The notes below the pieces were generated by a model. That model saw only the letters and a list, made by a program, of their open reading frames with translations. It had not been told where the DNA came from and made no database searches. A stretch of 64,000 nucleotides of DNA. It comes from Acholoe squamosa (Eukaryota; Annelida; Polychaeta; Phyllodocida; Polynoidae). A program made the position numbers and the translations under genes. The DNA lies in contig OX439046.1 in the NCBI GenBank assembly GCA_949317995.1, positions 60,987,774 through 61,051,773 on the forward strand, in the 5' to 3' direction. Every line of letters starts with the position of its first letter. The stretch's first letter is position 1. Positions 1 to 64,000 of the stretch are shown piece after piece.

Positions 1-883
1 GAATTTACCAGATCATATTTTCTTATTAAAAATCCAGATCAAACCCAATGCCAAGAAAATAACCAAGGCAATATATCTAATTTATTTTGTCTGTGAAAGG
101 GTATTTCCACTGACAGCTGGACTGGCAGTGGGAATGAGGCCTGGTAATAACATGGTAGAACTTTACAGCAAAGTGCTTGCCGATGTTTTTCCCAGTGTAG
201 GGATTACAGTGGAGCTAATATTGGATTCCCTTGTGGGATAGGGAGGTGTTGAGCAAGCACACAGAAAATGGTTAGTTCAACATTGTCATTTCAGTTGATA
301 TGTGTTCCTATACAAGGCATTTTCTAATATTTAATATCATGCCCACATTTACTAAATAAGGAATTTACTTTACTCAGAATTATAACACTAGTGCCACTTT
401 TGTTCCTCGGGAGACTCTTTCTCAATCCAACGACTTTTGCAATATGAAAAGAATCATCAGATTGGGCAATATTTATCTGAAGAAGGGCAGTGGAACCAAT
501 GCTTTAGTGTGAAGTGTTACTGGCCTCGATCCATACAGACGGAGGCTGATCCACCAGTTTTTATGAAAGGGTAACATATGAAGCTTGTCGGTATTACTAC
601 ACATGACTGACACAGTGAAACACCCCTTTCATTAGCAGGAAACAAGTTATATCAATTAATACAAAAAAAAAACAATCAATTAATGAAGGACTGTATGAAT
701 GCTGGATTTATGCACATTGCTTGAAGTGGCTAAAAGTTATCTAAAAGTTACCAAAAGTTACTTAAATGTCATTATGACATTGAAGCAAATTTAGGCGACA
801 TTTACTGAACCCTAATAATCTATAATTATGGTTAACAAGTGCAGTTTAACCATTCATCTGCAATATAGAAGGATGTAAACCTA
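1..883. other. Non-coding DNA, no gene seen
   Basis: AT-rich sequence with no long open frame, no recognisable protein and no structural RNA. It has short homopolymer runs and ordinary low-complexity stretches. It is probably intergenic or intronic. Nothing in it resembles the repeats found elsewhere in the window. Confidence 0.5.
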
Positions 884-2009
884 TATGGTCAATTGCACTG
901 AGTTGGGGTCACACAGGGCTCACTAAGGGGTAAAAATTAAACTGCTTGGATTGTTCTGAAATTGTGTGTCCAAAATACTAGTGCACTGAGGCACCTACCC
1001 TGATAATTGGGAACACTAATATCAAAAATTGCCAATTTTAGAGTCAATTCCATTATTTAGCATTAATTCCTATGGGATTCTGGTCTAAATAGGCTCATTT
1101 TTGGAGAGTTAACTTTTCCACCATCAAGTGAACAGATTCATATGATATCATTTTTGCATGATGCTGGGCATTGTCCTTTTATAAAAGTAATATGTCATAA
1201 AAACAAAACTTCCGAATTCATGATATCTCAGGCAAAATACATATATTGTGGCACATATGGTTCCTGACATGGAAAAACTGCCATAGATTTCCATTGAGTT
1301 GTATAATGGGACTTTATATTTACATGTAGATAGGTGCATAAGTGGTTAATCTTTATGACAATGCATCTCTATGAAATCCCATAACTATGCACTGGAGGAA
1401 TCACTTTATGTGGCACGTATGGTTCCTCTAAAACTATATCAAATCACGTTGCAATATCAAATATGGCAATACTGAGGTATAATGTTAATGAATCTAAAAT
1501 TCTTTACCTAATGACTGAGAGTTTACACCTAAGGCTTTCTAATTATATTTTTGCATTTGATAAATATTATTTATTTCTCCCCACTATCATGTATTAAAGA
1601 ATGAGGCATATATGGTTCCATTTTACCTACACCACACGGTTTTTAGCAATAACTCCAGGCAGATAAGGGGAATAGTTCTTGAATTGATTATATATAATGC
1701 TAAATATTGGGGGCTAGTGGAATTATAAAATATTTATACATTTCCAGTGCATTTTCTCTTTACTTTGCCCCATACCAGTGGGAGCACTATGAAAAAACTT
1801 TTGAAATACCCCATAAAAAGCTTACATTTTGTAATCTGCTGCTTTAAATATTAATGATAAATGGGCAAAACCATAGTTTCCAAGCAAGATCCTGACCTTA
1901 CCAACCTAATGGAAATGAGAAATATCCAAAACGTTCTATCTTTAGTCACATTTACCCCCTTCCCATGGTGAAAAATGGGGTTGTCCCCATCTCAGTGCAA
2001 TTGACCATA
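884..2009. mobile_element. Inverted-repeat element of about 1.1 kb
   Basis: The sequence TATGGTCAATTGCACTGAG at 884-902 returns as its reverse complement near 1989-2009. The match continues inward less perfectly as TGGGG..CAC and AAGGGGTAAA. The interior is AT-rich and non-coding, and it carries three copies of an ATATGGTTCC-like motif near 1253, 1411 and 1602. The structure fits a non-autonomous DNA transposon or fold-back element. I could not define a target-site duplication, so the true ends are uncertain. Confidence 0.55.
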
Positions 2010-2210
2010 TGGTTGCTTGAGACAGGTTATATCTATGCATTAGAGCCTGCAGGTATTACACTCATAAGAGGTTGATGTGAAATAATGTATCAATGGCAAG
2101 TTATCTTTCTCATGGTCAACACCGGTCTCTCATGGTGAGATTATAATCATTGAGAATCAGGAAACATACTTCAATTCAACAACAGCAAACAAGGATTTAC
2201 TCAAGAATCT

Positions 2211-2251
2211 ATGCTTAAGGCAAAGAACAGATTTTTTTAATTGAGGCTCAA

Positions 2252-2335
<84 letters not shown>

Positions 2336-2378
2336 TTGAAACCCAGTAACAAAAAATATGTTGTTTGCTTTAAGCATA
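2211..2378. repeat. Palindrome centred on a (TA)n microsatellite
   Basis: A TA dinucleotide run of about 80 bp (about 2253-2332) is bracketed by TCAAGCATA and TATGCTTGA. The mirrored match continues outward to ATGCTTAAGG on the left and its near complement CTTTAAGCAT on the right. The whole 168 bp can fold as one long hairpin or cruciform. This is more than a simple microsatellite, because the flanking unique arms are also inverted copies of each other. Confidence 0.75.
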
Positions 2379-3156
2379 ACCAGGTCAATCTAGTATGCCT
2401 AAGCATCAAGAGAAAAAGCTGTTGTTTGCCTTGCTCTAGCTAATAATGTGTTGAAGTGTTGCTAATGCTGATAAAAGGACTATGATGAAATCGACCATCA
2501 TAAACATAAACCAAATATATATGCATGCATAGACTAGATCTCACATTTAGACAGCACTCTATTGGTCATCTATAGAGTAAGTATGTGTGTACCCAGCGAA
2601 GACAAAGGGAGTCTGTGTGACATTTGTCCATAAGTCATGTAGCACTTGCCATTTCATCTGAACTTATAGCACAATAGAAATTAATGGTAAATAAAACTGA
2701 TGAAGCCGACTGACGGTCCAATTGTTGGTGATGAATTTATCCGATTGGCCATTTTGTACTTAGGACCCGATACAATGCTTCGCTCACCATTAACTTAACC
2801 AAAAAAATCTATACATAGAACAGATTGTGATATTTGATTTTTGCAATGGCACTCTGCCTATATGTCCGTTTCTCCTGTGTCTTACTGATGATGCAGGATA
2901 ATTTTTTCCCATAGTAACGTCCCATTTTAGTGCATTATACATATAGAAATGTTAGTCTTAGCACAGCTTTAGGGTGGGTATAGTTCCTTATCTTTCCAAA
3001 CCGTTTACTGTCCCTACCATCTGTTGTGCTGTCAGCTTAGGAGACTAAGCGGTCCCCTTTCATTATAGGCAATTAGATCTAGCTAGGCTGACAAGCTGTA
3101 GCTTCAGGGGATATCAGTCAGCTCAAATCTGCCCTTGGTATAAGAAAAATGAAGGC
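2379..3156. other. Non-coding DNA, no gene seen
   Basis: No long open frame and no recognisable repeat. The composition is similar to the preceding segment. It separates the TA palindrome from the fold-back element that starts at 3157. Confidence 0.45.
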
Positions 3157-4030
3157 TACACTGCAAAAATGGTTTTTAGATCCTAAACACAATTCTAAAC
3201 ATATTCTTGCAACGTTTTTGTAATCACATTAATTTCCTAAACATGTTTAGCCAAACAATGTGCTTAGCTCAAGTGTTTAGAAATGTAGGTGTTTAGGTTA
3301 AAACTTTTATGTTTAGATATATGAATTTTTGTGTTTAGATATTTAAATGATTTGATGGACATTTAAGGTTTGCAGACATGTATGCATTAAAAAACAGAGA
3401 TATATATTTTTTTTCTCATTTACTGGGGGGGGGGGGACATCAGCAGGTATTTACTTGTCAAAGTCTCCAAAGATGTCAGCCACAGTTATATATGTGTAAA
3501 TATAGTACACACTGCATCAGAATGAGAGACTTGAGAAAGTACAACAGCTTGGCAGGAAGGAAATTGCCTTATCTATTCCAGAATAACATCAAATAGGTGT
3601 CAGTCATGGATTTTATTGATTATTTTATTGTAATGATGGTGGCATGAGGTGAATCTAGTCAATTTTCTATGCCCTTTCTATTCACATGACATTCTATGAA
3701 ATGAAACCATGATAAACATGGGATTTGGGGACATTTGTCACTTTTATAACTGTGTGCAGATAGTTCAGTCAAAGGTAGTGCTGCTACCTGGTGTGGATTC
3801 AACATCCAAGTATCTAAACATATTGATGTTTAAATCTAAACACCTATTTTTCAACTGTCTCAACTCTAAACATCTAAACATGTTTAGCATAAATGTTTAT
3901 GTAGTTAGAATAAAAGTGTTCATTTCCCAAATGTGTAGTCGATGAGACACCTAACTGACCTATATGTTTAGGTTTTAAACATGTTTAGACCTAAACATGT
4001 TTAAAATCTAAACACCATTTTTGCAGTGTA
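3157..4030. mobile_element. TA-flanked fold-back element with TAAACA subrepeats
   Basis: The left end TACACTGCAAAAATGG (3157-3172) is the exact reverse complement of CCATTTTTGCAGTGTA (4015-4030), so the element is bounded by TA on both sides. The two arms are packed with TGTTTAG on one strand and CTAAACA on the other, including the palindrome CTAAACATGTTTAG several times. The centre (about 3370-3790) is unique and non-coding, with a G run near 3425. The TA flanks suggest Tc1/mariner-type targeting, but no transposase is present, so this is a MITE-like non-autonomous element. The element at 53353-53634 has similar termini. Confidence 0.8.
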
Positions 4031-4526
4031 CTGCACACTCTGCTACAGTCCTGGGTTGCCTCCTTCTCATGTTGGACACCAATCATTGCTTAAAGTGTTT
4101 ATTTATAAAGGTGCCATCAAATGTGGTTGCTTCTTTCCCTTTGCTGTCCTTCATAATATCCACTCTCCTTTACCCAGATCCTTTTTTTATCCCTTTAAAT
4201 TCCTTCCTTCCCTACTCCCACCTGTGGGGCTGTATTTTACCATTTGCCATAGAGATTTCCAATCTAGCCCAAAAGAGTCAACTTACCCCTCTTGTTTCAA
4301 AGTTAAATCTCACTTTGAGATAGATCAGGTGGAGGAAAAGCAAAGTTGAACCTTGCCTAATTCTGTTCAATACATGGTAGTTAGGTGTAAAACTGCTGCA
4401 TCTCTGTGTACATGTATCTTTGTGCATTGCGTCATGGATGCCTGACACATTTAATGTGGCAATACTTTATAAACTATACAGGTTGATTTACCTTCTACTA
4501 AGACCTCCCTTTTATTAAGCATAATT
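4031..4526. other. Non-coding DNA, no gene seen
   Basis: Pyrimidine-rich sequence with overlapping short frames that look like chance. No domain, RNA gene or repeat recognised. Confidence 0.45.
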
Positions 4527-4596
4527 GTGAGCCAGCAAGCTAAATGGACCGTCCAAGGGGGATTAGTACCAATTCTGACCACCAGGGGGACACCAC
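4527..4596. repeat. Family A interspersed repeat, copy 1, left part
   Basis: Begins with GTGAGCCAGCAAGC, which is nearly identical to the start of copy 2 at 35028. It runs through a CCACCAGGGGG motif to ACACCAC, where the LTR-like element interrupts it. The copy resumes at about 10001. Comparison with copy 2 (GGGGGCACCACTATGGG) gives the empty target site and shows that the LTR-like element landed inside an older repeat. Confidence 0.8.
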
Positions 4597-4863
4597 TGTA
4601 GAGGTACGTATTGTTTAACCATAGAGTTGGGTACCGTCTGACGTGGCGGGTGAGTCGAGTCGTCGGACGTTCCTCAGGTTCCGGATAGGTGGCAGCACCG
4701 ATCTGGGTCTGTGGGGACATCTGACGACGAACACCTGGGTCCTTATATAAAGCCCAGGGCTCAGCCGCTACGTCAGAGGCCCTTCTGGCCTCCGCAGAAT
4801 GTAGACCACCATTAATCATTATTAGCTGCCCCTTCTATACTATCTGGCAGCCGTGAGTGTGCA
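4597..4863 (+). repeat. Left terminal direct repeat (5' LTR-like)
   Basis: 267 bp, matching 9623-9888 with about six differences, so the insertion is fairly young. It contains a TATATAAA box at 4744-4751. Homology to the right copy stops sharply after GTGTGCA. The sequence that follows is GC-rich leader rather than the AATAAA-containing tail seen at the right end. Confidence 0.85.
4744..4751 (+). promoter_or_regulatory. TATA box of the left terminal repeat
   Basis: TATATAAA sits about 150 bp into the repeat and is conserved in the right copy at 9770-9777. Transcription would start about 30 bp downstream, inside the repeat, and read into the gag-like frame. The strand and position fit an LTR promoter. 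Confidence 0.6.
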
Positions 4864-5203
4864 GGCGTGAGCGATAATTACCTAAAAACAATCAGTTTGT
4901 TGATGTTCCGCTTGTAGCACGTGCGTTTCCGCATGACGTCACCGCGTCCAGTCTCGGCTGACCTCTCGTGACCTCGTGAACCCGTGGGGAAATGACGTCA
5001 TGAAAGCTGGCCTGTCGCCATATTGTTTTTCGGTAACGTCCAAGACGGTCGAGCTCGCTCCCCTCTTGGATTTTACCGGCTAGCAAACTCCTCTCTGCTC
5101 CTCCAGAGTCTGTCTCCTAGTAGGCAGACTCCGTCTGTGTCAGCCCCGGCGCCGTAAAAGCCAGAAAAAGGAGTAGTTTACTCCCGTGGGTGATTCCCCA
5201 GTC
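4864..5203 (+). other. Leader of the LTR-like element
   Basis: A 340 bp GC-richer stretch between the left repeat and the gag-like ATG. It contains several TGACGTCA/ATGACGTCA-type sites (near 4935 and 4990) that resemble CRE/ATF sites. No clear tRNA primer-binding site was identified just after the repeat. It is probably the 5' untranslated region of the element. Confidence 0.45.
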
Positions 5204-8083
5204 ATGGCTGAGGAATCCGTAGCTGCAGCCAAGCTATCCGGTGACCCGGATAAGCTGACTCCGTCCGCAGAAGCTTTTCCGGAAGCTTTGTCACCTGTTA
5301 CACAGGAAGAGAGCGAGATGATGGACGTGGAGGAACCCACGGATCGCTCGTTCGAGGATAAGCTGGCCTCATTCTCACTGAATGAGCCAGAGAAAATGTT
5401 GTCTCCACTCCCACCCGAGGGATCCGGAGGGGCTACGAGTGCTGAACCCGCAGCGACTGGGTCCGAGACCGCACAGGTCGACGGACCGAAGAACCAGTGG
5501 AAGCCAGCAGTGGCTGACCCGTTCCTGGCAGAATATGATGGTCGCTACCTGTACGTCCACCCGGAACTACAGGCACAAGTGACCTATGCTGACGGTACAC
5601 CAGTTAGGTTGGACCCGAAGGTGAGGATAGCTGTCGAGGGCGTCATGGTTCCCTAACAGCTGGATAGGACGCCTCCCGAATGGCTCCGAGACTGGCCGTG
5701 GTTCCAACGGGGACTCATGGTGGACGCTGCTTTCCGCGAAGCAGTGTACGAAGCCAACAGAGCTTTCCTGCTCGGAGGATATCCGAAGCCGGATAAGACC
5801 CTGTGGAACGTCAAGGCGACGAACATTGATTGGGTAGGCTGCGTCTTGGAACCCGAGGGGCAGACTTACCCACGTCGTTGTGCCACCCGGCCCCAGTACC
5901 GGACCACAAAGGAGTTTCAGGAAGCCGCTGCCAACTTTGAACAGTGGGATGACGGTTACTACATAACCGAGCAGGAGTTAGTGGATATTCAAAACAATTC
6001 GCTAACAGGCATGAACCGAAGTGCAGCCCTTCGGACGGTTCTCGTCCGCTGAATGACTGCAGAACAGGAGGCCCGGGAAGAGGCTAAGAGGGCAGTGGAA
6101 GTACCCGCACCTCCTATCCCCGACCTGAAGCTTGCCACCCGAACCACAGCCGGTTCTGCATCAGCCACCGGCAGTACTACCACCCCGGTAGAAGCCACGA
6201 CCTCCAGCGCATCCGGAACCCAGGAACCAGAGGAAGACTGGAAGGTCAGCAAGAACCGAAGGTCCGCTGCTCGGAAGCTCAAGAATCTCCTGGATTCTGC
6301 TAGAGCCGAGCCGAAACCCAGCACCTCAGCCACTGGTAGTACTGCCACGGATGTGGAGTCGTCCGACGAGGAGTCGGTGCAAGAATCCTCGGTTGAGTAT
6401 GATGAGAAGGCAACTCCATCAACTCAAACCGAGGCCGAACGTTGGGCTAACGCCAAGTCCGGATTCAAAACCCGGATTCCGACGTGCTTCTCCGACTGTG
6501 CGTACGGAGTAAAGAATGACGGCTCTACCCTCTATGCCTGCCCGGACTCAGTCAACAAAAATAATGAGTCAGATGATGAAGATTGGATGCGTCTTTCGGA
6601 CGAGGACCCCAATCCGAGCAAAGCCTATCGAAAGATGTGGCTTATGCTAAACCACACCGAAGGGTATTACACTTATACCCAGAGGAGAAAGCTGCGTTGG
6701 GCTCTTGAGAAGTGGTACGGTGATGACCAAAAGTCCTGTCCCTTCTCTATCTGCCAGGATGCGAGTGATGTCTCGGTCCGGACCTGGAGTACTCCAGCCC
6801 GGTTCCAAAGGCATCTGGTAGAGGCCCACTTCCACCATCACCCGGTTTACATTTGTGATCCGAGTTATGGTAAGAAGGGCAAGAAGTGCACTACGAAGGT
6901 TCAATATAACCGACGTAGCGATCTGGCGAGGCACCAGAAGAAATGCCACGCAGAAGGTTTAGATGGGGCTCGGAAGCGTATCATGGAGCTTCATCAGGAA
7001 CTCATGAAGGAGTTCGACAGTCTGAGTGAGGATGCTTGGTCTAAGATCCGACCAGGGGACCAAGTCCTCCGCGAGGTTCCGAAGACCAAGGATTCGAAAC
7101 TCTGCACAAAGATAGTTCTGACTCCTGGAAAGGGTAAGCTGGACATGCACGAGTCTCTCTGGCAGAAATGCGAGGAATCCGGCAAGGAGGGAAAGAGAGC
7201 TCGTGAAAGGAGCAGAAGGGACCAGAACCGTGGTGGTAACGCTAATGGTCAGACCACCACTACTAAAGTCAGAGCAGATGACCGCTCCAGGTCCCCTCTG
7301 GCTCGGCACCCCCATGAGCAGGTTCAGGGCACTCCTGTGTTCAAGAAACCCGAACCTGCCGGATACGCTGGCGCCGCATCAAAGCCTGGGAAAGTTAACC
7401 CCCGTAACTTTCTGTCCTTGACCCAGGGACCTGGACCTGAGAGCCAGACCTTGGTCGTTGGAAAGGGTGGTCGACTTGTTCCCAAGAAGACCTCAGCACC
7501 TGCTGCCGCCGGATCCGCATTCGCTCCAGCCGCCCTCCCAACCAACTTCACCCCGGAGCAGTTAAACCTTTATCTGCAGATGGGGCTGAAGCAGAACCAG
7601 CCTCCTACGACTCCCCCCAAGGCTGTCGCTGCACCAGAGAAACCAAAAGACGCCATTACCATTAAAACCGGTAATGCGGAAGTTTGGTTCGAGAAGTCTC
7701 GCCAGGGGGAAGCAGATGTCCATAAGGCCATCTACACCCACTGGGAGAAACGTGTCCGCGAGAAGGCGACAGAATTCCACCAGGGTCTTCTTAATGATAC
7801 CCTGTTGTGCATGAAGGAGGTTGTGGATGCTGAAAAGCAGCGCCTCGAGACCCTCATTCGGGACAATGTAAAGACCCAGGAGGAGGCTGCCGCAGCTGCC
7901 CAAGAAAAGGCAGCTATGGACGTACACATCTTGGAGAAACGTGTCAAAGAAGAAATCAACCGGAATACCAACTTGAACACCAAATTCATGAGGGTATTCG
8001 GAGTCGATCTCGACGAGTGGGACGGCACTCCCGAGTCGGCTCTAGCTCTTCTTAAGAAGAAGCATGCGAAGAAATCCGCCTAA
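5204..8083 (+). pseudogene. Gag-like protein frame with two in-frame stops
   Basis: A single frame of 960 codons from the ATG at 5204 to the stop at 8083, broken by TAA at 5654-5656 and TGA at 6050-6052 with no change of frame. Protein-like sequence continues on both sides of each stop. The contexts (CCT-TAA-CAG and CGC-TGA-ATG) fit C-to-T changes of CAA and CGA. The N-terminus is acidic and Ser/Pro-rich. A central pair of zinc-finger-like motifs (about 6737-6951) has CPFSIC...HLVEAH followed by a Cys-x10-Cys...HQKKCH arrangement. The next part is basic and proline-rich, and the C-terminus (about 7690-8060) is Lys/Glu-rich with coiled-coil character. Position between terminal repeats suggests a nucleic-acid-binding gag-like role, but I do not recognise the family. 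GC content is far above that of the neighbouring DNA. Confidence 0.7.
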
Positions 8084-9622
8084 GCATGCTACGGGTTATT
8101 TTCTAAAAATTTTTTCTCTCCACTAAATAACCAGATATAGTCTTTGCGGAACCCTACAGGTCTGCGAATGTCTTTCATTAGTATATGAACACCTGTTCTT
8201 TGTGTTCCGGGTTCCTTTTATGACCAGCTTATTGTATGATTCAGGCCGTATAATTCTTATTGTACCCTGAATAGTCTATTCGGATTAGGAACTGCACTTA
8301 CAAACAATCCGATAGTAGACTTGCTGCTGTCAGACGTATCCGGATGCCAGTTCCAGACTTCTGCTGCTATCTGTGCTAACCACTATACTAGGATGGACTT
8401 TACGATTTACCTCTACATTTCACCTATACTCCCGAATGGACTTATACTACATGTTACTACTACTTCCAGACCAGCCTATATTGGACTTTTTACTTATGTC
8501 AACAATACTTAAATGGATTACGATTCTACACTGTTGACAAAACCGGATCTACACTTTACTTCTACTCTACACCATTCGGATATACTTATGAACTATAGCA
8601 CTTCCAGAGGATTGTGGGTAGCTGCCCCAAATTCATCTACCGTGTTCACTTTAATAACCAGGAATCATAGACTTTAGCACGTCCATCCCGTGGTTAGCTG
8701 ACCACACTTACCTTCTAGTATCCGGAAAACTACAGCAGAAGACTCCAGCAGCATCTACCATTTTTTTATATTGTACATAATGTCACATATCTATTTTTCT
8801 ATAATGTAATTTGTATGTGCATATTCACACTATGGTCATAACTTACTATATATTGTGATACAGGTATATACATATCTATTAGTACGGATCTCAAATTGCT
8901 GTTCATATTAATAATATAAGATCCGGTAAACTACACCAGACCTTACATATTATTGTCCTGCGAGACAAATTGTATCATAAATATATTAATCTGGTGTTAT
9001 AGAGGTTATTTGGTACACGGTGATATCATATATATTATTATATTCATTACTACACCGTGATTTTTTTCTTTTCAAGTATATAATACAAATGGTTCTACTA
9101 GTACTACTCACGGAATCCTTAACGGATTCATATGGTTATATCATGTTATGATGATACATGATTATATGTCATTAGATAGTGTAGTTACTTTTAAAGTCTT
9201 TTTCAAGACTATATAATCAAATGTGTTATTAATAACTACAAACGCATACGGATGTTATTATGTGATTTATTTAATATTAACAGTTCCGTTACACATAACT
9301 GTTACTATCACATGTATACGAATTATGATACTTGTCCTATTACTTATACCGTAAACATAATATGTTATCCTAAAGGTATAATAAGCTAATTAACAGTTTC
9401 GATACATACAACTGTTATTCATTCAAGTAATTCGTATCATATTACAACATCCAATTTATTATTATGTAACTATATACACTATCAGAATATGTATATGACA
9501 TTCGAATCATATTTAACTTGGTGTTAATGTTATACCTATGGTTGTACCTCTATTACTAATGGTTTAGACATATAGAAATATTACTATAACTATAACACCC
9601 TCCTAAATGTCTGGGGGAGTGG
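8084..9622. other. AT-rich non-coding 3' part of the LTR-like element
   Basis: About 1.5 kb with no long open frame. Where an autonomous element would carry pol, there are only AT-rich tracts with recurrent TATTA/GTTATTA motifs. Either the pol region was replaced or the element family never had one. Confidence 0.6.
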
Positions 9623-9888
9623 TGTAGAGGTACGTATTGTTTAACCATAGAGTTGGGTACCGTCTGACGTGGCGGGTGAGTTGAGTCGTCGGACGTTCCT
9701 CAGGTTCCGGATAGGTGGCAGCACTGATCCGGGTCTGTGGGGACATCTGACGACGAACACCTGGGTCCTTATATAAAGCCCAGGGCTCAGCCGCTACGTC
9801 AGAGGCCCTTCTGGCCTCCGCAGAATGTAGACCACCATTAATCATTATTAGCTGCCCCTTCTATACTATCCGGCAGCATGAGTGTGCA
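9623..9888 (+). repeat. Right terminal direct repeat (3' LTR-like)
   Basis: Matches the left repeat with about six differences, including one 1-base deletion near its end (GCAGCATGAG against GCAGCCGTGAG). The TATA box is preserved at 9770-9777. Confidence 0.85.
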
Positions 9889-9996
9889 TTAAGTAATAAA
9901 TCTAACCGTTGGCATACACTTGAAACACTGTCTTACTCTTTCTTTCCGAATCGTAAGACCTGAACCCCCAGGTCCGTAAGGCCACAACCCCTTACA
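9889..9996 (+). terminator. Right-end tail with polyadenylation signal
   Basis: A 108 bp tail present only at the right end. It holds AATAAA at 9895-9900, directly after the shared repeat, and ends CCCCTTACA before the duplicated target site. Because the left copy lacks this signal, a transcript started in the left repeat would not be polyadenylated early. It is probably the U5-like or terminal segment of the element. Confidence 0.5.
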
Positions 9997-10000
9997 CCAC

Positions 10001-10630
10001 TAAGGATTAAAAAGGGGAAACTAGACCAAAAATTCTATTATACAAGTTTTTCATGAGGATTTCAATAGTCCTAAAGGGAAATTTCCATTTTTAGTCCAAA
10101 CCTTCCAAAATTGGAATGCAAATAGAACGTTTTTAGGGAATTTCGGGGCATAAATCAGTGTATTTGTTGATATGTGTTGCCATGGAAACAGGATTTCCAC
10201 TCAAAATAGAGGAATAAAAAAAAACCATTGATAGCCCCACTTACAGGGATGAATGTACTCAAAAAATGGTAAAAATCCTATTTCTATGTCAAATTCTATG
10301 AGAAAATGATTTTGAAGAATATGATAATTTTCCTTATTAGCATAATTATGCATATTTATACTAATCTCGAGTTATCTCGGGAAATATGCTAGTTAGAGCT
10401 TATTTAGGATAGCGATAGGTCAGTGATCACCCAAATTCATAGACCCATAACTCAAAAACTAGGAGAGATATTTTCTTATGTAATACATCATTGAAAAGCT
10501 CATGACTTGAATTTAGAAATTGACTTTTCCCCTTGGGGGACCCTTTTGCCTTGGCTGGACACAATTGTGTCACCGATCACTGAAATGGTGTTAAACATCT
10601 ATTTCTCACTCATTCAGGAGGGAGGGAAAC
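10001..10630. repeat. Family A interspersed repeat, copy 1, right part
   Basis: Resumes the repeat cut at 4596. It shares with copy 2 (35105-35635) and copy 3 (42780-43550) an A-rich block, AGAACGTTTTT-type and TGTTGCCATGGAAAC blocks, a GACTTGAATTTAGA-like block, and (with copy 3) GGTGTTAAACATCTATT near the end. It has no coding capacity. The repeat may be a SINE-like or MITE-like family, but I could not assign a class. Confidence 0.75.
10176..10189. promoter_or_regulatory. X-box (RFX-type) motif in family A copy 1
   Basis: GTTGCCATGGAAAC fits the imperfect palindrome of the RFX-bound X-box (GTTGCC..GGNAAC). The same 14 bases occur in copy 2 at 35262-35275. The motif match is seen; any binding is inference. 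Confidence 0.4.
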
Positions 10631-13600
10631 TGGAGGGGTCGATATGATATATAAGATATTGGCCTCTATTTCCAATGAATTAAACATATCTTCAGAGCTA
10701 TGTTATACCTATCAGATTCATAGCCTCTCACTAATTGTAGGGTTTATTGGGTCTAATTGATATTGGAGAAAGTAGACCATCATGCTAGAGTAAATCTCAG
10801 CCTTCAACATACCTTTTTACTAGGCCTGTATAAGGCCTCCAGGACGATTATAACTAAGTATCTGAGATCAATAGAAAGGGAAAGCTAAATAGATCCATAG
10901 ATGTACCCTGGCTTTATGTGACCAATGAAGATGTCTGAAATATGGATGTTAGGTTCTATAATTGACTTACTATGTTGACTGTGAAGGGGTTGACACAGTA
11001 TAAAGGCACATAGAACTTAATGGTTATCAATCATATCCGAAATGTTTACCAACTAGTTTAGATTTTCTTTATCTGAAGGGTGTGTGCCAAGGCGAAGCTG
11101 TGCGACAAAAACAAAGCAGAAAATTAGTAACTACGCACCTGACAAGTCATTGCAAGACATCAGCTTTTGAGATCCGTAGCAAAGAGAGTTGAATTGTATC
11201 ATTAGTCCTATCTATCAATTGACTGTTTGTACAGCTGTTTTGGATCGTTCTACACTGGTCCACAATGAATATACACATACTACTCATATCCGCAATCATA
11301 TAAAATATATGCAAAATGCCAATGATATAATAGAAAATGACCTGATACATATCTGGATAAGAAGATATATCAATTTCAATAGGCTTGTCCATCCCCTAGT
11401 TCCGCAATAAACACCAGGGGGCTACGTGAGCCTAAGGATTTATAAAGTCACACCCTGTACCTCTATATTCCTATAATATATACACCATGTTTACATGTCC
11501 ACAATTAGGAATATTGAACAGCAATCAATACTATTAATCATTCTTCAATACTCTGAACACATATATTTGTAATACATAGGGGTCTAGAGACAGAAAGACA
11601 AAGAATCAAAGAGAAATACTCTCCCAAACTGGGGGTTACCCACACTGCTAGTGGACACTAGTCCTGGCACTAGGTCATCCTGAGACCACCCATCCCCCTC
11701 CAGGGTGACGGTCTGCACCCTGCTGCCTCCAGTCAGTGGTGGCTGCCATCCTCTTTCTACTCCAGGCTGTGTGTCTGCTGTGATCCATGCTCATTCCCTT
11801 TACTTTTATTTCTAGTTTGAGCCTGATTAGTCCCAGATTTCCTTTTGCACTATCTTGGATGTATGTATATAAACGTGTGTACAGCATAACGTGTACAAGA
11901 CAACATTGTAATATAGATATTTTTGAGGTGTAATGATGTTGGACTGGATGTAAACAAAGGGTCCCATGTTCGTTTTCAATGCTGTCAGCAGTCTGACTAC
12001 TATATGCTATATGTTATTATGCTTTCACTAGTCATGAGTCAAATATTGGTCACTTTATACAAGGAAATAAGGCTTCATCATGCTAGGACAACTCATTTGA
12101 TAACAGAAATGTGCTAGACACTCTAGAAATCCAGTGAATTTAAGGGGCATTTATACATGTAAAGAGCAGAATGGCGCCCTGACTAATCCTTTGTTACTGC
12201 TGCACCATCTATATATAAGGGACAATCTAGGGGCCCCATGGACAGGCCCATTGGTATGACATTACCCATCCAAACTTCATTTAGACATGTACATATTGAA
12301 ATAGATATCATTCATCTCATTTCAATACTCACATTTTATTTAAATATTTGAGACTGTTTTTTTTGTTAGTTCTGTATCAGAAATGCCATTCAAATAAGAA
12401 AAAAGTAGAGTCACATTTAAGGAGAAATTCATTGGCAGACACAAATTATACAATCATTCCATTATAACAAATGCAAATGATGTGTAGGTGGATTGCATCA
12501 GAGACAGCTATTCCACTGATCTCTGATGTACTATTTATATAAATGTATGCCCTCTTGACACTATGAAGATTGGTATGGAGAATGGTCTTAAAGCGGGTAT
12601 TTCACTGCCTTTGCTCAGACAACAAATGCATTACTACTGGCCGATTGTTTCTATACTATTGCATGAGTAAAGATAATTGGATTAGTGACAATTTAGTCGA
12701 CCGACGGCAGTGGAATACCCACTTTATGTAAACATGCAATTAAGAGGCAAAACACGTAACATAGATATCCATCAGGTAAAATACACAGTTTCATGCCTAC
12801 AGAATAAAGGAAAATATCTGCAAGACAACAAAAGCATTACTTCCAATATCCAGAATTAAATTTATAATAGGTAGTGTGGAATATCCTTTCTGATAGTAGA
12901 AGAAGGTGAAGCTTGGAGGCCCCCTGTCTCACTCTATCATACTCCCATAATCATTAAAAGTTCCTTTTGTGCACCTGCCTCTCAATGTTCCCAAAATAGG
13001 GATTACTTCCTACTTCCTCACCTCCACCTCCACCTTCCTAACTCCTGGCTGTAACCTTGTGTGTTAAATAGAGTGTAGGTAACCACCCCTATCCACCCAT
13101 GTTAGGGATGTCTGGAAGCACTCTGCCTCTTGCTGATCACTGAACCCTTTGTCTTGCTGCTCATCTATCTCTGTCCTAAACAAACTTATGACAGCAAGAC
13201 CCATAATTTTCCGACAATGTCTCATTTCATTGAGACTATAGCATTTGCCTTACAGTACACATCGTTGTAATTTAGAGAGAAATAGCGGCATATTTGTGAC
13301 AGAAAAGATAATAATTTCCTGACAATTACGTTTTTCATAAATACTATAGAGTTTGCCTTCAAGTACACATTTGTGTAATTCAGGGGTAAATAGAGGTATC
13401 ACATTCTCTGAATTAGACAGGTATTGATTTGGTTGCAGAGCGGAAATTGCCGCCTTTCTGTGCATGGACTATTCACTTTCACACAGACCTTGGAAGAAAG
13501 CTTACTTAAACAAGGCAATGGAAAGCAATGTGGTACCTGTACCAGGTTAGGCAGTAAATGTATGGACGAGAGCAAATTAGACCAGGAGGGTGTTGCTCCT

Positions 13601-13881
13601 ATAGTAAAAGGAAGAGCTGGCTAAAAATGCCCTCGTTTCCAGTCCTTTTTTTTCATGTAGCTTTAACTTGTCCCTTTTGTTGCTCACAAACTTGTGGGCA
13701 TTCAAGTATGGTGCTAAAGAAGGGGGATTTGAGTAGGTACCTAGTTGGGAGAAGTCAGTCAGTATAATATACTATAGAGTGTGTGACATGAGTAGGTACC
13801 TGATAGTGCAGCTCTCTCTGTTTTAAACACCCCGATAAAAAAAGGCGTAACAGTGATTAGCTGATAAGCCAATTTAACAGG
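10631..13881. other. Non-coding DNA, no gene seen
   Basis: More than 3 kb without a credible coding region. An ACACCAGGGGGC motif near 11412 resembles the CTCF core. The short frames show no domain, and composition is AT-rich throughout. Probably intergenic or intronic. Confidence 0.5.
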
Positions 13882-16475
13882 TTTTTTTAGGTTAAGTTTT
13901 CTTTATTGTCTCAAAGTTTCTATTACAGCGTTATTGAGAGTACATCATGTTGTCATATACATGTAAAGTAAGAAGTAAATAGAAATTGAGACTAAAGAAG
14001 GTGAAGGACCTCATCCCCACCACTAGGGTGTATGGGTTGATAATTCTGGTCCAGCCTACGCTATGAATATATATGTATAACTTAACAATGACACACGTAT
14101 CAGAGATATAAATGAGGAAAGTGTACCAACATGATAACAATAATAATAGTGTAGAACAAAATTAAATCAAGTTCAAATTTAAAGTAATTAATAAGAGGAA
14201 ATAGAGAGAGAGAAGCCAAAGTATGGTTTGACTGGGTAGTACATCAGGATATAAAGGGGTAGGTTCAGTAGTTGGGACGCTCACCCGAATCTAGGAACAA
14301 GTTCCTTTAGTAATTTTTTATTATTGGATTTAAAGATTGATAAAGTCTCGGTATTTCGTCTTATTGCTGGGAGAGCATTCCAACTTACGGCACCAAAATA
14401 TTCAATACTTTTCATATATATGATACAGTATTAGGGAATAATACCTTACAGGTTGGGGCCAAATGCTGTCTTGTTCTTATCTGTCTATGATCAATATAAT
14501 CAATACATCTAGATCTTGTATACATGTAGTTCAGTAGGTGTATTTGTCTTCTGTCAGATAGGAAATTACAATTTGATATATTGTGAACATAACGGGTATT
14601 AGTAAGATGTGGCACTTGAAGACAGATTTTCAAGCATCGGTTTTGAGCATATTGAAGCATTTCAAGGTATTTATCATGGGTGGTATGGAATATAATATCA
14701 GCATAGTCCATATAAGGTAGAATAGTGGTTTTATAAATTCTCAGTGATAACTTAGTATCAATATATTTCCTTAATGCGCATAACAGGTATGTCTTATGAG
14801 CAATTGTTTTAACCTGTTTTTTTATATGTAAACTATAATTCAATAGCGGATCCAATGTGACCCCGAGGTATTTATAACTGGGTACAACTTGTAACATCTG
14901 GTTATTCATGGTGATGTTAGCAGACAGAGTATTAAGCTTCATGGTACATGAAGAAAAGATCATTATTTTTGTTTTAGCAATATTAACCGATAGCTTATTT
15001 TGTTCACACCAGGTATTATAAATTTCTAAATCTTCCTGTAGACTCATTTTAGCAGTTTCAAAATTATTATGAGAGGTATAAATTACAGTGTCATCAACAT
15101 ATAGTCGAATTTTACATTTTTTTATACACTTGATTACATCATTCACATACACCAGAAATAGTAGAGGTCCCAATATTGAACCTTGAGGAACACCACATAC
15201 CACACTACACATTCTAGAGGAGATACCATTTGCCTTAACAATTTGTTTCCTATCAGCAAGATAATTTTTAAACCAATGATATGTATCAGATCTTATACCA
15301 TAATTATGTAGTTTAATAAGAAGCACTGAATGATCTACGGTATCAAACGCCTTCCTCAAATCAATGAAAGCAGCAACAGTAGAATTACCAACGTTCAAGT
15401 CTCTTTTAATATCATCAGTGAATTTAGCTAGAGTATCTACAGTGCTAAAACCAGGACGGAAACCACCTTGAAAGTTTGTTAAAATATTTTCATTTTTCAA
15501 GAAACCATATAATCTATTGTGAGCAATTTTCTCAATTAATTTACAGGGTAGAGGAATTAATGAGATAGGCCTATAGTTATTTACCATCTTTAGATTACCA
15601 GATTTTGGTATGGGGGTAACTTGGGAGATTTTCCATTTGGCAGGTACCGAGGCAGTTGTAAAAGATAAATTGAAAATTTTTACTAATTTATGAGGGTCGT
15701 GAGAGAAAAGTTTTTTCAGGATTTTCGAGAAAATCTGCTCAATGGCTGAAGATTTAAGTGGGTTAATATCGTGAACTAATTTCATAACTTCTTGTGCGTT
15801 GGTTTGGAAATTTTCCATAATATTAGCAGTGGGTGGATCATAACTTTTCCATGGTGTGTGCATGTTAGTAGCTAATTTGGGTCCAATATTAGAGAAGAAT
15901 TCATTAATAAAATCAGAAGTTTCATCTTTAGGGATAGTCGTATTATTATTTTCATGATCCATAAGAGTTATATCACTGGGTCTGTTCTCATGACCAGGGA
16001 TTAATTTGTTTATAATACGCCAGAACTTACGATGGTCATTTTTATAGACTTCAGCTTGTTCTTTATAAAATAATCTGCGTGCCTTATTGATCAATTTATT
16101 TGATTTGTTCCTTAATTTATCAACAGTTTTCCAGTCCTCCTCAGTTCCAGATCTACGGGCTGCCCTTAATTTTAAATTTTTGTCTCTTATGAGTTCAATA
16201 ATTTGAGGAGTAATCCAGGGATCTCTTAACTTATTAACAGTAAATTTATGGACTGGACAATAGGTGTCAAGGATCGAGCATACTGCTTTTTCATATTCAT
16301 CCCATGCAGTGTCTACACTATTAGTCTGATTAAATACAGTCCAGTCATAATTATCAAATGTAGCAAATAAAATATCATCAGAGAGTTTCAAATAGGAACG
16401 ACCTCTAATATCAATTTTTTCGGGTTTGATATGCCATTTCTTTCTAACCAAGTAGATAGGAAGAAGATAGGTTTA
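13882..16475 (-). mobile_element. 5'-truncated LINE (jockey/CR1-type superfamily)
   Basis: A minus-strand non-LTR retrotransposon remnant. It starts inside the C-terminal end of the endonuclease domain (near 16460-16475), keeps the reverse transcriptase and C-terminal region, and ends in a 3' untranslated region with AATAAA (complement at 13902-13907) and a short A tail (T run at 13882-13888 on the plus strand). Truncation at the 5' end is typical of incomplete target-primed reverse transcription. No clear target-site duplication was found. Confidence 0.85.
14281..16472 (-). pseudogene. LINE ORF2 remnant: reverse transcriptase
   Basis: The frame is open from just below 16473 to the TGA at 14412. 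It shows a few endonuclease-end residues, then the reverse transcriptase with FIDLRKAFDTVDH (motif A), GVPQGSILGPLLF (motif B) and YVDD (motif C, 15090-15101). A C-terminal Cys-containing region follows (AQNRCLKICLQVP). Near 14412-14420 an extra AT in an ATATAT run shifts the frame. The usual C-terminal end (with SWNALP and LVPRF motifs) is readable in the next frame down to the stop at 14281-14283. Truncation and frameshift make it inactive. Role when intact: copying element RNA into DNA at a nicked target. Confidence 0.88.
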
Positions 16476-16912
16476 GTTCCTTCTTTTTGTTCCTTGCACT
16501 TTGCTGATAATAAGAAATTGATTGAGTACGCCATGGCGGCCGGTATAGTCCCCAGGCACCACTTATCTGATAAGCATCACTGTCTTGTTAATACCTATAA
16601 ATCATATAACATAGCTCAAATATGGTTGCTCACCCTGTGTTAAAGGATGGCTTCAGGTATATATATGAATCATTTATTGTCATTGTGAGCCGATACTTAA
16701 CGAACCATTGAGGACTGTGCAGACCTTCCTGGGTTACCATGCATCATGATATGCACCTCCATATTTATACATTGGCAATAATGCATACAATTGATACTTT
16801 GCGACTGGTTTTCACCAGGCAAGGATGCAACACCGACAAGTTGCTTCCCAAGCCTACCTTGAAATCAAATAGGGGAGAAGCATGATAACCATTTTTGGCA
16901 AATATTATGTCA
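16476..16912. other. Non-coding DNA, no gene seen
   Basis: Spacer between the truncated LINE and the next fold-back element. No coding or repeat signal recognised. Confidence 0.4.
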
Positions 16913-17830
16913 CACAGAAAAAAATAATGACTAACTATCTTAGTCAGATGTTGGTCGAACAGGCTAACTTTTTCAGCCAAGTCAGGAATTTGCATGTGCC
17001 CACACATCCGAAACATTTCTTGGGATTTTATGACAAACCATTGGGACAATGTCCCAAATTGCCTGAATTTTGACTAAGATCCTTAGGACACTTAGGAGGC
17101 CTTCTCACTGCCATTCATGAATTATTTATAAATTCTGGTGCAAGGATAAGATGGGGCTTAAACCCTAATGACTACTAAACTAGTCAAAGGGGTGTCTTCT
17201 AGCACAGGGTGTGGCCTATAAGTAAGGTTTCAGGGCAATTCCTTTGATTTTATTCAAATGACTAGTAAACCCCTCCAGTGGGTTTAAGAACCCACAACAG
17301 AGCCCTGCCATTCAAGAGGCAAGTTCAATACCTCATGTTAATATCATTTAAAACCTGTGAGCTAGGTTGCTCTGGGCTTATCACAACATTACAGGCCCAA
17401 CATTGTGGATATATGAGTATATTGCATACTCATGAAAGAGGTGTTTGTGTGTTTCTTATTTGTTTGTTTGATACCTTATAAATCTATTAGGTGTATTTTG
17501 CTAAATGTTACATTAGGTTGGACTGCAAAAGTCTTATTGTGTCAATCGTCATTGAAAACCACCATTATTTTGACATTTATAAACCTTTCCATGGTATGCA
17601 CCTACAAAAAAAGTCCTTATACAAACCACACTGCCACCTGGTCTCTTAGACAAATCGACTACCCCTTAGACAAAGTGACTAATCTGCTCCCTTGGCTTAG
17701 TCAAGTCAGCTTGCCTGAATAGGTTAGTCAATGTTACTAACATTGTTAGTCATATGCTAGTCATTTTGCCCCATTAGGCATTTTGCCTAACTTAACTTAG
17801 ACTTGACTAAGTCAGATTTTTTTTTCTGTG
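16913..17830. mobile_element. Fold-back element with GACTAA subrepeats
   Basis: The left end CACAGAAAAAAA (from 16913) is mirrored by TTTTTTTTTCTGTG ending at 17830, next to TA on the right side. Both arms carry TTAGTCA/TGACTAA units. The interior is unique and non-coding. Length (918 bp), A-rich termini starting CACAG and subrepeat-built arms resemble the elements at 3157-4030 and 53353-53634. A non-autonomous DNA element is the likeliest class. Confidence 0.6.
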
Positions 17831-19598
17831 TACTGCCCATCTGTTCCACAAAGATGCATAGGAATAGAAGTAATAGCATACACGTGGTAAAACGTACTTC
17901 CTCCAGTAAGTGATCGATGTGGATCTACTATAGTACTATCAATAGGTTGAAACACCTTTGATATGGAAGAAATCATGAATGGCTTTAACCAACTGAATAA
18001 ATCATAATGTGCACAATGATCCCCATGCATTTAATACAGGATTCATTGAGAGAGTGAAATCAAATGCTGCCATTAGTGCTAGAATCCATTAGTAGGACTA
18101 GAATGTGGTGTTAAACACTTACAAGTGCATATTGGAGGGAAGATAAATGGTCTGATTTCATGATGTAGATGGCTAGTGACTCGTATAATGGGGAGTATGG
18201 GACTCTGGGACACATTTACCTTTAGTTTTGTGCCACCCATTTTACTGATATCATCCATTTAGCCTAAAGGCATAAGCCTATTATTTGTCTTATATACAGT
18301 TACAAGCTTGCAAGGAAGCAGGTTTCAATATGCAATGGTAGATCATATGTACATGCATCCATATCAATTCATAGCTAGCTCAAATATGTTAGAAGTTGCA
18401 CTTGAACCCCACCCTATCCTCTCTCATTGTAACAAAATACATGTAGAATAACAGGGTTTATATACCTGTGCCCATATTCTATAGCCCATTTCAATTAGAC
18501 TATGCAGTTATTATATGCCCTGCTACCCTTCAAAATATTATTGAAAATGAAGTTTTCATAATGCCTGCTTTTTTGTACATTAGAAGCTGTGAAAAGATTG
18601 ACGCCACACACTAATACCTAAAATCATCATTGAGATAAAAATATGAATATATCATTTTATTTCATAAAACAAGTATCACCTAAACATATGGAATATAATT
18701 CATTCAGTTTCAATACGTGGAATTATTTCAGGTCGCAATTAGACATCTTGTTGTTATTGTAACGGTTGCTTTGCACTCTATTTGGAAAGGATCGCGAAAA
18801 GGGAGATATCCTGTTTAAAAGGCAACAATATTTATTCAATTCCTACTTACAGGAAACTAATAGGTATTCCAAGTCATTATGGGTATTCTTATGGTATGGC
18901 TACCAGGTAAGGTATCGGAGCCAGAGAGGATTTAATCCCTTCTTGTTGAGAACCTCATAAGATTCTAACCTCACCAGTTACCGACTCATCTATATATCAC
19001 AGGGGTTGGTTGGCGACCGCTCATGTCCAAACTGAAAAGCCTGGAAGAGAGTGCAACCACCATCCTCCAGGCGTAACTAACTCAGACACACCACATGGCA
19101 ACTGGCCAACTCGTAAGCTATGAGACTATAGTATAAACCGTACCCATGTCAGGCTTGGGAAATTATCCTAGCAAATTAGAAACTGTATCTGTGGGATAAT
19201 AGTTCAGTTAAGTGATATCCCATCTACCGGCAAAATGCCTATACTTTTCCTTATATAAACTAAAAAGGACTTCTTTATAAAGAGGGGAATGTGTGAGGGG
19301 GTAGGGGGAGAGAGATATATATAGTTAGAGACAGACAGACAGACAGAAAGGGCCTTAGAGGACACCAAGTGGCAGCTTAATGCACATTCAGAGGGGCAAA
19401 AAGGGAAACAAATGCTAAAAAACTTTATAGCCCATGTTAAACTCTCATCCTTTTGCCATGTTTAAAAAATACATGACCTTTCTTTTGTTGCTTTCTGGGA
19501 GACCGAATGCATGTTAATGTATGTGCAGACCAAAATGCTGAAAGGGTAGACTAACTGCGAGGTGCCTATGGAACATTATCCCCAGTGCCAGTCTTTAC
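17831..19598. other. Non-coding DNA, no gene seen
   Basis: No gene-like frame or RNA. A short AGACAGACAGACAGA run lies near 19330. Probably intergenic or intronic. Confidence 0.45.
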
Positions 19599-20807
19599 CT
19601 TGTGGGGCCTTTACGTCGCAAAATTTGCCTTTACGCCACAAAAAGGTATCTGAAAAAGAAAGGAAAATGTCCGATCAAACCTGAGTAAGTCTCATGAAAT
19701 ACTGCAACGTAAAACTAATCAATCAACCAACCAACCAACCAACCAAAGAAGGTTATTGGGACACCCTACCTTTGGCACCTTATACTACTAATAAGGTTTT
19801 GAGGCATAAAGGCAGGGCATTCCAATGCCCTTATTTGGCACATGAGACCATAATATAGGTTTCAAGCTGCAAAGCAGGGTGTCCTAATAGCCATATTTTG
19901 TACATGATTTGTACATGATACCACTATGTAGGTTTTGAGGCATAAAGGCATTCCAATAACCTTAAAATATAGGTTTTGAGCAGTAAAGGCAGGGTGTCTT
20001 AATAGCCTTATTTGGTACATGATACCATTATATAGGTTTTGAGGCATAAAAGCAGGGTGCTTCAAAGACCTCATTATAGTATGAAATGCCCCAAACAATG
20101 TTTTGAGGCATCAAGGCAGACAATTTACTTGGCACATAATACTATAACATGATGCATAAAGGCAGGATGTTTCAAATGATCTTATTTTGGCATAAAAGAC
20201 CACAAACAATGTTTTGAAGTGTAAAGGCAGGGCATTTCAATCTTCTTATTTGGCACATAAAACCATGATACATGCATAGGTTTTGAGGTGTAAAGGCAGG
20301 GTGTTCCAATGACCTTATTTGGAACATAATACTATGATATAGATTTCGAGTTGCAAAGCAGGGTGTCCTAATAGACATATTTTGGTACATTGTGCCACTA
20401 TGTAGGTTTTGAGGCATAAAGGCATTCCAATAACCTTAAAGTATAGAGTTTGAGGCATAAAGGCAGGGTGTCTTATTAGCCTTATTTGGTTCAAAATACT
20501 GTTACATAGGTTTTGAGGCATAAAGGCAGGGTGTTTCAATGGCCTTATTTTGGCATAAAAGGCCACAAACAATGTTTTGAGGTTTAAAGGCAAGATGATT
20601 TTGTGGCACAGATGATTTTGTGGCATAGAGGACTTGTAAAGGCTTTTGTGACATAAAGGATTTTGTGGCGTAAAGGCTTTTGTGGTGTAAAGGTTTTTGT
20701 AGCATAATGCCACTTTTGTGGTGTAAAGACCCTGTGTGAGCCTTTACACAACAAAATGATGCTGTTTTGTGGCGTAAAGGCAATTTTGTAGTGTAAAGGC
20801 CCCACAA
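19599..20807. mobile_element. Fold-back element with GGCATAAAGG tandem subrepeats
   Basis: The left terminus (19599-19642, TGTGGGGCCTTTAC...CTTTACGCCACAAAA) is the near-perfect reverse complement of 20764-20807. Between them are two kinds of degenerate tandem repeat. One has a unit of about 60 bp around GAGGCATAAAGGCAGGGTG (about 19795-20580). The other is about 16 bp, around TTTTGTGGCGTAAAGG (about 20590-20790). A (CCAA)n run lies at about 19722-19746. Minus-strand open frames here are only translations of the repeat. Confidence 0.7.
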
Positions 20808-20868
20808 ACCTTGAGTTGGGATAACGCAATGTTGTGCCAGGTCAGGGATATTGATCAGACCTAGACAA

Positions 20869-21087
20869 GTACTTGTCGATCACCCATTGCCTTCCTATAT
20901 TTTTATCACTCTATATTTTCCATGTCTTTTTATGCCACACTTGATCTCACCAACAGTAGACATACAATTGGAGTACTTGTCGATCAGCAATTGTCGTCTT
21001 CTATTTTCCTCTCTGTATATCTTTAATGTGTTATTTTTGCATGCCATACTTGATCTAACTGGCAGTAGACATCCAATTGGAGTGCCC
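20869..21087 (+). repeat. Tandem duplication, two units of about 104 bp
   Basis: GTACTTGTCGATCA at 20869 recurs at 20973. Each unit continues through a pyrimidine-rich stretch, a TGCCA-ACTTGATCT block and GTAGACAT-CAATTGGAGT. The copies differ at many bases, so the duplication is not recent. No coding potential. Confidence 0.7.
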
Positions 21088-21582
21088 GAGAGTCTTGTAG
21101 TTGGTTCAGTGTGAGGGGCAGGGGTCACATGGTGCACCCTGGTGGCTGGTGCGAGTATTAGAAGGTCATGGATGTAACTGATGTATGTGGGCTCAATATA
21201 GAATCTGCATCAGGAGGTGCTAAACTAAATCGCACTAACCAAACTGCACACAAACAGAACAATAAATCTCCTACATCTCCTCCTTAGTTTTCCATTCACC
21301 TACCAGTAGGCAGTATTGCTGTCTCAGCCAGCCGCTAGTGTATCCTATTATCGCCCATCAGTCTTAATCTGGTTCCTGGTGTGGAATGGCACCTTATACC
21401 ATTAGCAGAAGGGTACCAGCAGTGGTACAGTTTACTTAGCTCTAAATGACATTGCATGGGTTTTGAGTTGTACCACACGCAGTGTCTTCCACAACCCAGT
21501 GGCTCTCTGTACCACAGGCTAAAACAACACAGAATTCTAGGCTGCTATTACATGGTTCTATGTATTATACATAAAGGCAAGA
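21088..21582. other. Non-coding DNA, no gene seen
   Basis: Spacer with no recognisable gene. It lies between the tandem duplication and the hairpin that abuts the large fold-back element. Confidence 0.4.
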
Positions 21583-21780
21583 CACTCTGGTCTGGGTCAA
21601 TTTGTATCACAGTTAGTGGCCCTACTGTCTATGCCTTGCCCCTTAGACAGTGGTGCCACCTAGTACTGCAAAGATGACTGTGAATATCATCCTTTTGGTA
21701 CTAGGTGGCACCACTGTCCATAGGTTCATGCATAGGCACCAGGGCCACCTAATGTGACACAAATTGACCAGACCCGAGTG
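21583..21780. repeat. 198 bp near-perfect palindrome
   Basis: CACTCTGGTCTGGGTCAATTT at the left is mirrored by AAATTGACCAGACCCGAGTG at the right. The inner arms CAGTGGTGCCACCTAGTAC and GTACTAGGTGGCACCACTG are exact complements around a loop of about 30 bp. It lies directly against the left end of the 5.4 kb fold-back element. A MITE-like hairpin is likely. Confidence 0.8.
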
Positions 21781-21834
21781 TCTTAGCCGCAGCTCCGACA
21801 TTGGCCCACTGAAGCATTTCCTCAGGTAGAGAAG

Positions 21835-22250
21835 CAGAAGTTCACTACAAGTCTACCTCAGGTAGAGAACAGAATAGACCAATCACAGCTCAGCACCTAC
21901 ACCCAATTTTCACTGACAACTATTCAGGGTTGCTTTAGAATATAGGGTGGGCTGTAAGCTCATGGGATTAGGACTTAATGATTTTTAGAAATTCTTTCTC
22001 AGCTTACCTGAGATGGACAAGCAGTTTATAGTTTACCTGAGGTAGGTAAGCAGAACTCTACCTGAGGTAGACAAACAGTTTCTAATCTATGTAAGGTAAA
22101 CACGCAGTTCAAAGTCTACCTGAGGTAGACAGGCAGTTATCTACCTCAGGTAGACAAGCAGCTTACAGTCTACCTCAGATAAACAGACAGTTGTATATCT
22201 GAGGTAGACAGGCAGCTCCTAATATACCTTTTTGTAGTTTACCTCAGGTA
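21835..22250. repeat. CTACCTGAGGTAGAC subrepeats, left arm
   Basis: About ten copies of CTACCT(G/C)AGGTAGA separated by short variable spacers such as CAAGCAGTT. Each unit is nearly its own reverse complement around a central G or C, so every unit can fold by itself as well as pair with the other arm. Confidence 0.8.
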
Positions 22251-22702
22251 GATAATTGCCGTTCATTCTTAAGAATGAACGGCTATAGGAGGGGACCCAT
22301 TCTTAAATACAAGCTCTCATAGTGGTGCTTCCTCGCTCTCCATGTATAATCCTCTCATAGGTACAGTATTGAGTATGCCTATACCTGGATTAAAATCTGC
22401 AAATCAGTCAAGCATAGAAGTGGTGGCAGTGGTGGTGTTGGTGGACCTGTTATTGTAGACCCTGGGGACAGTGGTGGTAGCCCTGGACACCAGGCAGAGC
22501 CATGGTATATAGTATATAGAGCCCCCCCACCCACCCTGTGCTCCTGGGGTGGCCCCATACCTGCCTGGCACCACCTCCCCCAGCACCATGTGGTTCTCTT
22601 CTGCTGGTGGTGCGTTTCTCAGCACCACTGACTATTAACCCACTAAAGGCCACCTACATGTGTATTTATGTATACATGTACACATATACATGTACACATA
22701 AT

Positions 22703-23535
22703 GATGCACTTTTTTAGGAGTTTTAAGTGGCATGATGCATTGATGCACATTTAAACCTTTATGGATGGCATGATGCATTGATGCACACTTAGACCTTTAT
22801 GGATAGCATGATGTATTGATGCACACTTAACCCCTTAGGGATGTATTGATGCACACTTAACCCTTTATAGATGGCATGATGCATTGATGCACACTTAACC
22901 CTTTAGGGATAGCATGATACATTGATGCACACTTAACCCCTTGGGGATGTATTGATGCACACTTAACCCTTTATAGATGGCATGATGCATTGATGCACAC
23001 TTAACCTTTAGGGATAGCATGATGCATTGATGCACAATTAAACCTTTATGGATGGCATGATGCATTGGTGCACACTTAGACCTTTATGGATAGCATGATG
23101 CATTGATTCACACTTAACCCTTTATAGATGGCATGATGCATTGATGCACACTTAACCCTTTATAGATGGCATGATGCATTGATGCACACTTAACCCTTCA
23201 TGAATAGCATGATGCATTGATGCACACTTAACCCTTTAGGGATGCATTGATGCACACTTAACCCTTTATAGATGGCATGATGCATTGATGCACACTTAAC
23301 CCTTGAGGGATGGCATAATGCATTGATGCACACTTAACCCTTTATAGATTGCATGATGCATTGATGCACATTTAACCCTTCATGGGTGGCATGATACATT
23401 GATTTACACTTAACCCTTTAGGGATGGCATGATGCATTGGTGCACACTTAACCCTTTATGGATGGCATGATGCATTGATGCACAATTAACCCTTTATGGG
23501 TGACCTGCTACATTGATGCACACTTTAAGCATTAT
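22703..23535 (+). repeat. 38 bp satellite array
   Basis: About twenty tandem copies of a 38 bp unit built on GCATGATGCATTGATGCACA followed by CTTAACCCTTTATAGATG. Some copies are shortened to about 24 bp by loss of the GGCATGATGC part. Variants are single-base changes spread through the array. It lies in the loop of the fold-back element. No spacers of the CRISPR kind are present. Confidence 0.9.
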
Positions 23536-23599
23536 AATTAACCATGACAAAATAAATCACCACGGCTATGCCATGCTTAACTGATTTCCTTAATCCATC

Positions 23600-26015
23600 A
23601 AATACACGCCTCCTAGTTGTTTTCCATGTGTGTCGGCCATCTTTGTTTTAGGAAACACAGGGATCCAGCTCATATATTGTCAATTTTAATCTTCAAAAGT
23701 TATCAGATGGATGTTAGTGACCATTGGGACACCTCAACTAGCTAATTTTATTGTTCTCCATATATGTCGGCCATCTTTGTTTTAGGAAACACAGGGATCC
23801 AGGCCATATATGGTCAACTTCGATCTTCAAAAGTTATCAGATGGATGTTAGTGACCATTGGGACACCTCAAGTACCTAATTTTATTGTTTTCCATGTGTA
23901 TCGGCCATCTTGGTTTTCGGAAACACAGGGCTCCAGGTTATATGTGGTCAATTTTGATCTTCAAAAGTTATAGATGGATGTTAGTGACCATTGGGACACC
24001 TCAACTACCCAATTTTGTTGTTTTCCATGTGTGTCGGCCATCTTTGTTTTAGGAAACACAGCGATCCAGGTCATACATGGTCAATTTTGATCTTAAAAAA
24101 AAAGTTATAGATGGATGTTAGTGACCATTGGGACACCTCAACTACCCAATTTTATTGTTTTCCATGTGTGTCGGCCATCTTTGTTTTAGGAAACACAGGG
24201 ATCCAGGTCATATGTGGTCAATTTTGATCTTCAAAAGTTATCAGATGGATGTTACTGACCATTAGGAGACCTCAACTACCCAATTTTGTTGTTTTCCATG
24301 TGTGTCGGCCATCTTTGTTTTAGGAAACACAGGGATCCAGGTCATACATGGTCAATTTTGATCTTTAAAAAAAAAGTTATAGATGGATGTTAGTGACCAT
24401 TGGGACACCTCAACTACCCAATTTTATTGTTTTCCATGTGTGTCGGCCATCTTTGTTTTAGGAAACACAGGGATCCAGGTCATATGTGGTCAATTTTGAT
24501 CTTCAAAAGTTATCAGATGGATGTTAGTGACCATTGAAAGACCTCAACTACCTAATTCTATTTTTTTCAATATGTGTCAGCCATCTTTGTTTTAGAAAAC
24601 ACAGGGATCCAGGCCATATATGGTCAACTTTGATCTTCAAAAATTATCAGATGGATGTTAGTGACCTTTGGGAAACCTCAACTACCCAATTTTATTGTTT
24701 TCCATGTGTGTCGGCCATCTTGGTTTTAGGAAACACAGGGATCTAGGTCATATGTGGTCAATTTTGATCTTCAAAAGATATCAGATGGATGTTAGTGGCC
24801 ATTGGGACACCTCAACTACCTAATTCTATTGTTTTCCTTGTGTGTCTGCCATCTTGGTTTTAGGAAACACAGGGATCCAGGTCATATGTGGTCAATTTTA
24901 ATCTTCAAAAGATATCAGATGGATGTTAGTGACCATTGGGACACCTCAACTACCTAATTCTATTGTTTTCCTTGTGTGTCGGCCATCTTGGTTTTAGGAA
25001 ACACAGGGATCCAGGACATATGTGGTCAATTTCAATCTTGAAATGTTATCAGATGGATGTTAGTGACCATTGAAAGACCTCAACTACCTAATTCTATTGT
25101 CTCCATATGTGTCGGCCATCTTTGTTTTAGGAAACACAGGGGTCCAGGTCATATATGGTCAACTTCGATCTTCAAAAGTTATCAGATGGATGTTAGTGAC
25201 CATTGGAAGACCTCAACTACCTAATTCTTTTGTTTTCCTTGTGTGTCGGCCATCTTGGTTTCAGGATCACAGGGATCCAGGTCATATGTGGTCAATTTTG
25301 ATCTTCAAAAGTTATGAGATGGATGTTAGTGACCATTGAAAGACCTCAACTACCTAATTCTATTGTTTTTCATATGTGTCGGCCATCTTGGTTTTAGAAA
25401 ACACAGGGATCCAGCTAAAATATGGTCAAATTTGATCTTTCAAAGTTATGAGGTGGATGTTAGTAGTCATTGGGATACCTCAACTACCTAATTCTATTGT
25501 TTTCCATATGTGTCGTCCATCTTGGTTTTCAGAAACACAGGGGTCCAGGTCATATATGGTCAATTTTGATCTTCAAAAGATATCAGATGGATGTTAGTGA
25601 CCATTTGGACACCTCAACTACCCAATTTTATTGTTTTCCATGTGTGTCGGCCATCTTGGTTTTAGGAAACACAGGGATCCAGGTCATATGTGGTCAATTT
25701 TGATCTTCAAAAGTTATCAGATGGATGTTAGTGACCATTGGGACACCTCAACTATCTAATTCTTTTGTTTTCCTTGTGTGTCGGCCATCTTGGTTTCAGG
25801 AATCACAGGGATCCAGGTCATATGTGGTCAATTTTGATCTTTAAAAGTTATCAGATAGATGTTAGTGACCATTGGGACACCTCAACTACCTAATTCTTTT
25901 GTTTTCCTTGTGTGTCGGCCATGTTGGTTTCAGGAATCACAGGGATCCAGGTCATATGTGGTCAATTTTGATCTTCAAAAGTTATCAGATGGATGTTAGT
26001 GACCATTGTGACACC
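23600..26015 (+). repeat. About 134 bp satellite array
   Basis: About eighteen tandem copies of a unit of about 134 bp that includes GTCGGCCATCTTTGTTTTAG, GAAACACAGGGATCCAGGTC and CAGATGGATGTTAGTGACC. Most copies are clearly alike, with unit length varying around 134-137 bp through A-run slippage. The open frames in it are by-products of the repeat. It ends in a CCACCA-rich stretch near 26015-26040. Confidence 0.92.
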
Positions 26016-26235
26016 ACCACCACCAATACCACCACCACACTACTCCCAACCCTCACACACATTCCTTATTTGCATATTTTAATCCAGGCATAGGTTTACT
26101 CCATACTATAGCAATGGGACAGGATTTTACATGGAGAGCGAGGAAGCACCACAATCAGAGCATATATTTAAGTATAGGTCCATTCCAAAGGCCATAGAGT
26201 TCATATATAATGATCTTTTTTCCTTGGATCATAAT

Positions 26236-26475
26236 AGGAATATGCACGGCATTACAGCATTGCTGTGTTTACTTTCCTGAAAGTATGTTATAGATTAATA
26301 AATTGCAAAACACACAACATATGAAGGGCTTTTATATTCCGTATTAAAATAATATTTGTTCTGAAAATTTTGATCTAAGATCATATTAAAAATGTTGTAA
26401 ATCAATTCTATACTTCTTAGAACATGATATGAATATGCACGGCATTACAGCTTTGCTGTGTTTACTTTGCCGAAA
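26236..26475 (+). repeat. Duplicated segment in right arm
   Basis: ATATGCACGGCATTACAGC occurs near 26239 and again near 26433, each followed by TTTGCTGTGTTTACTTT or a close variant. The two copies are about 195 bp apart. They lie in the extra part of the right arm that the left arm lacks. Confidence 0.7.
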
Positions 26476-26709
26476 ATATGGGATAAATTTCTAATCCGGG
26501 AAACGCACTGCAATTTAACTGCTTTTAGAATTGATATTAAACTCAGAATTGATCGTCAAATTTAAATTTGAAATCCTAATATCTTGATCATAGATGACAG
26601 ATCCTAAATTCAATCCTCTCAATTGCATCCTTAACACGGGCCTCTTGATCATAGATCTTAGATCCTAAATTTTCAATTGAATCCTTAACATAATCTCCTA
26701 ACCATTGAC

Positions 26710-27110
26710 CCCTTGTCAGTTGTCTACCTCAGGTAGACAGGTGGTTACTAGTCTACCTGAGGTAAATACATATTTCATTGTCTACCTGAGATAGAGATAA
26801 ACAGTTGTTTACCTGAGGTAGAGAGGTGGTTGCTAGTCTACCTCAGATAAATAAGTATTTCATGGTCTATCTGAGGTAGAGACCCCTTGTCTATCTGAGG
26901 TAGAAAAGGTGTATCTTTACCTGAGGTAGACCCGGGATGTCTACCCTAGGCAGAAAAGTCCCCCTTTTCTACCTGTGGTAGACAGGCTGATGTGAATCAG
27001 GCCAGCAAACCTGCTGCTGAAGTCATCACTAGATTCTGATTGGTCAGTTGTTTTGTCTATCTGAGGTAGACCCATAATTAGCTTCAGTCAGTCTACCTGG
27101 GGTAAACGTT
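26710..27110. repeat. CTACCTGAGGTAGAC subrepeats, right arm
   Basis: The same near-palindromic unit as in the left arm, about ten copies with spacers such as CAGGTGGTTACTAG. A few copies are degenerate (CTACCCTAGGCAGA). Together with the left arm these could form a stem several hundred base pairs long. Confidence 0.8.
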
Positions 27111-27140
27111 CAGTGAGCCAATGGCGGAGCTGCGTCTTGG

Positions 27141-30100
27141 CTTTATCATTACACCCAGAATATTCAATAAGTAGCCCAGTATTCTATGTGGGTTCAGCCT
27201 ATGCTCTGTACTGTAGTGGCCTGCTTAAGCACCTGGGCGCCAATGATTTCAATACCTCTGTTCTCCCGGCCATTATTTGAGATAGACACTTACTTTAAAT
27301 GCTGTTTTAGTGCCTAAGATTTTTAAAATAGTCATATACCGCTTGTGCTTATTTGAGACTGGCGCTTAAACATGCCATTATGTTAAACCCATGCTACCTG
27401 TATAAATGTCAGAGTTCAAATTCTGTTGATCTTTCAAGTTTCCAATATAATAACTTGTCAGTAGTTTCACAGCACTGACAGCTGGGTAAAGCCAAAGTAA
27501 TCAGATTGTCCCTGTTTAGGGACAGTACCTAACTTTGACTAGAGATACAGTGGCAGAAGTATAATGTTTGGTGGTGCAGAGACATTGGGAATAGATGGTG
27601 TAAATAATGATGGATTATAATGAAGTTCCTCAGGTAAGACAGTGAAGGGTATAGCATTTATAATGTTATAGACCATCTAGTAGGAAATAGAGCCTATCCT
27701 TTTTCTTGCAAGTCATTGGTAATGCAAGTACAAAATCGAATTAAGGTTGACCCTAGACAGAGTTGTCGAATTAAGTCCATTTAGTGTTGTCTCAATGTAT
27801 ATTTGTTTGGCATTTTAGTGAGGCTTGAAACCCACGTAATACAAATAAAGTGAAGTTAGTTTCATTTTATATGTGTGTACATACACCTAATAGGTCTGGT
27901 GCAAGCAAAGTTAGGGACAGTCTATTCGAGGAATTGATATTCGGTTTCGTTCAATGACCCATGAATGTCGGTTTCGAAAGTTCTTTATGACCGCACAGCT
28001 TTTTATGACCGCAGGGTAACATAATTATAATTACAAACCTGATCATCATGCAGTCTATATCCAAGTCGTCATGAAACTTTTGCAGGTGTTAGGTTTGGTA
28101 ATACAAGGAGGCCGACTGACTGAATATTTTCTTTCACATATTTCTTTGAGCTGATATCCTATCTGTAAGATGATGACAAAGCTTTGATGTCTTATCTAAG
28201 ATATGTGTTGGAACAATATTAAATATCATAACCCATGTGGTGTTTTGTACTTCACTTGGTGTTTTGAAACACCCCCCTACAGCCCTTCCTTGTGCATACA
28301 CACATGTATACATACATCCACCTGTACATTTAACATTAGACTGACCGCACACCTACTTACCTTTACTCCTGATTGACCACAAAGTTGGATCAATCAAGAC
28401 TGGACTTTATAGGGCTATAGCCGGTCTACTGCAGCTCACTCCAACCCATGTCTGATAGGATATTGGCACAGCTAGGTGATACACTCTTTCTGGCGACCAG
28501 ATATCGCTATTAGATGGTGGTTTTCTCATCTTAGCAGATTGATTCTATAATTTAAGCCGACCCAATGCTATGTACACCCATATGGCTCGTCCACCGAAAG
28601 CATCAGACTTGCGGCTGGACGGTAACATCTGTAAGACTATATCAACATTGTTAGCTGTATCAACTACACATAATTATTCCACCTTCTAGCCACTCGATCT
28701 AAACCTGTAACAACCAGCCAACTACTACCTGTAACATCTAATGACATCCGTTTACAAACCAATGCTAAATTGATAAAACTGGTGACTTTATTTAAATGCT
28801 TATAATTAGCAGTTGGATAATTGACTGCTAGTCTTATGTGTAGTGATCCTAACTAGCAATGTTGATACACGTATCACTTATACAACTTTAAAACTCAGTA
28901 ACCAAAATGGCGGCATACACAGGGTGACCTGTAACAGTCAGTACAAAGTGTAACCTATAGGTTGAATCAGCTTAGACATGGTCCCACTGACCAGCTAACA
29001 CTGGGTCAGTGAGGAGACATACAAAACCCATACAAGTTAATACCTGAAGGAGCGCAGACTGTCTCAAGAGTTGGTGCATTTCTTTATCATGACACACCAA
29101 TGTCGCACTGGCGAGTAAGTCACCAGTACTGCATTGGGAGTGCATCAACCATTGACCTGATGCATGCACTGATTGGACTCCATTCATGCATCTTGGTGAT
29201 AACATGGTAAAAGGAGTCAACCTGGCATTGGACGGGCACAACTGAAGTGCATTACTACCTACTCAAGTCTCATTAAGCTAACACCAAATACAAATAGTTC
29301 CCCTGTATCCCTAACTAGCTGGAACAGCTAACATGTAGCACAAAGGAATCAAGATGCCATGATTTGATACACATATACATTATGAAAGTAAGATACCTTA
29401 GGACATACATATTTACAGAGTGAAAATGTAATGACATTGCTTATAAATGTAAATGGCTCTCACATATCCCACTTTCCTTTTCTATCGTTTCAGGTGTGGC
29501 AGCAATAGAAGTTACGCAGGGTGAGGACTCGTACATTTGAAAGAATACCCACCATGGAGTACCAACTTGATCTATGTGGAGTTGTATAGGCCCTGCTGTG
29601 TTGGCAGTACACGTTATTCTGATGTGATAGTGACAGCACAGAACCTTCACCTGACCTTACCAAGGCTGTCATGTATAAGAAACAGAACTATTGATTAGTC
29701 ATTGTGGAGCACTATCACTAGACCAACTTGTTACAGATTTGGATGTAACACCCAAGTCAGCGAGTGGATTACAATATCACTGGATTAATCTGTAATAACT
29801 GGCATTAGTCTGAGAGGATTATGCTGGTAATTTTGATGGATGTATTTCATTGAAGTAGGTCCTTGATTTAGGAAAGGAGGAGAGCTCAGCCATGCCATTT
29901 GATCTCATGACATCTTCATTTATGCTAATAAGATTATGATTTCAAGAGGTAGGTTTCCACTTCTCAAGGTCGTTACCTGGAGGAAATCCATGAGAACAGG
30001 AATACTATAAAATGAATCAAGACTATACTACAGTTGGATGTAATAGAAAACTAGTACACAATAGGTATTGTCAACAGATCAAGGTAGCACACTAGGCACC

Positions 30101-31538
30101 TTGGTCTTACAAATGATTAGTCACAATCTGGCATATAACTTCAAAGTGATTAGATGGATTCAGTGTTGGCCCCAGCACTGGTTGGTGTACTAAATTACAT
30201 ATTAAAGATTGGATTCACTGATGATCTCATACAGAGCAAACAAAGCTGAATTGACTGATCTGTCTGGTCAAATGGCCAATGACCAGATATTTTTGTTTGT
30301 GTCACTGTCCGACTGTTCTCATGTATAACAAATTTCATCGATTTTCACGGACTAATTATTTCACAGCCAGGAAAAAAGAGACAGGCTGTGTATGTTCTAT
30401 GGCTAGCAGGACAAGAAAGGACTTGACTTTAGGACATCAACAATTACCCGTATAGCAGATGCTAAGCCATCAACAAACACTGTGGCTGTATTAATAATAC
30501 TACTCCAATTATAGCAATCTTATCCCTACTCTGATTAGATAACAAATGTGTACATACAATTCTCATCATCATCCTCTTATAGGCCTACCCTAGGATAAAG
30601 TTAATGCAGTCTGTGCTTAATCCAGCCATCTTATGTTGTTAGTTTCTAGCAACGCTTTATATTGCCTCATGGATTATTCATAAATGGATGTAAATATTCT
30701 CGACTAACTTCAGGGAATTACCTTAATGTCTTGTTGATAAGCGTAAAGATTCCATGGATTGTCATTTACACATGCATGTGCCTTCGTGCCAGAGTCTGAT
30801 TCCTTTTTCAAAACACGACAAGTTCAGGGATTCATTGTCAACATTGTGATATCTGACTGCTTTGTTTTTGTCTTCCATGCATTAGATATTACACGCATCT
30901 GCTTTAGCTTGAATGATCAAGTATCGAGCATCACCAAAAGCCCTACACATATTCACACTTATGAATATATATGCCAGGATATAAGTAGTTACTCTATAAG
31001 TGACTAGCCTGTAGCAGGAGGAACTTCTAAGGCCAGTTAGTATTAAGGATACTATACATTAAGTTATAAGCAATAAGTTCATCCGGATCAACTGCCTCAA
31101 CACATCATGGTCTTACAGCATCTAAGTCATAGATGATACCCTAGGAATGGGAATATACTTTAGCAGTCTCAGTTGCTCACTTTAGTAAGTTTAGTACCTG
31201 GAAGATACAGTGATCTATGCTGGGATTGCTCAGTGAGAATAATGTATTAAGTGCTCTGTCTGATTAGTTATTAGTACTCTTACTGGTACTAAATTGCAAC
31301 GGATATTGATATCAACAAATGAGACATAGGGTTTGAGAGTTGAACTTTTCGCTTGATGTGCGTGGATACTTGCTGAGCTTCACATTGGATTACCACAAGG
31401 ATTTATCTTCTAAAGAACCCAGGAGAATGTACTTGAGACATGAGTTTATTACTGAATCAATTTATCACTCTCATTTACTGTGTACTTATCGCTGAGTGAA
31501 GCTTGGTTTTATACCGAGCAAGGTTACCCAACTCAAAC
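27141..31538. other. Non-coding DNA upstream of the host exon
   Basis: About 4.4 kb with no credible coding exon. Likely intergenic or 5' intron DNA. The promoter and any 5' untranslated exons of the gene at 31539 may lie here, but I cannot place them: no convincing TATA box or CpG-rich stretch stands out. Confidence 0.45.
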
Positions 31539-32252
31539 ATGTTTCGAGGCAAAAAGGGGAAGGAAGGGAAAAAGGATGGGAAAAAAGAGACCAAGAAGGA
31601 GACCAAGACTGGTGATGCGAGTACTGCGGTTCGGGCGAGTGCCCCTGGTGTGGAGCTCCATCGACGGGTCGCTGCAAATTCTAGTCAGAAATCCGGTGAA
31701 ACAGTGCCTATGATAGTCCTTCAGGATGGTCCAGAGAGCAATCCCAAGGTTCGAACTCTTGACCTAAACTCTCCAGAAGATCAGCTTTTAATAGGCTGTC
31801 CGGATGTTGTAATCGCCCCAGCCACTCCGGATGTTATCCACAGTCCTCTTGGAGGAGACCCGGCGCTCGGAACTCCAAACTCACATTATTCGGATTTATC
31901 CCCAACTGATGTGAAAGGCCAACGCCCCACCTTTCTCCAACATCTACACCGTCACCAACCACACCAACAGGAGAATAACCATCATGTACGTGTGGATTTG
32001 TCTCCGGTTGATGAAGTTTTGCCTATCCTGTATCAACAACGTAAGAAGGAACATACTACTCGTATAGCTACTCATCAAAAGAGGTCAAAGTCTCCCCCTA
32101 GCAAAAGCCTTCTCACCCCAGGAAAATCCTTAGGGGCTAAATTCTCTCCCCGCCTTGGACGAAGCCTCAGGTTTCGTAAAGGAAGACTAACTTTTGAACC
32201 AAGGGACAAGGATATCCACCCTGAGGATGACAAGAGTTCATTCTTTGCTAAG
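31539..32252 (+). CDS. First coding exon of an unidentified host gene (partial)
   Basis: An exon of 238 codons starting at ATG 31539 (A at -3, with an in-frame TGA at 31497-31499) and ending at AAG|GTGAGT, a near-consensus 5' splice site at 32252/32253. The intron phase is 0. The frame stays open only about 30 codons into the intron. The protein begins MFRGKKGKEGKKDGKKETKK, a strongly basic lysine tract. It continues as a low-complexity region rich in Ser, Pro, His and Gln, with short hydrophobic motifs, and ends in an Arg/Lys-rich part (SLLTPGKSLGAKFSPRLGR, then a stretch ending DDKSSFFAK). No signal peptide, membrane helix or folded domain is visible. It looks like a disordered N-terminus of a scaffold or signalling protein, but I do not recognise the family and no later exon was found in the window. 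Confidence 0.65.
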
Positions 32253-32258
32253 GTGAGT
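32253..32258 (+). promoter_or_regulatory. 5' splice donor of the host exon
   Basis: GTGAGT directly follows AAG, matching the metazoan U1-pairing consensus at nearly every position. The coding sequence loses protein-like character after it. This supports intron DNA from here onward. Confidence 0.7.
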
Positions 32259-34582
32259 GTTAACTTAGTTATAGTTTCTTACCAAATTCGTGTGATCCTC
32301 CATGAGAGTGGGCATAGTCAGACCTTCCCGACTCCTAAATATGTCTAGTCATGCTCATACATAAAGCAATGTAACCCCAGTCACCTTTGGAAAGCCTCTA
32401 AATCACCAGCGAAAAATGTCAGAATCTGCCACAGTAGAGAAAGGGCAATTAAGTTTTCATCATTCTAATATCTTTAGGTACCGGTAAGTATTTAAGGAAC
32501 TTTTATTGCAGATTAATTACTGCATGTACTCAGATGAATAGATATGCTGATTGCTCGTCTGGCACAGTAGTCGATAATGACCAGGCAAGTTTTAGTCCCA
32601 CTACTTTTAAGGTGTTTAAATTGAGTGTGCAGTAGACCTTTGAAATCTATGAAGTTTAATATATCAGCTGTATATACAACAATCATAATGATACAGATAC
32701 CAAGAGTTAAATACCATAAAATATGTGCAGATAGTAGAAGTGGAGACCTTTCCTTAAGGTACCCCAACTACACACAACCACTACTATTTGGAATTATCAA
32801 GATTACGGTGGATGATCATATATATATATAGGGTAGAGCCACCCTGAGTCAGACAGACACCTAAAGCCGGACACCTTTTGCATTGAATTACATAAACGAT
32901 ATGAAAAATCCAGCTATCATTTGAATTAGACATGAAAACTCAGGTATCATACTCTGTAACAAATGAAGAATAACATGTAAAACCCCTGTCATATATGGTT
33001 TTACAACTGTACAAACCCAGGGTGTTTTTGTTATATTCTGAAGATGAAGAATGGTGAGTGGATGGAGATCCTGGTTTGATGTGTCAATTTGTTAGGTCTT
33101 AACCTCCAATTTTAAAGGATTTCGAAGGCAATATACACATTTTTGCTAATAATTTGACTTGACAAACCTGAATACATCCCTCATGTTACAGTATGGGAGT
33201 TATTCTTCTATAACCTTCAGATTACACCTACAGTCGGACACCAATTACACCCCACCTGGGACACAATTACATCATGATTTCAATACTAATATAATGGACA
33301 TTTCATTACAAACAGAATCCGTCATAATATACCTGTACTCCTAGATCTGAATATTTAATCTGTGTTTGGTTTACCTACTATCTAACACCTAAACTTAATC
33401 ACTACTCAGTCTGTCCATAGAAGTCATGCTCATCTGGGCCTGTAGACTGATCTGTTATAAGTGTGCAAAATTAAACATCTAAGAGTATGCTGGAGAGGAG
33501 TATTGTATTAGCTTGGATTCCTTAGTGTTATATGCTATGTGCCTTTATGGAATATTTCAGATACAATGACCCCTTGTGTCTGTATCAATTAGATAACATA
33601 GTGTCTGACTCTAGGGTCACCTCTGGCATGAGCTGTCTGACTTGAGGTGCAATTTGATGTTTTGGAGACTAAATATGTACAGCTCATTTATGCATAAGTA
33701 TAGGAGGGTTTCATCAAAGCTCCTTCAAGGATCTTGAGGGTAAAGTATTATGTATTTACTGATGAAAAGGAAAGTAGAATTCATCACTTTTAAAGGTACA
33801 AGATTTGAGCACCAAATATAGCCACCTCCTTTGTCCGAAATGGGTGCCTCTACCCTAGTGCCCCTACAACTGTTCTGTACAGTGAACATCTAAAATGCAC
33901 TTAACTACATGGTGCAGGCATTAATAACCCATAGTTAAATGATGTAATGGCCAAGCACTGAAGCTTTGTGAGGATTTGAAGGAGAGCAGTCACAGTATAT
34001 TAAGAAATTACCTCCTGATGGTGTTTACAGAACTTACTAGTGAAACACAACCATTTGCATACGACCTCATGTTGTGTGAAAGTATGCCTTTTCAGAACCT
34101 CCTATAGAGCACAGTGGCCGCCTCCTATCAATAGCCTCTGGGTGCCAGAAACAACCTAAGATTATCCTAGAGCTCAGTGGTACCAGTTAAAACACTATGA
34201 AGCCAAGGTTCTTTATCCTGAATAAGGAGGCTATAACATCAAGGCCATCAACCTGATTCAGCCTACACCAGGAAACATGATTACTGAGTAATACCATTTG
34301 CCATTATTAAAACTGTAATTACTGTATCAGGATTAAAAACCCAAATAATAACATGTTAATAATCTGATTGATATTATGCCGTAATTAAGTGTGTACATGA
34401 GTAATTGAGGCTACAGCCATTTCAAATTATAAGCAAGGAGCAGACCTCTTTTTGCATCGCTCTGTATGCCATGTTGGTAATCACAAAATACAATGGAGTT
34501 TCTTCTTCATGCTCTATTTGTACATTGCCAGTGAAATTATCAGTTTGTAACCTAAAACGGACACTAACTGGTAACCCACCCC
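32259..34582. other. Probable intron DNA, possible weak inverted repeat
   Basis: No second exon was recognised. TAGGGTAGAGCCACCC near 32829 is roughly mirrored by GGGTGCCTCTACCCTA near 33841, which may mark a degraded 1 kb inverted-repeat element. The remainder shows no structure I can support. Confidence 0.35.
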
Positions 34583-34987
34583 AAGCACACACCACTGATG
34601 AAATTTGGACCATAACGCTATGGGACTTTTCATGACTGTCTGGGCCGATGCACCTGATTTCATCTTTGTATACACTACAAAACCACCGATTCACTGACAG
34701 ACGGCACAGGGACAGTATCCTTAGCCCTCTCTGGCTTTCTAGTTCTATTAGAGCTTGGAGTATGATTATTTGGTTCACACTTAATACCAAATCTTTTTAA
34801 TTCCACTATCACTGCACATTGCTGCATGTGACATTATGACCTCATGACCTAGTTAGACCTGGAAACGAGGCTCCCTGCTATCAGCTGCCTGTAGCTGCAG
34901 CCTGATGAAAATCAAGTGCCTCTGGCCCAGACAGTGATGAAAAGTCCCATAGCGTTAAGGTCCAAATTTCATCAGTGGTGTGAGCCC
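34583..34987. mobile_element. Fold-back element with arms of about 75 bp
   Basis: The left arm (34583-34660) and right arm (34908-34987) are reverse complements with few mismatches, sharing CACTGATGAAATTTGGACC and GGGACTTTTCATGACTGTC. The core, about 34687-34809, also occurs in opposite orientation inside the element at 35804-36238. The open frame here shows no known domain. Confidence 0.75.
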
Positions 34988-35027
34988 ATAGGGCTGTAAA
35001 ACTCAATTTGACTTTCAGAGTCTATAT

Positions 35028-35635
35028 GTGAGCCAGCAAGCAGAAATGGGGGTTCCTGCGGGATTTAGTACCTGTTTTAGCCACCAGGGGGCACCACTAT
35101 GGGCTAGAAAAGGAAAAATATGCCTAAAACTATTATAGGGTACTTTTTTATGGAGAATTCAATGATTTTACATAAAACGTTCTATTTTGGGTGGAAAGGT
35201 TCCAAATTAGGCATGTAAAAAGAACGTTTTTGGGTCTAAATAGGCATTTTTGTTGATGTCTGTTGCCATGGAAACATGATTTTCATTCTAAATAGGAAAA
35301 TCAATTATCACATTTGAAAGAATCTTTCACTAGGTTTACTATGGTGAAAACAGAACAAAAATACCATTTCTAGATCAAAAGTTATAGGCAAAGAATAAAA
35401 AATTATGCTAATTTAGCTAATCAGCATAAATTATGCTAATTATAGATGTATCTCATGATCAATTAGGCATAGAGCTTTTTGCAATTCAGGAAATGGTCAC
35501 ACCTACCTACGTTTAGCAAGCCATTCCTCTAAAACTAACAGGAGTATCTTCTCTTGCAATATATCACTGAAAAGCCAGTGATCTGAATTTTAAAGTTGAC
35601 TTTTAGCATGGATCCCCCTTTCTCCTTGCCTCTAC
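35028..35635. repeat. Family A interspersed repeat, copy 2 (uninterrupted)
   Basis: Starts GTGAGCCAGCAAG, contains a CTCF-like motif at 35080-35094 and an X-box-like motif at 35262-35275, and keeps the same block order as copy 1. It shows the empty target site for the LTR-like element of copy 1. It lies about 40 bp from the fold-back element at 34583-34987. Confidence 0.8.
35080..35094 (+). promoter_or_regulatory. CTCF-like motif in family A copy 2
   Basis: GCCACCAGGGGGCAC fits the core of the vertebrate and Drosophila CTCF motif (CCASYAGRKGGCRS) at every position. Copies 1 and 3 hold diverged forms (CCACCAGGGGGACAC at 4579-4593, CCACTAGGGGAGC at 42758-42770). Binding is not shown by sequence alone. 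Confidence 0.4.
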
Positions 35636-35803
35636 ATATATGCCTAAAAATTACAACACAGAAAAATAGATTATGGCAGTCAAGTGTTCAAGTGGGGTTT
35701 TGGTTTATTCATTTTACTTCATTTGACTGATGCACTCATGATGAATAAGTATTGATGCTATTTACCAGTACTGCTTTGAATGCATCATGATAATTAACAT
35801 GGA

Positions 35804-36238
35804 GGTATGCACCCCTGTGAACACAAATCCAATACCTCTGGCTCGCAAAATCACCTGCATGGAGGCCATGGTGATGCACTGATTTCCTGCCTGAGGACAG
35901 TGATGCTGGAGAGCGTCGCTCTGGGTGCAACTAGGTCAGGAGTTCATGAAGTTACAGCGGCGGCCGATGGCCGCCAGTATGTTATGATAATGGCATTCAA
36001 AAGATTTGGAATTAATAGTGAACCAAATATTCATACTCCAAGCTCTAATAGAACTAGAAAGCCAGGATACTGTCCATATGCTGTTCGTGAGTGAATGACA
36101 GCTGTCAGTGACTGACAGCTGTCTGTTTGCCACCATCACTGCCCTCGGGCAGCAAATCAGTGCATAATCACCCGCCTCCAAGCAGGTGATTTTGCAAGCC
36201 ATAGGCAGGTTACTAAGTGTTCACAGGGGACAGGTATG
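35804..36238. mobile_element. Fold-back element sharing a core with 34583-34987
   Basis: The left arm (35804 to about 35902) and right arm (about 36117-36238) are inverted copies that share CACCCCTGTGAACAC-like, GCAAAATCACCTGC and GATGCACTGATTT blocks. The core (35994-36099) contains CTCCAAGCTCTAATAGAAC and AGAAAGCCAG, matching the other element's core on the opposite strand. The arms of the two elements are largely different in sequence. Confidence 0.7.
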
Positions 36239-37784
36239 AGGCTGCCTTTTGATGATTTAGTCAAAGTAACCGGCAATAAAGATGTCAGCTTCAATTCTCA
36301 TAAGTAGTACTTTATATCCTCCAATATTTGAGCAAACAGTAGCAGAGACTGTAACACGTTTATTTCTCAATGAAAATAGGTAAATAACTTTTTTCTGTCT
36401 CAACCCCAAGAGAGGTCTGAAATTTTTTGGTCCCGCCAAATTCATCACCCCTTCCCCCACCTTTAGTGTAAATAATGACCACTTCCTAAAGGCATTCAGC
36501 CTTTATGGATGACAATGGTATGCTCATAGTAATCGGTCATAGAGTCGGATACTTAAGCCACTAGAACACTACATGGGCTCCACTTCATTCTGATAAAAAG
36601 ACAACCCATATAGGTTCAAATGCAATTAAGCAGAATTAATGCACACTTAATGCCATTTGCAATTGTTATAGGCTGCCATTACTGTGTTATTATAAAACAA
36701 GAGTAAAGTAGAGTTGAATTAATTGCTATTCATAAAACACCACATTGGAATAAAACCCCTTCCAGTCTCTTGGATACAACATTCCTTTATGGCTATCAGT
36801 TGCACGGTCTGTAAAGAAGCAAATCAGGCGCTATTCCTCAAAGTACAATATTACTCAGATGTAAACTAGTACAGTAAATCTCCCGTCTAAAGGCACGGCC
36901 AAAAAAAGGCAGCCTTGATATACCACTGTCAAAGACTCATATATGGTCAGTTTAATGACCACTGGTCACATTAGTAAAAGTATCTTGTACCAGTAAGGGA
37001 GTCTGTTTATTTAAATACAATATAAATTGTGCATGGCCAAGGTGATAACTGCTATTTAGTTTATACTGGCATCGGTAACCATAAGTACCTAACAGTGTGG
37101 GGGCTTGCCTTCATATGGGAGATTCACTTTGTACTGTATCCTCATCAACCTAACAAGAACCCCACATGTGAGGTCTTATATTTGACTATCATTTAAGATT
37201 AATTGGCACCCCACGGCCCCAATGACCGAATTATAGGTGTGTTTTTTTTACAATGGCCATTGGAGTGGATATAAGGATAAATGGCCCTGTACTATGCTTT
37301 ACAAAACAAAGTTATCCTCGATTTGTATTGATGGGCTCCTCATGCTGGTAGAATGCAAGCCCTTGAGGGATATAGAGAGCAGTGTTTGTCCTGTCAACTT
37401 CTGCTGTGCGCATACTGGAGATGTCAATAAGATGTTCAAATATGGCCCTGTGTTAAACCCTGTATGTTTGGCACAATGCATGGATGTAGCCCTGGCGAGT
37501 TAGCTAATCATCAGGGCTGCATTTATTCAACATGACAACCATTGAGCATGATGCCTTTTAAAGGTTTTCTGGTGCTGGTACTGTTGGATAGAGTGAGATC
37601 TAAATACCACATCATGCTCCAATCCCCCTATCTGCTAGGTATTGGCCTGCTGACTGGTAGCTTGTGGTTGATATCTTCCCATATGCTCCACTCCAGTCTG
37701 TTTTTCATATTAGTCTACAAGGCCTCATATGACCAATGACATCTCACTATCTTTAAAATAGCATATTGATAGTGCCACTTTCAA
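36239..37784. other. Non-coding DNA, no gene seen
   Basis: No exon-like frame or repeat recognised. The short frames overlap on both strands and look random. Confidence 0.4.
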
Positions 37785-37862
37785 CACCTGCCTAACTAGC
37801 ACAGAAAGGAGAACAAAGGACTCACAATCAGGAGGTACCCGGTTCAAATCCCACCAAGAAGC
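37785..37862 (+). repeat. tRNA-like SINE head (Pol III A and B boxes)
   Basis: CTAACTAGCACAGAAAGG resembles an A box, and GGTTCAAATCCC at 37850-37861 fits the B-box consensus GGTTCRANTCC. The spacing of about 50 bp is that of a tRNA. The stems do not fold into a good cloverleaf, so this is more likely the 5' end of a tRNA-derived SINE than a working tRNA gene. Confidence 0.45.
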
Positions 37863-40848
37863 TATAAGGGAAGGATGGAGGTGTGCCTTGCAAAGTTACT
37901 GGTAATCTTACTGTACGCAAGTTGCAGTCAGAACCTTCTTCAGAGATTGTAGTACCAGACGATGCTAACAAGATGAGGCCTAACAGAAGTGTAGGAAACA
38001 ATTCTCTGTTGGAAAGGGGCTCACCTTGGGGGCTAGGGGTATAGGTTTAACCTATTCAACATTTCATACAAAATAGAGAAAGGGTTTGTAAGTCTAGATG
38101 CAAGACAGGTCACACATCCTTAGGAACTCTGAGGTGAACAATACTGGGAAATACCATTGATCATGCTGCCACCTGTGTGATCTATGTGGAACTACAGGAG
38201 CTGCTCATTGCTGGTTGCAGTACACCAATTGACGGGAGGTGGCAGCAGGAGACACTTTGTAGCTCCGCACTGAAGGGTGTTGTACAAAGATCATTGGTCT
38301 AATATCTGACAGTGGGTATGCAAACCAGGTATCAAATTAATCCTTAGGGTGTATATCAATCGATTTGAGTGTTATTTAGGCTGATATTTGATGGTAAGTT
38401 GAGGGGGGTGCACTCTATTTAATTAGAGAATTTATTGAAATCATTCACTGCAAAACCCCCAAATCTGGGTATGTCCGCACTCTACGGCCAATAGTGGAAA
38501 GGTTAATTACATTGTACCACATCTCATGGCCCTACATCAATGGGAAAAAATGTGTGCCTACAAGAAAATAACAGTGGTTAAGCCCAGAAATGCACACAAA
38601 TATTTTTTTTCACCAATATGCTATAATATGCGTATATTATACGCCAACAGTGAGAAAATCTTGCAGCCTGCTGCTCCAACACCCAGTGGACTGAGACCGG
38701 TCATGGCACCTAGTGGAGATTTTCATAATTAATCCAGCATGTCCCATTTTAGTTTTGCAGTAGTTCAGGGTATGTGTTTATAAAATAATCCTTCTTCTAT
38801 TCTATAAAAATCCCTGCTGCACAACATGGTTTTATGAATCTGGCGTTAATGTAACTTTTAACATCACTGCAAGACTTAAAAATTCAGTATGTCATAATGA
38901 CTGAACGTACAAGCTCCATCGTAGGTAAAATGTAACAGACAGAGGAAGCAAATCTTTATTAAGACAAGGGTAAAGGGGTCCCGATTAGGGGCCAACTATG
39001 ATTGTCGATGAATGCTGTTTTGGGGTTATTCTGGAAGCACTCTAATAGGCCTAGTTTGTACAATTGATCAGACACTGCTACTGGGTACTTTAGATTATGA
39101 AATGACTTTCAAATGCTTTGAACTTCCATTTTCCTTTATTTGAGCTCAGTCATATTTAGATGCTCATTGTAAGATCAACCTATTAAAGTACAGATCAAAA
39201 TCGCGTGTGGACTAAATTAAAAAGAAAATAGTTCAAATATGAGAAAAAATGTCTAGGTAGGGTGAATTTCTCAAATTAGGTAGGGCAACCAAAAACACAA
39301 GCTTTTCTTTAGGCCTATGCATACATGCTTGTATAGGGACCTTCCCATTACTCTTTTTCTTTTTTTTTTACTGGGGGGACCTGCAGAGGCCCCTTTTCTT
39401 ACGTCCCTGTGTGATAAAACGTGGACACTAGCAGGCCTATATCAAAAGAAGGTGATAAAGGTTTTACAAATAATCTGGACTGCTCAGTGCTACTGAAACG
39501 ACCAGTGAGCTGCTCTCATGGCATGAGTGCTGACACCTAGTGAGACACTGGGGAACTTTAGAAACATAAATGTTATTCTGCCTCTATGCGGTAGTTGTCA
39601 CTGTTGTGCCAACCCATCCCCGTCTATGTACCTAGAGTGAGTTTGAGATGAGGACAGTTACTGAGGCCTTAATTCAGATTAAGAATTATTTGATACATTT
39701 AAGTGGTTGTAAACAAGCAACCTCTGTCGAAATGCTATATTCCATCTTCGTATCATATAAAAATACATTATGTCCCTGAATTTTATTGGGAAATGTTGCT
39801 CCAGGGTAGCAGGATAACTTCTAGGTATTGCTCTTACTGCTCTGGTTCTGAGATTAACCCACATCAATTTGATCAATATTCCAACTTAATATCCCAAAGT
39901 GCGGTCCAACTATCATCCTACTAGCTTTACATTTGTGTGTTATGTGGGAGCTCCTTGGGTATCATCTTGGATGTACCAACCCCACATGGGGGTCAGTATG
40001 ATGCACTGGTGAGTGATTCGCTAGGGTTGTATACATGATCATGCATCGCTAGACCAAAGTGACAAAAGCAGTGAAACTCTAGCCGACCATTAAAGGGTTA
40101 ACATGCAATACAGTGTTCATCATCCTTTACTACTCCAATATCATCATCTATAGAGCCTCATGGGAGGCTCCTCTTGTCCTTCTAACAATACCTTCAAAGG
40201 GACACTAAGGCGAAGACCAAGGGCCTCCACAAAGATAGCTCTAAGCCTACAGGAAGAGCTTACCTTTAATGGAGATCACTCTCTGGGGGTTATTCCATAA
40301 TATGCTAAGAGACGGTCACTATGATGTTCGAGCACTCCCCCCCTCTCTTATCTACTTTTAATGTATCATCACTTATGTTTTGTTAGAGCTTTTATAGCAG
40401 TTGACAAGATAATAACCACTCTCTGTAATGTAGATCTAGGTCTACTCATCTATGGTATCTTCATAGTAAAACCTACGGTTTGAAGGGACCCAGCCGTAGT
40501 GTTGTCTAAAAGAGAGGTCAAAGAGACATGAAAGAGTCGGTAAATGTGTGTGTCCTAGACTGCAAATGCCTCTATCGATCCGAAGGTAAAGACATTGAAC
40601 AAGAACTGTATTTATCTGAACAAACTATGCAACAATGGAAGACTAACCAGTTATGTGGGGATTTACCTCAGTCAGCACAGAAATAACCAATTTGCCTCAA
40701 CTTTAAAGGGACTAAAAGGAATTATTGGTGAAAGTTAAAAAGAGGTTAAATGATGAGTGGGGAGGGGGGCAAGCTAGCAAATCTAAGTTAATTGCATTGC
40801 TGCAGCTGACGTCTGCTTACACCCACGCTGAAAATATACCCTTAAAAA
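37863..40848. other. Non-coding DNA, no gene seen
   Basis: Three kilobases with no supported feature. The first few hundred bases may be the body of the SINE that begins at 37785, but no A-rich or repeat tail defines its end. Confidence 0.4.
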
Positions 40849-40961
40849 GGTACTCTGTAGTGATCACTTTTTCGCATCTTATTGATGACGTTGTGGGCAA
40901 GTACTCGGTGATCTTTAAAGTGATCACATGCGATCACCCTGTGTGATCACTACAGAGTACC
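40849..40961. repeat. 113 bp hairpin with perfect 19 bp arms
   Basis: GGTACTCTGTAGTGATCAC (40849-40867) is the exact reverse complement of 40943-40961. The interior repeats GTGATC/GATCAC motifs, so it can form nested stems. A related GGTGATCA cluster lies at about 41418-41488. Possibly a small MITE. Confidence 0.75.
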
Positions 40962-42696
40962 TGTCTGACCAGATCAAAGAGAAGCAGGTAAATGATCATT
41001 CTGTCATTAATTGATATTTTCTTAATTATCACTTTCAAGCAATTACATAATTACCCCCACCCTCTCCTCCCACAACCAGGCCTTTATTGTGGGCACTTAC
41101 AGCAAACTTGTGCCCTGATGAGCACATTAGATCTTTGTATAACATATGCCAGCTAGTCCCAATGGTTGTAACTATAGTTTCTGTGACAAAATGGGTGTCC
41201 ATCTTCAAGCATGCTTATGCCTTTGATAATTTTGCCAGAATTTCTTTTTTTTTTATCAATCGATATTCCTGTGTAATAATATTCTTTACATCTTCCATCT
41301 TATAAACACCAATGATCAATCAGATTGAAGATAAGAATCAATATATTCAACCGAGTGGGTGTTGTATTTTCCATTGTTGTATACTAGGGCCCCCTGGTGG
41401 TAGAAAGTAATGACCCAAGGTGATCAACATTATTACCTCGGGTCATTAACATGGAAGGAGGACCTTAGGTGATCAATACTGATCACCTTCATAGATGAGA
41501 AGCCCATATTTTCAGTGAGGTCCACTGGGCCTCTGTCACAGAAATTCATACACAATAGGAAATATATGACTCAATCACACGACAGAGGCCAAGTGGACTA
41601 CCGACATAACGTACCTGAAGCTTAAGTGGTTAAAATAACAAGTGGTAACCAATCGGGCATACCCTGCCGTTATACTTTCTACTGTTCTCCAATGCTGTTC
41701 TTCCAAATCTTCCCAATCATTTGCTCTACATGTTACTGTTTCCAACTCATCTCCACTTCCTTCTACCCCCCCCCCCCCCCCACCCTCTTTCACCCCTCTC
41801 TTTTATCAAACTGTGTTTTACTTTTCACGTCTCATCTATCCTCACACTTAAAGACATAACCATTTAATCTACTATCCTCGCAAAACTGACCACTGAACTA
41901 CCATAATTGCATTGAAATGAAGCAGTACTACGAAGCCCCAGATAGCAGCAGGCCTATAGTACGCACTTTGGTACAAGGTATCTTCAGCTGGTATCTCCCC
42001 GAAACTGAGGGTGGAATCCTTATACCAAAGCTGTCAGAGACCCATCTTTACTTCTTAGATATTTTATTTTCGCAGTGCACCACCCCATATTCCCCTTTTC
42101 TCCTCTTCCACCTCTTCCATGCCATCCCTCCTTCACTCCCATCCCATTGCCTATTAGTGCCTTTGATGATGTCCATTGCTGTGAGTTAATTACAGTTTCT
42201 GTCTGTTAGGCTAGCTATACAGGCGGGCTGTGGATGGTGAGATGTGTATGTAGGTGATGTATATGAGGGGCGTGGAGTGGAATAACTGCCGTGTGCAGTG
42301 CTAGTCTTGTAGTAATGGGAGCCTGGGAAGGCCGGATATGAGCCCTCTCAATGTCCCATTCAGAGTGATCACTGTACCATTTCCTCAAACAGACTGCTAG
42401 CACATCATGGGAAATCACCATTCTTATCTCTAAATCATTTGTAGATATAACTCTCACATTCCTGGCAATGTGAGTATGTTGTAGTAGCATATCACCTTTG
42501 TGCGACCAATGTATACAGTCATTAAGATTCCTTATGACAAAATATAAAGTGGAAGGTATGGCAAAAAAACGGTCCATTAGAAATTATGGTTTGATTTTAT
42601 TGTGCAATTAATGAAAACTTGAACACCCAGCAACCGCGCTGCTAGTGATCAATGACCTTAGGCCACCATTTTGGGACATTTTTGGATATTCAACAA
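40962..42696. other. Non-coding DNA with low-complexity tracts
   Basis: Contains a GGTGATCA/TGATCACC cluster (41418-41488), a CTCF-core-like motif on the minus strand at 41387-41400, and a C run of about 16 at 41767. No gene. Confidence 0.45.
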
Positions 42697-43550
42697 GACT
42701 GAGTGGGCAGCTGAGGGAAAAGGGCCCTCACGGAAGGAATTTTAGTGCTGGGTATGGCCACTAGGGGAGCTACAATGGCTAGAAATGTGGAAAAATTGGA
42801 CAAAATTGCTTTTAGGTACTTTTTCATACAGTAAAATGTGGTTCACTCAAAAACATTCCATTTTGTGTTTCCTCTATAGGAGAGGGCCTATTTGGAATGC
42901 AAATGGAATATTTTAAATCTAAAATGAGGCTTAATGAGGGTTCCCATATAAGTGTGTTCCCATGACATCAAAATTTACATTTCAATAAAAAGAGAAATCA
43001 TATTTATTGATGAAACCATTCTTTGGCATTTATAGGCTGAAAAGAGCGTATTGATACTATTTCTATATCCAAAGTTACGAACAAATAATTATATCAACAA
43101 GGTTGGCGATTTTTTAATTGATGTTTTGCATCATTTGTAACCGGCTGTAGCCATATAGTTGCATCATCCCATGTTTATATAGTCATATCTTTAGGACTAG
43201 ATCGGCCGTAGATATGCTGTCTACACGTATTATACCTCATTTTAAAGCTGATGACTTCAATTTAGATTGTTATATTTTGCCTTGGAGGGCCCTCTGTGCT
43301 CATCTGTTTACATATAAAGGAAACATTATACTGTTGAGATGCAGCTTTCACAGAGGGACGGGCTGCTTACCTAGCCCACTTAAAAGGGTCTATATCTCTT
43401 CTTTCCTATCCTCTCAGGATGTGTGTGGTGCATATATGCGTGGGCACTAACACATTCCTCTGTGAAATTGTGTAATGTAGTTCTCGCCATGAATATGACC
43501 TTAGCTGTCGAAATGGCGTTAAACATCTATTACTCACTCACCCACAGAGG
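42697..43550. repeat. Family A interspersed repeat, copy 3 (diverged)
   Basis: Matches copies 1 and 2 in block order: GGCCACTAGGGGAGC..ACAATGGCTAGAAA, the A-rich block, AATGCAAATGGAAT, GCTGATGACTTCAATTTAGA, and an end block GGCGTTAAACATCTATTACT shared with copy 1. It is the most diverged copy, and the X-box-like motif is lost. A TA microsatellite follows at 43583-43622. Confidence 0.65.
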
Positions 43551-43582
43551 GAACATACAGTGTCTGCTATCTTCAGTCCTGT

Positions 43583-43583
43583 A

Positions 43584-43621
<38 letters not shown>

Positions 43622-43622
43622 A
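43583..43622. repeat. (TA)n microsatellite
   Basis: About 40 bp of TA repeats with a single G interruption, just after family A copy 3. Confidence 0.9.
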
Positions 43623-43865
43623 TGTACTAGCGGTCTACTTTTTTTTTACAAAAGGCGGCCCTTGCCTTGGGTGGGCACTAAACTAATTCAAACCGGAGGT
43701 GTCCTCTTGGTGTCTCAGTGACCCTACTTGTGTCCCCCTCACCCTTTTGCACTCAGACATGCATATTTCACATGGTTAATGCTTTATTGCTCACACACTC
43801 AGCCCCTATGGGAACTGTTCTCTTTTCAAACGGTTGTTATGGCTAATGCACTTGAATGCCTAGTG

Positions 43866-44489
43866 TGAGCAGCCCCTTGTGAGGCCCCTAAGTCTCAAAA
43901 TGCTCCTATCCCTCAGAACATTGTGGGATAGGGGCCCTTTGAGATTTTAGGGCCCACCTGAAGCCCCTGACCTACAAAAAGTTCCTATCCCACAAATGTT
44001 TCTGATGTAGGGGCCATGTGCATTTGGCCCCTGTCTCACAAAATTATTTGTGGGATAGGAACTATTTGTGAGATAAGGACATGTCAGGCTCCTATGTTTC
44101 AGAAAGTGACTATCTCTCAAAACCCCTATCCTTAAAATGGATAATCGATGTTATCTTTGATCTCTACAGTTCCCACACAAAAGTAGCCATGGGTCGAACT
44201 TGATCAGTTATGGGTAAAACAGGTTAGATTTATCCAAAATAGGCTAACTGGTTCAAATTGGTCAAATGAGGTCAAATTAGGTCAGAATTGGTCAAAGCAG
44301 GTCAAATTGGACAATGTACAGGTCAAATTAGCCAAAGATGGCCTATTTGGGTCAAATTGGGCAAATTTGGTTAAGGTAAGAAGGATTTAAAATAGGTCTA
44401 ATTGAATCCATTTTAATTGGCCAACAATGGGCCATAATAGGTCAAAATGTAAAAGTAGACCCATTATGAATAAAACAAGTCAAATTGGC
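43866..44489. repeat. Left arm of a fold-back split by the LINE
   Basis: The outer part holds repeated CTATCCC(T/A)CA and GGGATAGGGGCC units. The inner part holds many divergent copies of GGTCAAATTGG. Both motifs reappear in reverse orientation at 51714-52627. Without the LINE the arms would form a fold-back of about 1.5 kb. Confidence 0.65.
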
Positions 44490-44770
44490 AATCATGGCCG
44501 ACAGTGAGTAGACGCAAAGGTTAACCTCCCCCTGAAATCGTGGATTTCATGAAGTGAGTGGATATAACAAGGTTCTACATTGCGACAGGAACAAAAGTAA
44601 AGGTACCTGGATAGAGAAATCCGAACTTTTGAATCAATTAGACCACTGATTGTGGTAATATTTTAGTGTATTTCGTGTGACTGGAATCCACAGCGCCTCA
44701 ACTGACCCAGTTAAACCGTTGACAGTGTTATATATAAATAGACTTGACAGCCTAACACTGACAGGTAAAC
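44490..44770 (+). other. 5' untranslated region of the LINE
   Basis: About 280 bp before the ORF1 ATG. A TATATAAATA stretch lies about 40 bp before the ATG (near 44731). An internal promoter is expected for a LINE, but none can be defined from sequence alone. Confidence 0.4.
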
Positions 44771-47215
44771 ATGGATGTAAGGCGAGGTGGGCAAAAGCTG
44801 CGCTTTGGTGGACATAGGGGCCCCAACTTCAAAGACAAGCCACTATATAGAAGTGAGAATATAAATAATGAGGAATTTAACAGTGGGCTATATTCCACTG
44901 ACTCATGGCCCTCTATAACACAACAAAGCAATAAAGCTGATTTCAAACGCCAGTCACAACAGGTAAAAAGGGGCCGTCAGCCAAGCGATGAGGACTCACC
45001 TGAGTCAAATAGCAACACTGGCCGCTATACTGGTAACAGATCTAAAAAACCAGAAGCTAAACGTACGGCTAGACCTGAAAATCTGGGGGCATCCTACCCA
45101 TATATGAGTAGGAGTGATGGTTCTCTGAACAATGGTGTTGAATATAAACCCACAACACTGGAAAAATGTTTCAACGACATGAAATTATTAGTTGAATCAG
45201 GAAATGATAGACTATCTGATAATTTTGGTGACTTAAGACATGAGCTTACTGAAACAAACAAGAAATTCAATGAGCAATTAGGCATCCTAGGGAGAAGGAT
45301 AGATAGGGTGAAACAGGACGCTGATGAAGACATAGAGTCACTGAGGAACATGTTTACTGAGACTAAAAATGAGGTCTCTAGACTGAGGGATGAATTAAAT
45401 AATCCCAGATTGAATGCACGTGCCCCAGGGGACCAAGAGAGAAATGCAAATCAGTTTTATTCACCAAAGCGATTAAACGTCATAATTGATGGGTTGAAAG
45501 TCACCAATTTGGATGACCCATATGAGGAAGTTTATGACCTGTTCACGAGCATGGGACTTGAAGTATCACCAAATGAATTGTCGTATGTGGTGAGACTCAA
45601 GAAAGCCAACTCGGATAGTACAAACCCAGAATCAGTACTAGTATGCTTCACCACAGTATGGAAACGTGACTTATGCCTACGTATAAAGTCAAACCTAAAA
45701 GGTGATGGCCCCTACAGCCAAGTCTTCATTAACCCTGACGAAGAAACTACAGTAAGGAAAACAAAGGGACTAGTTAGAAGAATTGGTAGGTACTGTAAGG
45801 AAATTAAAGGGTTACAGGTAGCCCTCAAAGGCACAAACATTATCATAGAAGGTGAAAGATATAGTGCCTACAATCTCCAATCTATTCCTGATGAATATAA
45901 ACCCCGTGAACTGAGAATGATGAGCCCCACCGAGGACCTGGACCTGGAACAAAATGGCCAGATATATGGGAATAGAGGGCGGGACCTGTTCAGAGGTGGT
46001 GCCAGATATAGAGATGCTGGTGGTAGTGAAGAAGGTAAAGCAAAACTATTGATTAACAAATACAGACCTCGGGATTTACATGAGCGTCGCTATGACGACA
46101 TCGATAGACAGACCTCTAGACTGGGCCCAAATGAAGACCAAAACTGGAGGACTAGCCCTGCTAATGGGAATGCGAGAATAGATCACAGATATGCCGATAA
46201 AGGCCATATTAGAAGAAATGAAGATCGTAACCGGAGGTCACCACCCAAGGGCGATGGCGGGAGAATGCTGCCAAGGCGATGTATGGAGGAATTTGAGAGA
46301 ACTAGACGAAATGAGCGTTCCAACCCAGAGTCGCCATCTGGAGTAGAAACAAGAAGTAAAACCAAATCCCGAAATCCAACAAATGGGGTTCCTGGCAATG
46401 ACACAAAACCACCCGACAGAGGACACTCAAAATTAGACAGTAAAAAAGAGGAAAGAAGGAAATTCTCTTCAATCAAAGAAAAGCTAGAAGAGGCAAAACG
46501 TCTGGCTGCCAGTACTGAACTATACCAACAACAGACGAGATGTGGTATTACCTTCTGTGGCCCTCGCTCCTTCCTTAGTAACTTCTATCCCTGCCTTATA
46601 AGGCACGACGGGATTGAGTTTACGAGCTCAGAACAACTGTATCAATACTTGAAATGTATCGAACATGATGATCTCTATAAAACACAGAGAGTTCTATCAG
46701 CTCTCACGGGACTCGATGCAAAAAATGCCACTCATGGACTACCTGAGAGTGACGACTGGAAAAAGAAAAAGAGAGTGCCAACGATGAGACTTAGTATCTC
46801 CAAAAAATTTGTGCAAAACGAAGACATCAAGGAATCTCTTTTAAATACATTGGGATCAAACTTGATAGAATCTAGCATGGACTCCTACTGGGGCGGTTTT
46901 GCACGCTATGGTGACCCAGTGTATGAAAATGACGAGTACGATGGTGAAAATACCCTGGGAGTTCTATTAATGGAGCTCAGAGGCAAACTGTATGACCAGG
47001 AAAAGGCAGAGGCAGGAAAAGTCGACGCGGTAACTAGTTCAGAAACTGTGGGGGAGAGTGCTAGGGTAATGACGTCACACGAGACCTCCGGCGAGAGCGA
47101 CGAGATTTCCGCCATCTTGTCTGATGAACGTGAATCCGCAGACAGCTCGATTGAAGAATTGTACGATAAAACAGCATTCAAGACTAACAGAAGGAGGAAA
47201 TCATACAAGAAGTGA
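44771..47215 (+). CDS. LINE ORF1 protein with coiled coil and NADAR domain
   Basis: 814 residues from an ATG in strong context (A at -3, G at +4). Order: a basic Gly/Arg/Ser-rich N-terminus; a coiled coil at about 133-215 (heptads such as LRHELTETNKKFNEQLGILG); an RNA-binding-like region at about 230-380 (RLNVIIDGLK, VFINPDEETTVRKTKGLVRR) that resembles the RRM plus C-terminal domain of L1-type ORF1 proteins; and a charged linker to about 585. A NADAR (YbiA-like) domain follows at about 589-740, with SFLSNFYPC, FTSSEQLYQYLK, KKFVQNEDIKESLLNTLG, DSYWGG and NTLGVLLMELR. The NADAR Glu in SSEQ and the N-LG-LLM-R end are kept, so the fold is probably intact. NADAR enzymes act on ADP-ribose-type or riboflavin-precursor N-glycosidic bonds. 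What it does in a LINE is unknown. The frame ends at a UGA directly before the SGNH frame. Confidence 0.85.
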   Translation: MDVRRGGQKLRFGGHRGPNFKDKPLYRSENINNEEFNSGLYSTDSWPSITQQSNKADFKRQSQQVKRGRQPSDEDSPESNSNTGRYTGNRSKKPEAKRTARPENLGASYPYMSRSDGSLNNGVEYKPTTLEKCFNDMKLLVESGNDRLSDNFGDLRHELTETNKKFNEQLGILGRRIDRVKQDADEDIESLRNMFTETKNEVSRLRDELNNPRLNARAPGDQERNANQFYSPKRLNVIIDGLKVTNLDDPYEEVYDLFTSMGLEVSPNELSYVVRLKKANSDSTNPESVLVCFTTVWKRDLCLRIKSNLKGDGPYSQVFINPDEETTVRKTKGLVRRIGRYCKEIKGLQVALKGTNIIIEGERYSAYNLQSIPDEYKPRELRMMSPTEDLDLEQNGQIYGNRGRDLFRGGARYRDAGGSEEGKAKLLINKYRPRDLHERRYDDIDRQTSRLGPNEDQNWRTSPANGNARIDHRYADKGHIRRNEDRNRRSPPKGDGGRMLPRRCMEEFERTRRNERSNPESPSGVETRSKTKSRNPTNGVPGNDTKPPDRGHSKLDSKKEERRKFSSIKEKLEEAKRLAASTELYQQQTRCGITFCGPRSFLSNFYPCLIRHDGIEFTSSEQLYQYLKCIEHDDLYKTQRVLSALTGLDAKNATHGLPESDDWKKKKRVPTMRLSISKKFVQNEDIKESLLNTLGSNLIESSMDSYWGGFARYGDPVYENDEYDGENTLGVLLMELRGKLYDQEKAEAGKVDAVTSSETVGESARVMTSHETSGESDEISAILSDERESADSSIEELYDKTAFKTNRRRKSYKK

Positions 47216-47221
47216 GTGAAA

Positions 47222-47896
47222 ATGAATTTAGCATTGCAAACTCCACAGACATCATGGCCCATTGTCGAGGGTTATGGCGACTCAAGATTTAAGTATCTTG
47301 AACAGTTCCTGACACGTAAAATGCCTACTCTACGTGGTATTTACTACCGACCGGGGGCTAATATAGAAAATGTATCTAACGCTATAGTTGAGAGATTGAC
47401 CTATGACCCAAGTAGAGTTGACCTCATATTCGTCGGCGCTGGGATAAATGATGTCACGAGATTATCACACAATCCATTTAAAGTAAATCTACGGTACATA
47501 AACGTAGAATATGCTACACAGAGGCTGTCTGACATGTATGAAGCACTATTAGAAAGTGCTTATTGTGTCAACCAAAATGTCAAAATTCTTATCTGCACAA
47601 ACTATGGCGTTGATTTGAGGACAGCAAACTCGAGAGCTGGACCTCATCCCCACCAGGCAATCTGTGATGAAATTGTTATGAGGACCAACAGTCGTATAAA
47701 ATGGATTAACAGAGAGAGCCTCGTCATGACCCCATATCTTGAGCGACTTTGTCACTCATACCATCCTCTACAAGGGTTCAAGCACCACTATGAAATATTA
47801 TTGGACGGATGTCATGCTCACCGAAATTCGATGGATAGAGCCGGTGATCTGATTGCATCGGCCATCCGAAAGATGATCCAAACAGGATGGATTTAA
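47222..47896 (+). CDS. SGNH/GDSL-hydrolase-like frame of the LINE
   Basis: 224 residues from ATG 47222, two codons after the ORF1 stop and in the same frame. SGNH signatures are visible: GDS within GYGDSRFKYL (block I, nucleophile Ser), GINDV (block III, Asn) and DGCH near the C-terminus (block V, catalytic Asp and His). Length is near the family norm. Esterase-like SGNH modules are known in ORF1 of CR1-like LINEs, where membrane or lipid ester roles have been proposed. It could be made by readthrough of the UGA, by reinitiation at 47222, or be cut off by a nonsense mutation in this copy. The intact catalytic residues argue for recent function. Confidence 0.75.
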   Translation: MNLALQTPQTSWPIVEGYGDSRFKYLEQFLTRKMPTLRGIYYRPGANIENVSNAIVERLTYDPSRVDLIFVGAGINDVTRLSHNPFKVNLRYINVEYATQRLSDMYEALLESAYCVNQNVKILICTNYGVDLRTANSRAGPHPHQAICDEIVMRTNSRIKWINRESLVMTPYLERLCHSYHPLQGFKHHYEILLDGCHAHRNSMDRAGDLIASAIRKMIQTGWI

Positions 47897-48565
47897 ATGC
47901 TGATCCTCATCTGTGACTTGAGTATGGCGCTGTGATTACATAGCCAAATACATGCTTATTACTAATCTGCCATGAATTATCGGCCCAGTAGCAGTTTAGG
48001 TATTGTGGATATATACTTGAACTCTGACAATATTAGACTACTGAGGACTTTAATTGAATAATTTAAAACAATGTAGCTCTGTAACTGAAACTATAAGAAA
48101 TCTATGAAAGGGGGAGCTTAATCCATCTAAAAAGAACCACATATAAGTGTTCTCGTTTGATAATTGTTGAATTCGGTTCATTGGTGTTGGGATCGGCCTC
48201 AAGTCGAAGTCTACAATCTTGGGCCAGATTTGTTGTTATGTACGACTTTCCTCTTTTCTTGTTCTACTTTTGAATTTTCTAATTACTGCATTGTTACGCG
48301 GTGATTTATCTCACATAAGGTGGTAAACATGTGAATTTCTACCACCTTTGACACATTAGCCCTACATTGTAGTGCCTGTGTTCAACCACTTTTGCACTGG
48401 TTAGGTTTCTTCCTTTTGTATTTCTTTTTTGCCAATCTGTACTGGTCATCTATTTTTTGTATAACGTCACTACAGGTTAAATGCAGTCAACTATGGTTTT
48501 CTGCAAGTTAGACCATAAGGTGGTATGGGTCCGGAGGAGGATAATCATTTGGCTTGAGCCCGTAA
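47897..48565 (+). other. Inter-ORF region of the LINE
   Basis: 669 bp with no frame, unusually long for a LINE. It is pyrimidine-rich from about 48390 and contains a hairpin, AAGGTGGTA (48317-48325) paired with TACCACCTT (48340-48348). AAGGTGGTA recurs at 48517-48525. A good 3' splice-site-like TTTTTTG..CACTACAG ends at 48475. It could hold an internal ribosome entry element, a splicing relic or a second promoter for ORF2. None of these is shown. Confidence 0.55.
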
Positions 48566-51424
48566 ATGGTTTTATATAACTATAATCAGGTAAGCTCAAG
48601 TAAAGGTCTTAAGTTCATCAACATGAATACCCAGAGTTTAAATGATAAGATTGTTAAATTGAGAGACTTACACTTGACAGTTGATTACTTGTGTATAACA
48701 GAGAGCTGGCTGGATAATCGTGACCAAAACTTCAATATTGATATTGATGGTATGAAATTATATCGAAATGACAGAATAAATATGCTACGAAAAAGTGGCG
48801 GAGTAGCCTGCTATGTCAATAATAAATATGCTGATTATACTATAGGATTGGATGAATTTACAATCAGTAATACTGATATAGAAACTTTAGGCCTCCTAAC
48901 TAAGTATGGAAATCAAAAATACCGCCTGATCATAACAGTGTATAGACCACCAAATGGTAATACTAAAGAGTGTTATAGGCAACTTTCTGCCATGATTAAA
49001 AGTAATGCAGCAAAAAATAAGGAAATCTGGATACTTGGAGACCTGAATGTCAACACACTAATTAGAACAAGTAGAAACTTTAAAATAATGACATCATTTC
49101 TTAGAAGAACCAATATGAAGTATCTTGCTACTAAAGCAACATACTACCACCCACGCGGAAAGTCAGCTCTTGACCATATCTATGTAAACTCACCACATGT
49201 CAAGTACCATGGGATAATTAATGACAAAGTAGGTGACCATTTTCCTGTATTTGTGATTAAGAAACAAAAGAACATACCGAGTAGCCCTACTTTAAATATC
49301 ATTGGTAGATCATATAAAGATTATGATTCTGACAACATCAGAGCCAAGGTGTTAGAACACCAGTGGTCCCTTGATGAATTTGTACACCCTATCAACATAT
49401 ATGAAGAGTTTGTTGATTTTGCAAATGAGTATCTTGATAATAAACACCCAATTAGAAATATGAAAGTAAAAGACACCAAAAAGACTGGTTTTGATGGTGA
49501 GGTCGATAGGATGGTTAAAATAAAAAAACGCCTACTTAAGAAATCACGAAAGGTCCCTAGGGGTACTTTAAATAGGTACCTCAAGCGAATCAGTGACATT
49601 GATAAGCAAATCAAACGACGGTTATATAACAACTGCAGGGACGAAATTGTCTCAAATCTCAATAAATACCCCCATGATCCGCGACGATTCTGGAATGAGA
49701 TAAATAGGATCTGGAAGGGCCCAAAGGCAAAAGTAAGACTGAAACTGATTGACAGGGACGGTATAGAAGTTAGTGACACTCAAACAGCTGACTTTGTAAA
49801 TGAGTATTATGTGTCTATCGGGAGAGACTTAGCTGCGGCTATACCACCGGTACATGATGCGACCCCAGTGATTCCATTGGGTCGTAATGAAGTAGAACAT
49901 GATCCGGTGGGTGAATTACATCTACAACCAATTGACATCAATAGGGCGAAAAGGATTATCTCAGAGATCAAACAACATAAAGCCTCGAATATACATCAAG
50001 TGAGATCTCAGGTAGTAAAAGACATCCTAAAATTAAAACCGGAGTTACTGTGTAAAATTGTCAATGACTCTATTGCTCTACAGACCGTTCCATCAGTTTT
50101 TAAACTGGCCTGTGTTATCCCCTTACCAAAAGGGGGCGATTTACATAAAATCTCAAACTGGAGACCCGTTAGTCAACTGAACCTTGTTTCAAAACTGCTT
50201 GAGAAAGCTATACACGCACAGGTGATGCATTTTCTACTTGAATTTAATATAATTTCTGGAAATCAGTTTGGTTTTATGCCTAACAGATCAACTACACAGG
50301 CTATTTATCAACTAGTACAAGAACTATATGAGCATAGAAATAGGGGTGAATCGACTGTCATGGTCTTTCTAGACCTGAGGAAGGCCTTTGATACGGTCAA
50401 CCATGAGATCCTACTGGAAGAACTTAAATCTATCAATTTTTCTGATGATACTGTGAATTGGTTTAGGAGCTACCTGAGTGAAAGGTCTCAAAGTAGTTTG
50501 GCCAATGGTATGGTGTCTAGAAATTGTGATATAGAGTGTGGAGTCCCTCAAGGCTCGGTACTTGGCCCCTTGTTGTTTGTTATTTACATAAATAGGATTA
50601 CTGATAAGATTGAAAATTGTAATTGTATTATGTATGCGGATGACCTTGTGATTTTCATTAGTGGTAATGATAATGACATCATAAGTTACTTAGTTCAAGA
50701 TGACTTGAATAGGATTTTCAAGTGGTGTTGTTGCAGGAAATTAACTATTAATAATGAAAAAACTAAAGTATTATGGTGTCTTCCACCAAGACTATGTCAA
50801 TATCCGCTTAGTCCTATTTATATAAATCAGTGTATACTGGAGGTTGTAACAGAATTTGATTACTTAGGTGTCCCAATTGATAAAGACCTGAATTTCAAAC
50901 CATTTGTGTTGAAAAAGAAGGCCTCTGTGCAAAACAAACTGTATCAGTTAAGAAGGATCCGATATTATATGACACATAAACTGTCACTACGACTGTACAA
51001 ACAAATGATAGTTCCTATATTTGATTACGGTGATTGCATCGTTGACTGTACAAACAAGAATCTGATTAAGGCCCTTGAGACCCTACAAAATACCTGCCTT
51101 CGTGTATGTTGGCGTATTACCAATCCCTATGATATGTCCAGGGAAGAACTGCATGAAATCTCAGTCTGTGTCACACTAGAAACTAGACGGCAGAAGAGTT
51201 TGTTAAAAATAATTTATGCACTGTCCAGGAATGATGATAATATTGTTGTGCCTGTGCGTAATTTACGGGGTAATAATAAAATAAAGATAAGGGTACAGCG
51301 TGCTGCTGGTCAGCTATATGAAAAATGTCCCCTATACAGGGGGGCTATACTCTGGAACAAACTCCGTCCTGAGGTACAAAGAGCTGCCTCTATAGAAGCC
51401 TTTGTATCCCTATTACCATTATAG
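48566..51424 (+). CDS. LINE ORF2: endonuclease and reverse transcriptase
   Basis: 952 residues with no frame break. An APE-type endonuclease fills about 1-245, with NTQSLNDK, ITESWLD (catalytic Glu), YRPPNG, LGDLNVN (Asp/Asn), SALDHI and GDHFPV. Reverse transcriptase covers about 500-780, with NWRPVSQLN, FLDLRKAFDTVNHE (motif A), GVPQGSVLGPLLF (motif B) and YADD at about 690-693 (motif C). A C-terminal domain ends with a WNKLRPEVQRA motif usual in jockey/CR1 relatives. No RNase H domain is visible. All catalytic residues I can check are present, so this protein may be active. The likely ATG is 48566; conserved sequence begins at about residue 14, so the next Met at about residue 20 is an alternative. 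Confidence 0.9.
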   Translation: MVLYNYNQVSSSKGLKFINMNTQSLNDKIVKLRDLHLTVDYLCITESWLDNRDQNFNIDIDGMKLYRNDRINMLRKSGGVACYVNNKYADYTIGLDEFTISNTDIETLGLLTKYGNQKYRLIITVYRPPNGNTKECYRQLSAMIKSNAAKNKEIWILGDLNVNTLIRTSRNFKIMTSFLRRTNMKYLATKATYYHPRGKSALDHIYVNSPHVKYHGIINDKVGDHFPVFVIKKQKNIPSSPTLNIIGRSYKDYDSDNIRAKVLEHQWSLDEFVHPINIYEEFVDFANEYLDNKHPIRNMKVKDTKKTGFDGEVDRMVKIKKRLLKKSRKVPRGTLNRYLKRISDIDKQIKRRLYNNCRDEIVSNLNKYPHDPRRFWNEINRIWKGPKAKVRLKLIDRDGIEVSDTQTADFVNEYYVSIGRDLAAAIPPVHDATPVIPLGRNEVEHDPVGELHLQPIDINRAKRIISEIKQHKASNIHQVRSQVVKDILKLKPELLCKIVNDSIALQTVPSVFKLACVIPLPKGGDLHKISNWRPVSQLNLVSKLLEKAIHAQVMHFLLEFNIISGNQFGFMPNRSTTQAIYQLVQELYEHRNRGESTVMVFLDLRKAFDTVNHEILLEELKSINFSDDTVNWFRSYLSERSQSSLANGMVSRNCDIECGVPQGSVLGPLLFVIYINRITDKIENCNCIMYADDLVIFISGNDNDIISYLVQDDLNRIFKWCCCRKLTINNEKTKVLWCLPPRLCQYPLSPIYINQCILEVVTEFDYLGVPIDKDLNFKPFVLKKKASVQNKLYQLRRIRYYMTHKLSLRLYKQMIVPIFDYGDCIVDCTNKNLIKALETLQNTCLRVCWRITNPYDMSREELHEISVCVTLETRRQKSLLKIIYALSRNDDNIVVPVRNLRGNNKIKIRVQRAAGQLYEKCPLYRGAILWNKLRPEVQRAASIEAFVSLLPL

Positions 51425-51706
51425 CTACGAACATTAAGACCAATATCAATTGAGCTCTGACGTTAATAAGCCAAACATTGAATGAGATTAACCGGTTGCA
51501 TGAGTAAATTGTCCTTCGAACTTTGACCCATTTAACTCTCCTTATTATTGATGTAGTTTGATGTCGAATTTTCCTGTTGATATGTATTTGCTGATTATTG
51601 CACCTTTTTGATGTACCGGTACACTGGCCTCTTTGGCAACTATGAAAATCATACATTGTTACGACAGTTACAGCCAAATAAAATATTTCAACAACAACAA
51701 CAACAA
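51425..51706 (+). terminator. 3' untranslated region, polyA signal and CAA tail
   Basis: AATAAA at 51677-51682 lies a few bases before a (CAA)n run that ends in A residues. A short simple repeat at the 3' end is used by CR1/L2-type LINEs instead of a long A tail. The region itself has no open frame. Confidence 0.65.
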
Positions 51707-51713
51707 AAATTGG

Positions 51714-52627
51714 TTCACAAGATTAGATAAATCCTGGGCAACATGACTGACATATAGTCAAGATTGACCTACTTTTACCCATTTTGACCTAGTTTAAAGG
51801 GCGGCTAGCACAGACAAGACGTACCTGCGTTAACAACCCAATCAGCACTGGAGCATTGGGCCATGCTTGTCCATGCTTGGCCCAATATAAGCCAACATTG
51901 GCCCAGTGTATCCTTGCTACCTGGGAAGTCATGTGACGACCCATTGACCAATCAGGGCATTACAATTTTTCCTCTGGGTCCCGCAAATTTATCAACGATC
52001 CTTGAGGCAGTACTCATGTTGAAATTTGTTGTGCTAGCCCCGCTTTAACCCAATTATCCCTGACTGGCCCATATGATCTATTTGACCTGATTTGGGCAAA
52101 TTTCCCTGATTTGACCCATTCTTCCGGCAATTTGACCTGTTTTATCCGGAAATGGTCCAATTTAACATATTTTGACTTGATTTGATCAAATTCATCCGAT
52201 TTGACCCACTTGGCCAATTTTGGGACAAATTGACCTGTCTTATTTGGAATGAGTCTAATATGATCCAAATTGACTTTATTTGTCCATTTTTGGCCACTTT
52301 GACCCTTTTTGCACAGACCTGATTTAATAAGATGTATTCCGACCAATTTTGATGTAATCTGACAAGATTTGCCCTATTTTGGGACAGATGGACAAAAGAT
52401 ATATGTGAATTGGGCTAAAACAGGTCAATGTGGTTTAAAATATTGTTTTTGCGATTATGGGGCCATTTCAGTTTTTTTTGTGATTTAGGGACCTGACCTA
52501 GCCCCTATGTAGCAAAAGGCTGTGTTATATAGGGACTATTTAACAGTAAGGAACTTGACCTAGGCCCTAGTTCTCAAAACCGACGATTTTGAGGGATAGG
52601 GACTTTTTCTCACAGCCCTGCTCTTAG
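51714..52627. repeat. Right arm of the fold-back split by the LINE
   Basis: Contains many divergent CCAATTTGACC units, the reverse of the left arm, and an outer part with CAAAATCG..GAGGGATAGGGAC that mirrors the left outer part. CTACTTTTACCCATTTTGACC near 51769 pairs with GTCAAAATGTAAAAGTAGACCC in the left arm. It includes about 250 bp (about 51800-52046) absent from the left arm. Confidence 0.6.
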
Positions 52628-53352
52628 TACTATGTTCTTCCAGCTGAGCCCTGTATGAGAGCTATATCCCGTTGAAACACTTCCTCAAATATTCACAGTG
52701 GCCACAGAACTCTGACTCACGAAAAGTAACAAGATGATCGAGGTTGCTATATCCATTTAAGCTAGCTTTGCTCAACTGCTGCTCTCGTACAGAGTACAGT
52801 AGTTATCATCGTAAGGTATGTTAACTGGTAAATTTGTCAGACCTTTGTGGTTGCTATTTGGATCAGAATCTTCAATAAATTAATGTCAAAATAATAAAGA
52901 ATGTCAAACAATTATTCCTAAAACGTACTTAAGCTTTTGTTGAATAGCTGGGGAAAATGGCCTGAATGCTAGTTATTGCCCTCCCCTTCCCATTTTATTT
53001 CAACTACAGTTGAATGGGCACAGGATCAAAGAAGTTTGATAAAATGTATATAAACACAGTGCAGAAAGGACTATAGGGTTACTGGCAGTTTAAAGGGTCA
53101 TATACAAACTGGTGTTAACACATTTCCTCATTCTGTGCTTGCAATACACTATCCTACTTCATAAGAGTATTACAGAGTCTTAGCTAGTGAATGGATGCTT
53201 ATAAATTGAAACAACACATGGATCTCCTACATGGTACTTGGGCCACATAGAAATCAGCCCAAACTAAAAGTTAGATACTAAGGTAATTCGGCGCCAGTAA
53301 TTCCTAATGGTGTTACCCTAATACTTGTTATTGTAAACATACTGAGTTCCCC
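52628..53352. other. Non-coding DNA, no gene seen
   Basis: No coding or repeat signal recognised between two fold-back elements. Confidence 0.4.
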
Positions 53353-53634
53353 TACACTGAAAACATGGAAGATCCGAAACTAGTCAGCGGTGACCACTTT
53401 AGGTCCTCAAGTTGACGATACCTAAAACTACAACTTTAGGTAGTCAAAATGAGGACTTTAGGTGGTCATCCTGATGACCTGAGTTGTCAATATGATGACT
53501 CTGTACTGTCAATATTGTCATCCTGATGAAGTCGTCATTTTGACTACCTAAAGTTGTAGTTTTAGGTATTGTCAACTTGAGGATCTAAAGTGGTCACTGC
53601 TGACTAATTTTGGATCTTCCATGTTTTCAGTGTA
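53353..53634. mobile_element. TA-flanked palindromic MITE-like element (282 bp)
   Basis: TACACTGAAAACATGGAAGA (53353-53372) and its reverse complement (53615-53634) mark the ends, so TA flanks both sides. The arms continue inward almost to the centre with GTGACCACTTTAGGTCCTCA-type blocks and ACTTTAGG/CCTAAAGT units. The element is close to one long hairpin. Its termini resemble those at 3157-4030. Confidence 0.85.
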
Positions 53635-56600
53635 GTACTGACGAATATAAAACCTCTTTATGCTATTGTTCTAGATAATGTCAACCTACAGTAGACAATT
53701 GTGTACACCACATTTAAACGACTTAGCATTACTCAAAATAGCAGAAATACTATGTCATCTCCACTTTCAGGTCTCTATACTACATTACAAGATCCGTGTA
53801 ACTGCCAGTTGTCTTAGTACCGGAAGCACTGTGATAAGGTATAGACTATAAGTTCATACTATAATGCTTGGGATTTGAAGTCCTGATGTCAATTATAGAG
53901 CATTTATGTGAGAATGTTTAAAATCCCAAAAGATGACGCCCCCAAAGATGACGTCATTGGGAATGTGGGAATTACTACTCTGCATGAGACGAGCTAAAAA
54001 CCGGAAGTTTGTAAAAGCAGGACCATGTTGTTTGTCTGAAAAAAGATCTGAGTGATATTCCCAAGGGCGCATCGTTATTTAAAGACGGGAGTTTATATTT
54101 GGAGAATAGAAGCAAAGAGATTAGAAAAAAAAAAAATTGTATTCAACATAGTGAACCCTTTAGCACAGCCTTGCAAATTAGCACAGGTCACGTTTTAGCA
54201 AAGGGTAAGAGGGTTTTTTTTAGAATGAACTAAAATGGAACACTAAGGTATTTAGTAGGTACACAGAGCATATACTCTAAGACTATAATAGAAGCCAGTA
54301 TTCCAAAATAGAAACAATTGTCTTTTAAAATTGTAAGTATCATACTACATGACGCTGTGGCGTTCCGTAAAGCTGATTGCCTAGCAGGAATAGGACTTAA
54401 GCTGTCAATATCCTCTCAGCATATCCTTAGACTGGCGCAATCAATGCCAAGAAGCTAGGCAGCCAGATTCCTAAAAGAACTGCACAAATGAGGTTTGAGT
54501 GAGGGTTGCTAGAGTTTTAGCACAGTATATGGTTTGTTCCCTCCTGCATAGGTCGTAGGACGTAATCAATGACATCACTTACTGTTGATTGTTTGGAAAA
54601 AAACATACTAACTGTACCTACGAATCCTGTACCAACAAGGGCACTAGCAAGATAAACTATTGATAACACTTGGTAGTCCACTATTACTCATATAAACGTG
54701 CGTGGGACACAGTTGGAGAGAAATTGAAAAGTGCCCAAAAATTGGACTATATTGTACCAATACCAGTATAAACCCTAGATCTTGATCAGCAATAGCTACA
54801 TTTGTTTCAATTTAACTTAATGCCTTTCATCTGTAAGTGAGTTTCTCTTCAGAGGCTGTTTAGTTGTGTTTAGGGCCATTTCCAGGAGCTGTATGGTAGA
54901 ACACAATCATGGTGAATATTAGGGTGATATAGGGGCAGCGCAGAGAGAATTAGAGTGAAACACATATATTTATCTGGTCCGTTGCAAGTAACTAGAAAGG
55001 GTCGTAGCAGTATCTACCTTACACGTACTGCATGCTATTATGCCCTATTTCAGTGGCCTTTAGAATTAGGATTTAGTTGCTTATGCGATACTGTAGTGCT
55101 TACAATTTGTAGGAAAATATACCAGCCCAAGATTAATGCTGAATCCCTTTTTAAAATACGCTGAGAGTGGGCAAAGGTACCTCCCTAGGCTGCTCAGGGC
55201 CGAAAGAGGACGAGAGGTACATGTTAGAGAGTATGGAACTCTTAGCACAGTAGTTATTGTTACAGGTTGCTCCAGAACTTGCCTTCCACAAATGTGAGCC
55301 AGATCGTTGAATGGCACACCAGTAGATGGTATAGCTATATGGTAAATGGGTATGGCTCTAAGGGTTGGCCCTAGGTGGGATAGGGGTCAGGCTATCATTA
55401 TCCCCAGGATGAGACTACATTGATTTCTGACCACTGGGAGAAAGTAAGCTGCTGTTGCTGTAGGCAGCTCTAGATCTTAGGGTTGACAGCTGCCGCACTG
55501 TGCAATATTTTGCATTGTGACCATCAGGTCTACGGTGAAGAAGACAGAAGTACCCTTTATGAATACTTTATTGGATTCAGTAATAGTAAAAGTAATAAAT
55601 CTATTGGATTTTGGGGATCATCCTTTAAGACTTCGTGAAATTGAATAGTCACAAATATGTGTTTACCGAAGGTCTATTAAGCAAAATTGAGCTGTTTAAG
55701 CGATGCTAAGCACTTTTTTTTTTTTATTTATCATATAACTAAAGTACTGTAAAATTATTAACCTGGAACTTCAACTGTTTCAGAATGACGGAATCAGCGG
55801 TTCCCATCTACACAAGCGTCAGCAATGTATATAATTGACGACACCCTTTATCTTTTATACAAAGTCATAAATGGATGGCACAAGAACTAATGTGAACAAA
55901 ATGTCTTTGTCAGGGATACAATAGATCTAACAAAGCAATGCATGCAGTGACAGCACCCTGAGTGCTGAAAAGCCACCTATCACAAAATACCTGCATCATT
56001 AGGAAACTACTCCATACTCCACATTAACGAGGCTTTTATGTATAGACTAGCCCTCAAGGTACTGTATTGATCCTCCAGATAGTCATTGATTGTCATGATT
56101 CACTAATTTAGAGTTGATGCTCGTACATTGATGCATCATGTCAACTCTGCACGTATCAACTAAGACTGGATGAGCAGAAAATGCAGTCCTGGCAGATACT
56201 TGCGAGGTGCGCTCGGTAAGAATCATAACAGCGAATCTGCGTGGTGCATTAATACGCTAGTCAGCACACAAGGCGCTAGCTACTTTCCCCTAATCACCTC
56301 TCATTTCCTCATCACCCCAATTAGTGCCTCAGTGTGTAGTGTTTGTGTGACTGTTGGAAAACACAAGTTGTTGTCTGAGATAGCACAAGTCATTATCAGA
56401 CTGACAGGTGGCAGATGAGCCTCTGCCACTCCCACTCACTACTCTTAGTAATACTGATTAGACTCCATATTTATTAAGGCAGTGAGACAGGACTACTCAA
56501 CTCTAGATAATCCTCATCACACTGCAAAGAGGCCACAGTGGGTACTCTGCCTAACCCGATTTGAGATCAATTATACAGTCATCAGAATCATTGGCCTCCA

Positions 56601-56851
56601 TCAGACCTTTAGCGCCCCATTTCTAAGTAAGGCAGATGTTTAATTTCTGATAGTCTGTCTTAAAACATAAAAAATACATGAGTTTTCATTATTTCTAATG
56701 CTATCATAATTTCTTTCTGTTTGATAGAGTTCTGGTTCAGTTTGTAAGCGTAGATTACTGGTCAGTTTCCAGCTCAGTCTGGCTGTAAGTATGGGAGTTA
56801 TAATTTTCTTGGTACTAGTTATTATAACGGTATATATGTGTAGCAGTTCTG

Positions 56852-56854
<3 letters not shown>
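53635..56854. other. Non-coding DNA, no gene seen
   Basis: No exon or repeat supported. An A run lies near 54126 and a T run near 55709. Probably intergenic or intronic. Confidence 0.4.

Positions 56855-56942
<88 letters not shown>
56855..56942. repeat. (TA)n then (TG)n compound microsatellite
   Basis: About 56 bp of TA followed by about 26 bp of TG. No flanking palindrome is seen, unlike the TA tract at 2211-2378. Confidence 0.92.
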
Positions 56943-56943
<1 letters not shown>

Positions 56944-59747
56944 TACCCTGGGACTCACATAGGAGGCAGGCCTGCATATTCCCATTTAGGTCACCAGTCC
57001 CCCAGATAACCACCGCACACACACAAGGAGGCCACCATATTGTTAAGTTGGTGCCCAATTTTTATATTTCCCTGGCCCTCACTCTCCCTGAGTTCTTATC
57101 TAAGTTGAATTCATATTTACAATCATAATCAACCCTTTCTCTTATCTTGTCTTTCAGAGAAGTCATTATCTTAGATGTTGTGTAAAGGCATGGTGAACCC
57201 TGATTGTTATAGATCAAATTGCATTTTAACCCAACCCCGGGAACCCAACTCACTTTATGTTAGGAGTTAGCATTGTCAACTCATTTACCTTTCCTCCGCT
57301 CCCTCTCCATCGTCATATCATTTTTCTATTCTTGCTTTTAAGATCCTCCTCCCAGAGTCTCCTGCTAGATAATTCTGCCATTCTCTGGCATGTTTTTTAT
57401 CCGTCTCTCACTGCAACATCCTATCTAATTCTCCAACATCATTACATCTGATGTGCCCGTGACAGCCAGCAGAATCCCACCCACCTATCCATTACTGTAT
57501 TACTTAACAAACAGACTGTAAAAAATGTGTTGTCAAAATAACAGTGGACTCCTTGTCCAAAAAGTACCGGATGTTCTTGTTTTTCCCCTATCGAAATTCC
57601 TTGTGCCACTCTGCTTAACTATACTGCCATCTGGGGCTTCATTGTAGAAACTACACTGCTTCACTGCAATACATAACGGGTTTTCACTGTTCAGTTTTAT
57701 GTGGATGCTTGGCAGATTCAACAAGTATTTCTTAGCGTGCAGGAATGATCTCACTGAATCTTCCATGTAATAGGGTCCCGGGAATAGGGTACAAGACGGG
57801 CAACGGCCCAAGCAGTGATGTTGGTGTATTATACTGTCTATCCAAACACTATTGTTCCTTGTAACTTTGGGAACATTAAAGAGCAAGCGTGTAATCAAAG
57901 AGGTCAGTATTAGCAATATTGTGGCCCAATATTGCCGGTGACAGAAAGAATCTTTTTTCTTTTCATTTTGTTTTGCTACATTTTCATTTGTTCTTTCACA
58001 AAGCATTGCTCTGTAACAACCTACCCGCTAAACGTCTACCCACCCGTAATGAGCACTCTCAAGTGCTGCCCATTCCTCTTACGGTTTGTAGAATCCTCTC
58101 AAATTCCCTAGGCGATGGAATTCACTGGAGTATAGAGAAACCCGAGCTAATTTTGGGTGGAGGCAGGCCAAATTTTCAACCCCTTCCCCCTCCCCAGGAG
58201 GGCGTTGCCAAAAGAAAACGAGGATGAAAACCTGCTGTAAAAAAAGCAGAATCTATGAAAAACTCTTTTTGATGTAGAAAAACGTGCACGTTTTCTCTAA
58301 AAGAGTATCCAAACAATTATTTAGCAAGACAAAAACGTGCACGTTTTCTGTTTTGGTTCTCGTTTAATTTTTGGCAAGACCCTCCAGAAGTCGCCAGTGT
58401 TTTCTATCCCTACTTGCCCCCTACCCACATGCAGTCAACGGGTCCTATGGGCCATACACTGCCCCCCCCCCCCACACACACACATTGCCCTCAGCCTGTC
58501 ACTACCCGGCCCTTCTCCCTTACCGGTAAGCCAATTATCATGACCCCCTGCTGTTGCTGGCGCCCTCTATCAGCGCCCTTTGACAATAGAGTGTAGGACC
58601 ATGCTCTCGGCAAATCCCGTTATTGGCGTTTTTGCCTTTGAGCCTGGTCTGATGAAAGAAATTGCCTGCCAATCGTGTTATCTATTCTTCCCAAAAGACG
58701 TCACGTGAACAGAGGCCTGAGCAGGAAAGGCGGAGTGTTATGCTTTGTGTGCTGCGTGGTGCGTTAATGCATTATGTGGCAAATTGGTGCCTAAGATTTA
58801 TCAATGGAGCCCTAAGGCTAATGGATCACTAATCAGCCCTCTAAAAAAATTCTCCATGTTGACCCAAATAGTTTGATGCACCGCAGTCAACAAAAAAGAC
58901 GTTGCAAAACGTTTCAGAACGATTCCCTATGGTTCCTTGTCATGGCAAAACGTTTTTAAACGTTAAAAAAATCGGGTTTTTTCTTTACATGAAAAATATA
59001 CCAGGGAAGGCTTGTATTGTATTTATATATCATCATGCTACTCTTTGAAGGGTTAAGGAGTGAGAGGGGTGCCCAGGGTCAGGAGAGTGGAAGGGATGGA
59101 AAGGGCAGGGAAAAGGATGCCAGGGGTTTGTGGTCAGAGAAAACCTTGCTGTTGCAGTCAGAGGGGGGGGTTCAGTGAAGTAAATATGGGGTTTGTGAGA
59201 GGACGAATTGGTATCAAACATCTATTTTACAATATACCTGAACCATGCCTTGCGAGTGCATTTTTTTCACAGACCAACTGAGGTATGACACTGTAGGCCA
59301 GAGCATAATCGACTATAGGATATCAGAGAATATCCTTTCAAAATACATTATATCGTTATTTGAGTGGAGTGCGGTCATACTAATGTTCGTGTACTTGCAA
59401 ATGAGGGACGGAAATTCCCTTTGGGGATGGAGAGATGAGGCCAAGCTTCTGTTCCCTACATCTATGTATAAGAATACAATTTATGTAAAAAGAAAACAAA
59501 ATGCAATGTTTTAGAATCCTTGTTCTATTCCTAGATGTCGGAGTTAGGTGGTTTTTTTTTCATTTTGGATATCGGCAGGTCAGCTTTTTGCTGGATATTC
59601 CCATGCATATACCTATCGATATTGCACACCCTGTAGGCTGTAACATCAATTTTGTAATCCGTGCCGTTATCCATGGATAACCCGCATGCCTCTCATGTCC
59701 TTCCATGTCATATGTTACATGTTAAAACCTACGATAATGTACAAGGC
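56943..59747. other. Non-coding DNA with two CGTGCACG palindromes
   Basis: AAAAACGTGCACGTTTTCT occurs at about 58279-58297 and again at about 58332-58350. A further CAAAACGTTT cluster lies at 58896-58965. C-rich runs are found near 58461. No gene seen. Confidence 0.5.
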
Positions 59748-59835
59748 CAGGGTAGGGATCGAACCAGCAGTCTCACATCCCAAATCCAACTCCCTATGCA
59801 TCGCGCCACAGGGACTGACGAGAAATGCTTGGTTT
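59748..59835 (-). repeat. tRNA-like SINE head, minus strand
   Basis: On the minus strand GTGGCGCGATGCATAGGGAG resembles an A box region, and GGTTCGATCCC (complement near 59757-59767) is a near-perfect B box. The spacing is tRNA-like. A stable acceptor stem is not evident, so a SINE fragment is more likely than a gene. Confidence 0.5.
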
Positions 59836-59949
59836 GAACCAGGTCTGGATATGATACAAAGCCCGGGAAGGCGACGACTGCGGGCTGTCAGCTACCATAA
59901 CCGCGGGATGCATTCAAACATAGTCAAGCCGAGACGGCCGCTGAAGGAG

Positions 59950-60035
59950 GAGACGCGGTGGTCTAGTGGGTAGTGCATTGCGCTCAGCCGTTAGAGGTAC
60001 GCGGGTCAAGTCCCGGTCCGGGCGCATCTTTTTTC
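59950..60035 (+). repeat. tRNA-like SINE head, plus strand
   Basis: GGTGGTCTAGTGGGTAGTGC has A-box form, and GGGTCAAGTCCC near 60003 approximates a B box, followed by a T run that could end Pol III transcription. The acceptor and T stems have several mismatches, which argues against a true tRNA gene. Confidence 0.55.
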
Positions 60036-60175
60036 CGCCATGTGCACTGTCGCTGTCTGCTGCCAGGGTGTATTATACACAAACATAACCGCGAGAAGCA
60101 TTTTTTTTTCACCGTGTGAGCTGTAGCTGTCCGCTACGCCCTCGTGTAATTATCCTTCACTAACACACACACGTC
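60023..60175 (+). repeat. Tandem duplication following the SINE head
   Basis: Two units of about 75 bp: GCATCTTTTTTCCGCCATGTG and GCATTTTTTTTTCACCGTGTG, each followed by a CTGT-GCTGTC-GCT block and GTGTATTAT or CGTGTAATTAT. A sequence around CGTCATGAATTATCCATT near 60172 recurs at about 61273. The arrangement fits a SINE body. Confidence 0.6.
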
Positions 60176-61216
60176 ATGAATTATCCATTGATTACTTGTT
60201 CAATAGCCAATCATCCCCTTTAGCCCCCTCTTTACACCCTCAGTCCTTTCCTCCTTATCTATTCCTTATCAGTAACCAAGTCTCTATTGTCAATCCCTCA
60301 TACCTTATGATTAACCCAATCCCACCTTGTTTTCCATCGTGCCCCCCTTGGGTTGAAGGCGGGCATTTTTCATTGCTTCGACCCCGAACCTCTATTATGT
60401 GAACCTATGAATTTCCTGACCCCATTCGTTTCTCCTACCCTTCATTACCAGGCTTGACATGTCTCACTGCCGTACTCTAAGAAATAACCTTTGAATGTAC
60501 TAGGAATACTCATAATATTGAATAGTGAAGTACCATAATTGTAATTGAATGAAGCAGTGTATTTATCTAATGAAGCCCAAGGTCGTAAAACAGCAGCTAT
60601 TATAAAGAAATCTCTGTAGAAATAACCGCGAAAGCCTTGTCTGAAAGCTGTGGGTAAACCACCATTAATTTGGAGGCATTCTTTCAACACTGCAGACCAG
60701 CAGTGAATGGAGCACGTGATGGCCGTTTACACAGTCTGTCCATTTGCCACAAATCAAATCTTCAGCTATTTGTCCATGCTAACTTTTACTATGAAAACAA
60801 CAGTCAAAACGATCAAGATATGTGTCCATTGAGATGCCATGTGGACAATTCATGGAATGTAGGATTTTGCCCTGCAACCTTATAGAAGTCTGATTCTACT
60901 TGAGTGCCATCCAATGAGGGCGCTTTTTGGGCGGAACAAGCAATGGTCTTAACATCATGAGCAACTGACGAGCCTAAAGCCCTTCAGCTAAAGCATTTTC
61001 TTGTGCTTTTGAGAGCAAATCAAAATCAATCTGGTGCTCTCAAATTTGCCTTTTAAAGACTACAATTTTAGTGGAAACAGCTTGCAAAAGCCGATTGCTA
61101 TATTGCTCTTTTGTAGGCGGCCCCAGGCTGCAAAGTTCTAGGATCCTGAGATGTTGTTGGAATGTGGGTTAAGCAGTCAAGCATTGACTGTGCTGATGAG
61201 TTATTCACATCATCAT
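60176..61216. other. Non-coding DNA, no gene seen
   Basis: No exon or RNA gene supported. Composition is ordinary for this window. Confidence 0.4.
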
Positions 61217-61271
61217 GAATATCAAGGAATATTTAACTCGGGCTACACCCGCGTTTAATATCCTTTGATAT
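61217..61271. repeat. Short hairpin, arms of about 18 bp
   Basis: ATATCAAGGAATATTTAAC is mirrored by GTTTAATATCCTTTGATAT around a GC-rich loop containing CGGGCTACACCCG, which is itself a small stem. It sits immediately before the copy of CGTCATGAATTATCCATT shared with 60172. Confidence 0.7.
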
Positions 61272-61439
61272 CACCCACGCGTCATGAATTATCCATTAAA
61301 TACTTGTTCACTATATCTGAAATGAGTTCATTAACTGGTACTCCCACAAATTTATAAATACTTGCAGAAGCCAAATTAGCTCTCTAGCGTATTATATATG
61401 TATTGGATATTCACACACTACAATATCCTTCCCCCATCT

Positions 61440-61440
<1 letters not shown>

Positions 61441-61484
<44 letters not shown>
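61441..61484. repeat. (TA)n microsatellite
   Basis: About 42 bp of uninterrupted TA repeats. Confidence 0.92.
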
Positions 61485-61485
<1 letters not shown>

Positions 61486-64000
61486 AAGTCTAATTAGAGG
61501 ATGCACTGCTTCAATTACAAAGGCTCTAGTCAGATAGTATTTATAGGCATAGATTCAGAGGGGAGGTGAGGAGCCTATTCACCTTCCTCTCAGTGCTAGA
61601 GCACACATTTAGCTTTCTCCACTTCAAATCTAGCATTACAAGGGATTGCACTACAGGAGATAATATTTTTTTCAGCCCATAGCTTCTATCAAGGCTATAT
61701 GCATGTTTCCCTCTAGAAGTATTTGTAGACTTGCAATTAGAGCTAATTAACTTTAGTTTTATGTAATGTTATTACGACAGTGTCCTTTCTAATTTGATAT
61801 GTACTCTTCTCCTGGAACTGACATCAAGCTCACGATTATCTTCCAAGACAGTGAATCCCCAAAAAGGCTCAGAAGAGAAAAAGCGTCCATTGCTTGACCT
61901 ATTCATGGAAAGAGACTGTATCTACAAAATTCCTACCTCCCAACCGCTTCTAGTGAATTAAAAATAACATGCATTCTTTGAGTGTATGGCTATTATTTGT
62001 TGCCCTTTTGACCCGTGGTGCAATCTTCTGTGCTTAATTGCTTCGAATCCCCATTTCAATGAGCATCACATTTTTAATGAAGCAAGCGGGTGGTTGATCG
62101 AAGTAATTGTGTTTTAGAGGTTATAAGAAATGACATTATGTTAGTCATTCACCTAGCCACTGAACAGTATCTGTCCTAAATGATTTCAGCCTCCTTTCCT
62201 TTCCACAGAAATGCCAAAATAAATCTTGAAGGAATCACTTAACAGTTTAGTGTCATTTACAACAACTGCCTGCTTAAACTAAAGGCTGCTCAGATTATAA
62301 TATACCTGCTTGTTTTGGAAAGTTCAAAAAGCAGGAAATCAAGTGAGTGAGTGGGCCTACCCTGGTCAGTAGGACAGGTAAATAGACAATTTACCCTTTA
62401 TCTACCTTACACCCCCCCCCTCCTACAGGTTAGCAACACTCCTTATACTCCTCTGCTCTCATCCCCCTATTATCAACTCATGAACTTTGTGGTCCCCTTA
62501 GTCCCTCCAATGTCCCTATGTTAACCATTTTTATGTCACATAATGATTTAATGCCTTAACAATCAGGATACAGTAATGCTACCATCAGGGGTACCTCACT
62601 AGGGTGGCATCATGCAGGCTGATACACTTCCAAAGGTTGAACAAGATGGTCAAGCAGATGCACAATGCTGACAATTAGCCTAACCACTGGGGATATATTA
62701 AGTGTGGGGCCGGAAAGCCACCCTTAGAGTGCTAGCTGTCCCTGCTACTCTCAAAAACCCATGCTAGCCTGGACAGTCAACAGAAATAGCCTTAGAAGCA
62801 GTCACCGTCAACTGCTAGCCCAGCTGAGACAGGGAAACGAGATTTCTTATGCTAGTCATGAGGATAGCTATGAGACTGGTCAAGATTCCAACTAAAAATT
62901 CAAGGTGATTTGAAGAGGCACTCTACCCTAAGAAAGAAGTCCCATTAGTCACTGATTGCAGACTGGTCATTGAGAGCATGGTTTCACAAAGAAAGAAAGA
63001 CCGCCACAAAACTGATTATGGAAAGCTCTTGTCCCTCATATTTTATTGTTTTAGTATCTACTAGAACAACATATTGTACATGGTTTCCATGCAATTCCCC
63101 TTCTTATTTACACTAACTGGTGAAAGCCAAAACCTATAAGAAGAAATAAATGTGGGTCTCATACTCCAGATTATGTCTCTGTAGTATAGTCTTTGTATCT
63201 TGACAATGTCAGCCTAGTGTCCTATGGGTGACTTCTTGACTGAACCCTACCCTACTCCCTACAGACTAACAGGGAGCACCTCAAAGGGAAGGTCTGACAG
63301 CGGTCACTGATGACGTCACCAGACATGTCACGTGACTACCCTAGTGAGCAGCTCACTGGAAGGAGACATGGATTCTAGTCGTGGGGTAACAGTCTTAGTG
63401 ACTCCATTTTTTCTAGCCTATTATGTTTTAGCTCTGGCAATCTTGAATCCAAAGCCCATGCTGGACCCTTCTTGCACTTTAAAATAAGTGATACGGAGAT
63501 TGAGTCCCTCGGTTGGGTCCCTCAATTCGAACCCCCTACTAGGTAGACCTGCCTTCCTCAAATGCCAACTGGATGATTCTTGCTGAGAGTTGCTCACAGG
63601 TTTTTAAAGCAGGATTGAGCTTTCTAGGAATTAAAGAGGTGTGAATAACTGGGAACTCTGACTGGGGAATTTAAAGGAGTATGTTTTTCCCCACAAAGCT
63701 GAGAAGTCGCATGCACGCAGTCATTAAATCAATACTTTGTAAATGGGGAGGATTTCTTAGAAGGAGGGTTCATTTGATATAATATTTGTTTTCGTAAGTC
63801 GAGATATGTACATAACACTCTATATTATTTAGGCATTTATGTTATGTGGACTGCTGATGTTACTAATTCAAATATCAAAGAAAAAGTTCTTTTGCCAGAT
63901 CGTGGCCCCCAATTCATAATTATATGAAACATTTTAAATCATTATATATTATCAAATTTACAAACTCGTCTTTAAGAATAGATATGAATATTTTCCCCCT
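61485..64000. other. Non-coding DNA to the end of the window
   Basis: No credible exon, RNA gene or repeat element. There is a C run near 62412, and a GGGGTTCGAATTG motif on the minus strand near 63524 resembles a Pol III B box but has no A box at the right distance. Confidence 0.4.

Follow-up and report, generated by a model that had tools for sequence, protein, structure and literature searches.

The 64,000-nucleotide stretch of Acholoe squamosa DNA analysed here (the window) holds a full-length LINE, a non-LTR retrotransposon with three ORFs, in a young copy that has moved recently. It has a NADAR domain in ORF1, an apparent SGNH hydrolase in a separate frame just downstream and an endonuclease–reverse transcriptase in ORF2 (Table 1). 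In the explanation that we favour – with a probability of about 0.5 for the whole – ORF1 would be a ribonucleoprotein (RNP) protein built of coiled coil, RRM and CTD and carrying the NADAR enzyme, as an eraser, on a long basic linker. Translation would then restart a few nucleotides past the ORF1 stop to give a separate SGNH esterase, and the ORF2 endonuclease–reverse transcriptase would copy the RNA into nicked DNA.

Table 1. Features of the NADAR-bearing LINE, in window positions
Feature	Position	Strand	Basis
Whole LINE	44490..51706	+	stretch common to L009
AAATTGG, weak candidate target-site duplication, 5' copy	44482..44488	.	abuts element
ORF1, 814 aa (TGA stop 47213-47215)	44771..47215	+	reading frame
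Predicted long helix / coiled coil, ORF1 residues 148-209	45212..45397	+	AlphaFold model
Predicted RRM-like domain (beta-alpha-beta-beta-alpha-beta), ORF1 residues 236-320	45476..45730	+	AlphaFold model
Predicted CTD-like domain (helix + 3 strands), ORF1 residues 326-365	45746..45865	+	AlphaFold model and profile match
Basic linker, pI 10.0	45926..46519	+	low AlphaFold confidence
NADAR domain, ORF1 residues 598-740	46562..46990	+	PF08719, AlphaFold fold
NADAR residue E621	46631-46633	+	mapped from PMC11543638 (excerpts)
NADAR residue K628	46652-46654	+	mapped from PMC11543638 (excerpts)
NADAR residue E700	46868-46870	+	mapped from PMC11543638 (excerpts)
NADAR residue W707	46889-46891	+	mapped from PMC11543638 (excerpts)
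Gap from ORF1 stop to SGNH ATG, 6 nt	47216..47221	+	sequence
Putative SGNH hydrolase ORF, 224 aa	47222..47896	+	motifs, weak Pfam match
SGNH residue S21	47282	+	motif GDS
SGNH residue G45	47354	+	motif PGA
SGNH residue N76	47447	+	motif GxND
SGNH residues D195, H198	47804, 47813	+	motif DGCH
Non-coding gap before ORF2, 669 nt	47897..48565	+	stops in all three frames, codon use not coding-like
ORF2, 952 aa	48566..51424	+	Pfam, motifs
AP endonuclease motifs in ORF2	48620-49252	+	motif places
RT motifs in ORF2 (FLDLRKAFDTV, GVPQGSVLGPLLF, YADD)	50366-50656	+	motif places
AATAAA + (CAA)6 3' tail	51677..51706	+	sequence
AAATTGG, weak candidate target-site duplication, 3' copy	51707..51713	.	abuts element

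The element and its copies

The LINE copy runs for about 7.2 kb from its 5' UTR to the (CAA)6 tail, and its boundaries were set by a 99.7% match, sharp at both ends, to L009 on another contig; the first securely shared base is 44494. The flanking word AAATTGG is a weak candidate for a target-site duplication because it is present four times within 44000–44490 and the match may be due to chance. No target-site duplication of at least 5 nt was found at the ends of L009, L010 or L011.

When the host assembly (1.48 Gb, 63 contigs) was searched with ORF2, 48 of 28875 first-look candidates were scored, so that all copy counts are lower bounds. The window family has at least four copies: the window copy, L009 (full length, 99.7%) and two 5'-truncated ones – L010, which begins inside the SGNH frame, and L011, which begins inside ORF2 – that share the CAA-repeat 3' end with the window. 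An ORF2 with endonuclease and reverse transcriptase (RT), together with dispersed, 5'-truncated copies having a common 3' end, marks the element as a LINE. A host gene with a NADAR domain is unsupported, the frame sitting within a repeated element. An Rfam scan of the window gave no match at gathering score.

The original prediction of a LINE with NADAR and SGNH is borne out. The ORF2 RT matches RVT_1 (PF00078) at E 5.7e-44; Exo_endo_phos_2 (PF14529) falls just under its cut-off at E 4e-6. The RT has GVPQGSVLGPLLF in place of the GTRQGCPLSPLLF of human L1 ORF2p and, judging from this motif, the ORF2 length and a C-terminal motif, the element is probably CR1/L2-like (Jockey superfamily) rather than L1/Tx1. 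The 669-nt gap ahead of ORF2, which in the family without SGNH measures about 1.1 kb, is possibly – at a guess – an ORF2 translation signal.

As to the surroundings, an old inverted repeat (44215–44357 and 52080–52242, about 65% alike) lies on both flanks, with a TCAAATTGG-like array at 44253–44371, a sign that the LINE may lie within a repeat older than itself. Elsewhere in the window there are a second LINE RT frame (14412–16451, reverse strand, 679 aa; RVT_1 E 3.7e-40), about 31% identical to ORF2 of the NADAR LINE; two long ORFs of 156 and 676 aa at 5186–8083 (forward strand) without Pfam match, in a 4-kb bin whose G+C content is 53% (35–43% in the others); and a 281-aa open frame at 31503–32348 (forward strand), also without Pfam match, which is perhaps a host exon.

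ORF1 and its NADAR domain

The coiled coil and RNA-binding-like region foreseen for ORF1 are both recovered in the AlphaFold model, as a long helix (model residues 29–90; pLDDT 78–91 from model residue 31 on) and an RRM-like fold. The CTD-like region that follows matches, by profile, the N-terminal parts of six further NADAR proteins (probability 87%, E 3.9e-6). On this model, the order coiled coil–RRM–CTD is probably that of the LINE-1 type (type II ORF1p).

The NADAR assignment withstood both checks that had been proposed for it: the domain matches PF08719 at E 1.4e-21 (77.9 bits, cut-off 35.1), with NCBIfam TIGR02464 also above its own cut-off, and the predicted fold fits NADAR. In the oomycete enzyme, E43, K50 and E125 (or their E. 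coli counterparts) are mechanistically relevant and D130 and W133 contact ADP-ribose, according to excerpts of PMC11543638; by alignment and a manual offset, these five correspond to E621, K628, E700, D704 and W707 of ORF1. Across 90 rows – the window, P0001 (an 863-aa related ORF1 on a 9672-bp database contig, 34% identical overall to that of the window) and 88 homologues chosen by similarity – E621, K628 and E700 are identical in 90/90, D704 is kept in 83 and W707 in 86. In a set of eleven copies from this genome and P0001, together five lineages (seven of the twelve rows being one near-identical family), E621, K628, E700 and W707 are identical in all twelve, and the D704 position is D, E or N. 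Judged by family, predicted fold, the catalytic Glu and Lys and the YbiA-type Glu, the domain belongs to the NADAR superfamily, YbiA type.

The intact catalytic residues and predicted fold fit the removal of ADP-ribose, and its removal from the element's nucleic acid or the target site is the likeliest job of the domain. Bacterial, phage and oomycete NADARs strip ADP-ribose from guanine (PMC11543638, PMC11125620, in excerpt); the ORF1 enzyme would do so from guanine or another group on element RNA, cDNA, target-site DNA or protein, and host ADP-ribosylation would then fail to block integration.

An active N-glycosidase directed at something other than ADP-ribose conjugates – with a role in RNA processing, say, or on a small molecule like the riboflavin intermediates of YbiA – is an unlikely alternative, though one with several points in its favour: the TIGR02464 match, a proposal that NADAR retroelements process RNA intermediates (excerpts of PMC12477816), and the targets of stand-alone NADARs, which the seen portion of PMC11543638 leaves open. 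The retention of residues central to ADP-ribose hydrolysis elsewhere speaks against it, and fusion to an RNA-binding-like region would suit a nucleic-acid substrate better than riboflavin. Somewhat more doubtful is a reader, in which ADP-ribose binding brings the RNP to PARylated nicks where target-primed reverse transcription begins. PARP1/2 are indeed active at LINE-1 integration sites, gathering at the nicks and aiding integration, and loss of both lowers retrotransposition (PMC8535693, in part), but none of E621, K628 and E700 varies among the compared sequences, a constancy that binding alone may not need.

Removal of ADP-ribose, if it is the activity, might extend to a counter-defence of the LINE lineage, in which an RNP-tethered ADP-ribosyl hydrolase, kept across diverged families, cleans nucleic acids or the integration site, with a separately translated, optional esterase added; this wider picture is a tentative one.

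A separate SGNH frame

The module downstream of NADAR has the SGNH motifs GDS, PGA, GxND and DGCH in that order. Of 200000 shuffles, 3 matched a loosely spaced S-G-N-D/H pattern written after viewing the sequence. The open stretches of 814, 226 and 952 codons (ORF1, SGNH frame and ORF2) are beyond chance and, measured by the codon use of ORF1 and ORF2, the SGNH frame reaches 0.069 bits/codon, with the five alternative frames between –0.33 and –0.57. All five members of the SGNH family match PF13472 (Lipase_GDSL_2; E up to 1, best 2.1e-8), and one also matches MEIOC at E 0.0096. The predicted SGNH/GDSL module thus stands by its motifs and by the family as a whole, but the window copy itself (E 0.0015, 19.5 bits) lies below the curated cut-off of 32.9. 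The S block is present in the 4/4 members that reach it, G45, N76 and H198 in 5/5 and D195 in 4/5, with Val in L012. With its Ser, Gly, Asn, His and Asp blocks in order, the second ORF is, by sequence, an SGNH hydrolase.

When the five-member profile was run against the PDB, the top row was 4c1b ('ORF1-encoded protein'; presumably the ZfL2-1 esterase), with GDS, PGA and GxND in register, at E 0.24, and unrelated rows came directly below at E 0.35–0.71; polyubiquitin rows obtained for the SGNH ORF are an artefact of summed weak repeat scores. The single-sequence structure model (pLDDT 35.6) is too low in confidence to judge the fold. No SGNH homologue was found in the protein database at E 1e-3 (167 candidates).

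It had been supposed that ORF1 joins NADAR and SGNH in one frame (44771–47896); an in-frame TGA at 47213–47215 parts them in the window, and a single ORF is rejected, with a stop between the two in three families. Nor is the TGA a decay of the window copy: L009 has the same TGA, L012 and L013 end nearby with TAG and TAA, and ORF1 of P0001 ends at the homologous place, soon after a common SSIEEL motif. The SGNH ATG follows the stop by 6 nt in the window and L009, by 11 in L012 and by 18 in L013, short gaps that fit termination–reinitiation. L012 has a stop in the ORF1 tail and one in ORF2, and L013 has one in ORF2, which makes each of them an ageing single copy.

That the SGNH module is instead a C-terminal extension of ORF1 reached by stop-codon readthrough, giving one protein, is very improbable: in the window and L013 it is indeed in frame with ORF1, but in L012, an ageing copy, it lies in another frame with an extra stop between, three different stop codons are in use, and every SGNH ORF has a nearby ATG of its own.

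The separate SGNH protein, reinitiated as we suppose, would act on lipids or membranes in RNP traffic. The ZfL2-1 esterase binds lipids (PMC3905857, in part), and by analogy this one may do so too. The job would be optional, given that a thriving sister family keeps NADAR and lacks SGNH.

Families, selection and wider distribution

Twenty sequences – the window and L009–L027, picked from the 48 ORF2 matches – were scanned for both domains, with NADAR found in 12, SGNH in seven and neither in L011, L017, L021, L025 and L026. The search for other LINEs of the same order was successful, NADAR followed by SGNH being present also in L009, L012 and L013, which with the window make three families (ORF2 identity 99–100, 60 and 49%). 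SGNH occurs without NADAR in the truncated L010 and in L014 and L016, upstream of which no ORF1 was found. NADAR occurs without SGNH in one family (L015, L018, L019, L020, L022, L023, L024 and L027), which is also the most multiplied, with at least 37 of the 48 scored ORF2 matches (958–959-aa frame), most without internal stops. The 1141–1242-nt gaps of these eight copies gave no SGNH trace (best tblastn E 1.3). In a quick ORF2 tree (20 rows, L026 excluded), this family is sister to the SGNH-bearing L016 with support 100, which makes loss of SGNH the simplest reading; the module is dispensable there.

Between the window and L012, dN is 0.22 for NADAR, 0.22 for RRM/CTD and 0.25 for SGNH, against 0.50 for the linker, with synonymous sites saturated; between the window and P0001, identity is 55–56% in NADAR, 41% in RRM/CTD and 24–31% in the remaining parts. 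The five amino-acid and no silent changes between window and L009 ORF2 are too few to judge selection. A passenger status for NADAR and SGNH, with neither taking part in transposition, is the least credible reading, as dN is low against saturated synonymous change and catalytic residues are retained across families, even if SGNH is missing in 8/8 ORF1-bearing copies examined of the most multiplied family.

Outside this genome, a profile of two NADARs (window and P0001) matched 88 proteins, eight of which (P0004, P0006, P0010, P0011, P0013, P0015, P0016 and P0021) start, by eye, with an ORF1-CTD-like stretch; since they resemble ORF1 CTD plus NADAR, NADAR LINEs may be widespread. In a quick tree, these eight fall with the window NADAR in a set of 15 rows (support 92, not starred), and an AU test on 10 rows, at p 0.136, neither establishes nor rejects a single clade of LINE-type NADARs. 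Pattern search of viral_contigs and of the prokaryote genome_contigs gave no confirmed relative of the LINE-type NADAR; P0001 was not found in genome_contigs, nor ORF1, ORF2 or SGNH in viral_contigs.

Should the NADAR domain be active, some LINEs would carry an editor of ADP-ribose marks, pointing to host ADP-ribosylation as a retrotransposon restraint, and the roles of the two enzymes could be told apart by comparing sister families that naturally possess or lack SGNH.

Comparison with known systems

Tx1 is a clade of the L1 group. NADAR has been noted in ORF1 of Tx1 LINEs of the Pacific oyster, Crassostrea gigas, so that a LINE ORF1 with a YbiA-family NADAR is common to both, but the window LINE has an SGNH module, of which the seen part of that source makes no mention for the oyster (PMC12477816). 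The RT motif given above differs from that of human L1, the L1-group sequence used for comparison. A further retroelement with NADAR, there in Pol, is the Gypsy type of Ectocarpus (PMC12477816, in excerpt).

LINEs with a type IV (esterase) ORF1, such as ZfL2-1, likewise place an SGNH hydrolase upstream of ORF2, there within ORF1 (PMC3905857 and PMC4120745, in part). No esterase lies inside ORF1 here, a stop standing between in three families; unlike ZfL2-1, the window LINE has SGNH as a separate ORF behind an RRM-type ORF1, and it has Gly where ZfL2-1 has a transposon-specific His (H191), four residues ahead of the oxyanion Asn. Among the esterase ORF1 proteins of RepBase, none with an RRM is reported in the excerpted PMC3905857; here an SGNH enzyme and an RRM-type ORF1 would share an element while remaining separate proteins. 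Bdelloid LTR and Athena retroelements also carry an SGNH hydrolase as an additional frame, a GDSL ORF3, but these are other element classes, the frame is a third one beside gag and pol, and NADAR is not mentioned in the part of PMC5408684 seen.

The expectation that a NADAR–SGNH pairing was undescribed holds in so far as none of the open-licence PMC papers searched has both terms, NADAR and SGNH, in its main text, but NADAR in a LINE ORF1 was already on record (PMC12477816, in part). Within those papers, the pairing, its order and the separate SGNH ORF appear to be new, each module being already known in retroelements.
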